Below are positions 1-64,000 of a stretch of DNA of 64,000 nucleotides, one piece after another. This DNA comes from Gordius sp. MW1 (lineage: Eukaryota; Nematomorpha; Gordioida; Gordea; Gordiidae), in contig OZ038529.1 in assembly GCA_964036665.1 (NCBI GenBank), positions 6,184,501-6,248,500 of the forward strand, in the 5' to 3' direction. The notes under the pieces are model-generated. The model was given only the letters and a program-made list of their open reading frames with translations. It was not told the origin of the DNA and searched no databases. The position numbers were made by a program, and so were the translations under genes. Position 1 is the stretch's first letter. Every line of letters starts with the position of its first letter.

Positions 1-638
1 CGTATGCATATGCATTTGATCCTGACTTTATTCTAATGACTTCGCGAGTATTCTGATAACTTTATAGGTGTACAACATGATAACAGAGAGGAGTTTAGAC
101 GACAAAATTTGAAATGTGAGAGCTATTGTATATGGTGTCTTATGTAAGCTGAGAAGACACTATTTCTTATAAAATATATTTAGTTGAGTGGTCCAAGGTC
201 TATCTAGCTCTGGTAAGCTGGTTAAAGGAGATATTTGCTTTTGGTCGAGCACATGATCCAGCAAAAAATATTTATGATATAAACTTCATGTTCTTATATT
301 TGATGTGACGTATAAAATTAAACAGAGGTCAAACAAACCAAAATACGATAATAAAAATATTATAAAAATTCATTTAAAATGGTGTGAAAATATAGCCTAA
401 AAACGTTTAAATTGCCATTTTTTGCTCCTTTAACCTCATTTTTCTCAAAATCTGAAGGTTATGGGAATAAACTAAATACTTACTAGTATATTTAGTTCTC
501 TATCAAAAATATTGTTCAATTGCAAAATGTTTTGTATACCTGTGTTATTAACCTTTTAAAATAATTTAAAAACCTCTATACCTTCATTGACAATTTCCAA
601 AAAGGCAACTTTAATCTATAATTCCATTTTGCGTTTAG

Positions 639-889
639 ATGATTCCCCCAAACCTAACCAGTCTTCTTTCTCTGGTGACGAAGATGAGAGTAGCACGGAT
701 ACCCTGCTAAATCATCACAACCGAGAAATGGGCCATGCTGCAACCGATGATATAACCCCCACTTCAGCCACTCGCGAAGAAAATGGAAATTTAGAAGATC
801 ACGCCGCGCCTAAACAGAAGAATCACAAATCTCACCTATCCTCCAATTTACCACAAACCCAACCGAGTGAACCACTAAAATCATCTTAG
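639..889 (+). CDS. Possible terminal coding exon of an unrecognised gene (3' end only)
   Basis: I do not recognise this protein. An open frame runs from a plausible splice acceptor (pyrimidine-rich ttttgcgtttag, AG at 637-638) to a TAG stop at 887-889. The encoded segment is hydrophilic and probably disordered: an acidic Ser/Asp/Glu patch (SGDEDESSTDT), then His, Asn, Thr and Pro-rich sequence ending EPLKSS. The composition is less AT-rich than the flanks, as expected for coding DNA. It would be the C-terminal tail of a plus-strand gene whose earlier exons lie left of the window or are not visible. An ATG at 587 gives a 100-residue reading but looks fortuitous, because the sequence before the acceptor is intron-like. 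It could also be a chance ORF. Confidence 0.4.
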
Positions 890-1866
890 TCCTACTTAGG
901 AGATAAGCTCCCCACTTCAGTGTAATTATTTCTGCCCATTTCCCCCTAAATACCAGGGCATAATTTATTTGGCCCTTAACTACTACATGTAATAGCTATC
1001 TCTCTCTCTCTTTCTACTTGACGTCGCTCTCCATCATTCGCATACTTATTATATGTTACACGGAAGCATTATTTTGCCATACACACATACACCTAATTTA
1101 TATGATGATTTATAATTGATTTATTTTTGTATAAACATTTACGATAAATCGCCCTCTACTAAAATTTTACGACCCCGCCCGCGCCCGCTTACCTCAACAA
1201 CCAAACCCTTCTCCATTCTATGTTTCTTTTCTCAAATTCACTTGTTTTAGCATTAATAATCGTGAAAATTTATTATATTATTAATATCTATCTGCAACAG
1301 CAATTTTTGTAATGAATTAATAATGGCCATAGGTCGAACGAAATAATAAATAAATTGTTGTTCATAGAGATTTTGTATGGTACATATGGATTTGTTAATT
1401 CCTATCTATCGGTGGTTTTGGTTTATGATTTGCCTCCTTAAAAGGAAATGATTTTATGATTTTAACATCATTTAAAGAATTATAACATTATAATTATTTC
1501 TATTAATCATGAAAAACTTTATCTTTTATGTATATATTATTAAAATTAACAATAGTTGATTTTATAGACATCGAAAATTCAGCCATAGAAGGCCAAAATC
1601 AAAGATGCTTTAGATTGATTATCTCTTTTGAGTCCTGTTTAATCGAATATATGTAAATATAAAATCGTTGAAAAAATATGACATAGCTGTAGCTATTCAT
1701 TACGCAATATAAATTTACAGATAATCGCGGTTGAAATTTAAATTTATTCCAAATAACTTATATCACTATTTTTAGTCTTTGAACAATAGCGTTTTATAAA
1801 TTAAGATCTACATAAATTAAACAACAATACTGTTACAGCTACAAGCTCCTTTCTTAGTCTAGACTT
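890..1866. other. Non-coding, AT-rich; nothing recognised
   Basis: About 1 kb of AT-rich sequence with a short CT microsatellite near 1001-1013. I see no conserved coding segment. It may contain the 3' untranslated region of the candidate exon upstream. Confidence 0.5.
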
Positions 1867-2239
1867 TCTAATTAGGGGTGGGCGCGGGCCTAATTTTTTA
1901 TTCACGGCCCGCCCACTCACGGTGGTATTAAAAAAAATTCACGCCCTCTCACGCTTACCACTAAAATTTTTTTGACCCGACCCGCCCGCTCACGAAAGGC
2001 AATGTACAATTAAAGCTTATCGCATTTGTTGTTTATAAGAATCTAGCAAAAGTTGCTCAAATATTTTAAAGGACGATAAAACTAAGATCACATTGTACAG
2101 TTTATATAAACGGATACCGTTTTATAATATTTAGCTAAATCGCTTTATCCATTTATTAATTTTTATTTTTGGAAATTAAGGCCTTCTATTAATGACACCT
2201 TGACAGGCTAGCTACATAGTTAACATCATGGGCGTAGCC

Positions 2240-3380
2240 CCGCTATTGCCTGTTACGACCGCGCATCTAAAAATGATAAAATTTACATGTGCTAAATTTT
2301 TCCATTGGTCAGTACCAAAAGACAATTTATTAATACAGAGTCAAAAAAAAGAAAAAAAATTTTCGATTCACACTTTGGCCAAATGGTCATTTTTTTCATT
2401 GGTCACTACCAACATATACTCTATAAGTCAATGTTAGCCAAAAATACGGAAAAAAAAATTTCGCTTCACACTTTGGCGAATCATTTTAAAATAATCGATA
2501 TTGATTGTCAGTAGCCAGCGGACGGCCAAAAAGTCATATTATCAATGATAGTAACAGGAACAATCATAATAGTCAAAAAAAAACGAAAAAATAAACTTGG
2601 ATTCACATTTTGGCCAATGGTCATTTTTTCCATCGGTCAGCAGCCAACGGACGGTCAAAACGTCATATTATCAATGGTAGTAACAAGAACAATCATAATA
2701 GGCGGAAAAAAACAGAAAAAATAAACTTGGATTCACATTTTGGCCAATAGTCATTTTTTTTTCATTGGTCAGCAGCCAACGGACGGCCAAAAAGTCTTAT
2801 TATCAATGGTAGTAACATGAACAATCATAATAGGCGGAAAAAAACGGAAAAATAAACTTAGGTTCACATTTTGGCCAAATGGTCATTTTTTTCCAGTGGT
2901 CAGCAGCCAGCGGACGGCCAAAAGTCTTATTATCAATGGTAGTAACAGTAACAATCATAATAGTCAAAAAAAAACCCGGGATTCGAACCCAAAAACTGGT
3001 TAAATTAACAAAAATTAAAAGTACGTATCCACGTTCGGTTCGGTGCGTGACATCCACGATTCCATTGGTCAGCAGCCAACGGACGGCCAAAAAGTCTTAT
3101 TATCAATGGTAGAAACAAGAACAATCATAAGAGTCAAAAAAAACGCAAAAAAAATTTCGCTTCACACTTTGGCCAAATGGTCATTTTTTTTTATTGGTCA
3201 GCACCCAACGGACGGCCAAAAAGTCTTATTATCAATGGTAGTAACAGGAACAATCATAATAGTAAAAAAAAATCCCGGGATTCGAACCCAAAAACTGGTT
3301 AAATTAACAAAAACTGGTTAAATTAACAAAAATTAAAAGTGCGTGACATCCACGTTCGGTATCCACGTTCGGTGCGTGAC
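2240..3380. repeat. Tandem array of ~150-190 bp units inside the hAT element
   Basis: At least six imperfect copies of a unit containing 'ggtcagcagccaacggacgg', 'ccaaaaagtcttattatcaa', 'acaatcataata' and 'cacttt(t)ggcca' follow each other. Two later units add a segment with 'gggattcgaaccc', which resembles the T-arm/B-box of a tRNA in reverse, and end with short repeats of 'cacgttcggt' and 'tgacg'. Related words appear inverted at 17270-17330, 18290-18450 and 18870-18930, so the unit is dispersed in the genome. Open frames here are by-products of the repeat. Confidence 0.75.
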
Positions 3381-3494
3381 GTGACGTGACTTCGGAAAAT
3401 GGAAAGTGAGCCCATAAATTGCATAGCAATTAATACACTTTTTTGAATTTATACTATTTATTTCTATAATTCCATAACAAAAAATAAATACAAT

Positions 3495-4015
3495 TTATAA
3501 ATGGAAATTTTTATTTAAAAAAGGAATAATATCCATGTTTTTTGATTTTAATTGAGTACGCCTTTCCTCCAACAAGCGATTGGCTACAGAAAACAATCTT
3601 TCACTAGATGCCGTACTTGCAGGGGCGGATTTACTCGCTAATTTTTTCAAAAAAGGAAATGAATTTTCATGCTTCCAAAACTTCAAAATACTATCATCAT
3701 TATTTGTCTTTTGAGCGATTAATCTTTTAAGTTCATCCTCGCAGCTTTCTTCAATAGATGGTGAGGGTTCATCAGTATCATCTAGAAATTCTCTAATGTT
3801 TCTTTTAGAATATTAGGTTTCTTGTGAGTGTAAGACGAATTATGACAGCTAATAGTAATAGTTGGTTTTGCCATGACTTATTCATATCATATTTTATGAC
3901 ATTTAGCGTTTTTATGGTAGTTTTATATATATCGTTTTTTTCTTCTTCTGATAAAAACTTAAGGCTTTTGAAATTCGGATCCAAAATTAAGCCTACTTTA
4001 TTAAAATTTCCGTGA
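3495..4015 (-). pseudogene. hAT transposase C-terminal remnant
   Basis: Reading the minus strand, three blocks match the end of hAT transposases. First comes LDPNFKSLKFLSEEEK (around 3990-3945), the typical 'LDPRFK..F' segment, followed by an alpha-helical stretch to about 3850. After a frameshift near 3815 there is an acidic linker, then the hAT dimerisation domain: W-K-H-E-N-SFPFLKKLA, followed by ASTASSERLFSVANRLLEERR and a final 'FLNKNFHL'. The SSERLFS box is diagnostic. The catalytic N-terminal two thirds and the BED finger are missing, and the frame is broken, so this is not an active gene. It belongs to the surrounding 2.27-kb element. Confidence 0.85.
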
Positions 4016-4155
4016 TTTATGGAAATTTGTGTTCACGCCCACTCACGCACGGGGAAAATTTTGGAAAGGCCCGTCACGCCCAGTCACGCCTAATAATTTA
4101 AAATTTCTTCACATTCACGCCGCGTAATTTCACGGCCCGCGCCCACCTCTAATTG

Positions 4156-5000
4156 CTTCAAATAATTATAATACGCCTCTAAATTAATTCTTTTTCCGTA
4201 TAAAATCCATTGGACATCTTGCAAAACCTTAAAATTATGGCACACAGGACATGGGCTAAAGCATAGTTATTATTAATTGCTATGCAATTTATGGTTTTAA
4301 ATGCCATTTATCCTTCATCTATATTTATATCGCAAAATACTTGTTTTTGATTCCAAAAATAATTAATATTTTATAAAGGTCTATTTTTAAGTAATCGTCT
4401 ATTGTTGATGACTTTGTAACAACGATCAGGCTAACTTTTTCCCTTCTACCACTGATCTAAAAGTGCAGAGAAGGGGGGGGGGGGGCTAGGGAGAGAGAAG
4501 TCACCCTACCTTCGATTTACACTTTATAAAGTTTTAGGAAACCTTTTTTTGCACATTCTATTTGATTACCCCTCCCCTCTCTCCTTTAATCATCCTGGTA
4601 ACGCGCAACCTTTGAAGATTTTTTTGGCATTAAATTTAGTCAGTTACAATTTTATCGAAAAACTAAAAATGACGCATTATTATTATTAATGAGCACCTTT
4701 TAGGTATTGATAAAAGTTGATGAGGAACTAGAAATGCAAATGGATTAAGATTCAAACAGCACATATGGCATACAAGAAGAAACGGTCAGTGTCAAAAGAA
4801 GTTCTTCTGTCGGTACTATATATAAATCAAATTTAATGGGTGAAGTGATATTTTACTTGTCAGACAATTTTGGGTAAATATAAATAAATAAATAAATATT
4901 AACATCGTAAACCTGTACAAAATGGTCATACTAATATTTGCACCAATCTAGTGGGCTTCGTATTATTGCTAACACGACCTTACTCTTATAAAAGCCTATT
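4156..5000. other. Intergenic, with a G13 homopolymer run
   Basis: No gene seen. A poly-G run with a purine-rich neighbourhood lies at about 4470-4500 and a CT-rich stretch follows at 4563-4590. A TAAA microsatellite lies near 4880. Confidence 0.5.
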
Positions 5001-5008
5001 GCAATAAC

Positions 5009-5180
5009 TAACGTTGTAAAAACAGGTGGGTTTTGTTTGGTAGACCGTTGGTTTTAGTCGACTAAACATAAGCAGACCAAACGTTTTTTGGTCTATTTTT
5101 CTTAGTCGCATAAACAGCTTATGTTTTGTCGACTAAAATCAACGGTCTACCAAACAAACCCACCTGTTTTTACAACACTA
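5009..5180. mobile_element. Short foldback MITE, hAT-like, TAGTGTTGTAAAAA termini
   Basis: A 172-bp near-palindrome. The left arm GTTGTAAAAACAGGTGGGTT, continuing through GTCGACTAAA, is repeated in reverse at the right end, leaving a loop of about 40 bp. The right terminus reads TTTTTACAACACTA. The flanks gcaataac and gaaaaaac match at 6 of 8 positions, suggesting an old 8-bp target duplication. The same terminus bounds the 4.5-kb foldback element at 25394-29925. Confidence 0.75.
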
Positions 5181-5188
5181 GAAAAAAC

Positions 5189-6940
5189 TAGCAAATGAGA
5201 AAGGATCTATTATATCACTTATAATCGTTCTATATATTTTTTAAATGTTTAGTTCCTTTTATGAATTATTTAAAATTTTAGCAAATTACTAGAGTTTCCA
5301 AATATCCATGAGCTATCCTGCTTCTAGTTTCACAATCTCCCAATTGCATGGGACAACAAACTCGTCTAATATATTTTTAACTTTGTCCCAGATGGAAAAT
5401 CGAAGAAAATTAACTCGAATTGAATTTTCTCTGAAGCTTGCTCCATAAAAATCCTCAATTTTTTGTAAATATGTAAGTCACATTTGGCTAATAACCTGTA
5501 AAAGATCGGGATTGAATGCCCTAGTCGGTAAGCTTTGTGCCCTTTAAAGAATTATATAAATGCGAGCTTCCCTTTATATTATCCAACAAATAAAGCTTCA
5601 TTAGTGGAAAAAAATAATCGGATTTTCATTTAATAATTTAATAAGATAAAAACTAAACCACAATAAATTTTTTAATTTATTTAAGATTTTATTGGCGCTT
5701 GGCTGAACAAGCAAAACAGAGTGGGCCAAACTAGCCTGATTATCCCTTTTTTCATATTAAGGTTTGTTTCGTTTAAAACTCTTTAAAGGTGAATGCCGAA
5801 AAGTTTCGTAAACGTTTTACCTTTAACAGGCGCTTAGTTGTTCTCCAGGGAGGGAAAGCTGCCCAAAGAATTTTTTAACGACCTTATTTGTAATTAAAAA
5901 TAAACAACCAAAAAGTGGGGCCCGCTGTGGAGCATTCTTGTACGGGCCGGGCAGGCAACCGTCGTAATAAATTTTTAAGTAGGCCCGGGCAAAACTATGA
6001 GATTTATTATCTAGTTTGCTTTTTTTGTCACATTTTTATTTATAAAATTTAAGAATTAACTCAAAAATTTAACAAAATTATTGTTTGAAATTTAAAATCA
6101 TCATTTTGGGCTAGCAGTTTGGACAGCATTGGTGAATTGGGCATTAGAAGGGTCTGGGCTGGCCCTGGTGAGCAATTCAGTTCTCATGAATTCTAGCAGA
6201 AAAATGTAGACTAAAATGATGAATGAAGTGCATGTGGAACGTTATAATAAATAGTCATTCAATTTTTCATTTGCCCAGCGATTGTCATTTTGAATTTCAC
6301 CTTAAATAGAAAATACCTATGATTCATTAATATTGTCAATTCATTCCATGGATCTCTTGACATCCTATTTTTTGAATAAGCTTTTAATCATTCTTGAGTT
6401 AATAAAAACTAAGATCATTGATGCATGTGGGGCTGGGAAGACAAAAAAGTGGGGTTAAATCTATTGTCCGAAAATTGCAACAAAAAGTTTATATATAAGC
6501 ATTCAAGGTATTTATAAGTTTTTTAGTCTTTTATCCGACTATAAATAGTTTTAATTAAATTTTTATTTTATTCAATTTTTTTAATTTTAGCTAAGGGGCC
6601 CTCTTCCTGACTACGTCACTGATATATCATTGCTTATACCAATAGAGACGTTTTCTTATCATTGGACAAATTCAGGGTAAGATCTAAGGATTATTTATCA
6701 CATAGATTAAAATTATGTATATATAGGATAGGATAGGATAGATTACCATAAATAATATTTATTAACTTTTTGATAGTCAATGCTCAATTCGGATTGGATA
6801 TGCATATGTTTTGTTTATACGTGCTCAATTTAAAATTAAATAAACACCTTATGTTAAATTAATGGCGTAGCTAGCCTTTTTTTTTTTTTTTTTTTGAAAG
6901 TTTATTTGTTAAAAATCCGCTGACAGTAATATAATATAAA
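5189..6940. other. Intergenic; GC-rich patch, no gene
   Basis: No coding similarity recognised. A GC-rich patch at 5915-5990 contains 'cgggccgggcaggcaacc', matching the GGGCCGGGC-type words found at hAT-like ends elsewhere in the window. A T17 run sits at 6878-6895 and a GGATA microsatellite at 6724-6740. Confidence 0.5.
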
Positions 6941-6984
6941 TACATGAAATATAAAAGGCAAAATGCGCCGAATAAAATAATACA

Positions 6985-7374
6985 CTATTCGGATATATCA
7001 TCATCGAGGGGATCTTCCAAAATTGGCCAAGAATCCGCGAACGATTTAAAGTTGTACTTGGCTATAAGAATACCAAGTTTTTGTTTTAGTAAAAAGGGTA
7101 CCGAATGTTTAGACGGGGGAGAACGTCTTCCAACCTCTTTAAAAAAAGCTAAGGCCTGTTTGCCAAAGGTGCCTGAACACGAAGCAACCAATGGAATAAA
7201 AATATTTGAGGATAATAGGGCTTTGTATTTATTGGTTTTCCGCCCCTCTGCAACAGCTAAAGAATCATTGTTGCAGTTAGAGGGGGCAAATAGGTCAATA
7301 CATGTGAAGTCCCATTTAAGGTGAAGACCATTGCTCCATGGGACTAAAGAAGATCCATCAAAGGGGGGGGCCAA
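6985..7374 (-). pseudogene. Retroelement-associated ORF fragment
   Basis: A 129-residue open frame looks like the C-terminal part of a protein family seen next to reverse transcriptases in invertebrate genomes. The pattern is WSNGLHLKWDFTCIDLFAPS, then KYKALLSSNIFIPLVASCSGTFG, then a helix with E-V-G-R-R. In the family I recall, the equivalent words are 'W..GK.L.WD.T..DTLAPS', 'KY..L....F.P...E..G..G' and 'EIGRR', which may be a nuclease-like fold. The first methionine is probably not a real start. There is no recognisable reverse transcriptase beside it, so it is a stranded fragment. The assignment rests on memory of a pattern only. Confidence 0.4.
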
Positions 7375-7415
7375 ACTTTGATTTCATACAAGTGGCAAGG
7401 GGTTTTATAAAATAA

Positions 7416-7486
7416 TCGGGCCGGGCTCTGACCCCGGGTCGGGCCTGATGCGGCGGCCCGACCCGAGGTCAGAGCCCGGCCCGAAT
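7416..7486. repeat. GC-rich perfect-arm hairpin
   Basis: The arms cgggccgggctctgacc...gggtcgggcc and ggcccgaccc...ggtcagagcccggcccg are reverse complements with a loop of about 10 bp, in otherwise AT-rich DNA. It resembles a fused pair of subterminal blocks from a hAT-like MITE. A second GC-rich block of the same words lies at 7919-8035, possibly the other end of the same insertion. Confidence 0.75.
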
Positions 7487-8041
7487 TGAACTAAAGTAAA
7501 CTAATCTTTTATAAAATTGGATTTAAATAAACTTAACTCGATATTAAATAATTATCTTCGCACAGGGTACATTATATAGCTTCCAAACTTCAGGTTTTCC
7601 CCCTTGTCTATTATAATAACTGACCTGAATTGCAAATCTTATTCTGGTATTTAAATAGATTCATAGTAGCTGTTGCAACTTTATAAATAAGATAAGTAAA
7701 TATTTCAAAAGTTTTTAATTTTGTTTTAACTGTTAAAAATATTCAAAAGTTAAATTTTTAGCTTTAAATGATTAGCTGAATAAATTTTAACGAGTGAAAG
7801 ATTTTTTATTTCAAACTTATCCTAGTTGCGAATTACGAGTAATAACAATCTAATGCATTTTATATTTAGATGGTGAAATAATTTTCAAAAATATATTTTT
7901 CAAAAATTTTATTTTAAAATGGTCGGGCTCGGGTTCAGGTCGGGCCAAAAATAAAAAAATCCTTCGGGCTCGGGCCGGGCACGGACAAAATAAAGATTGA
8001 GGGGTCAGGATCGGGTTGGGCTCGGGCAGAAGAAATTTCAT

Positions 8042-9058
8042 TTTACTCGCCTAAAGTTTTATCTAATTGTCCATGTCTCAGATCCCTCATATGTTTCTAG
8101 GGCATAAAATAAAAAAAATTATTCATAAATTAAACAAATTAATGTAGCTGAAAAATTTTTTTAACTTTAAAATAACTTTATTAAATGGTATACAAAAAAT
8201 TACATACACGACTAAAAAAATATAAAAACGCGCTATAACTAAACGGATGGCATTGATCCGTGTATAGAAATCGTGTTGGATTTAATATCTAGACAATTTA
8301 AAAAATTTCGCTTGGGATGGTAAGTTTGTGTACAAGTGAATTGTAAGAGCACAAAGTGGAACCGGGATATTGACTAGAAAACTTCTATATCTTAGAAAAT
8401 AATACGAATAGTAAAAAAACTATCCAACAAAATTTTAATAAAAATCTTGTGAACCTTAAAAAATCTTGGTCAAACAAATCTAATTTTTCATATATGATAT
8501 TTTCCGCATTTTCGGACAGCATCTATATCAAGAAAACAATGACAACATTTTAAAGGTTTTTTAAAGGTTAAATCCTCAAAAGGCGAAATTATAACATTAA
8601 ATCTACAAAAACTTAAATGTGAAATTAAAATTCGCAAATGAGAGAATGAGTTTTTAAAAGTTATTGTCCCTGATATTTTAGATTTATTTGCACCAAAAAT
8701 TTAAATTGAATTAAATATAACGGCTAAAATAGTCCTTGAAAATATTCTATCACAATCAGAATTTTACTTAAATATTTTCAATGAAATTAGAGATGTGAGA
8801 TGCACAGAACAAATTAGTGTTTTAAAAAGCACTATGTGTTGCTCAAACTTATTATGGGGTATCACTAATGAAGGGGAAAATGGTGTGCACGCCATTTTTC
8901 GAAAATCATTGGCTTAATATGTGCCTGTGGTATACTAAAATATGCAAGAGATGTTAAACAATAAGCATGTGAGATTGATAAATAAATTAAATTTAGGTTG
9001 GGATTTTCGTTTAATTAATAATAGTTCAGTATATTTTGAAAGTGTTAAAAAGTTCAAA
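8042..9058. other. Intergenic, no gene recognised
   Basis: Very AT-rich. Short open stretches have no recognisable motif. Confidence 0.5.
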
Positions 9059-9059
9059 A

Positions 9060-11165
9060 CAAGTGTCAAAGGGATGTTATTTAAATGCTCAGTAAAAAAA
9101 TCCAAAATGCTTAGTAAAATATGCTCAGTATTTTATTAATGTGCTCAGTAAAAAATTCAAAAATGCTCAGTAAATAATCTTAATATTGCTCAGTTATAAA
9201 TCCAAATTGCTCAGTAAATAATTTTACTATTGCTCAGTTCTAAATCCAAAATGCTCAGTATTTCAAAAAAATGCTCAGTAATTTTAATAAATAATACTCA
9301 ACCTTAATCTATTTAGCACTAATATTTTTTAAAAATAAAGTTAAATTGAGTGTGTGGAAATTGAAATAGTTTATTTTGATTGTTAAATTTTTAAAGGTTA
9401 TAAGGTATCTTAGTGTCTTGAATTTTTTCCCTTTAAGTCCTTTCTTCTCTTAATTCAAATAAATAAATAGCAAGTTAAAAAAGCTATAAAAAATAATGAC
9501 CTATAATTCCAATTCTAAATGCTCTGCCTTTCCCTTCTTAAATTTTACATGTTTATAATGTATTTTTTTGCAAGTTTTGTTGAGATTTATCAATCAAAGG
9601 GAAAATATAAAATTTTTATTTGAATATAATCTTATATATTTACAAATACAGATTAATAATAATAATTAACAATTTTATTTACAAATACAGATTAATAATA
9701 ATAATTAACAATTTACCCTCTTGTCAATATTTCTGCGGACATGAGCCCAACATATAAATATTGTGTCCTTCCCAAAAACAATTTAAATGCATTATGGATG
9801 GCACTTGCCCCATCAGTAACTAAAACATCACATTTAGGAGTTGCATTATCTAAAGACTTCAGCCCAAGAGTTAAATTGTTAAAAAGAAATATGCTTCTTC
9901 TTGTACAGAGAGACATTCCCAAAAAATGAAAATGTCTATCATAATCAGTGGTACCAATTATTATTAAAAGTGGGAAGCCTTGCCAAGTGATTTTATAGGT
10001 GGCATCAGCATGCAATAATCTGAAAGTTCACTATGCCTCAAAAGCCTAAAACTAACAGATGAAAAATAATAAAGTACCTCTTTGTTGACATAAAAAAAAG
10101 TACTTCATAGGACACCATATAAGAAACTACATAGGGTTCATCTTCATCTGAGGGTATTAAGGAATGATCAATTAGCCATTGTTCTGACTCTCCTAAACTA
10201 ATTTATTGATAAACAGTATTTTTCCTTTCTTAAAGCTGTTAATGTATTTCTAAAATGGGACATTAAAATTTTGTAATCCATTTTGTTAAGATTAAAAATT
10301 ATTGATTTAGGCCTGAGGCCCAAATCAAATAACTTTTTGATCTCTTCTTTTAATTCAGTATTTAGTTTAATATTTTTAGTATCTTCTTGATGAGTATGTA
10401 ATGATGTTGAAGCATAAACTATAGCCTTATCAGATATAAATTCATACAAAATGTACAATGTTGCGGCACATTGCAGACCTCTGTATTTGGCTTTGTTACA
10501 CCTTAAAAATTAAAAATCATTATATAAAGTAAAAATATTTTACCTGTAATAAACTTTCATACCTTCCTCAGTGTTATTTTTGTACCAATAGCCTAGGCTT
10601 TATCCCCAAAAGTTTTAGCTTCTTCTGCATTTTCATAGGTGGCAATCTTCTTCCATATAATATTGGTGCGTTTACGTGGCAATCGATTCTGTTTTTTTAT
10701 CTACAACAACTTCTTCGCTGTCAGATTCATAAGGTTCCAGAGTTTGATAACCAGAGAATGTAGCTTCCGAGTTCATCGAGTTGAATTTAAAATGAGCGCC
10801 AAATATGAAGTAGTTTATGAAATAAAATTTATTTTAATTAACATATAAACAAAAATAAACCATTTTTCAGGCGAGCACGAAACACGCAAGACTCTTACTT
10901 AGATATCTTGGGTTCGAACTCGCTCTAGGTTTTATTTCAAAAACTAATTCATAGTTACTTTGCATAAATAAAAAAATTACTGAGCTAGTTTTGAATAAAA
11001 AACTGAACAAATGAATATTATACTGAACAAATAATTAAATTACTGAACATTAAATTATTTACTGAGCATTTAATTATTCTACTGAGCATTTGTTTATTCT
11101 ACTGAGCACTTGAATATTCTACTGAGCAAAAAATGAATTAATTACTGAGCACAATAATTTGTTCT
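9060..11165. mobile_element. MULE transposon with inverted TGCTCAGTA arrays as ends
   Basis: The left end (about 9085-9295) holds ten or so copies of TGCTCAGTA(A) spaced roughly 20-30 bp apart. The right end (about 10978-11152) holds the same motif inverted, TACTGAGCA, again in multiple copies. A MULE-type transposase pseudogene on the minus strand fills the middle. The outer right end, read in reverse, starts 'gagaacaaattattgtgctc', which is also found at 47326 in front of another TGCTCAGTA array, so the family has at least one more copy in the window. No clear target duplication was found, so exact outer borders are approximate. Confidence 0.75.
9713..10776 (-). pseudogene. Mutator-like (MULE) transposase, broken
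   Basis: Read on the minus strand from an ATG at 10774-10776 (MNSEATFSGYQTLEPYESDSE), the frames give an acidic N-terminus. A FLYWCH-like region follows, with WKKIATYENAEEAKTFGDKA and then CNKAKYRGLQCAATLYILYE, then a helical spacer with DLGLRPKSIIFNLNKMDYKI and LRKEKY. Next come LGESEQWLIDHSLIPSDEDE and the MULE catalytic domain: HADATYKITWQGFPLLIIIG, then TTDYDRHFHFLGMSLCT. The segment CDVLVTDGASAIHNAF carries the second acidic residue. The DATYK and TTD...HFH motifs are hallmarks of insect-type MULE transposases. At least three frameshifts or stops (near 10660, 10585 and 10110) break it, and the C-terminus with the last catalytic residue is missing. It once mobilised the surrounding element. 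Confidence 0.8.
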
Positions 11166-12700
11166 CCTTTCAAAGCCCAGATTTCTTCATTAAATATAAA
11201 ATTAGTCTTTAGATAACAGCAGTTTATAACGCCTTTTACTCAATGTTGCAAAAATTTATAATATCAACCGGGGGGGGGGGGGGGGGAGGGGGTAACATCT
11301 ATAAAGTCAGGTTCTAAGCTCAATAGCTGATGACGATAAGCTATCTTGTCCAATTGTGGAACGAAGATAAATTTTAAATCCTTCGCATGAAGTATTGGGT
11401 TGGGTGGGATAGTTAGAATTACTTTAATCAAAACAATAAAATTTAGAAACACTGTTGAGGGTAAAATTTTAATAAGTGAAAAAATATCATTGCATTTTAT
11501 TCTATTTGAAGGTAAAGAATTTTAAAATATTACATAATTTTTTGCCATTATCATTTTGGCATCTTGCAGTTCTAACTTCTAACTCAATGCATAATGGTTA
11601 ATTACTTCTGATCAAAGAGATCTATCGCAAAAAAAGGGGATGAAGCGCTTCCATTTAAAGACTTTTATAAATTACAATATTTCAAAAATCGTATGTTTAA
11701 TTCTGCTATTATTTTATCGAATATAGGTTAAAATAAATCAATTTTGAAATTAATTAATAAATTGGTAGATTAAAAGTGTCATAATATTTTAATTTTTTAA
11801 TACGTTTAGAAGGTAATAATGAAATATCAAAATCTCAAGCTAAATCTTTCGCCTTATTATAAAGAATTTGATAATAATTATCATTTATATATCAATTAAA
11901 GTTAATACAAGGTTATTAGCAGTTTAAATTGCATTTATTAAACAAATATTTGGGCTCTGAAACTCGTTCTGAACTTTTTGAACAATTTCAAAAATAAATT
12001 GAAAATTATTTTTAATTTAGAATTGTATCAAAAGACAAAAAGTTATGTAAAATCCCATTTGCTTGAGCCATGTTTTTTGTCCTTTCTAAATTCTTAAGAT
12101 AATTAATTATTGCGGAATAATTATGCAAAAGTTTTATCATGGATACTTGTCCATCTCAATGCACAAGGCAGCTCAATGATTTTATGCATAATGTTTAATA
12201 TCTCTTGCATATTTTTATGTCCCTCATGGTGGACACTTGAAACGGGGAAAAAAATTATGTACATTATTTAATATACTAAAAAAGGTATTGGCAGAAGGAA
12301 TTGTGGAACAAGTTTCATAGCAATTTGTCATATAAATATAATGGTGGGTATAAGCTTTTCATAAATTTAATTATAATATTATCTTTTCATGTGTTTATAA
12401 GTGTCAAAATCTTTTTTGCATGTGTACTAGAAATATTTAACCCATTTAATTTATTTTTTTATCAAATTTTGTTCAGATTTTGGATAAAAAGGGGGGGGGG
12501 GTGTCCTCTTTGGCTATGCGTCTGATCTTCAAAAAATAGTAATAAAAACGGTAAATGATTACTATTATTACGGCATATAATATGTTAAGATTAAAACAAA
12601 AAATTTATCATTTTAACAAATAATGGTAATGTTTAATAACTTATTTTTTTCGGCTAAAACACAATTATTTTTACTTGCGTCATTTGTTCTTGTAATTTAA
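11166..12700. other. Intergenic; poly-G run; MITE scar
   Basis: A run of about 16 G lies at 11271-11287. A second poly-G at 12489-12500 is followed by 'ctttggctatgcg', probably the remnant of a GGGCGTAGCC-type MITE end. No gene recognised. Confidence 0.5.
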
Positions 12701-12712
12701 TGGGTTAACCAA

Positions 12713-12862
12713 GGGCGTAGCCAGGGCAGGAAGGGGTGGCTGCCCCCCTCTAAATACAAAAATTCTTCAAAATTTAATATAATTATGGATAAAACTCCAC
12801 AAAATTATCATTTTGCCCTTCCCTAAATCATTATTGCCCCCTCTCCAATCCGGGCTACGCCC
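12713..12862. mobile_element. GGGCGTAGCC MITE, copy A
   Basis: A 150-bp element bounded by GGGCGTAGCC and GGCTACGCCC. The inner parts are a G-rich block that gives 'gtggctgcccccctctaaat', an AT-rich core with 'attatggataaaactcc', and 'ttgcccttccctaaatcatt'. The same layout recurs at 16443, 17851, 19626 and 31741. Confidence 0.8.
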
Positions 12863-14590
12863 ATAGGGTTAGGTTAACACAAGTCTAGATAGTTATTAAG
12901 TGCATATTTTCAAACGTAAACAAAAACACTCAAGTTTTAAATTATTTTCAATATAAATACACGGACTTGTGATCAAAACTAGACAAGTCTATGTTTGTCA
13001 AATATAAATATCTAGAGCCTATAATTCATCAACGCTGAGTTTCATAGATAGTTTTTCCCTCATATTGTAAAGGCATATATTTAACATTATACATTTAATA
13101 AGCATGAATTGGCATTCGTATCTTAAACATAAACTAATAAGGTGATAAAAATGATTTCGATTATTTTTTATAACTTTAAATTTGCAATATTATTTACTAT
13201 CTATATATTTTTAACTTTAAATTTTTAACACTTTTAAATTAAAACTTTTTCTTTAATTGATTTAATTAACTAACAACGTATGTCACTTCATATCATTAAC
13301 TAGAAGTGCAAGGTATATATCATTATGTATTAGTGTTAACATTTTGATAAATGGACTCTCTAATTTTATAGTTTTATACTTTTCGATAAAAACTAAATAT
13401 GTTTAATAAATCAATCAACATTTTATTTGGAGTTTTATCAAGATTTTTTTAAAACCTAGCAGTCCTCTACTAATATATTAAATCAAACGATTTGCAAATT
13501 ATATGTTGTTAATATTTTATTATCATATCATACGCGTTTATTTATTATTCAAAAATTAAGCTGGTTCCTAGTATTATGGAAACTAATATAAGGGGCGTTT
13601 TTATTAATTGTTAATATCCAAAATTCCCTATTGTATTTATGATCACACCCACGTAATTTTGGATTTGCGAAAATGATGTGCCATAAAAATGCATTATTTA
13701 ATTACCCAGAATAAATCTACGCGTCTTGAATAAAGAAATGCAATTATGTAATTATCAGGCCATCTTTGTTTTTGAATGTTAAAGCTGTGCTAAAATGAAA
13801 TAAATAGTTTCATGCCATAAATGTAAAATTAGATATGGTGCCCTTTTTTATTATACTCTTAAATCCGAGCTCTAACATTGTCACTTGTAAGGTAAAGTCC
13901 CATTATTAAAAGCAATAGAATTTAAGGTCGCATGATGAATATATATGAAGCAAATATACGTTAAGTTATAATGCACAAGAGGTACACTTATATTTTAATT
14001 AATTTAATTACTTAATTAGTTTTACTTTCCCCTTTACTACAAACAAACTTTTCCAATCCTCAATTTTATATAACGTCCGTTTTGAGTTTAGCTTACAATT
14101 TTATTATATAAAAGAATAGCTGTGTTACCTAATACAGTTTTGCTGATGATTATTAAAGAAACCCTTCACACGTATATTGCAATATTGCCAATATAAGCCT
14201 CCACCTAAAGAATAAAAGATTTCAACATTCTGTTGTATAATTAAAACTATAAGTTTTCTTTAATCCTAGCTTTTAAATTTTGCTGCGAGTCTTTGATGAA
14301 TAAAAACTTATGTTATAAATCTTTCTACAATAGTATTGTGATGAAAATCGTCAGTTTCAGCAAACGAATCTATAACCATTAAAAATCGCTGATTAAAAAC
14401 TATTATATTATCCATGTACTACTTCAAAACCCACAAGTTTTAGGTAAAATAATTTAATTAAACTCAACTTACTCCCATTATGCGAGGTTATTATCGATAA
14501 AGCATATTTTTTATTATTCTTAATAAATAATTAAGCGTAATTAAATTACGTCCGCACTTAATAGATTTATATGAATAATATTCGACACTC
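12863..14590. other. Intergenic region upstream of the peptide gene
   Basis: AT-rich with no coding sequence recognised. The last few hundred bases presumably hold regulatory sequence of the peptide gene at 14748, but apart from the TATA box I cannot assign sites. Confidence 0.5.
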
Positions 14591-14593
14591 AGC

Positions 14594-14603
14594 TATATAA
14601 AGG
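14594..14603 (+). promoter_or_regulatory. TATA box of the peptide precursor gene
   Basis: TATATAAAGG fits the strong TATA consensus. A start site would be expected about 30 bp downstream near 14624 (tctatcacatta), leaving a 5' leader of about 120 nt before the ATG. Confidence 0.65.
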
Positions 14604-14747
14604 CTTATTTCACAATCTTCTATCACATTATTTGATCAATCCTTTCCATAATACCTAAAACGCAAATCACATACATAATATTTACGACCAATCTTTCAAC
14701 ACCTTCAGCATAAATCTACCACTTGTATAACTAACGAATAACTTTGA

Positions 14748-15056
14748 ATGTCGGATTACAGATTTTACGTTATACTATTCCTCATGATATCAGTGGCATG
14801 TACTAATGGAACCTATGATTATCCCCGGCAAAGAATGTATTCCAGAATTAAAGACAGCGGCTCTAGGATCCCTATGAGTGGAGGACTTTTTGGTAAGAGG
14901 ACTATGGCTAAACGCTTCGTGTACCATAAAAGATACTATGACCCTTCAGTGCAGTCCAACAATGATATTAGTAATGGCGCGGGGATGGATATAGATTACT
15001 ATCCCCTTCTAATGTCTTGCTTAGAGGCCCTAAAAGATTCCGAGGGTGATAATTAA
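14748..15056 (+). CDS. Secreted neuropeptide/prohormone precursor
   Basis: The single-exon ORF of 102 residues has a strong hydrophobic signal peptide (YVILFLMISVACTNG; cleavage likely near residue 21). It then shows prohormone architecture: GGLFGKR ends at about residue 51, where Gly-Lys-Arg is the classic signal for convertase cleavage and C-terminal amidation, giving a peptide ending ...SGGLF-amide. AKR and HKR follow as further dibasic sites. An acidic, single-cysteine tail (DYYPLLMSCLEALKD) ends the precursor. The N-terminal peptide, directly after the signal, has internal monobasic sites. The layout (peptide first, amidation site, then a short tail with Cys) recalls SIFamide-type precursors, whose peptide ends NGSIFGKR, but similarity is limited to the G-x-F-G-K-R end, so I leave it unnamed. 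A TATA box lies upstream and AATAAA at 15202-15207 downstream. It would act as a secreted signal through a GPCR. Confidence 0.75.
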   Translation: MSDYRFYVILFLMISVACTNGTYDYPRQRMYSRIKDSGSRIPMSGGLFGKRTMAKRFVYHKRYYDPSVQSNNDISNGAGMDIDYYPLLMSCLEALKDSEGDN

Positions 15057-15201
15057 CACTTTCGTTAATTTACCATTGAAGTTTAGAAAATTTAGTAAAC
15101 TTCGCTTACATTATATATACATTCTATTTTATAAAACTTCGGTGTTATAACTTCGTTTTATCAATACGGTCACTGTTTTAGAAACTATTGTCTTTTTATC
15201 A

Positions 15202-15207
15202 AATAAA
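15202..15207 (+). terminator. Polyadenylation signal of the peptide gene
   Basis: AATAAA, 146 bp after the stop codon and the first canonical signal downstream of the ORF. Confidence 0.55.
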
Positions 15208-15229
15208 ATCTGGATTATTTAAACTCGTA

Positions 15230-16440
15230 AAAATGTACCTATTTGAGTGTTAGTCGTCAAGTTTGGTTATAAATATAATATCAAATTTTGATAGCAGAGG
15301 AGTTGTTTGTCTTATAAGACACATCCGATTTTAGACTTACATTCATTTTAAAGTTGCTAGTAATATAGAAAATCTCTAAAAGTTCCTGATGTTCAATTTT
15401 TCAGCAGGGTGATTATTTTTATTAGGTTTGAAATAATAAGAGCAAATTTGCATTTGCTCGTGGATGAAAAACTCCTACAGAGATTTTAGAAGATTTTTGC
15501 CCTCATATATAGAACCTGTATCCATTCTTGCATTATAATGTTAATCTACCTTTAAAACGTTCCATATACCTGTAATGTTTTATTTTATTTATCAATTCAA
15601 TTTTATTTTAATCCGAAGATGTCCTTTAATAGGACGAAATATCATTATAATAATTATAATTTGTTTTCAACACCCTCGACAATTCCCGATAAATTATCCT
15701 ACAGAGATATCCTTTGATAAACTATCCATCAAAAATTTATTCTTTAAAATTGAATTTTTATTATTACGCGATATTTTAATGACTAACCTCCTCAAACCAA
15801 TGTTAATTTTAATAGCAGCTCTATTATAGAAATGCACAATTACATAGTTTATATATTCATGCAAATTGTATTGAAATGCGAAATTTCACGTTATTGTTTT
15901 TGCCTTTAAATTTCAAGTATAATTTTAAATATATTTAGTAAAAAAATCCAAATAAATTGTATATTCAAGGGATGAAAAATAATTTTAAATAAAAAAGCTT
16001 AACTATGGTAATGGTTATTAGGATTTCTAATTATTTTAAAGTGGCTCATTGCTCATGGCACATTCAAGTTCCTAGCCCCATATTAAAAAAATCGTGCAAA
16101 TCGATAAGTATGCGACGTAAAAATTTGTACCTTTTTAAGCATTAACTTTATAAATTTAGATAAAACAATTTTAACAATGTTATTTTTAAGGCTTGGCTTG
16201 GAGTCTTCAATTTTATTTGTATTTAATAAACGTTTTTAAGCCATTAATAATATTTGAAGACAAAACTTTCAGTCTCCTTATCAATGTCAGAATATGGTAT
16301 CAGTTCTTTACTTTTAATAAAAAATTTAAGAAACAGGCCAATAAAATTTTTCGTAAGAGATAAAAAACTCTCCTTCAAAATTATTAAGATATTTTAATGG
16401 CGAAAATTATTAATTACCACAGTGTCCTTTTATATATTGA
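15230..16440. other. Intergenic, no gene recognised
   Basis: AT-rich; several short open frames without recognisable motif. Confidence 0.5.
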
Positions 16441-16442
16441 CA

Positions 16443-16592
16443 TGGGCTTAGCCAAAGGGGGAGGGGCAAGAAGCGGCTGCCCTCCAGAAATTTGTTGAAA
16501 TTTATTAAAATTATGGCCAAAATTGCAAACAATGAACATTATGCCCCTCCCTAAATCATTATTCTTTCTAATTACCATGCTGGCTTCGCCCT
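16443..16592. mobile_element. GGGCGTAGCC MITE, copy B
   Basis: Begins GGGCTTAGCC and ends GGCTTCGCCC. The interior shares 'aagcggctgccctccag', 'aaattatggccaaaatt' and 'gcccctccctaaatcattat' with the other copies. Confidence 0.75.
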
Positions 16593-17104
16593 TGTATATT
16601 GATTGATCTGTTTAGCTTTGTCAATATTGTGTATTTAAAGGATATTTTGCTTGGCATTTGTTCTTGTTGTATATTTAATATTAATCTAGTTATAAACTAA
16701 GTTACTAAGCGTAAATATCTCACAAAAAATCCACCATAAATCTCCATGTTAACCGTTTTATTCAAATATTGTAATATTTGACAATTTTATTTAAGAATAT
16801 TATAAAAATTATATATACACATACGCACAAAATTAATATAACAAGCTATTGATTAATATTTTGTATAGAAATACTAATATTAATTGTGATGCAATTTATG
16901 GGCTCATTTTGCATTTGTTTAATGTCCCGTCACGCCCCACTTTTTTTAACCCCGTTTTTTTGTTTTTGCCCCCTGAGTCGGCGAGGGTGTTGTCCGTTGA
17001 CCACTGAAGATTTCGGCCTTCTGCCCGTTTTGTTGTTCTACTTTGTTTATTATTTAATAATTACCGCGTTTTTTCGTTTTTACCCCGATAAGCCTACGTC
17101 AAAT

Positions 17105-17180
17105 TAAGCCATCCTGAGCACGATACCCGGTGGCAATGCCTCTTATTATATGAGTTCGAATCTCGGTGAGGGCAAATTTT
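17105..17180 (+). repeat. Possible tRNA-derived SINE head
   Basis: The segment contains 'gagttcgaatctcggtgag', matching the RNA polymerase III B-box (GGTTCGAATCC), preceded by 'gatacccggtggc', which loosely resembles an A-box, and followed by a T run. No clean cloverleaf can be drawn, so it is not called a tRNA gene. Confidence 0.3.
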
Positions 17181-17378
17181 TTTGCTTTTTGTTATATTTT
17201 TTTTTTAACCTAACATTGATAAAATATATTGTTCTTGCTAATAACACTAATAATATAGGCTTTTTGGCCCTGCGCTGGCTACTGACCAAAGAAAAAAATG
17301 ACCATTGGCCAAAGTGTAAATTGGCTCTTTTTATATTTTTTAAATTAATTGCTATATTAGGCTCTTATGTATTCATAC

Positions 17379-18275
17379 TAGAGAACTGCACGGGTGACCC
17401 GATATCGGGTAGTGTCGGTTCGGGTTAAAAAATTTGAAATGTCTTCGGGTCGGGTCGGGTTCGGGTTGAAAATTTAAAATGCTTTCGGATCAAAATGTAT
17501 AATATAATATATTTTAATTTGGACGCAAATTTAAATTTTACTCTTGAAAGGTAAAATACATTAGCAAAATAATATTTGTAAATTGCATTTAAATAATGGA
17601 AAGTAGTAGTTCATTATTAATTTGAACTACATAAATACATATTCATAAAACAAATAAAAGTAGGTTTAAATTTATTAAATGGTTCATTTGCAAAAATATA
17701 TATTTCAAATTAAATGTGACCCGATATTGTAGATTCTATCATATTTATACATCTCTATGATAAATCTTGAAAATTATTTTAGTAATCAAAATTTGTGGTA
17801 TCAATTGGTTTCGTAAATCGCACTTTAATTGTCGATTAAATTTTACACACCGCCAAGGGGAGGGGGGCAATAATGATTGAGAGAAGGGCAAAATAACAAT
17901 TTTTTTAAATTTTAGCCAGTTTCATACAAAATTTTAAAGATTTTTTGGAGTTAGAGGGGGCCACCGACCGTCCCTGCCGCCCCCTGGCTACGCCCATCAT
18001 GCACACCGCAAATTTTTCTACACTCGCGTTGGATACCAAAATTTGAAACGCGTTCGGGAGGGATTCGGTAAAAAAATTAAACGCTTTCGGATCGGATCCG
18101 GGTTAAAAATTTTAAAATGCTTTAGGGTCGGGTTCGGGTTGAAAATTTTAAGATACTTTCGGGTCGGGTTCGGGCTGAAAAATTTAAAATGCTTTCGGGT
18201 CGGGCTCGGGTTGATAATTTTAAAAAAATTCGGTATGGGTCGGGTTCGGGTTGAAAGTGACTTTGCAGTTCTCTA
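17379..18275. mobile_element. hAT-like element, TAGAGAACTGCA termini
   Basis: The termini are TAGAGAACTGCA and its inverse TGCAGTTCTCTA. The flanks are attcatac (17371-17378) and atttatac (18276-18283), an 8-bp target duplication with 7 of 8 matches. The subterminal regions are rich in 'cgggtcgggttcggg', in direct tandem copies on the right side (18118-18255). There is no transposase, so it is non-autonomous. A GGGCGTAGCC MITE is nested inside it. A relative with TAGAGACCTGCA ends lies at 62086-63772. Confidence 0.8.
17851..17996. mobile_element. GGGCGTAGCC MITE, copy C (nested)
   Basis: Ends in GGCTACGCCC; its other end is worn (cgccaaggggagg). The core 'caataatgattga' and 'tagccagtttcat' match the family in reverse orientation to copy A. 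It is inserted within the hAT-like element. Confidence 0.7.
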
Positions 18276-18283
18276 ATTTATAC

Positions 18284-19620
18284 TCTTTTTGACCGTCTCC
18301 TGCTGCTGACCAATAGAAAGAATAACTACGGGCTAAAGTGTGAATTGAAATTTTTATATTTTGGGCCCTTATGTATTTATACGCTTTTTGCCCAGCTGAC
18401 TGCTGACCAAAAAAATGACCACTGGCCAAAGTGTAAATCGAAATTTTTTTGACATTTGGCTCTTAAGCGGAGCTATTGCATGTAGCTGCAACGGCTAGCA
18501 TGTTTAAAGTGTCACGCCCTCATATAATTTATTTCTCACGCCTTACCGCACCTCCCTCCCTTACAAGGGCCTTTGCTTTCACAGATGTGGGTTCGGATAT
18601 CGATGAGGACATATTTTTGCCTTTCAAGTCTATTAATACTATTTTTAAGGACGTCGGTACAGGCTGAAAAGACAGTTTGATGGAGCTTTTCTACGAAAAA
18701 ATTTAAATCAAATATCTATCTAGCAAGCTTTTATACCAATTTTTTCAAGTTTTAGGCTATTTATAGCTTTTGACTAACGCTAACCCGACCCGAACGCATT
18801 TTAATATTTTTGGCCCAATAGCATATCACAATTTTCAAATTATTATTAATGAAATAACATTAATGATATAGGCTTTTTGGCCGTTTGCTCGCGACTGAGC
18901 AATGGAAAAATGCCCAATGGCAAAGTGTGATTAGAATAAAATTTTTTGTATAAACGGAGCCCCCAGTAGAAGGGGGTCTGAGGGCTAGCCCCCACCTAGG
19001 CTCGAAGGGCCTAGTTGATAGAACGAACCTGTAAAACCGTTGTTAAAAGCTTCTCATATAAAATGGCTTGCAAGCGACCCAAAATCTTTCGGCTAAATTT
19101 GGAAAATGTGCTCATATAGGCTACGGAAATTAAAATTCATTTATGTAGTGAGCAGGGTCTGAACAAAAACGGTTTGGGGTAATCATATTTAGATGGGCGT
19201 ATTTCAGATTTTAAACATCGTTTTGATCCAGGCAATCTAATCTTTTAAACAAAACCCAGGTCTTCCCTTATTAATATCAGTATTCTTCTTATTAATTAAG
19301 AAATAGTCACAATCAAAATTAAGAGTAAAGCAAATAATAAAATTATATTATGTGAAAGTATTTTTTGAGATATTTTCGAAATACCTAGCTAATAATTATG
19401 ATATTATTCAAATGCATTTTATTAAAAAGCGATCTCAATATAGGCCTACGTTGTTAGAAAATCTAATAGAACCAAATTAATAACGATGCCAATAAATAAT
19501 TTATAATACTAATCCTAACGCTTAATAATCGGAGAAAAATATAATTAAAATCCATTAAAAATATATAGATTATGCCACTTATTCAAGGCAAATAGTTTAT
19601 ATATAATATAAAATGAGTCA
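18284..19620. other. Intergenic repeats, no gene
   Basis: Contains inverted relatives of the hAT-internal array units ('ctgctgaccaa', 'ggccaaagtg') at 18290-18450 and 18870-18930, and a GC-rich patch 'gggctagcccccacctaggc' near 18985. No coding sequence recognised. Confidence 0.5.
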
Positions 19621-19625
19621 TTATT

Positions 19626-19779
19626 ATGGGCGTATCTAGCATTGGAATTAGAGGCGGGCAATAATGATTTAGGGAGGAGCAATATAATCATTTTTTCAAA
19701 TTTTAGTCATAATTTTAATAAATTTCAACAAATTTGTGAATTAAGAGGGGGGCAGCCGCCCCTCCCTAGTTACGCCTAT
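19626..19779. mobile_element. GGGCGTAGCC MITE, copy D
   Basis: Begins GGGCGTATCT and ends TAGTTACGCCTAT. The interior has 'caataatgatttaggga', 'ttagtcataattttaata' and 'ggcagccgcccctcc' in the expected order. A partial relative lies at 20042-20112. Confidence 0.75.
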
Positions 19780-20655
19780 GGTCATTAGAATATAATGCCG
19801 TATATAATGTTTATATATTCAAAATGCGTCATATTATAAGATTTAAAAATCAAGTTTTGATAAGGCTTCAACCTTCTTAATAGTAATTTTGTGTTATAAT
19901 AAATAATATGACGTAATTAGCATTGCTTTTTATTGATCAATTACTTTATTACTATGCTACTTTTTACTAGACGAAACATTAAAATTCAAAATTTTAAATA
20001 GGTCTAAATGTATTTATTAAATTTTAGAAAGTTATCATACTGATCCCCCCCCCCCTTCCCCCAAATTATTATTAAATATTTTGCCCTCCCCCAATTTAAA
20101 TCCTGGCCATGCCTGCCAAAAAGCCTAGATTTTGCAATCACTTGAGCTGCCGAAATTTAAAAAGTCTAAAATGTAAAAATTGTAATGTTTATTGAATTCA
20201 ATTATTTGTTCAATAATCACTACGGCCACAAAGGCTTAGGAAAGAAGTTCCCCTCCCCTCTCAAAAAATATTAACAATCTTTAAACCATATATGTAACGA
20301 TAAGTAATTATTTTTCTCTTCCCATGAATGGAGAGAAAAAAATAAAAATTGTTGATCATACAGGTCATACTGCAATTATTTTTCGAAATTAATTATTCGC
20401 ATAAATGTAACTTCGGTCAAAATAATTTTATCATAATTTGTGATTATTTAAAATATATAACCGAGTTTTTTCCCAATTTGATATCTTCCAAAAAATACTA
20501 TTTAAAATAGATTCAAATTGTTTTGCCGTGGGTAATAGCCAAAACAGCAATTTAATGCAAATATAATCATATAATCCCGATGATAATAATACAATATGCA
20601 ACATTTTATTATGAACACACAAACGGCGTTGAAATATAAATATCTAAATGAACGG

Positions 20656-20661
20656 TTTATT
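20656..20661 (-). terminator. Polyadenylation signal of NDUFS2
   Basis: AATAAA on the minus strand, about 16 nt after the NDUFS2 stop codon, implying a very short 3' untranslated region. Confidence 0.5.
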
Positions 20662-20676
20662 TTTAATAGCAAACTG

Positions 20677-25299
<4,623 letters not shown>

Positions 25300-25857
25300 T
25301 TAAACGGTGGCCCGTCAACTCGCCGAAAACAATCTCGCCGAAAATAATGTCCCCCGGCTAAAAAATGTCCCCAAATTTGTGATTGGTTGATGGTAGTGTT
25401 GTAAAAAACCAAGGGTTTCTATTGGTTGCCTGCAAGCGTTGGCATTTTTTTTCACCCAACCTTTTCAGTGTTAGGTGAATTTCCTTGGGAGGGCTTTGGC
25501 GTTTGGCGTTTTCGTAAAAAACACCCAAAGCGTTTTGGGTGTTTTTTTGGGGGCACCTTTGGCGTTTAGGTTTGGGTGTATTAAAGAGCTAAAGGGTTTG
25601 GGTGGATAATATTATTAACCTTTTGGTTTGGTTTTGGTCGTTTTGGGTTGGGCATGCAAATATATCAATTTGTTTATATTGTTCATCATATTTGTGTATT
25701 TAGATTTAGGTAATGAACTTTTAATTTAAGAAAATAAAAATAAATGTATCATGACGTCACAATCTAGTAAATTCAGTAAATTATAATTAATTATTATGCA
25801 TTATAGAAGTAGGTAGTGAATTAATATGTTTTATTATAAAAAAAAATTTGTGAAGAT

Positions 25858-27090
25858 TTGCCCCCCCCCCTTATTTTTTACACTCTTTCTCACCTGGGGA
25901 GGAACGGCGGGCAGGTGGGGTGTTTGCCCCCCCCCCTATTTTTTTACCCTCTTTCTGATGCGGGGGAGAGGGGGGTGTTTTGCCCCCCCCCCTATTTTTT
26001 TACCCTCTTTCTGATGCGGGGGAAAGGGGGGGTGTTTCCCCCCCCCCCTAATTTTTTACCCTCTTTCTGATGTGGGGGAGAGGGGGGGGGCATGGGGGGT
26101 TTTTGCCCCCCCCCCCTAATTTTTTACCCTCTTTCTGATGTAGGGGAGAGGGGGGGGGGGCATAGGGGGTGTTTTGCCCCCCCCCCTCTAATTTTTTACC
26201 CTCTTTCTGGTCCGGGGGAGAGGGGGGGCATGGGGGGTGTTTTGCCCCCCCCCAATTTTTTACCCTCTTTCTGATGCGAGGGAGAGGGGGGGCAGGGGGT
26301 GTTTTGCCCCCCCCCCTAGTTTTTTACCCTCTTTTTAATGCGGGGGAGAGGGGGGGGCATGGGGGGTCTTTTGCCCCCCCCCCCCAATTTTTTACCCTCT
26401 TTCTGATGCGAGGGAGAAGGGGGGCAGGGGTTGTTTTGTTCCCCCCCCCCCTAATTTTTTACACTCTTTCTAATGCGGGGGAGGGGGGGGGGCATGGGGG
26501 TAGTTTTGCCCCCCCCCCCCAATTTTTTACCCTCTTTCTGATGTAGGGGAGAGGGGGGGCATAGGGGGTGTTTTGCCCCCCCCCCTAATTTTTTACCCTC
26601 TTTCTGGTCCGGGGGAGAGGGGGGGGGCATGGGGGGTGTTTTGCCCCCCCCTTTCAATTTTTTACCCTCTTTCTGATGCGAGGGAGAGGGGGGGCAGGGG
26701 GTGTTTTGCCCCCCCCCCTTATTTTTTACCCTCTTTCTAATGTGGGGGAGGAGGGGCACCCCCCCCCCCTTATTTTTTACCGTCTTTCTAATGTGGGGGA
26801 GAGGGGGGGGCATGGGGGGTGTTTTGCCCCCCCCCCTTTTTACCCTCTTTCTAATGCGGGGGAGAGGGGGGGGGCATGGGGGGTGTTTTGCCCCCCCCCC
26901 CAATTTTTTACCCTTTTTCTGATGCGAGGGAGAAGGGGGGCAGGGGTTGTTTTGTCCCCCCCCCCCCTAATTTTTTACACTCTTTCTAATGCGGGGGAGG
27001 GGGGGGGGCATGGGGGTAGTTTTGACCCCCCCCCCTAATTTTTTACCCTCTTTCTGATGCGGGGGAGAGGGGTGCAGGTGGGGTGTTTTC
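25858..27090 (+). repeat. C-run/G-run minisatellite, plus-oriented array
   Basis: About 18-20 units of roughly 60-70 bp: a run of 9-13 C, then 'taattttttaccctctttct', 'gatgcgggggagag', a run of 6-9 G, 'catggggggtgttttg'. Variants in the middle (gatgcg/ggtccg/aatgtg) recur in order, suggesting multi-unit duplications. The open frames here (PPPLIFYPLS-type periodic peptides) are artefacts of the repeat length. Confidence 0.95.
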
Positions 27091-28382
27091 AAAAAATAGA
27101 AAACGATTATAAAGTGAGATTTATCTGGCCATTCGAGAGCAGATTTTGAATTCAATCCTTCAATTAAAATTAATATTTTAATTCATTCTAAATTAATGAC
27201 AGCTAACAGACCCCCATCTAAATATTCCCGGCAATAGCAATTTTAATCACAAAATTTAATTTAAATATATTTTGAATTCCTCGCCTCTTGTAAAAGATAA
27301 AGACTTATTAATTATATATTATCCCTTTTATTTTATATTTAAACTATATTTTCAATATGAGAGAACGGCATCCCGCGCGACTCGACATATCACCACTCCC
27401 ATGTAGCATGTATATTGTATATGTTCATGTACTAATCCACCCTCTCTCTCCCTTCTCTCGTTGCAATGCATGCGCAACCTATCAGATTTAAGTTAAGTAC
27501 TAAACTAAATATATAAAACAATCATGGCACAACAAGGCATGGTGTGGCGTGGGCTGGCTAGGCTCTTTATTACATCATTTTACATTCATTTCTTTTTTAA
27601 CGTAACATATCAAGGTATGTAGAAGTTGCGAATCATATTATTATAAATAAAATTAATGAAAATTAAACTTTTTTTTTATTATGTCAACTACTAATTAAGT
27701 CATAAGCAATTAGAAAATTAAGTTTCTTATTAAATAATAAGCAATAATTTAAATTAAGATGCTTAACTCATTTTTGTTACTCAGAAAAGTCCTATTTTTT
27801 TATGATCCTTATAAGCATTGTAAACGCGAGGTCTAAGTCAACAGGACGTAGAGTGTTGGTGTCTTGTGAAAGCATAGTAATTAATAGCATGATATGCTTT
27901 TTGGAAATACCTTAAGTATTTTAATTAAATGCCCAGATAACTTAAATAGTAAAACTTACTTACCCATGATGGCAAATTTTTTTAAATTGGTAAAATTTCA
28001 TATTGATATTATATTTAATAATACAGCTTATTCTTAAATGAAGTTAAATTAAAAAATTTACTTCAATTGATATGGTATATTAAGACAATTGTTGACCGCA
28101 AATCTTCAAAAATATATTTTCGAATATTAGAAAATCTTTGTCATATAATAAGTCAATTTTCAAAAAAAAATATAAATTTCAATAGAAAATGTTGATTAAG
28201 ACATTTGTCACCACTGTGACCGCAAATCTTCCCAAAAATATTTTTTGTAATAGTAGAACATAAATATAATAAGTCTATTTTCAAAAAAAAATATTAATTT
28301 CAATAGAAAATGTTGATTATGAATCACCGTGACCGCAAAAATTCACAAAAATATTTTAAAAGGGTTAAAAAGGGCTTTCCGG
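27091..28382. other. Unique loop of the foldback element
   Basis: No ORF of interest. It contains a diverged direct repeat at about 28080-28340, two copies of 'gaccgcaaatcttc' with 'tcaatagaaaatgttgatta'. Confidence 0.6.
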
Positions 28383-29455
28383 TCCCCCCCCCCCCCGCGT
28401 GAGAAAGAGAGTAAAAAATAAGAAGAGGGACAATTCACCCCCCCCCTCTCCCCCACATCAGAAAGAGGGTAAAAAATTAGGCGGGGGGGGGGGGGGCAAA
28501 ACACCCCCTTGCCCCCCCCTCTCCCTCGCATCAGAAAGAGGGTAAAAAATTAGGGGGGGGGGGCAAAACACCCCCCATGCCCCCCTCTCCCTCACATCAG
28601 AAAGAGGGTAAAAATGGGGGGGGGGGGGCAAAACACCCCCCATGCCTCCCTCTCCCCCGCATTAAAAGAGGGTAAAAAATTAGGGGGGGGGGAGCAAAAC
28701 ACCCCCCATGCCCCCCTCTCCCCCGCATTTGAAAGAGGATAAAAAATTCGGGGGGGGGGCAAAACACCCCTTGCCCCCCCCTCTCCCTCGCATCAGAAAG
28801 AGGGTAAAAAACATGCCCCCCCTCTCCCCCGGATCAGAAAGAGGGTAAAAAATTAGGGGGGGGGGGGCATAACACCCCCCATGCCGCCCTCTCCCCCGCA
28901 TTAAAAAGAGGGTTAAAAACTAGGAAGGGGGGCAAAACACCCCCCATGCCCCCCTCTCCCCCGCATTAGAAAGAGGATAAAAAATTAGGGGGGGGGGCAA
29001 AACACCCCCCATGCCCCCCTCTCCCCCGCATCAGAAAGAGGGTAAAAAATTGGGGGGGGGGGCAAAACACCCCCCATGCCCCCCCTCTCCCCCGGACCAG
29101 AAAGAGGGTAAAAAATTGGGGGTGGGGCAAAACACCCCCTATGCCCCCCTCTCCCCCACATCAGAAAGAGGGTAAAAAATTAGGGGGGGGCAAAATACCC
29201 CCCCCCCCCCCATGCCCCCTCTCCCCCACATCAGAAAGAGGGTAAAAAGTTAGGGGGGGGGCAAAACACCCCCCATGCCCCCCCCTCTCCCCCACATCAG
29301 AAAGAGGGTAAAAAATTAGGGGGGGGGGCAAAACACCCCCCTTTCCCCCGCATCAGAAAGAGGGTAAAAAAATAGGGGGGGGGCAAACACCCCACCTGTC
29401 CGCCGTTCCTCCCCAGGTGAGAAAGAGGGTAAAAAATAAGAGGGGGGCAAATCTT
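28383..29455 (-). repeat. C-run/G-run minisatellite, minus-oriented array
   Basis: The same unit as at 25858-27090 in reverse orientation (agaaagagggtaaaaaatta, G run, caaaacaccccccatg, C run, 'tctcccccgcatc'), about 16-17 copies. It forms the second half of the inverted repeat. Confidence 0.95.
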
Positions 29456-30030
29456 CACAAATTTTTTTTTATAATAAAACATATTAATTCACTACCTACT
29501 TCTATAATGCATAATAATTAATTATAATTTACTGAATTTACTAGATTGTGACGTCATGATACATTTATTTTTATTTTCTTAAATTAAAAGTTCATTACCT
29601 AAATCTAAATACACAAATATGATGAACAATATAAACAAATTGATATATTTGCATGCCCAACCCAAAACGACCAAAACCAAACCAAAAGGTTAATAATATT
29701 ATCCACCCAAACCCTTTAGCTCTTTAATACACCCAAACCTAAACGCCAAAGGTGCCCCCAAAAAAAACACCCAAAACGCTTTGGGTGTTTTTTACGAAAA
29801 CGCCAAACGCCAAAGCCCTCCCAAGAAAATTCACCTAACACTGAAAAGGTTGGGTGAAAAATAACGCCAACAACTACGCTTAGCAATACGCTGGGAAAAA
29901 CCAGCCAGCCGTTTTTACAACACTAGTTGATGGGTTAGGGTTAATAAGCTTGGGGACCTTTTTTTAGCTGGGGGACATTATTTTTCGGCGAGATGGTTTT
30001 CGGCGAGTTGATAGGGCACCACATTTAAAC

Positions 30031-31738
30031 ATATGATAGATAGGGGTTCACGGCCAATTATGTACGCTGAGCTAAATTAACCTCGATTTTTGAAGATCTC
30101 ATATCATCGAATCCTTGATTATTCTCCCACAACTTTGCTCTATTTAATATGTTTTACTGTGGAATTAATTTAATTTTTTGAGTGCAATATGGCTGCAGTT
30201 AAGATAAAGCAAAAGCTAGTGTCTGATTAAGATTCAGAGTAGATCCAATTTGTTTGAGCCATTATAATAATGTTCTCTATGAGTTCAAATATACTATCAT
30301 AAAAAATTATCTGCAGGTAAAAAGTGGGGTTAAGGCTTACCTAGTGCAAAAACGATGAATGCCTATAAATTTCCTAAAGTCTACCCTTTAATAAATTGAC
30401 AACATACTTTGTTGGTTTGTATGCAATTCCCCTACGTTTATCACACCATTCATTTATGTCATGCTTAATTTAAGAAGGCGGGGGTGATCTTAGGCCCTTA
30501 AATTACTTTGGAAATTATAAGGAAATTGATAAGAATAGAAGCAAAAAGATCGTGTGGACAATAATTTTTACAATTATTTTTTCTATGATCTTTACACATT
30601 TAAATAGAAATCGATATTAGCTTTAATTTATCGCTTCTATGTGAACGGGAAATCAACCACTTTTAAAGCTTTGCTTTATAGCACCTGTAGCCTCGCAGAC
30701 ATATTTTCCCCAGTGATCGTAATCTTTGGCTGTTTATCTGTGACCATTTTTTATCTTGAGTGTTTAAGAAAGCTATATGAACAAACGTTGAACAATTTCG
30801 ATTATTCAGCTTGGGATTTAAATAATTGATAGATAAATGATGCTTAATCAGAATAAGAACATTATACATCTGTTTAGAAATAAGGTTTTAATACTTGAAA
30901 GATCTGAACATCGATCTAAGAGAGGTTATTAATAAGTTAACCGGGTAAGATGAAGGGAGGGAAAGGACCTTTAAGGCTCTTTGTCAACATAGTTTACAAA
31001 AAAAGAAGACGTCGAAACTGAAATTATCAGGTGTTCCCGCACAAGATAGTCCGTAATTTCGTAATAAGTTTGTAATCTTGGTAGTTCCCCCCTAATCCAT
31101 ATGCTCCGAGTTAATAAACCTTTAACGTTTTTACATCTTTTAACCTTTCATCTTAAAGATTTCTAATTTTCCGATCATGTAGACGCACATAAACCGACGG
31201 ACCGATAAAGGTTCGGCTAATTTTAATTACCATATTTTGTGATGCAAGTCACTCAAACTATTAGTGCCCCTTACACTTCGGCCCCCATATCTATCCAAGC
31301 ACACATGAGGGGGGCGGGAGTGTAGGAGAAAGAGGGGAGGGTAGGTGAAGGGAGATGTCAGTAAACATCGCGTGTGTAGTATGAACTCTAATGTACTCCG
31401 TTTTCCAACCGTAGTGGGACGAATTTTAATAAAGGAAAGGGGTTCACGTAAATGCGAATAAATTTAAATATAGAGGTGTAACAAAAAATAATGGATCTAA
31501 AGATGACACTAAAATCTATAGAAATAAATAAATATTTTTCAGTATAAATTAAAAATGTCGGGGCAATATAGTCTCAAAAATATTAAAATGGCCATTTTTG
31601 CACCTTCAACCTCGTTTTATCTAAAAAACTGGAAGTTTTGGAAAAACAATAAAAACAAATTATTGTTACGCGCAAAATTCTCTATTAGAAATATAGGTCC
31701 AATTGCATTTTGTAGACCTGTCTAATTTAAAATGGCAT
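30031..31738. other. Region beyond the NDUFS2-proximal transposon
   Basis: Once the insertion is removed, this is the sequence directly upstream of NDUFS2, so the native promoter and leader of that gene (minus strand) should lie near 30031-30600. I see no clear core promoter motif. The rest is AT-rich without recognisable genes; a purine-rich block lies at 31305-31355. Confidence 0.4.
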
Positions 31739-31740
31739 CA

Positions 31741-31904
31741 TGGGCGTCGGCACTATTGAGACTAGAGGGGGCAATTATGATATAGGGAAGGGCAAAACGA
31801 TAAGTTTTTCAAATTTTAGCCATAACATTGATTTCAAAGAGTTTTTGGATTTAGAGTGGGGGGGGGGACAACTGCCCCTTCCTGCCACCCTCTAACTAAG
31901 CCCA
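31741..31904. mobile_element. GGGCGTAGCC MITE, copy F
   Basis: Begins GGGCGTCGGC and ends CTAACTAAGCCCA. The interior matches the family ('gggcaattatgatatagg', 'aaattttagccataac', 'acaactgccccttcct') and contains an expanded G run near 31857-31867. Confidence 0.7.
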
Positions 31905-32739
31905 TGTATGACATCCTTTAAAAATTTTATTACAAACTAGGATTTATAAAAATAGTTGCTACAAGATGCCTCACGTAATGCAAAATATAATTTCTACGTG
32001 CTTATTGAACAACTCAGTGTGCATGCTCGCGTCTGGAGTTGAAGCTAGTGAGCAATTTAACACCTCTTTTATTGACATTTGACATAAGGCGATGTTTTAA
32101 AAAAATTATGAGGATTTATTGCTATGATTATGACATAATACAAACAAGTATTAAATGAATTTAGCAAATAAAAGCGTATATTATTGAAAGATTGTCGTCA
32201 CTATCAGCAGTAGGAGACCAAGGACGATATCTATTTTAAAAATAGAGGCTAAAGTTAATGCTTTTTTAATCGGTAATTTAAGTATTATCCTTGTATTTTT
32301 ATTGCCAACCTAAGCACCTTGTATATTAATCTAAAAATATCGTAAAAAACACTTATTTTTAAAATAAACCATAACAAAATCCTTTTAAATTCGTATAGCT
32401 TATATATACTTCAAAAAATAATAACTTTCTGAGATCTTATTAATTTGATAAAATTAAGGGTTAATTATATAAATTTAGAAATGTTTGATATTGCTGGCCC
32501 TATTGATCTCCTAAACAGCTTTTGACATACAAAAATAACTTTTTATATTCGCTTTCAAAATACATATAAAGTCCTTTTGACTCTAACGATTCAAGAACTT
32601 TATAATAAAAAGAAAAGTGCAACTTTTCGGTCTCATAAGTTAAATGGTATTAAAACCCGCTTTGAATTTCGAAAAGAAAAATTTGTTATATATTAATAAA
32701 CATATGATCAAGAACTGTCAATCCATTTATCTGAATATT

Positions 32740-33236
32740 GTTGTATAAAAACGGTGAAATATGAATGATAATGTGAGTAGAGGGAAATGGAACGCGATAT
32801 TTAGGACACTTATGGTCCATCTTCAGGAAAAAAAAATTAAAAAAGGAGAAGATGAAGTCTCGAAAAATAAAAATGAATTAAAGTGAGTATAAAAACGATG
32901 ATATAGATATAAAAAAAAATTTATTTGCTTTTGCACGTCGTCGTAGATCCTCTTATAATTTCTGCCAACCGTTTGACTGTTTATAAAGTAAAATTTTATA
33001 TTGGAATGTTTATTTCTCGCTATAACCAGTTTTTTTTAATTTTTTTTATATCTATATCATCGTTTTTATAGTCACTTTACTTCATTTTTATTTTTTGAGA
33101 CTTCATCTTCACCTATTTTTTTATTTATTTTTTCCCCTGAAGATGGACCATAAGTGTCCGAAATATCGCGTTCCATTTCCCTCTACTCACATTATCAATC
33201 CTATTTCACCGTTTTTATACAACAATATTAAAAAAC
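32740..33236. mobile_element. Inverted pair of terminal repeats, Penelope-like, with hammerhead-like core
   Basis: Two arms of roughly 190 bp (about 32740-32925 and 33030-33236) are reverse complements around a loop of about 100 bp. The arms share 'cacttatggtccatcttcag', 'gagtagagggaaatggaacg' and 'aaaacgatgatatagatata'. The right arm contains CTGAAGA - GGAC - loop - GTCC - GAAA (33137-33163), the layout of a minimal hammerhead ribozyme (CUGANGA, stem II, GAAA) as found in Penelope-like retroelement terminal repeats. In the left arm GAAA has become TAAA. No reverse transcriptase is nearby. Confidence 0.55.
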
Positions 33237-34286
33237 ATATACATACGATAGTAACCTCACTAAAACGACCCTTTCATCAGGCACTATATAAATTATGTTC
33301 ATCATGTAATTGTCATTTAATTGGTAATAGCTAACTTACATCTTCACTTAATTTATACCCCGAAGGAATTCTACCCACGATACTAGGCATGCCTTCCAAT
33401 CGATATAAAAGGTGATCAATTTGATCGATTTAATCATTAAAAAACAACAAATTCGACAAACCACGGTAAATTGGGTTAAATAAATTACTACAAATAACGA
33501 GAAGATAAACATCAATCAACCGTGTTTGTGTTGTGTGTGTAATAAATTGCAGAGAGGTGCAACCGGTTATAATGGGCTACAATATAATTTAATCGCAATG
33601 TACTCATTTAGTTATATATTTAAGCTGCGCTTTTAAATTTCAACGTTCGGTAGCGGACCTTAATAGTATTATTTGAAATTTGTGGAGAGGTAGTAGGCAC
33701 TAAGTCTAAATCCATTAAAATATAATAACAGGGAAGGACAGGTTGCTAGAAAATTACTAAATTCCACAATTTTTTAAACTTAATAAAATTAAAATCAGTT
33801 ATTTGCCAGGTATAACACACTTGTCGAGTTAAAGCTTGCAAACATCATAATAAAAAGAAAAGGCAAAATTAGCTTTTCACAAATAATAAAAACTCACCCA
33901 TAACGTTTAAATTTTTTGAAAAATTATATGGTTGTTCGCCTCCCACTAGGGCAAAATTTTAATATAGTTCAAGACGTGATAGATTTTGTTTGAGGGAGTG
34001 ATAGGGTTTGATTTAAGAATATTTTAGGTTAATTTTTTATAAGTATAATTCGTTCCATAAAAATAAGCGCTTATAGTAAATAGTATGAATTGACTATTTT
34101 ATATGTTGAAAAAAGGAGCGATCTATGTAGACGTTGAGATTTAAACTAAAGGTCACGATTAAAATCACAATGTCTGTGTGTGTTACCTTTAGGTAACTTC
34201 TCGTTTCGCCATGGAAAAATTAAAAAAATTGCAGCATTTCGTTACTTTCTTGACTAAAATCACAAAATTTTGAGTGGCGTATTGTT
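33237..34286. other. Intergenic, no gene recognised
   Basis: AT-rich, no coding similarity. It includes the 3' flank of the macrodomain gene that ends at 34287. Confidence 0.5.
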
Positions 34287-35499
34287 TTATAGTGGGAAAT
34301 AAACGGGTAAATATTTGTGATAGGCTTCGATGTCGATTGGCATGTAGGTACAAAATATGATATAATCAACGTCCATATAACAACGGTCAGTTTCCATCCA
34401 TTGCCTGACTGTAGATAATGCCACGGTAGCAGCGGGTTCATTGGGGTACCCATAGATACCAGTGGATATACAGGGGAAGGCTATAGATTTTAAATTGTGT
34501 TTCCTCATCAAACTAAAACGAAATTTTTAGCGTGTATGTAGTTATTTTGATTGAAATTTGCAAAGTTTAAAAGAGAATATTTATGCCCAAACGCTGCATG
34601 CAGTGTTACAGTTGCTAAAATTTTAATAATTAAAGAACCTAGGTCCAAATTTCTATGCATATAGCGAGTAGTTACTAATTTAGAGCTATAAATCTAATGC
34701 TCAAAAAATTTCCAATTTTGGGTAAAAAAATTGTTTAGTTTAAATAACTCAATAATATGCATAATGTATTTGAAAAAACTTGTATACAGAAACCCTGTAG
34801 CCTATAAATAGTGTTTAATTATACAAGAGATCATAAAAAAACTTAATGATATTTTTTAAGATAAGACCAAAAAAATGATAATATAAATGATTTTATTATA
34901 TTAAAGGCTAACTTTAAACTATTGCGATAACATTGTTCTAATTTGTCAGCGTTTTCCCCCTTTGGTCCAACAGTGTGTATGACATATTTTGCTGGTAAAA
35001 GGTAACCTCCTGTAATCTTGGCATCACCAGTTGCACAACCCCCTAATGTGGCACACTCTTTTTGTAACTCAGGCCCAGCACCCTTATGAATAGCACCATC
35101 TACTCCTCCGCCTCCCATCAAGCTTTCATTAGCTGCATTTACAATGCAATCTATTTCTAAGGTTGTAATATCTCCACGTTCATACAAGTATATTTTTTTG
35201 TTTATTTCTGGGAATGGCTTGAACAAGGGTTTAGGGGCATCATTAATATTATTGGCTATTAATATTTAAATTAAATAATATAAAAATATTTAAACAAATA
35301 TTACTTGATAATTTATGATCTGCCCAAGAAGTTAGTGCTGAAGGGTCAACAAACTTTTTACATTTATATAACTGTCGTTTGGCATTAATGTCAAGACTTA
35401 AATATTCCTCTATAATATATTAGAAATAAAATTGCAATTCAAACCTTTAAGATTAATTATATTTGGATCTTTAGTCTCCGTTAAATATTCTGATGACAT
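34287..35499 (-). CDS. MacroD-type ADP-ribose / O-acetyl-ADP-ribose hydrolase
   Basis: Macrodomain enzyme of the MACROD1/MACROD2 class, which removes mono-ADP-ribose from acidic residues and deacetylates O-acetyl-ADP-ribose. Four exons (35499-35445, 35409-35305, 35255-34913, 34512-34287) sum to 243 codons including the stop. The N-terminal part carries the MacroD-specific motif ([16 protein letters not shown]) before the fold. Substrate-site motifs follow: [19 protein letters not shown], then [18 protein letters not shown] with the catalytic-loop Asn and [26 protein letters not shown] with VIHTVGP, and the second loop [18 protein letters not shown]. The end, [20 protein letters not shown], matches the family's last strand and helix. 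There is no obvious mitochondrial presequence. Introns 1 and 2 are only 35 and 49 bp. It looks intact. Confidence 0.93.
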
Positions 35500-36155
35500 G
35501 CTAATAAATTTATTTAAATAAAATTTCGCCCTACAGGTGATATTTAAAAATATAGTTCTCATGCAAAATGTAATTTACAATAGTACAACTACAACAAATT
35601 ACTTTTTTTGGTTTTTTTAAACATTAAAATACTTGTAATACTACATTAATGGTAAGATTTCCAGAAAGAGAGGAGGATTTATAAAGTAATAAATACTTTT
35701 CTTAAGATCAATTAAAAGAAAAACTTTTGGGAGAAAGTAAGTACTTCTCCATATAGTCGCGAGCTAATCGAAATAATACATTAAGGCAATTAACATTTAG
35801 TGGTGAATCCGCGAGCTATAGGTCATTTAATGTTGCGAAGTAGTATGCCGTGAGTTATATAAGGTAACATAAATGAGTCAATTAAAGTTTCAAGGTAGAC
35901 TTAAGTAATATGCCGCGAGCAATCAAATAAATTGTAGATTTGTGTTTAATCAATCCATAAAAAGTGTTACATAATGTCTCTAGGACATTATTTTGAAGAT
36001 GTCTTCATGTAAACAAGGTGTCAAAATTAAACGTCAAAGCCATAAAAGTATGTACAAGGAAAACGAAGCACTCGCTAAAAGGTGAGGACTACAATAGGCT
36101 TTCATTACACTGGAATCCAGCAAGATTCAGCTCTTATTTCCTTCCTGTTCATATG
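35500..36155. other. Intergenic, likely promoter side of the macrodomain gene
   Basis: No motif assigned. The word 'ccgcgagc' recurs with variation near 35756, 35808 and 35912, in a loose repeat of about 50-100 bp. Confidence 0.4.
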
Positions 36156-36720
36156 TAAATATATTACAAAGGAGTTGGGCGAAGATGTTCCCTGGGAGAT
36201 GATTTTTGCATACGATATAATCCTATGTGGCAAAAGTAAACAAGAATTGACTAATAATTAAAATAAATGGGTAAATGCAATAAAAAAGTGATCTCAGAGT
36301 AGATCATAAGAAAATAGAATATACGAAAACAAAATTTAAGTTAGATAAAAATCAGCAATGTTCATCCATTATATATTAAGAGAATAGATATTTAAAAGTG
36401 AGGAGTCTTTGATATATTTAGGTAACTACAAGTCGATGGTGAAATGGATTGTCCAAACATTAATAAATGATGGAATGAAGAGATTTAACAAGCATCTTGT
36501 ATGACAAAAAGATCCCTACTTCACTCATATAGAGACTTTATGAGTCCATCACACAGCCAACAGTCTTGTATAGCTTGGAATCATGCGTTATAAAAGATCA
36601 ATTCCTAGCGTCCATGGAGATGAGAATGCTAAGATGAATGTTAGAAGCAAGCAAAAAGGAACATAAATAAAACGAAGAAATCTTGATGTGGAAAATCCGA
36701 AAAAAATCTTCGATTTTTGA
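36130..36720 (+). pseudogene. LINE reverse transcriptase fragment (RTE/CR1-like), decayed
   Basis: Frames on the plus strand give ALISFLFICKYITKELGED, then VPWEMIFAYDIILCGKSKQE. This is the reverse-transcriptase active-site region in which a canonical FADD has become AYDI. The C-terminal 'thumb' segment follows: TVLYSLESCVIKDQFLASME continuing MRMLR, matching the 'LYG.E.W......L...EMRMLRWM' pattern of RTE-type LINEs. Many stops and shifts interrupt it. A matching C-terminal tail is found at 40020-40240. Confidence 0.7.
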
Positions 36721-37260
36721 ACAATTGAGACAAGTTTGAGGCGAGAATTTTTTGCTCGAGACGACACAATACAAGATTTTATCTAGATCTCGTTTAGATT
36801 TTATCTTATTATATTAAATCTAAGTGGGCATTTTTATTAATTCACATTTAAAGATTTACAAACTTCACATACCCAAATTTAGTAAATATTAAATATTTCA
36901 CACGAAACCCAAATTTTAGTTTATTCACCTAAGTATTGGCCCTTAGAATTTGTGAAAAGAATTTTAATTAAATATTAAATATTATTAAAGCATTTTAACA
37001 GCATAGTGATCATCCTGCTTTCTGTGAAGAAGCTAAAGTGGTAGATAAAATATTAATTAAATGTCAATATAGAATACCTACGCCAAAACTTTCCTGAGCA
37101 CCATAGCGACATCTAAACCTTCTGAACGATTATTTTAATAAGTTTGAGTATTGGATGACATTTTGATAGATTAATTATAGTCGTTTATGGTTAACGTCAT
37201 ATTACACCTCCTGAATATTCAAACTTAAAATACATTTGTTGTGCTATCTAAATTACTTCT

Positions 37261-39316
37261 AGAGAAAGAAGGATTATTTATTTATTAGGAAGAAGAAATT
37301 ATGCGATATTAATACTTAATTAGTATATATCTTTTTATTAAAACAAAACATGCGATGCGATATAACATAACTGGGATGTTCAAATTACACACTCCAACTC
37401 CGCGAGAAACAGAGATAAATAAAACAATTGTATATAATTAAATTGTAAACGTTTTGTACACGTTATCTCAATTTTTCAACCCTCAACACTTCCCACTTTT
37501 CTACAAGTATAGGGCATTAGATAGCCTGGGGTTTGTCTGATCCGCTGTGGGTATCTAGATTCTTATAGCCAGGATCCAACGTTATCCTGACGTGGTGTTA
37601 TCGGAGAACCATTAGGATCGAGGGGCCTTTTATTAGCGGGGCGCGATCCTCACCGGGTATTTCGACCACCCATTTTCATGTCTTCCCATCCTCCAATCGC
37701 AAGTTCTCCTTTCTCTTAACAAATCCATGTTGGAATGGTGTTGTCTTCTTAGTGCACACACATCGTAAGAACGCGCGCCGCGCTTGCCTGCTATTGTCCC
37801 CTTCATCCATTTATGCGGACAGTCTCTAAAGTTAAACCATCGCGTTTTTCCTATCTCACTCCATTGTAGTGCTATGATTTCTCTTTATATCTGCGTCCTA
37901 TACTTGGTTTAGGCTTGACCCAAGGTACACTTTTTGCTGTAATTGTCGTGAAGTTGCACCTCCTGCAATTTTTAGCTAAAAGAACGCGTCGTGAGGGAAC
38001 TGTTATCGGCTTGGCCCCTTTTGTACACTTCTATGTACCTATCGCTTGTGGCCTCGTGTTCTTCTGAATCGCCCTCTGTCGGATTATAAACGACCCTCTT
38101 GTTATCTCTGCGTGTGCCTTGATGTTCGACAAAGTCTACGCAATAGGGCTCCATGACTATTTAGTTACTACAACGCACCTGTTCCCATATATCTTTTCCA
38201 AATTCCTTTATCCAGTTGATGACTAGCAAGGGCGGTCCCTTCACATCTGGCACTAACTATGACAGGAATTTCCGCGTCTGCCCCAGGGCAGCCCCGACTC
38301 TTAAGTTGCGATTATCTTTGTTTCCCTTATACCATATCAGTAGACGACTGGCGGGGAGTCTGTTACTGTTTGAAGGGGGCTCTCTCCAAAGCTTGCTTGG
38401 CAGGATTGTTAAGGAAGATCCCGTGTTCAATAGGAATTGAACCAAATTATTATTAATAACAAATCGCCAGTCAAAATATCTAAAGCATGGGTAAACATGG
38501 TCAAGTTATGGCTTGCTCTTGACGTATCTACCGCCAATGCCTCCTCGGCTAGCAGGGTGCACCGTCCTCAGCCTTTCACTGATCGCTTTCAGCCCTAGTG
38601 CTATCACCCTGTGCCACTTAAGGTCTCTTTCAGCCATTAACCTGATTTGGGCCGTTGGGATAGGCAGTCCCAGGACAAATTGGTCCAAAGTCTATTGCAA
38701 ACTCTCCGATTCCAAAGTTGTAGTCCTTTGCTGCGGTTTTGAGTCTGCGCACGAATTGTATTACAGGCTTCTCTTGCATCTGGAGAATATTCCCGAGAAT
38801 GAATTACTTCCCCAGGGAACAAGTTTCCCCTTTGAATAACTTTCTCAGCATGCAAGTTAATTCCCAGAAAGCCCATTCGGTTTGGTTGTCTGGGATGCCA
38901 TTCTATGCCACTCGGAATGCTTCACTAGATAAATAACTCAGAACATAAGATTGCAAGTCTTCTGCGCAACGGTCACTGGAACTGCTTGACTTATGATGTG
39001 AGCATCGAATGCAATAAAAAACATTCCACCTTATCTCCTAATTTATACGATTTTATGTAGGTTCAGATCCTTACTCAAGACGCCAAATGTTGAGGAAGAA
39101 GGACAGTTTAAGGAAGAAGGAATTAATGCGAAATCGAAATTAATACATCTCTTTTTTGGAGGAAAAACATGCGACGCTATACAAAATAACTAGGATATTC
39201 AAATTACACACTCATCACAACTCCGCGAGGAACATAGAAAAATAAAACAAATTGTAGTATTATTAATAACTCTGCTGAATCGTAAACGTTACACACACGT
39301 TAAACTGGGGTTGACA
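37261..39316 (-). mobile_element. Deleted Gypsy-type LTR retrotransposon
   Basis: Two LTRs of about 228 and 226 bp (37261-37488 and 39091-39316) share 'aaacatgcgacg'-type words, 'caaattacacactc', 'aactccgcga' and 'gtaaacgt'. On the minus strand the 5' LTR is followed by a primer-binding site beginning TTTGGCGTC (about 39087), and the 3' LTR is preceded by the polypurine tract AAAAGTGGGAAG (37489-37500). The 1.6-kb interior keeps parts of gag and protease plus a C-terminal integrase-like end similar to the copy at 48510-48900. Reverse transcriptase, RNase H and the integrase core are missing. No target duplication was found. Confidence 0.8.
37972..38876 (-). pseudogene. Gypsy gag-protease remnant
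   Basis: Minus-strand frames give gag-like, Arg-rich segments (38876-38506: RAQTQNRSKGLQLW, DQFVLGLPIPTAQIRLMAER). A retropepsin segment with FLLNTGSSLTILPSKLWREP follows at about 38440-38380. The aspartic-protease catalytic motif is normally D-T/S-G; here it reads N-T-G, so the enzyme would be inactive. A hydrophilic acidic segment (38154-37972) comes next, after which the element skips to its 3' end. Frames shift several times. Confidence 0.65.
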
Positions 39317-39319
39317 GGA

Positions 39320-40010
39320 CCACTTTAATTTAATAAATTTCTGTAACTCTTCCAACATAAGCTGTATTAGCAAAGAACAATAGTTAAAAATGGATCAACT
39401 CATTATTTTGGAAAATGGACCTTACTTTGAAATAAACTATTACTTTTCAATGTAAAACCTTATGTTATACAATTATATACGTGCAATACCGAAAAACTTT
39501 AACCTCTATGCCCTATTCCAATAAAAATGATATTATCATCGTTATTTTAAAACTTCTTAATTTCAGCACTAATTAATTATTATCAATGATATAGATTATA
39601 GTATTATCAAAACTATGCACTTGCACTTTGTGGTGTATAGAAAGAGATAAAAATCATGCAAAAAATTTTCAGACCATAATTGAAGAATTTGTCAAAAATA
39701 GTTTTACTTTTAGCTGCTGCCTTAAGCCAGTATTGTTAAATAGTCTGAACTAGTCCAAATTTGTTCACAGGTAAGCTTATGGATTTGTTCGTCCATTTAC
39801 AGTTGATAGACACAGAGGTTTGAATCCAAATTTATTAATTTGATAAAGCCAAAAAATATAAATATTTAAACTTCAGGTTAATTTTATAGTGAAATTTGCA
39901 CTTTTTATAAAAAATGTTCAATTTTTTATCTTTATAGTGTCAATAACATGCTGCACTAAATTTTTAATATGTCTAAGCTTTGAAGTCTCCCATATTATAA
40001 AATATGAGCC
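39320..40010. other. Intergenic, no gene recognised
   Basis: AT-rich sequence between retroelement remnants. Confidence 0.4.
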
Positions 40011-40017
40011 GAGACAA

Positions 40018-40240
40018 GGATAGCTACGTCGAAAAGAAAGTTGAGAAGATAAATCTCGCAGGAAAACGAAAGTGTGGATGAACCAAGCTATGTGGAATTA
40101 TAAAATAGAGCCCGATATGAAAATATTTAAGATAAATAAAGGTATATGTAAATATAAAGACAATTGGAAATTAATGTTAAAGGGACTGACCACCAGCCTA
40201 AGTGATAAACAGTCATAGAAAGAAGAAGATATTGTCGGCA
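40018..40240 (+). pseudogene. LINE C-terminal tail, decayed
   Basis: The plus strand reads YVEKKVEKINLAGKRKCG, then a broken TKLCG...K stretch and CKYKDNWKLMLKGTD. This is the R-G-K-R-K-R-G-R-P...W / D..W....KGTDP pattern at the end of RTE-type LINE ORFs, and it closes on 'gaaagaagaagat' (the common EEDD end). It may be the 3' part of the LINE seen at 36130-36720, separated by the Gypsy insertion. Confidence 0.55.
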
Positions 40241-41280
40241 GAAAATATAATGTAAAATCTTCTTATTTAATTAAATGACCATACACGTAATCCAGATGAT
40301 CCTAAATAAAGTGTGTGGCGGCGAGTAGATTATAAAATGTCCTGCCTATCTAGGTAGGGCAAATGGAATGATCTAGCTCGCATTTATTCCAATGAGGACC
40401 TTGCATTTGAACTCACTTAAAATTCTTCCTACTAAGCAACCCTTAAACAAAATCGCATTTGAGTGATAAACCATTTAACATAGTACTAGGAGATAGTGAT
40501 GCTGAAAATCAAAGAAAATCTCGGTCTCATTCAAAAAATTGAGCCGAGATCGAGACTAAAATAGTTGACCTTGAGACGAGACGATATTGGATTTAGAATC
40601 GATATCTCAGCTTTTATTGACCATCTTAATCATAATAAAGTATATACAGTTGTGTATTTTTATTTTGTGTTATTAACATTTATGATGTTAGATGTGAATT
40701 AATATAATTGGAATACATTTTATATTAAATAATTTACACACCCCCAACCCAAGTAGAATAGATGTTAATCAATACCAGCGTTAAAGAATATAGTAATTTT
40801 GTTCAATAAATTTTGAGTTGCCATTAAGATATAATAATTTTTAAATTTTTTTTTACATATTAATATTCTTAGCTATATAATTAAAACCTACAAACTTAAA
40901 ATTATTTTGATGAACAGTAAATATAACTAAAGCATCTTCAAATTTCCCCAGTAGCAAAGGTTTTTTTATTGATGTTCTTACAGTTGTATTGTGTGCAACT
41001 ATTTACTTAACATTATGAATAACGATATTCACTTGTACCATAATTTTTCTAGTAATATAATAAACATTTAAGTATGTACTAAAGGTCGCCATGGGCCCAA
41101 TTAGTGGGTTGCAGCCCGGTTTATATCTGCACAGATATATCTTTTTCGACCTGCACCCAGCCCGGAGATTCAATCGTGAAATTGCGTCGCACCACGTCCT
41201 CACTAATTAAAAACAGACCCACATTGTTTTAGAATTTTTCTTTCTTTTATTAAAATGTTGTATAAAAAGTTACGGTGGCC
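40241..41280. other. Intergenic, no gene recognised
   Basis: Contains 'gagccgagatcgagac' and 'gagacgagacgatattgg' (40540-40600), similar to the 36690-36790 segment, so probably a shared old repeat. Confidence 0.4.
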
Positions 41281-41282
41281 CA

Positions 41283-41540
41283 TCAACTTGCCGAAAACCA
41301 TCTTGCCGAATTGAATGTCTCAATGTTAAAAAATGTCCCCCAATTAAAAAATGTCCCTAACAATTAAGCATATTAACCATTAAATTTCGGTTTAAAGTTA
41401 TTATTTAAATTTTTATTTAAAACTGATAATTATTATAAAAGGTACTCAATTTAGGGCCTTCTTTATGATAATGGAGAGATGTTCGTTAATGTCCCAGGGT
41501 GAATTCGGCAAGATGGTTTTCGGCGAGTTGATAGGGCACC
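41283..41540. mobile_element. MULE-like MITE, GGTGGCCCATCAACTTGCC termini
   Basis: Left GGTGGCCCATCAACTTGCCG and right CGGCGAGTTGATAGGGCACC are inverted and flanked by a perfect 9-bp duplication AAAAGTTAC on both sides. The interior is non-coding with 'aaaaaatgtccccc' near the left end. It is a solo relative of the outer element at 25306-30020. Confidence 0.9.
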
Positions 41541-41549
41541 AAAAGTTAC

Positions 41550-42480
41550 TAATCTAAGGCATATACAAAATTATGGTTTTATATCGTCATTAAATATAAG
41601 AGACTTTATATTTTACTGGGCTTTAATCGGGTCCTTTTCTCTTTTTTAAAGTGACTTGCCATATTGATAGTGCCCTCACTAAGTTCATAGCTGGAATTGG
41701 TACAAACTCTATACAAATTTGATATCAATTTGATGAACGTTGGAAGCACATCTGATTTCAAAATATCAAATTTATTAATCATAAAAACTTCTATAAATTA
41801 CAGCCTATATTTCAATTTAAAATCCTATACCTTAAATAAATTTTATCTCGCTATATATACTACCTGCATTCCTTCGTTCTTATATTCTTGATTTTGAAGC
41901 AAAATAATGTCCGAACCGTTTTACTTATTTAGCCCAAGATCGGCCCACAAGTTTTCCTTCGCCCTATTTTAAGCTAGGCATTTCCCGGGTCGTGGTGGGC
42001 CTATGCATGCCTCTAATGTACTCCTTTTTCCAGAAATAATGGGATGAACTTTTAACGCGGTTAAAATTTAAAATACAGGTGTTACAAAAAAATTGTAGCC
42101 CTGTGAAATAATCAATGACATAGAAATATATTTTTTATAGACCCTTTTACTGCATTTCTTTTAATCACTTTAATACTGGTTTCTGATGATTTTAATTTAC
42201 AAAAATATTATATAGAAAATGACATTAATCAAGGATTTTGTAAGTCTATGTTAAATATATTTATCGTTTCAATTGTGCTAATAGCCATATGTCCTCATCT
42301 TATCACTTTGATTTTAAGATGAGCCTTTACCCCTTTCTACTTTGATCAAAATAAAATTGGGCCTCCAAAAAGGTAAGTTAGCTATGCCACTAGATCAAAT
42401 AATTGCCATTTATCGTATATAAATTAACAATTGATTTTTTCAACATTATTATTTGTCTTTGCTAGGGCATTATACATTGT
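41550..42480. other. Intergenic, no gene recognised
   Basis: AT-rich. Nothing with coding similarity was seen. Confidence 0.4.
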
Positions 42481-42508
42481 TCTAATAGATTTTAAAATTG
42501 GCGAGACG

Positions 42509-42951
42509 ATCAGAGGTCAGATTCGTTAGAATTTTTCTGCCCCTACCCGGCCCGGTCCGATTTATAGTTGAATTGCCCGTCCGAGCCCGCCCGAACCCTT
42601 ATATGTGTCCGCCCGACAATGCCCGAATTATTAGAGCTGCCCGAACTGCCCGATCCGAAATGTGTTATAAAATTTCTAGCATTAATATCGTCATATTAAA
42701 AAAAAATTTCTAATGTTTTTTTTGATGAGAACTAGGATAAACAAACATTATAAAATCATATTAAAAAGTGACAAATCATACACATAAACAATATAATACA
42801 TAATTTTACAAACAACATTGAGTCCGAAATACCCAAATCTTGTTATGGTGCCCGCCCGGGCCCGCCCAAAAGTCAGAATTTACGACAGTTGCCCGGGCGG
42901 TACGTTGGGGCAGGTTCAGGCAGCGGGCCAGGGGCATTTCTGGTCTCTGGA
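42509..42951. mobile_element. GC-ended hAT-like MITE
   Basis: The ends CAGAGGTCAGA and TCTGGTCTCTG are imperfect inverted repeats. GC-rich subterminal blocks of 'cccgcccgaacc'/'cccgcccgggcccgccc' type surround an AT-rich middle, the layout shared with the elements at 17379 and 62086. I could not confirm a target duplication. Confidence 0.5.
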
Positions 42952-43114
42952 CGGGAAAAAATTAATCTAAACTTATTATAAAATTACGGATCTTCAGGAT
43001 ATCTAAACTTATAAAGTATTTTGAATAGCTTAATATAACCTTTAACCTTTCGCTTAGAAAAACACCTTCCTATGTGTGCAGTCCCCGCATGTGTAATATT
43101 ATAGGTGATGTATA

Positions 43115-44161
43115 TCTAATATATAAAATTCTCGTGAAACGGTGTGGGTTATTCAACTCCTCCGAAACGGCTAGACCGATTTAAATGGAAATTCCTGGGA
43201 ATATTTGGTAGGTCTGAGCCTAGGTTTTAAACTATATTTCAAATCTCTAAGTGATAAGACGGTCAAGTTATATTGTTTTGTATGTTTTAACGTTTAATAA
43301 AATGTCAATCAAACGCAACCTCATGACGTAATGCGTATCTATCGTGTTCTTTGAAAATTTAAATACAGTTCTTTACTTTTTACAACATATTCCATTTTAT
43401 TCATAGATAAATTCAATATACAGTTTTTTACTTTTTACAACATATTCCATTTTATTCATATATAAATTCACCTATAAGTAATTATCTTATTTTAATTAAA
43501 TGTTAAGTTTTTTATTAAATTTTCAGATTTCGACATTTTTCAAATTTATTTTATCATATAAATATAAAATTAATTAAATGTTAAGTTTTTTATTAAATGT
43601 TCAGATTTCGACTTAATTTTTCAAATAAAATTTTTGACAAATTATATTTTGAATATTTCATCATATAAATATAAAATGCATTAGATTTTTATACTTTTTA
43701 CAACATATTCCATTTTATTCATAGATAAATTCCTATAAGTAATTATCCTATTTTAATTAAATGTTAAGTTTTTTATTAAATGTTCAGATTTCGACTTAAT
43801 TTTTCAAATAAAATTTTTGACAAATATTTTTTGAATATTATTTCATCATATAAATATAAAATTAATTAAATGTTAAGTTTTTTATTAAATGTTCCGATTT
43901 CGACTTAATTTTTCAAATAAAATTTTTGACAAATTATATTTTGAATATTATTTCATCATATAAATATAAAATGCATTAGATTTTTATACTTTTTACAACA
44001 TATTCCATTTTATTTATCATAAATTCACCTATAAGTAATTATCTTATTTTAATTAAATGTTAAGTTTTTTGTTAAATGTTCAGATTTCGACTTGATTTTT
44101 CAAATAAAATTTTTGACAAATATTGTATATAGCAAAACAACGTTTGCCGGGTCAGCTAGTC
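43115..44161 (+). mobile_element. Helentron/Helitron-like non-autonomous element
   Basis: The 5' part carries the widespread head sequence 'aaattctcgtgaaacggtgt', then 'ctcctccgaaacggctagac', 'cgattta' and 'ggtaggtctgag'. The 3' end carries 'aacgtttgccgggtcagcta' finishing in CTAGT. These words mark a Helitron-like family common in arthropods. The interior contains at least four direct copies of a unit of about 150-300 bp: 'tactttttacaacatattcc', 'taattaaatgttaagttttt', 'cagatttcgacttaattttt', 'aaataaaatttttgacaaat'. There is no Rep/helicase gene, and no target duplication is expected for this class. Confidence 0.75.
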
Positions 44162-44504
44162 TTTATATATAATGTTCTTGTGGCAACTAAACAACCGAAA
44201 CTAAGGTTAATGTGTATCTTTTATTGTAGCAAACATATTTGTAAAAGTTTTTTGATACATTATTCATGCTCAGCAAACGATGGTTTATGAACAGTATTGA
44301 AACACAATAATACATTCTAAAAAACTTTATTTAAAAAACCTGTCTGCGTTTAAGATATCTAATGCCCATAAATTTAGCCGTAGAGCTAGCATTAAAAGGG
44401 AAATTTTTTTAAGTTTTGCGCCTTGACGTTTACTTAGCGATATGTAAAAAAACATCCAGATAACCTCATTCATTAGCACAACTATGCCGTGGCTACGCTC
44501 CTGG

Positions 44505-44872
44505 CCATCTGGCGAAATGGATATGTGGCGAATTTGCTAATAATTTGCTAATATTAGGCAACAAATAATCTAAAGTTAATCTAAAGTTAAGCAACATATA
44601 ATATTATCACTAATTTTTGATTATTTTCTGTCAGGAATATAAATAATTCTGTTTTGCAATTATCTTTTACAAGTTATATATCATTGGAACATACATACAT
44701 ACACTTAGGTTAAATTTTGTATAGGTTAGTTTAATATTACTATATATTGCAATTCTAACAAAAAGTATAATATTTATTGTATATATTAATCATATATTCT
44801 ATATATATATAAATAAGCACACTTTTTTGCAACTTTTATGACTTTTCGCCAGCTGTCCATTTCGCCAGATGG
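44505..44872. mobile_element. MITE with CCATCTGGCGAAATGGA termini
   Basis: The left end CCATCTGGCGAAATGGATAT and right end GTCCATTTCGCCAGATGG are inverted; a second inner pair 'gtggcgaattt'/'acttttcgccagc' extends the arms. The AT-rich 300-bp interior has no ORF. Target duplication not clear. Confidence 0.65.
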
Positions 44873-44939
44873 GTTGGATTCCGTGGCTATACAACTTGGG
44901 TTTTAATAATTATTATGCAATTTTTAGCACTCCTACGTC

Positions 44940-45100
44940 GCTCACCCCCCCCCCCCTTCCCCCTCTAGAGTTCGTGCATAGCGTGCAGATTTTCCGCTCA
45001 CGGAGCATGGCCTTAGCCAGTTTCACCATCAACAGCAGTTTTTCGGCGGGCTCTAGCTCAGCGTTGCCTCTCCTTCCGCCTCCCCCCTTTTTCCTTTAAA
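44940..45100 (-). other. GC-rich, coding-like patch of unknown origin
   Basis: In reverse the segment reads as an open helical stretch (AELEPAEKLLLMVKLAKAML and on to RERKICTLC) between a C14 run and a purine-rich end. The composition differs sharply from the surroundings. It may be a fragment of a transposon ORF; I do not recognise it. Confidence 0.25.
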
Positions 45101-45842
45101 TTTAATAGCAAATGTGCTACTATGGAGTATGGACGAGCTATAAGAACAATACCCCAAAACTAGGGGCAGGTCCGAATGTAATTATATAGTTTATTGTAAT
45201 ATATGACTGCTACAAAGCGGCATTCCCTATTTTTATTTTGAATCTCCATTTTTCAAACTTAATAAATCATCTAATGAGGCAAGAGCTCGGATATAAATGC
45301 TAGTAATTATTCAGAATTATTCTAAGAATTGTATTGTTTATTTTTGGAAACAAAGAAAGTGGTATAAGTTTAGCAATTCTCAGAATACTTTGACTAACTA
45401 GAAAATATCATGCTCCTTCAAGGGGTTGGAAATTAATCTGTTACTAAGGTATCAATTATAAATGACGACTTTGATAATACCCATATTAACATAGGTATAA
45501 ACAAAAATCAATTATAAAATATAATTAATGACGTGTCGGATATAGAGGATGTAATAGGTTGTTTTTAATGATTTCCCTAAAAATCTAAGCGTTTGGATAT
45601 TGATATCATTAATATTTAATAAATCAATTTTCGCATGTCATGACGAAATACTGTAGACTAAATGCGTAATCAAAGGATGAATTTTAATTCATATTTACTT
45701 TTTTTAATACTCAAATAAGAATTTTATCAAAGCCTTAAATTATCATGGATCACAATTTCCATCTAGCAACTTTTAATGGATCCTATTTGAAAATAAAGTA
45801 ATGTTTGTACAAAAAATTATTTAACTTATTTATTGATTTTAG
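45101..45842. other. Intergenic upstream of the receptor relic
   Basis: Nothing recognised except a plausible splice acceptor at its end (tttattgattttag, AG at 45841-45842). Confidence 0.4.
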
Positions 45843-46955
45843 GTTTTGCAATCCAAGCCCATATAATAAATACAGTCAAAATCAACTGATAATCCGCATT
45901 GTTTCAAAGGTCTTATTCGTTGTAGGGATATTAGAAAACTCGTGCGGATATTTATTGATAAAAAGAATCCCGAGGCCCAGTCTCTACTACCGAGCCCTAA
46001 AAAAGGTAGCTATGTTTAATCTAATTATATGCGTCGTGGGAGCTTTGAACGTGGCCAACATTATTAAAAATATGGCATACACCATTTACTGGCCTAATAA
46101 CTCTTGGAAGTATATTTACAAGTTTAGTATGGTCGTAATCAACGGTTTGTGTGGCGCCAGTTTGTTCATGCCTGGGTTTGTGGGATAGGTATAAACGTCT
46201 CCAAAGACCTTTTTTATACGTAGAACGTCATCCTAGGAATGAAAGATATCTCAACTTTTTACCCTACGTGTTTATGATGACCTTACTTTTAGTCAACATA
46301 ACTTGTTATAATTGGTACTATATAATAGACTGCATATTTATTGACCCTGCCCAAGCATAGGCAAATGTTGATGGTCATCATAAACCTAATTTGAGGTATC
46401 GTATAACAAACTTTGCAAATGGAACCAGATTATATTACACTAAACCTAAATTTGAGGACTCCCAATACTACGACATTATACGCGCCATGATTACGTCGGT
46501 GATACCTGGTTTTATTATTCTCTATCTTGCTGTGGTATAACATACATGTTGATAAAGTATTTGAAAAAACATTTGAACTCCGTAGGAAATATACCATGCA
46601 CCGTGACATCTACATTCAACCAATGCGACACACATAGAGGTATAAGGCTAACAACTATTATCAATTCAGCTACTACAAATAATGTAAACATAACAAACAG
46701 ACCATCATTATGGAGCCTTATTTATTATGCCTCAGCTACCAATATATCTGCCATATTATGTTTCGTTTTATACTGCATTTTTGAGATCCCTAACATAGTG
46801 GTAACAATGTTTCGTTATACTTACATATCAAAACGAATAATACATGCGTCAGATATGATGGAGATTATGTTTTTTGCCTTTACATTTTGCATCTTCATAA
46901 TTTGCGATACAAATTGCCGTAAACAAATAAAAATTCTCAAAAGGTATATTGGGTA
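45843..46955 (+). pseudogene. Rhodopsin-type (peptide receptor-like) GPCR pseudogene
   Basis: Plus-strand frames together outline a seven-helix receptor in order. TM1 is KVLFVVGILENSCGYLLIKR, followed by PRPSLYYRALKKVAMFNLII (TM2) and CGASLFMP (TM3). A D-R-Y motif comes next (DRYKRLQRPFLYVERHPRNE), then TM4 (YVFMMTLLLVNITCYNWYYI), TM5 with its proline (ITSVIPGFIILYLAVV), TM6 (AILCFVLYCIF) and TM7 with a basic tail (IMFFAFTFCIFIICDTNCRK). The order and the TM1/TM2 words recall invertebrate FMRFamide-receptor-like GPCRs. It is broken: a frameshift removes the end of TM3 just before DRY (near 46187), a stop falls at 46358-46360, and a stop or shift lies after TM5 (46538). The NPxxY motif of TM7 is absent. 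Residual introns could explain one break but not all of them. Confidence 0.7.
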
Positions 46956-47325
46956 ACTCTATTAGGGTTTAAACGCGTAGCAGCACCTTAGCAATTTTTA
47001 TGTACTACCCACCTTCAATGTTACCATAGACCTCTTATTATTTAAAAACCATGTGAAGCTTATAATTATAATACAAACTGTATCTAATATGTTCCACTCA
47101 TCCACAATGTTTGTATCGTGCTTTTATTTTATGCAATTCACGCTTAAATATAATTTTTATAACAATCTTTGTATCTATTTTAAGCTTCATTTTGTAAACT
47201 TTCATGGTAACATAATCTTCTTCTTCTTCTTTATCAATTAGGTCCCATAGTCGTGGGGTTAGTTTTGATGAGTTTTCAACTTGCCGGGTAAGTGCCATGC
47301 ATTGACTAATCTCATTTGACGTATT

Positions 47326-47515
47326 ATAGAGAACAAATTATTGTGCTCAGTATTTAATTCAATTTTTGCATAATCAATTGCTCAGTAGAATAATTAAATG
47401 CTCAGTAAAATATTCAAATGCTAAGTAAATAATTTAATGTTCAGTAATTTAATTATTTGCTCAGTAATTAATTCATTTGTTCAGTTTTTTATTTTAATGT
47501 TGATCAGTAACTAAA
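47326..47515 (+). mobile_element. Terminal array of the TGCTCAGTA MULE family (solo end)
   Basis: Begins 'gagaacaaattattgtgctc', identical to the inverted right end of the 9060-11165 element, and continues with about nine TGCTCAGTA(A) repeats. The following 47520-47650 segment ('gcgagatttgaacc') resembles the subterminal part of that element near 10900. The rest of the element is missing. Confidence 0.7.
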
Positions 47516-47769
47516 ATTTAATTTCAAAGTAAAATAAGTATTAAAGCGAGATTTGAACCAGCAATGTCATTTCATAGAAGTCTCAAGTGTTACCTATGTG
47601 GTAAAAGGACAAGGATTTTGTTAAGTCGACCTTAAGTGTTCGATTATTAAAAACACAGAAGTTAATTTTCTCTATTTTGGTGACGTTGTCATTGTCGTTT
47701 GTAGAGCTGAATAAATTCTTTAAATGAAAATTGGTGAGCTAGATATATCATAAATAAATTTAGAACTTT

Positions 47770-48385
47770 GCCCCCTCCCTTTTTTTGTCCCGTTGGTCCC
47801 CCCCCCCTTATTTTTTACCCTCTTTCTCATCAGGGGGAAGGGAGGTGATTTGCCCCCCTCCCTTATTTTTACCCTCTTTCTCACTAGGGGGGAGGGGAAT
47901 TTGCCTACCCCCTTTTTTTACCCCTCCTTTTATTTTTTGCCCTCTTTCTCATCCAGCCTCCCTTATTTTTTGCCCTCTTTCTCACCCGGGGGGGGGGGGA
48001 GGGAGGGTGATTTGCCTCCCCCTTTTCACCCCCGTTATATTTTACCCTCTTTCTCACCAGGGGGAGGAGGGGGGGGGGTGATTTGCCTTCCCCCTTTTTT
48101 CACCCCTTCCCTTAATTTTTAGCCTCTTTCTCATCCGGGCACCCTCCCTTTCTTTTTGCCCTCTTTCTCACTCGGGGCCCCCCCCCTTCTTTTTCACCCC
48201 TTTTATTTTTACCCTCTTTCTCACCAGGAGGTGTTATTTTTTGCCCTCTTTCTCACCCGGGGGGAAGGGGGGAGGGTGATTTGCCCCCCCCCTTTTCACC
48301 TCCTTTATTTTTTACCCTCTTTCTCACCAGGGGGGGGGGTGTGTTATTTTTTGCTCTCTTTCTCACCCGGGGGAGAGGAGGGGGA
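47770..48385 (+). repeat. C-run/G-run minisatellite, third locus
   Basis: Diverged, shorter units of the foldback minisatellite: 'ttattttttaccctctttct' followed by 'cacc(a/c)gggggg...gtgatttgcccccc'. About ten to twelve copies directly abut the truncated Gypsy LTR at 48386. There are no inverted arms here. Confidence 0.85.
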
Positions 48386-48490
48386 TAACAAGAAAAACGC
48401 CAGAGGAAAGAACACAAAAATATAATAAACACGTGGTGTCTCCTTTTTACTCCACAGGCAACATAGAACTTTAGCGTACAATACACATCC

Positions 48491-49830
48491 TTAGTTATCC
48501 TCTACACTTCCCCCCTTTTCACAAAGATAATATTTCAGGTAGCTTGGGGCCTGTCGTATCCGGGGCAGGTATCTAACCTCGGGCGGGGGCTTGTTAAGCT
48601 CCAGGTCCATGGGAAGGGCATTGTGTTCACCCGCTTCTGTAGAGGCATTGCCATTGGGAATCATTGGCAGGGAACCTTGACTGGACGCCGTTGGCAAGGG
48701 GCTTGCATCTATTGGCTCATTTGCAATGGGACTAGATCGCGCGAGCATATCCCGGTTCGGCCATCCATTTTCATGTCCAACCATTCTCCAGTCCAATATT
48801 CTCCTTGGTCTCAACTGATCCAAATTACCGATGATGATTTTCCCTAGGGTCCTAACTATGTAGGAGCGACAACCAAACTTGGCTGTTATAGATCCCTCTA
48901 CCCATTTGCTGGGCCCCAAAAACATACGCACCCACACCTTGTCTCCTACGCCGAACGTGCGCGACTTTTTCCTCTCCGTCCAATGTTGAGGCTCGTTTTC
49001 CCGTAACAACTCCCACTCGGTTCTAATTTTCCGCCTTAATATTCCTTCTTCAGGAGTTATCCCAGTCGCTGGGTGGATAGTCGCCCTGCAATTTTCCAGG
49101 AATAAGCTTAAACCAATTTCGGAATTGTTGCACATCACCGCCTTTTTTACTCCGCACGTACCTTTCCGCCAATCCATTTGACGCGGGGTGATAAGGTGCT
49201 GACCAACCTTGTTTTATCCCCCTACGCCTACAAAATCCTCGAATCTCCTGGCTTCTAAACTGCGGACGGTTATCCGATGTAAGGAATGGTGGGCTACCGA
49301 ACCTGGCGAACATCTTCGCCAGCTTTGTGATTATGGTTGAGGTTGACGTAACTTCTACTTTGAAAACCTCCAACCATTTTGTTCCATTATCCACCAAGAC
49401 AAAATACGACTTGCCGCACCGGCCCAAACAAATCCACGTGTACCTGGATCCAAGGCCTAAAGTTTTGTTCACCTTTGACCAACGGCGCCCTTTTTGGTGC
49501 TGCGGCCGTGTGGTTGCATGCCCTGCAACTTTTCGCTAAGTCTTCGATATCCTGAATCAGTGTTAGCCACCATACGTATTTAGCTGCCACTTGCTGCATT
49601 CGCTTAACGCCCACGTGGCCCTTGTGTAATCGTTGTAGCACCGCGTACCTTAAATCTGGCTGGAATGAGGACCGTCGTCCCTCGTAGAAAATATCATTGG
49701 ACTCGTGTAACTTCGGCAGGTACCTTTCGTAGAGGCGCATAGTAACCGCGACTACTGTGCCATTTTGCGTCCCCTTTATCCATTCTTTGAGATGCCGTAA
49801 CGACTCGTCGCTTTTCTCGCTCTGTTCCAA
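48491..49830 (-). pseudogene. Gypsy integrase (pol 3' end), frameshifted
   Basis: Three overlapping minus-strand frames together contain a full integrase. First comes the H2C2 zinc-binding module (LHKGHVGVKRMQQVAAKYVW, then SCRACNHTAAAPKRAPL), then the core with first Asp in WIQVHVDLFGPV. The second Asp is in FLTSDNRPQFRSQEIRGF, and the catalytic Glu in YHPASNGLAERYVR. A C-terminal region with FGVGDKVWVRMFLGPSKW follows, the GPY/F-like end. The D,D,E triad is thus present but spread over shifted frames (breaks near 49430 and 49110), so no functional protein is made. Confidence 0.85.
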
Positions 49831-49851
49831 AAATCAATTATTAGTTTTTTT

Positions 49852-50160
49852 CATAGACTAATAAAACCATAGACTGCCGAACAGCTGATAATTTCACAGT
49901 AAATATAGCAACCGCCATATTATGGGAAATTGTAACCACACAATAGAATTCAGCAAAATGTATTGTTCTAATCTACTTATTTTTTTTAAATTTATGAATA
50001 AGCTATTAGTCTTATTTATTTTCTTCAATATTTTATCCTGGAGAAGTATAAATATACCTGTTATTGAGTTTTTCCTACAAAATGGCAGCTATTTTTGTGT
50101 CTGACTGATTTAAATAGTAAAAATCAGCTGTCCGGCAGTCTATGGTTTTATTAGTCTATG
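49852..50160. mobile_element. 309-bp MITE, CATAGACTAATAAAACC termini
   Basis: Arms of about 40 bp (catagactaataaaaccata, then gactgcc.aacagctga) are inverted at the right end. Flanks are gttttttt on both sides (8 bp; low complexity, so weak support). The interior is non-coding. Confidence 0.75.
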
Positions 50161-50387
50161 GTTTTTTTAAATCATCCTTTTATTATTTCTCACTAATTTT
50201 AATGTGTCCACTGTGTACTTTTTTCCCTTTAAAGCCAGATGGTCAGGAGCAAATATCACACGTTAATTGTCTGATTTTTGTAAGATCTTCCGGCTTAACT
50301 GCATTATTTTGTTTTATAGTAACTTTGCGTCTTATTTCACCACATTTATCATATTCCAATAAAAAAGAAACCATTCATATAAAGTAA

Positions 50388-50798
50388 ATGGCATCAAAAC
50401 CAATATATGAAGTCAAGGGGAAGGAATTGATTGAAAAATTTATGGGGATTAACAATAATGCCTCCACGAATCCTCAAGATGTATTATTTGCATCAGTGGG
50501 ACCAGATAATAATTTATCAACTCTTCCAGAAAAATATCCCTGGCTTTTAACTCAGAAACTGGTGGCCAAACCAGATCAATTAATAAAACGGCGAAGCAAA
50601 TTGGGTTTAGTTTTAGAAGGGGCAGATTACCCCAAAGTCTGTCAATGGATAGATCAATTACGCACACGAGAAACCCAGGTTGGCAAGGCAAAAGGGAAAA
50701 TCAAGGATTTCATCATCGAAAAAATCCTACTCACGACGCCAATGATACGATTATTAAATATTCGACATCAAATGGGATATTCCTACGTTAACAATTAA
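50388..50798 (+). pseudogene. ACLY: ATP-citrate lyase N-terminal fragment fused to LTR sequence
   Basis: Residues 1-111 match the start of ATP-citrate synthase, the cytosolic enzyme that makes acetyl-CoA from citrate. Seen are YEVKGKELIEKF, YPWLLTQKLVAKPDQLIKRR, SKLGLVLEG and VGKAKGKIKDFIIE, corresponding to the grasp-domain start with its K-P-D-Q-L-I-K-R-R-G-K-L-G-L motif. Here that glycine is serine. The homology stops at residue 111. The last 25 residues are translated antisense Gypsy primer-binding site and LTR, so they are not part of the enzyme. A gene of over 1000 residues is therefore cut to its first tenth. The segment is open and unbroken, which suggests recent capture. Upstream 50161-50387 has an intron-like tail (gttttatag at 50318-50326), so the donor was probably genomic DNA. 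Confidence 0.85.
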
Positions 50799-50940
50799 CA
50801 CACGCGAGAAAAGAATAAACGCGATCGAACATACGATAACAAGAAAAACGTGAGAGAAAATAACACAAAAATATAATAATCACGTGGTGTCTCCATTATA
50901 ATTTACAGGCAACATAGAACTTTAGCGTACAATACACATC

Positions 50941-51190
50941 GTCGTGGCGTAAATAAGGGGGGGGGGTAAAGGGAAATTCCCCCCCCCCCTTGACAAAGAT
51001 TACAAAAAAATTTTATAGCTTCTCAACGCTGAGGAGGCTAACAACTGACATTAGAAATACCATGTAAGAATAAATGGATTGGCTTTATTGACAATTCATC
51101 GGGAGTTAGCTCCTACTCCCGATGAAGTTCTTAAAATTTTTGAAACTTTCCCCCCCCCCCTTGAGAAAATCCTGGCTACGCGCCTGATCG
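50941..51190. mobile_element. GGGCGTAGCC-type MITE, degraded
   Basis: Starts 'gtcgtggcgtaaataa' with a G run and a C run, and ends 'ccccccttgagaaaatcctg' then 'gctacgcgcctgat'. It fits the worn form of the family also seen at 12487-12525. Confidence 0.4.
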
Positions 51191-51289
51191 TCAGTTATCC
51201 TTTACAGAAACATAATGAACTAGTTAGATATCAACAACAGTATTTTAAAATAGATATTATTGACACATTTCATAAAAATTAAAAATGTA

Positions 51290-53095
51290 AAACCTGTAAT
51301 GATATTAAAATTAATCTAATAGATCATTTGTCACAATACATAAATATTGTATCAATACTCAATTTGTTAGTTGGGAATTAATGATAAAGTAAAGTAATAC
51401 ATAATGTACCCTCTCAAATAAGGTCAACTATGAATTATAAAATTACAATAAAAATATGACTGCCTCTTTTATAATAAAAATAAAAAGCAGCATTTTCTTG
51501 CCAAATGTATTAGAAATTCAATTATAATTTGAATAAAACAATCAAAAAGGATAATTAGGCTTACATGGCTTGGAAAATTATCACTGGCAAACCTAAAATT
51601 GTTTAAAAATATGATATATCTTGTAATATACTACCGTTTTATAAACGGGCCAGAGATTATGTAAACGGTTATGGAATAACAAAGGTCTTTAAAAGTCAGA
51701 CAATTATATAAACATATAATTTTTATTAAATATATAGATTATTTATTGCTTAATTTTTTTAATCTCTTATTTTTCTATATCATGTAGCATTTATTCCTTT
51801 TTCAAGCGTTAAATTCGATTATAAAACATTTTTATTCTATTTGCTATAAATTTTCGTTTACATATAAGATTATAGCTTCGTATATTTTTTTTCAATTACT
51901 TATATACAATGCACTAAAATATTTAAGTTTAATTTTATCACAAATTTTACTGGTATAATTATTATTATTAAGGCCATATAATTTAAAAAATATTTTTGTT
52001 CTAATCTAAAACTTAAGTGTCTTAATTGATATAAATAGCCAAATTATGTAAACTGCTTTTAAATACGCTCATGCAATTTTATTAAAGTATTATAATTTAT
52101 TGGTAATATTGAATTCTAACTACTTAGGTGTATTAACTTAAATTAATCAAATAAAAGTAAATTGCTGAAAGTGGAATATTCTCCTGTAATTTTTCATAGT
52201 GATTTAAAGTATATATTGAGATTTTAGGTGTATTAACTGCGGAAATAATTGATGATTTATTATTTTTACATGATGATTATTGATGTTTTTATGAATATGT
52301 CAAAAATAAAATAAAACAACGCAAAACTTTTTCAAATTGGGCCGGGCGCGGACTTCTTTAAAAAAAATTGAACGGGCAGCGGACGTTTTTCTAAACGGGT
52401 ATGAACGGGCCTAAAAAATTTACGGACGGGCTCGGACGGGCCTGAAGTGTTGAAAAAAAAATTTAGGGCGGGCTCGGACGGGACTTGAAGTTTTGAAAAC
52501 GGGTACGTGCGGGCCGACCTTTTAAAAATGACCCGCAGGTTAACGCCTATATTTAAAAATAGAAGTTTAATATTATAGTCCTACTGATTAAATTGTCTAT
52601 AAGATCATATACCTTACTATTAATTTAATTTAAAACGGAGGGAAAACTCACCTTCAAAAATGTAAAATTCATGTTTTGCACCTTAACCTCATTTATATAT
52701 AAATCAGGAAAAAGAATCAACGCAAGATTCTCTTTTATAGTTATTTGCCAGATTACAGAATGGAATTAAGGAAAAAATGATTCCTAGTCAGCGACTTTAA
52801 CAATTATATAATAAAAGAGCCCCCATGTCTGATTCACAATATTAATAAAGATAAGCCAGGTTTTATATAAAAACACTAAAATGTTGTTAAACTTAGAGTG
52901 ATAGTTATTAATTAGCAGAAAAATAGCGTATGTATAACAGATACTCTCATAAAATGTTGTCGATCTTAACTAAAAGTTTATATAGATCTTGGAATTATTC
53001 ATTTAAATAACATGTCTTAGCCTCTATAAATTTTTACCCTTTTGCCCATTTTTCATGTGTGCTTATAACTACCATAACGGTGTTCAGTAGGTCTT
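51290..53095. other. Intergenic; GC-rich patch, no gene
   Basis: Very AT-rich apart from 52335-52545, which repeats 'cgggctcggacgggcctgaa'-like words of the hAT-MITE subterminal type. No coding similarity. Confidence 0.5.
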
Positions 53096-53261
53096 GGGTT
53101 CAAAATGTCACAGTCCAAAATGTCACACGAATATCACGAAAAATTAAATCTCAAATGGGGAGGGAATTTGATGTGCATCTAAACCTAACCCAACCCCTAA
53201 CCTAAAACGCTGACCTAAAACACTACCCAATGGAAATTATGCGCTTGCGCAATGAGTAATT

Positions 53262-53287
53262 GCGAATCTCACGATCGTGAGATTCGC
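53262..53287. repeat. 26-bp perfect palindrome
   Basis: GCGAATCTCACGA followed directly by its reverse complement, then a further half copy (gcgaatctcacgat) immediately after. It lies between the transposon end and the FLYWCH ORF. Confidence 0.9.
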
Positions 53288-53403
53288 GAATCTCACGATG
53301 TGGCTTGGATCATGGTTGAGGCAGCACAATCGTCACAAAAAAGCAGCATAAAATTAGGTTCGTATTTTATCGATTACCTAGCTTATCGTTTGCATATTGT
53401 TAC

Positions 53404-53823
53404 ATGGCATTTGTGCAAGAATTTAGAAATTTTCTAGCGAAAGATAAATTAAGTAAGTGTAATTATATAAGCTGTACATATTTTTTAGAATTTACGAAGT
53501 CAGCAAGAAATGGTCAGGCGTTGACTTATGGCCGATACTCCTATACCAAAGCAAAGATAGGAAAAAACCAACAAATATATTATAGGTGTCGAAAAACTAA
53601 ATGTAATGGGAAAGGGATTCTTCAACAAGAGAATTTTGATATAACTAAAGAGCATACTTGTGATGTATCTTCAGCATTGCCTTCCTCAAGTAACCTTTGT
53701 AAATCAAAAGATCTTATTAATCATTCAGGTTCCAGCTCAAAAAATGATTGTAGTGATATTACATCTATAGATCAAGCAAACCCCAACAAGCAGCAGAGTA
53801 TTTATTTTTACAAAATGTTATAA
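53404..53823 (+). pseudogene. FLYWCH zinc-finger N-terminus of a MULE transposase
   Basis: An open frame of 139 residues contains one FLYWCH finger (residues about 28-86): F-x-K-S-A-R-N-G-QALTYGRYSYTKAK, then YYRCRKTKCNGKG and KEHTCD. This supplies the aromatic Y-x-Y/W core and the C-x4-C ... H-x-C ligands (last ligand Cys instead of the usual His). Such fingers sit at the N-terminus of MULE transposases, where they bind the element ends. The frame ends in a Ser/Asn-rich linker and stops, without the catalytic domain. The remaining C-terminal part lies at 53885-54209. Confidence 0.75.
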
Positions 53824-53884
53824 ATTAATCATGGGTAGGAGAAGATGCCCAATTTAAATACAAAATGTGAAGAAGATATGAAGA

Positions 53885-54209
53885 GAATTGTCTGCCAAGA
53901 ACCAATAATCATATAGAAGGATTCCACAACAAATTAAAACACATGATAAAACAATCCCACCCTAACATCTACGAGTTCATAGATCACATTAAAGCAATAC
54001 AACGAGAAAGTGACTCAAACATCAAAAAGATAAATCAAGGGAAAATGATCAATCTTAAATCGAAGATAGAAATACAAAAGGAAACTTGCATCAAAAATTT
54101 GCAAGATCATTACAGAAATCATGAAATAGATGCATCAACATATTTGAAACACATGAGTTCTTACATGAAATACGGAGAACAAAATGTTCATTTACATATT
54201 ACTCTCTAA
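53885..54209 (+). pseudogene. MULE transposase C-terminal fragment
   Basis: Starting upstream of the first ATG, the frame reads NCLPRTNNHIEGFHNKLKHM, the conserved 'RTNN..EG.H' motif after the catalytic core that includes the final acidic residue. HPNIYEFIDHIKAIQRESDS and a lysine-rich helix follow to the stop. Together with the FLYWCH piece it shows a deletion of the central DDE region. Confidence 0.75.
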
Positions 54210-54616
54210 TTATATATAATACATATTGTACACTGAATTTTAATAAATATTGTATACATGATTTATTTAGAATCTATAATAAAATTGATTTAGTGATTTA
54301 TTTGATAATATGTATTTATTTATAAAATAGTATTATACATTTTGATATACCTTATTTTGTTTTAATTAATAATTACAACATATTTGAAACACATGAGTTC
54401 TTACATGAAATACGAAGAACAAAATGTTCATTTACATATTACTCTCTAATTATATATAATACATATTGTACACTGAATTTTAATAAATATTGTATACATG
54501 ATTTATTTAGAAATCTATAATAAAATTGATTTAGTGATTTATTTGATAATATGTATTTATTTATAAAATAGTATTATACATTTTGATATACCTTATTTTG
54601 TTTTAATTAATAATTA
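54137..54616 (+). repeat. Tandem duplication, two units of ~240 bp
   Basis: Copies 54137-54375 and 54376-54616 are almost identical ('caacatatttgaaacacatg', 'ttgtacactgaattttaata', 'ttttgatataccttattttg'). The first copy includes the end of the transposase frame; the duplication carries that end with it. Confidence 0.9.
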
Positions 54617-54869
54617 TAGTATCCTTTTATTAAGTATAATTACATATTATAATTTCACCATTTTATAAGTCTGATGCCCAGATTCACTTTCACCATATCA
54701 ATTTTCATATGGTTTTTCATATGGTTTTCGTGACGAGAGTAACGAAATATGATGATCGTGACGAGTTTTAGCTACTTTTTCTGTGCTGCCTCAACCAAGT
54801 CCCTGTGGCTTAGTTGCATTTTGGACTGTGACATTTTGAAATGATACCGTTCAGTAGACACGGCCAAAT

Positions 54870-56700
54870 GGCCTAGGCTATGTATTCTCGATTCAGAGTG
54901 ATAAATAACAAAATGTAAAACGCATTTCTTAAACGTTCCATTCCCGAGCGCAATCATCGCGTTCGTTAATTTGTGTGTTATTGTTTACAAATTTTTTAAA
55001 TTCGCCATTTTTGCTTGTTCTAATCCATATGGTAACAACAACATTTTGTGGCAATATAAAGGTATGATAAATAGATATATTAACTATTTTCCTAGATAAA
55101 TAATTTTGAATTTTTAATCTTTTCAAACAAGATTTGTTCATTAATTTAACATTTTGTGGCAATAAAAAGGTATGATAAATAGGTATATTAACTATTTTCC
55201 TAGATAAATAATTTTGAATTATTTTCTTAGATCAGTTGCAAAAGAGGGGGGAAAAATACATCAACCATTCAAAGGTTCAACATATTTGTCTCATTTACTA
55301 AAACATCAATCAATAGTTGATTCAAATACATCAACCATTCAAATGTTCAACATATTTGTCTCATTTAATAAAACATCAATAAATAGTTGATTAACCATTG
55401 TATTTAAGAATTTATAACATATATCTAATAGGTTTTTTTAATGAGGTTGGAAACCTTATTTGTTATCCGTGTAATACAATAAACCTTGTGTTGTTGCTTA
55501 TATTATTGTTGTTAGTGTTTCAACATATTAATACTATTTGTGAGTCAGGGAGAGTTACAATTATTAATTGCTATGCAATTTATATTGATAAGAATGACCA
55601 TTTAAGTATTTTATCAAATTTATAATATGATTTTCATTAGAAATCATTAGTATAACAATTTACAATTTTGCATACATATTCTGACAAATCCTTAAATATT
55701 AGTTTGTAAAAATCTGAATACATTTATACATATTTCATTAAGAGTCACATAATATAAGTGCTGTTTTCTTATTTTAAGAGTTAATTGGTAGTATTAGAAT
55801 TCCTGTATGTTCTAAAAGTGCAAAAGCTTTGTGCATATGGTTACCAACAATTTATTAATTCTATTTTCAAAACTTATTTTTTAAATGTTATAATCTAAAA
55901 GTTACTCAAGATAGTTACCAACAATCTTCTATTTCATTTTTTATAAAAGGCACATATAAAAATGTCAAAAGCATTTTCAATATTTTTTACCTGATGTCAT
56001 AACCTAAAAGTTACTCAAGATAGTTACCAACAATCTTCTATTTCATTTTTTATAAAATGCACGTATAAAAATGTCAAAAGCATTTTCAAATCTAATTTTT
56101 TATAACATGCTATCTTAAAAAATACAGTTTATTTAAATTTGAGCCAAATTCAGCAAACCTTTTAGGAAATTTATTGAATCTCTAAAAAAACAACACTCAA
56201 ATATGTCAGCTGCAGTTTATTATTTTTAAACAATAAGAAACAATGGTGAATCAACTATTGATTGATGTTTTAGTAAATAAGACAAATATGTTGAACATTT
56301 GAATGGTTGATGTATTTTTCCCACCTCTTTTGCAACTGATCTAAGAAAATAATTAAAAATTATTTATCTAGGAAAATAGTTAATATATCAATTTATCATA
56401 CCTTTTTATTGCCACAAAATGTTGAATAAATGAACAAATCTTGTTTGAAAAGATTAAAAATTCAAAATTATTTATCTAGGAAAATAGTTAATATATCTAT
56501 TTATCACACCTTTCTTTTCCCACAAAATGTTGTTGTTACCATATATATTAGAACAAGCAAAAATGGCGAATTTAAAAAAATGTAAACAATAACACACAAA
56601 TTAACGAACGCGATGATTGCGCTCGGGAATGGAACGTTTAAGAAATGCGTTTTACGTTTTGTTATTTATCACTCTGAATCGAGAATACATAGCCTAGGCC
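54870..56700. mobile_element. 1.83-kb MULE-like element with ~500-bp inverted repeats
   Basis: Termini GGCCTAGGCTATGTATTCTC and its reverse complement, flanked by a perfect 9-bp duplication CGGCCAAAT (54861-54869, 56701-56709). The inverted arms extend about 500 bp on each side (54870-55395, 56205-56700) and contain an internal direct repeat, 'ttgtggcaat.aaaaggtatg' twice per arm. The middle has a non-coding tandem pair (55905-56100). No transposase was seen. The 9-bp duplication fits Mutator-like elements. It lies just outside the right end of the FLYWCH element. Confidence 0.9.
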
Positions 56701-56709
56701 CGGCCAAAT

Positions 56710-58922
56710 AAAAGTTTAAATTGAACTCAACTTGCTTGTAATTTTGTAAATATCAGCCTGTACACGCATTTAGAAAATATTAGTAGATAGCATATGGAAA
56801 ACGTTTTTAATAAATGAGTCAACAAACACATTGAGGCCTTTATACTAATTTAGACCTAAATCCAACACGATATTCTCTTTCAACTTGACCTGGCTCAGAA
56901 TTGCAAGACTACTGTGCATTATTTCCCCGATCTTAAGAGGCAAAAAATTGTAAACTGCTTAAATTAAACGTCTAAATGATTTTGCTTCAATGAAGGTCGC
57001 CTGATATCAGATATTAAAGAAGTTTTAATAGAATTAGGGGCATTCAAGTAGCTGAATCGAGAGTCCTGTCCCGACTCAGTCAGGCTCAAAAGGGTTCGAG
57101 CCGGGCTCGGACAACAAATTAATAAAATAGTTGGGCCTCCAGCCCGAAACGAGCCCGAAGCAAACTTAAAAATTAATATGTTTTACATGAATCTGACTAT
57201 CAAATATATATATATTTGTACAGGATACATGGTTTGGTTATTATAATTAGTAAACTCAAACATTTTTTGATCAAATTGTAAATCATTTTCTAATGTTTCT
57301 ATATATCATATATAATAGCAATTAGAATTTTAAAAAATAAGTCAAACAAAGCTTATTAATCTATGGTTTTTGAAAAATTATAGTTTTAACGTTATATTTG
57401 TAGGTTAAAACAATTTTAGCATACTAAATGTAGCAAGATAATTTTGATTCTTTATTCATCATACTACTTATCCTTGTATCAAATTAAGAATTACTAGCAA
57501 TGAAATTTATTATAAATTTAATAAAATAAATTTTAAATGTAAAATTAAATGTGCATTTAAAAAATGATGGCCCAAGCTCGGACACGGCCAAATAAAAGGA
57601 TTTCGGGATCAGAAAAAAATGACATCGAGCTGGGGCCATATAAAATCAACTTTGCATAACTCTACCTCTATCTCACACTATGTAAAATTTTGGCAGAAAG
57701 TTGCCTCGAGCCAAAATGTTTGCAAGAAATATTCATTTTGATGATTAAAAATATACTGAGGCGTTGCATACATTTCAAAGGTGTCCTTAAAATTTCACAA
57801 ATAGAGAAGGCCTCTGTTAAATGAAATGATTTAAATCTTAAATTTTTGGCTTGGGTAATGGTCGAAAAATTATAAATTAGAATTATAAAATATCATTCCT
57901 CATTCAAATCATATTGTGAAATTTTAAATTTTATATATATAGGCATTTGTAAATCGAGCAATTCAATTTGCCTACCGCAAAGGATAAATCTTTTATTTTG
58001 AATTTCCAAACATAAATAAAATATTCATTACATAAACCTACAAATAAAATAGTTGTTCATTCAAAATATTTATTTTTAGCCTCAAAAATAAATTTTTATA
58101 TGAAAATATGTTTGTTTAAGAAATCATCTTATAATTAGGTACTTCTGATTATAAGCATGCCTTATTTAACATTATTTCTGAGTTTTTAATGCACAGTTTT
58201 TAATGCACTCGGCAAAAAAAACATACATTTAAAAAATATACGTATACTTAAGGAACAAAGTAGATGCAAAGCAAATATGCTTTATAATAATATAATGGAC
58301 ATGCCACGTAAATAATTATAAATATTAGACCCTATTACTTAGATGGTTCACAAAATAAAAAAAAATAATTTTGATGATATAAAATGCAAGGTTAAAATGG
58401 ATATTACTAATTTAAGGGTACTTAAAAAATTAATTTACAAGTTAATTATACCCCAAAAAATTATAAAATATTATAACCTGGCCTCGAATCATAACTTCTC
58501 GGTATTTTGGATTTTGACCAAAACAAAAACCTTTTTTTGTTAAAATAAAAGATCTTGCGTGGTGCTGTTAAAACCTCAAGGCACATAAAATATTAGACAC
58601 TTTTAGACTTGATTTATATTTATATTTTTTTTGTAATTATTAAAATAGCACATAAATGTGTTAAGTTCCAAGCAAAATTTTTTAGTTGAAAATTGTTTGA
58701 TAGTTGTAAATTTTTTATTTTTAACAAAATACAATATTAGTCAACAAAATTTTAGGCATTTGTGTGCAGAAATAAAAATTTTGTATATAAATGTGGTTAC
58801 AATTGTCAAAAATATTAATATTAAAATGTTTGAGTATTAATTTTGAAAAAACTTACAAGTATTCATGATTTGTGGTGATAAAGATGGTGTCAAAATAGGA
58901 AAATAAAATTTAGAGCGTTAAA
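56710..58922. other. Intergenic; GC-rich patches, no gene
   Basis: GC-rich words of hAT-MITE type at 57060-57170 ('gagccgggctcgg') and 57565-57635 may be the two ends of one eroded insertion. The remainder is AT-rich without coding similarity. Confidence 0.45.
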
Positions 58923-60094
58923 TTAGCATTTTTCAATAAAATTAAGGTAATTTGAATGACGAGATACCACATCTTCCACTATATATTTTTCAATTGGATA
59001 TTTCCTTTTTTTAAAGTCTTCATCCACTTTAATAGTTTTAACATCAACACTATTAAGCAATCCCTTATCATTTTTATTTAAACTGATCATTTGAACTGTA
59101 TGTTGACGAGTATTCAATAGGTTAGCTACAACAACATCTTGTCCATATGTCTGTAAAGATTTTTGTGCCTTCTCCAAGAGTATGTTTTCATCAGTTTCTA
59201 ATTTGAAGGAAACTAAATAAGCCAAGGGTGCCCAATCAGCTTTAATGTTACCGACTATCTTAGGCACAGGTTCAAGGTGTAAGGTTAATCCACCCCCACC
59301 TGAAATCTTATTTATAGCCTTTAAAAGATATTAGCAATTATGAATTCTTTATTCAATAATTATTAGAAAATTTCAAATCATTTATGATTGATAGGATGCT
59401 ATCAAAACATTCAAGTTTCATAACATCTAGTAGCAAGACTTACTAATTTTGGTTCTGGAATATAGTAATCTGAAACAGCAGCTGTAAGATATAATAAAGC
59501 TTTTGTCTGGAATTCTCTTAATAATTTGCAACATTCTTCCAACAAAAACAAATATTCTGTAACTTGCAAAAATTCAATTTCTAACAATAATGCCCCATCA
59601 TTTTTTACTAATTCATATTTTATGAGCTCCTTGTTTATTTGGTTCTTATACATGTCTTTAACTAAACCATGGTAATATCAAACAAAAAAATAAAATTACC
59701 AACAACTTCTTTATCATCTTTATGAGCACATAAATAATCTAAAATATTTTGCTCAAAGTGACACTTAAAAGGCCCTTTTGCACATTCACGATAAAGTAAT
59801 ATCACAGAATAGTTGTTTTCCAAAAAATATATATAAATGTTAAGGTTAATAGAATGATAAAACATGTAAATTAATTAAAAAAGGATACTCGACTGATAAT
59901 GCTCCCCTATTGCCTTTACTAAAATTATCTATAAACCTCACCATTTTTTTTTCTAGAGGGACAATTGTGCCACCTGACTTTTATAACAATTAAATAATGT
60001 TATTAAAAATTACTGTAACAAGAGCAATTCTGTGGCTAGGATGCTTTATTTTAACATTTTCACAAAACAGTTTTATCTTCTCTACCTTAGTCAT
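58923..60094 (-). CDS. PPCS: Phosphopantothenate-cysteine ligase
   Basis: Second enzyme of coenzyme A synthesis in the cytosol; it joins 4'-phosphopantothenate to cysteine using a nucleoside triphosphate. Five exons: 60094-60014, 59977-59889, about 59818-59700, 59661-59444, 59318-58923. They sum to 301 codons with the stop; the family in animals is about 310 residues. Landmarks: [20 protein letters not shown] and [17 protein letters not shown] (nucleotide-binding N-terminus), [39 protein letters not shown] (the A-A-V-S-D active-site segment), [47 protein letters not shown]. The start was chosen as the first ATG after an in-frame upstream stop. Introns 1 and 3 are 36 and 38 bp. Intron 2 has U12-type signals but no AG at its expected end, so the exon 3 start is uncertain. 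Confidence 0.93.
59819..59888 (-). other. U12-type intron in PPCS
   Basis: On the minus strand the intron opens with GTATCCTTTTTT, matching the U12 donor RTATCCTT. It contains AACCTTAACAT about 20 nt before the next exon, matching the U12 branch site TTCCTTRAC. The downstream coding frame ([11 protein letters not shown]) requires the exon to begin near 59818, but no AG or AC is present between the branch site and that point. Confidence 0.6.
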
Positions 60095-60384
60095 ATGATT
60101 TAACGAATCTGGTTCATTAGGCGATTTTTCAGTTCGCGATCATTGAACACGTGACTGCAACATAATCATTATGCAAATTAAAAATTAAAATAATATAGTA
60201 TAAATATGATATAATACCATAATTATAATACAATAAAATAAATATTATACAACAGATTAAATACAATACAATATAATATATATTACATTATACAATTAAT
60301 ATAACCCTAACCCTAATTGGTTGTCGCCTAACAGGTCAATCGTCTAATGTACAGAAGCGGATTTAACAAGGTGTAATAAATGGC

Positions 60385-60520
60385 GCCCTATCAACTCGCC
60401 GAATTTAATGTCCCAAGGTTAAAAATGTCCCCAAAATCAAAAATGTCCCCCATTCAACCAATCACAAAATGTTCCAAGGTGAATTCGGCTAGATGATTTT
60501 CGGCAAGTTGACGGGCAACA
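60385..60520. mobile_element. MULE-like MITE, GGCGCCCTATCAACTCGCC termini
   Basis: Inverted ends GGCGCCCTATCAACTCGCCG and CGGCAAGTTGACGGGCAACA, inner words 'aatgtcccaaggttaaaaat' and 'aaatgttccaaggtgaattc'. The flanks taataaat and taataaaa are near-identical. Same family as 41283-41540 and the outer element at 25306-30020. Confidence 0.8.
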
Positions 60521-61215
60521 TAATAAAATGAATAAGTAAAATCTAATTAGTTGCAGTCACTTTGTATTTTGTAATAATATTCGTTGTTTAAAAATGGTAG
60601 GGTTAGTTGAGGAAATATAGATAAAAATGGCACTCTATATTTTGGACTGATAAAGCACACTTCATGATATAATAAATGTAGAGAGGGTAATGACAAAAAC
60701 GTTAATGAATAAAACAATACCAACTACTAATCAAATCTTAACAAGAGGGTAACAATAGCGATTGTATGGAGATGTTATGAAATAAAATATGACAGATGTC
60801 AAAAAATGGCGGAAACCCTCTCAAAGTTTAATAATCCTGTCTTAATCTGAGACGTCAGAGGCGAAGCACATAATATTGTGCCCGTAAACCGAACCTAAAA
60901 CTTAGTCATAACTAGAGTTGTTAAATGGCTCGCGTGAGCAATGCTCACTATGTGCTTTGCTCGAGCACGCACACTCAGTTGTTAATATGCGCGTTAGTCA
61001 ATGAGTTCTCGCTGTTCGGTGCACTAGGCAGAACAGTAGCATATTAAAATGCTACTGTGGCGAGTCGAAACCGCAAAATCTGTTCAAGCATTAAGATTAA
61101 GCTAATTGCCCAAGCAGAAACTCGACCAGATAGCAGATTTAATAGAAGTGCTTGCTACGAGTTAGTAAATTTAAATATTTGTTCATATTATATATAATAT
61201 AAAGATGAAGAACTT
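60521..61215. other. Intergenic, no gene recognised
   Basis: Nothing coding was recognised. A region near 60930-61030 is rich in 'gctcgcgtgagcaatgctca'-type words without a clear class. Confidence 0.4.
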
Positions 61216-61219
61216 TGCT

Positions 61220-61415
61220 CCCCCTTTTTGTCCCGTTGCTTTGCCCCCCCCCCTCTTTTTTTACCCTCTTTCTCATCCTTGGTGATTTGCCCATCCCCCT
61301 ATTTTGCTTCCTTTTATCTCCCCTCTCCCTCCCCATAAAAAGGGCGGTGATATGCCCCCCCCCCCTTTAACCGGGTGGGGGCATATTAGCCCCCTTTCCT
61401 TGGGGAGGGAGAGGG
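61220..61415 (+). repeat. C-run/G-run minisatellite, fourth locus (short)
   Basis: Two to three units: 'ctttttgtcccgttgctttg', C run, 'tttttaccctctttctcatc', 'tggtgatttgccc', then 'ccccccccctttaaccgggt' and a purine-rich end. It shares the leader 'ctttttgtcccgttg' with the locus at 47770. Confidence 0.75.
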
Positions 61416-62077
61416 GAGATGAAATAACCAATTTTATATTAGTTCCTGCTAATGGTGTAGCTGAAAATAGGGTGGAGAGAGATCAAAATGTAGGGAAGGG
61501 ACTGAGGTTGAGGTCTCCCCAAAACCAAAATCCTGACCCTCAAAGCCCAAATGGCTTAAGCCTTCTGGCTCCCTCTAGCAAGGACTTTTATTCCTACACT
61601 AAACAATAATATGAATCTTAATGTTAATTATAATAGACGTAGAGATCACTATTTTTAAAAAAATAACTTGATTAAAAATACAATTTAAACATAGGAACAA
61701 CGGTGCTAACGTAGATTAAAAATTTTATTTTTAAATAAATTTAATGTTTTTTTGAATATTAGCAGATTTTGTCGCATTTAATTTAAATCTTTATTTGCGT
61801 TTAAACGCCACATTTCAAAACATTAACCTAGGGTAAATAATTTTGGGACTGTAGGATGTTACTGATGTAAAATTTTTAATTAAAATATCATTTATAAAAA
61901 TCCATCCTCTTATAAATGATTCTATAAAATATATTGCATTTTAGCGATGCCGAATGTTCTTAAAATGTATCGTGGGCTATCCTAAGAACGGGATCAAAAT
62001 TCTAAAATATTTTTAACGCTCATATTAATAACGCTCTTATCAAGTGCTATTCAATTAATGGGCTCGCTTTTGGTTGT
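61416..62077. other. Intergenic, no gene recognised
   Basis: A short hydrophilic open frame reaches 61609 from within the minisatellite. I see no support that it is real. Confidence 0.4.
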
Positions 62078-62085
62078 CCTGCCTG

Positions 62086-63772
62086 TAGAGACCTGCAAAA
62101 TCGATTTTTTAAGGCCCGGCCCGAGCCCGGAATTTAAAATGGAATAAAATCAGGACCGGCCCGGGTCTGAATTTTAGCATTTTTAGAACAAGGCCAGGGC
62201 CAGGCCGGAAATTTCATAATTGCAGGAATTTACTCAAACTCAATTTTGGTAAAATTTTCAATTAAATAAAACGCACATAATATAATTATAAATCGATAAT
62301 GGAACTATTTGATGCAAAAAAACACAGGCATTAAAAATTTCCGCGTTTAAATTTGTTTTCCGGTTTTCATAAATCCGCCCCCTGACGAAAAGCACCTCTC
62401 ACTCGAGGCAGATGAAGCAGGTGTCGAAATAATCTTAAAACAAGGAAGCTAAGCGCTAGAAATTGACCATTGTGATCTTTCCACCATGCCTCTGGATTTT
62501 AAATCAAATCGAATAATTTTAGTATTTGATCCGGATTCGATAATTTTATTTAAAAAATATTCGATTCGAGTCGTCGAATATTAAAATAATGATTCGAATT
62601 CGATTCGAAAAAATTTTAAGATTCAAATTATCGAATATTTTTCAAGTTTTTTAATTTCTAAATACGCTATAAATGAATTTTTCATAAAAATGCAAAGATT
62701 GAATATAAAAATATTCAAAGCGAAAAGGATAAAATATCGATATTTTAGTCAGTCTTTGCTTGTTATATAATAAACTTAGACGATGATTGCTGGTTGCAAA
62801 TTCGATGATTTATTATGGTCCCAAACCAAAAACTTATTTTTATTTTTCAGTATCAAAATTATTTAAATTAAAATAGTGTATAATTAAAAATTTTGTCTAT
62901 ATCGCATAAATTAGAGTTTATCTATTATTTAGTTTCGGTACCCGTACAACGGGTTATTATCTTGTTTTATTATATATCTAGAATGTTTATGTATATAAAT
63001 AAAATCTCGGCATATAAGGTTAATGCATATCAAAATATTTTATTTAAAGTTTAATGATCTATGTTAAAGTTTAATGGATAAGTACAAAAATAATAATAAA
63101 CATTAAATAATAGTTGACCTGTGCTATTTTTATATTTTGTATATGCTTATAAAATTGAAATTTAGTGATCGGGGAAACTAACTAATTTGCGGAAAGCTGA
63201 TAACAGCTTAATTATTTTCGTCTTGTATATTTAAATTAACTATTAGTATAAATAATTTTTCGAATCCCTTTTTAAAGATTTAATTAGGATTTTCGAATCT
63301 CACCAGCTAAATATTCGGATCGAAATTCCGACCTAAGGATTCGAATTCGGATTCGATTCTAGATTCGATTCGAAAAGATTTCCCAGAAGTGTGCTTTCCA
63401 CCATTCCAATATTTCTATTTTTTCTCGTTGATCTATAACTTTATGTAGGTGTCAATTTCCTTTCCTTTATAAAATTCTTTCTGAATATTTTAAGCTATTC
63501 GGATTAGATTTTTTTTTGTTCCATACTCAATTGTTTGTATATTAGAAAAAGCGCAAAATGAATGAACCAATAACTTGAAATTAATTAATTTTTTGTAATG
63601 ATTGTTTTAACCAGAATAAAAGACTATTTAGGCTACAACTTCTAAATTATTTACTCCTAAATTATTCCGGGCCGGGCCTATAATTTATGAATTAGGCCCG
63701 GCCCGGCTATGAATTTTAAAGCCTCTTTGGCCCGGACTGGCCCGGGCCTCGGGCCGCCCGTGCAGGTCTCTA
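62086..63772. mobile_element. hAT-like element, TAGAGACCTGCA termini
   Basis: The inverted termini TAGAGACCTGCA/TGCAGGTCTCTA are flanked by CCTGCCTG (62078-62085) and CCTGTCTG (63773-63780), an 8-bp duplication with 7 of 8 matches. GC-rich subterminal blocks ('ggcccggcccgagcccgg' left, 'ggcccgggcctcgggcc' right) are inverted relative to each other. The 1.3-kb interior is AT-rich and has its own pair of 'gattcgaattcgattcga'-type blocks (62540-62635, 63290-63385), perhaps the ends of another insertion. No transposase. Confidence 0.85.
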
Positions 63773-63780
63773 CCTGTCTG

Positions 63781-64000
63781 TCCTGTCCTGTCCAACTTTT
63801 AATTTTTTTTTAATTTGTATGAAAATAGGCTTCAGTAAAATTTTTTGCTTTCGCATAATAGCTAATGCAACACTAGCTAATGTCGCTGGTTGTTTATTTT
63901 TTCAGACCTCGCCCGAGCCCAAATTTCATTTTATTTTTGTGCCTTGGCAACTTGCCTAGCTTGTTGCTTTATAACGGATAATTGCGAAACTGACTAAATA
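63781..64000. other. Window edge, nothing recognised
   Basis: Short AT-rich flank; no features. Confidence 0.4.

Follow-up and report, generated by a model that had tools for sequence, protein, structure and literature searches.

What is the 4.5-kb inverted structure found in this stretch of the Gordius sp. MW1 genome, does it move, and if so, by which kind of transposase? The window, i.e., the whole stretch of 64,000 nucleotides that was analysed, contains two arms and two minisatellite arrays that face each other across a spacer, behind tips that are unlike. We conclude that this copy is a member of a real, mobile and non-coding transposon family. In addition, we consider it probable that the element is a non-autonomous cut-and-paste transposon, moved in trans by a transposase of the hAT superfamily, in which the tips are unlike and the interior has turned into an inverted repeat.

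Layout of the copy in the window

A single complete copy, with a length of 4532 bp, spans positions 25394–29925. The termini TAGTGTTGTAAAAA and TTTTTACAACACTA and the perfect 8-bp duplication GTTGATGG were found where they had been predicted (Table 1), and so were the two opposed arrays around a spacer of 1.3 kb, the units being mostly 56–75 bp long and the spacer about 1.27 kb. The original prediction also described near-identical arms of about 460 bp. The arms are indeed nearly identical, but only the first 14 bp of the two ends agree before they become unlike over 30 bp (left) or 40 bp (right). Behind these blocks the near-identical arms begin, at 25438 on the left and at 29871 on the right, and extend inward. 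The copy thus has the structure of the foldback class, in which a middle domain is enclosed by long inverted arms that contain tandem repeats. An inverted repeat that continues unbroken up to the tip is also a criterion for foldback elements; it is absent here, the unlike block of 30 or 40 bp lying behind the 14-bp tip.

Table 1. Features of the foldback copy and of the element that hosts it (window coordinates)
Feature	Position	Strand	Basis
Left target-site duplication GTTGATGG	25386..25393	.	sequence read
Left terminal inverted repeat TAGTGTTGTAAAAA, 14 bp	25394..25407	+	
Left-specific subterminal block, 30 bp, differs from right end	25408..25437	+	19-copy alignment
Left arm, inverted copy of right arm; hairpin inside at about 25516–25547	25438..25860	+	
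Left minisatellite array, 1230 bp; units mostly 56–75 bp with C-run, TTTTTTACCCTCTTTCT core and G-runs	25861..27090	+	
AT-rich spacer, 1274 bp; no open frame of 80 aa or more	27091..28364	.	
Right minisatellite array, 1083 bp; left-array unit in opposite orientation	28365..29447	-	
Right arm	29448..29871	-	
Right-specific subterminal block, 40 bp, differs from left end	29872..29911	-	19-copy alignment
Right terminal inverted repeat, terminus TTTTTACAACACTA, 14 bp	29912..29925	-	
Right target-site duplication GTTGATGG	29926..29933	.	sequence read
Older short inverted-repeat element, host of the foldback insertion	25306..30022	.	

The older element into which the foldback was inserted is itself flanked by ATTTAAAC, at 25298–25305 and 30023–30030, as judged by eye. 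The only open frames of at least 80 aa in the foldback copy are within the arrays, and we therefore regard the family as non-coding. A scan of the whole window gave no Rfam match at the gathering score and no tRNA. The arm palindrome was unusual as a DNA hairpin (z -3.85, with z -0.22 for a spacer control), and single array units were not (z -1.61 and -0.36). The foldback sits upstream of exon-like minus-strand frames of an NDUFS2 homologue; the best match of an NDUFS2-like frame of 81 aa was Complex I-49kD (8ba0_D, E 9.5e-35).

A dispersed family with 8-bp target duplications

The left arm was found at nearly full length at 40 places or more, with 96–100% identity (best 40 of 610 candidates), and the spacer at no fewer than 40 places, with 92–100% identity (40 of 643 candidates scored; 37 of the 40 nearly full length and three partial). 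Twenty loci were fetched, 19 of which had both ends in reach; the stretch fetched for L032 held no left end. A perfect 8-bp target duplication was present in 19/19 of the copies with both ends in reach. The search of the genome for further copies with these termini and duplications, proposed at the outset as a check, was therefore positive at every testable locus. The elements measured 3771–5598 bp among the 19 copies, and in the 11 copies whose inner boundaries were located the arrays measured 706–1601 bp (left) and 785–1484 bp (right). The spacers of four copies, including the window copy, were 100% identical as rounded, which suggests that the family moved recently.

To look at the site before insertion, the flanks of the window copy were joined with one duplication into a query of 150 bp. 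All 40 places that were scored, out of 609 candidates, showed the empty site intact, with 149–151 bp aligned and 97–99% identity. The empty site of the window copy is within a repeat.

Ends across the genome

The terminal 14-mer occurs at 2338 + 2353 places (4691) in the 211.8-Mb genome, as compared with 16 + 15 for the reversed control, an excess that chance does not explain. The genome comprises 12 contigs, and TTAGG x4 is found in it at only 12 places. At up to two mismatches, there were 90 + 85 = 175 left-type ends and 139 + 143 = 282 right-type ends genome-wide, with 0 in the control for each. From the exact matches listed (100 per end type), we built end clusters on C1–C4. This gave 102 clusters, with 34 single right ends, 13 single left ends, 49 two-end clusters and six composites. 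Forty-eight of the two-end clusters were convergent left/right pairs spanning 229 bp to 9.9 kb; the other was a right/right pair in the same direction, and left/left pairs numbered 0. The composites hold three or four ends, and three of the six have neighbouring convergent right ends. Single ends may have partners that are mismatched, and one single right end (L067) is followed by a foldback arm and array that have diverged.

The 14-mer extended by CGG, as at the right end, gives a 17-mer that occurs at 2850 places, and short elements with such tips lie near window 5009–5180 and in L057. Judging from these counts and these short elements, the tips of the foldback also occur on many other elements, which are short. 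The 3.0-kb end pair of L057, on C1, was considered as one element and rejected; it consists of two separate short elements.

A sibling family is represented by L068, the one copy of which one end was read: its right end is that of the foldback, its arms have diverged, and its minisatellite is built from another unit, about 66 bp long. Related sequences were found elsewhere, among them a pair of opposed arms at C3:2103339-2105275 and a long array that lies between C8:21999661 and 22002282.

Unlike tips and near-identical arms

When the 38 arms of the 19 copies were aligned, the majority sequences of the left and right arms differed at 33 columns, 31 of which lie within columns 14–53. In this stretch each side agrees in 18–19 of the 19 copies, with one column split on the right side. 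In the part from column 100 on, 16/19 copies have arms that are 98.4–100% identical to each other. The less alike arms are those of L024 (96.3%), L035 (96.8%) and L027 (58.9%, one arm being about 190 bp longer).

We compared the arms across three subfamilies, using the 18 copies other than L027. Twenty-two columns vary among the subfamilies: 13 changed alike in both arms, none was arm-specific throughout, and nine were mixed. A single indel accounts for nine of the 13 concordant columns, which leaves about four or five independent changes as the basis for exchange. These few events favour some exchange from arm to arm. In a whole-arm tree the left arms formed one group, just as the end-specific blocks predict, so that the tree is no evidence of exchange.

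The minisatellite arrays

A 21-mer of the array unit that includes the TTTTTTACCCTCTTTCT core was found at 1894 + 1953 places genome-wide at up to one mismatch (control, 0). Among the 100 places listed, nine of nine clusters with both orientations run + then -, as assessed by eye; of the remaining clusters one was - only and one, at the end of the list, + only.

The two halves of the window copy (1697 and 1561 bp) paired with 1423 matches, 79 mismatches and 254 gap columns. Pairing of the arrays is less regular than proposed originally and barely above what shuffled units give: the left array of the window copy had 969 matches with the right array, as against 944–950 when the units of the right array were shuffled (five shuffles). 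The left arrays of the window copy and of L020 aligned almost in full, 1205 of 1230 bp being matched. Between subfamilies little was gained, the left array of L030 having 1093 matches with the left array of the window copy and 1038 with its own right array. By these alignment counts, the arrays are inherited with the element, but left and right arrays, in contrast to the arms, are not kept matched to each other across the hairpin. The prediction of G-quadruplex motifs on both strands also held in part. Motifs are present in both arrays, but mainly on one strand in each (12 on + and 0 on - in the left array; 1 on + and 5 on - in the right array), and the rest of the window has 4 and 4.

Do the arrays matter for movement? 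We lean towards the view that they are inert passengers and that only the tips count, which is compatible with the other readings considered below. A 229-bp copy consists of only 95 bp of right end and 134 bp of left end, with flanks that match at 7/8 bases, and the terminal 14-mer is common to thousands of ends, some of them paired at about 140–200 bp among the matches listed. Against this, the middle of the 229-bp copy may have been lost after insertion, and GTAAAAA, a 7-bp word of the terminal repeat, is found in the minisatellite unit of this family and in that of the sibling family. The word was noticed post hoc; it arose by chance in 373 and 2850 of 20000 shuffles (2% and 14%) and in 45 of 900 background tiles (5%), and as a meaningful link between tip and units it is suggestive only. 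No 10-mer from the first 110 bp of either end recurs in the arrays. We are doubtful that the arrays serve as docking arrays for the transposase, the foldback plan having evolved to present many sites at both ends and the unlike tip blocks keeping left and right identity. If they did, the family would be a natural test of end asymmetry.

The transposase that may move the family

The hAT elements are described as having short terminal repeats, of 10–25 bp, and 8-bp duplications (PMC3942097, in the text available), and the hAT element Hermes prefers targets of the form nTnnnnAn, with T at position 2 and A at position 7 (PMC10368747, as far as the available text goes). The terminal repeat shared by the two ends is 14 bp here, within this range, and beyond it the ends differ; the 8-bp duplication is a trait of every copy with both ends in reach. 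In the oriented duplications, T at position 2 or A at position 7 was found at 24 of 38 positions, as against an expected fraction of 0.34 (p 3e-4); G or C occupied 32 of 38 outer positions (p 2e-11), as noticed post hoc. The TAGTG tip presumably fits the hAT tip consensus. Duplications of 8 bp are found in other superfamilies also. Because of the duplication length, the T2/A7 preference and the short terminal repeat, we favour a hAT transposase acting in trans as the mover. The prediction of a separate foldback family with hAT-like integration is borne out by the other copies, their perfect duplications and the lean towards nTnnnnAn.

We propose that a hAT-superfamily transposase would act in trans on the element and recognise the 14-bp terminal repeat together with two unlike subterminal blocks, one of the left and one of the right type, insertion creating the 8-bp duplications. 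The sequence inside the tips would have become a long inverted repeat, the arms of which would be kept nearly alike, probably via arm-to-arm conversion or template switching. The minisatellite in each arm would expand and contract by slippage and unequal exchange. Movement would require unlike ends, which fits a requirement of the Hermes type: in Hermes, LE/LE has little activity and RE/RE none, and LE/LE is not rescued by asymmetry restored in the first 50 bp alone (PMC10368747, section 14). The need for unlike ends in Hermes would thus extend further inward than 50 bp, and because of this failed rescue a short unlike block need not suffice.

As to the source of the transposase, hAT genes are abundant: with PF05699, 150 of 150 scored matches pass the cut-off (best 150 of 3413 candidates). 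The terminus, at up to two mismatches, was found in 0 of 26 sampled hAT 3' regions (18 of 1.2 kb and eight of 0.6 kb), and when the 150 scored hAT matches were compared with 140 listed ends, 100 left and 40 right, none was closer than 12 kb. The DUF659 domain marks hAT-like transposases. Among the best 150 of 237 candidates for PF04937 (DUF659), 24 scored 110.0–111.1 bits, 17 of them exactly 110.2, and many of the 24 are in open frames of 612–644 aa. This young-looking and intact DUF659 family is a candidate source. The 17-mer ends listed reach C1:3.6 Mb, and on C1 the long open copies of DUF659 begin at 5.9 Mb.

Foldbacks have mostly been placed in Mutator, with exceptions (PMC4079207, available text), and a Mutator-like (MULE) origin, the one commonly attributed to foldbacks so far described, could apply here too. 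Mutator-like foldbacks have duplications of 9–10 bp. Muta1, a MULE, is named a type-2 foldback and has duplications of 8 or 9 bp (PMC5225508, in the part available). A duplication of 8 bp is in itself compatible with a MULE; however, no longer one was seen among the 19 copies, the duplications lean to nTnnnnAn and the terminal repeat proper has 14 bp, and we regard this origin as improbable. A place in some other superfamily whose duplications are of 8 bp, P for example, is also quite unlikely, as the T2/A7 preference agrees with hAT, and so, we take it, does the TAGTG tip. A precedent for such a route is Galileo, a P-superfamily transposon whose foldback-like ends of 0.5–1.2 kb hold tandem repeats (PMC3688188, available text). 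Finally, an origin of the inverted plan in an assembly error or in one local rearrangement, a suspicion raised by C/G-run arrays being hard to assemble, has next to no likelihood and is refuted at the family level (the array lengths of single copies are as assembled), because the plan recurs at many places, with 19 insertion sites that each have their own duplication, the 48 convergent pairs and the nine clusters that run + then -, and because an empty site exists.

Comparison with known systems

We found no hAT foldback in the open literature, a scope that excludes Repbase, Dfam and most subscription papers, and to that extent the suggestion that the family is undescribed stands; a search of the open literature with four tip words matched only papers on other subjects. 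The plan is known from other transposon groups, and hAT-type ends on a foldback are new as far as the open literature goes. Foldbacks have been suggested to arise independently from different transposon lineages (PMC4079207, in the available text). What the present family adds is a high-copy set of very similar copies in which the tips are unlike and the interior is mirror-imaged, a pattern that a transposase in need of unlike ends would predict. A single genome holds well over a hundred copies, which would make it possible to measure how arrays grow and how arms exchange, and to test what tandem repeats contribute to the movement of foldbacks.

The Drosophila FB and sea urchin TU foldbacks have long inverted ends with internal tandem repeats; the duplications are of 8 bp for TU and 9 bp for FB. 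By this description, the TU elements may be near relatives in kind. The closest plan that we found described is that of Tetris of Drosophila virilis, with an outer flanking domain and a tandem-repeat domain in each arm. Tetris is likewise non-coding, its ends are common to a MITE and its autonomous partner was not found; it differs in having duplications of 8–10 bp, units of about 220 bp and three complete copies, and in being assigned to Mutator (all from the available text of PMC4079207), whereas the present family has 8 bp in 19/19 copies, C/G-run units of mostly 56–75 bp and 175 left-type ends. Galileo resembles it in the long inverted ends with tandem repeats and in a between-species conservation that is confined to the tips, over about 40 bp, but has a P-type transposase and THAP sites (PMC3688188, compared by description only, from the part available). 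Muta1, from Aedes aegypti, shares terminal repeats, subterminal tandem repeats and the type-2 foldback form, but encodes a MULE transposase and has terminal repeats of 145 bp and, as mentioned, duplications of 8 or 9 bp (PMC5225508, available text). Hermes, in contrast, is alike at the tips, with 8-bp duplications of the form nTnnnnAn, short terminal repeats and dissimilar ends; it encodes its own transposase, and long inverted arms are not described in the available text of PMC10368747.

Sequence features around the foldback

The foldback, a 4532-bp non-coding transposon copy, lies upstream of the frames homologous to NDUFS2. The short element that carries its insertion is bordered at both sides by ATTTAAAC, and at least 40 near-identical copies of this host element were found. 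Within the integrase region, the frame at 49050-49535 gave an rve match with an E value of 1.6e-11.

Features of the window
Feature	Position	Strand	Remarks
Palindromic short element	5009-5180		172 bp
NDUFS2 (complex I 49-kDa) homologue, exon-like frames	23996-24617	minus
Host element of the foldback insertion	25306-25393 + 29934-30022		short inverted-repeat element
Short inverted-repeat element	32725-33238		TATTGTTGTATAAA at ends
Integrase frame	48491-49535	minus	retroelement-like
Open frame with FLYWCH zinc finger	53320-53823		E 2.1e-5
Second long inverted repeat	54870-56700

The short element with TATTGTTGTATAAA ends is a look-alike of the foldback tips, with arms of 120 nt that match at 89%. 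The palindromic element has GTTGTAAAAAC at its ends in common with the right end of the foldback, and its flanking 8-mers are unequal (GCAATAAC versus GAAAAAAC). The arms of the second long inverted repeat, of about 450 bp, are complementary at 96-97%, and the longer arm pair is separated by 922 bp.

Observations elsewhere in the assembly

Among the matches listed for positions 5564909-5659105 of contig C2, the orientation of the right-type ends switches back and forth in a pattern that repeats about every 35-37 kb, which suggests a tandem segmental duplication. A DUF659 profile search of the whole assembly, in which 150 of 237 candidates were scored, gave 24 rows at 110.0-111.1 bits, many of them held in open frames of 612-644 aa. 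This DUF659 transposase family may be active.
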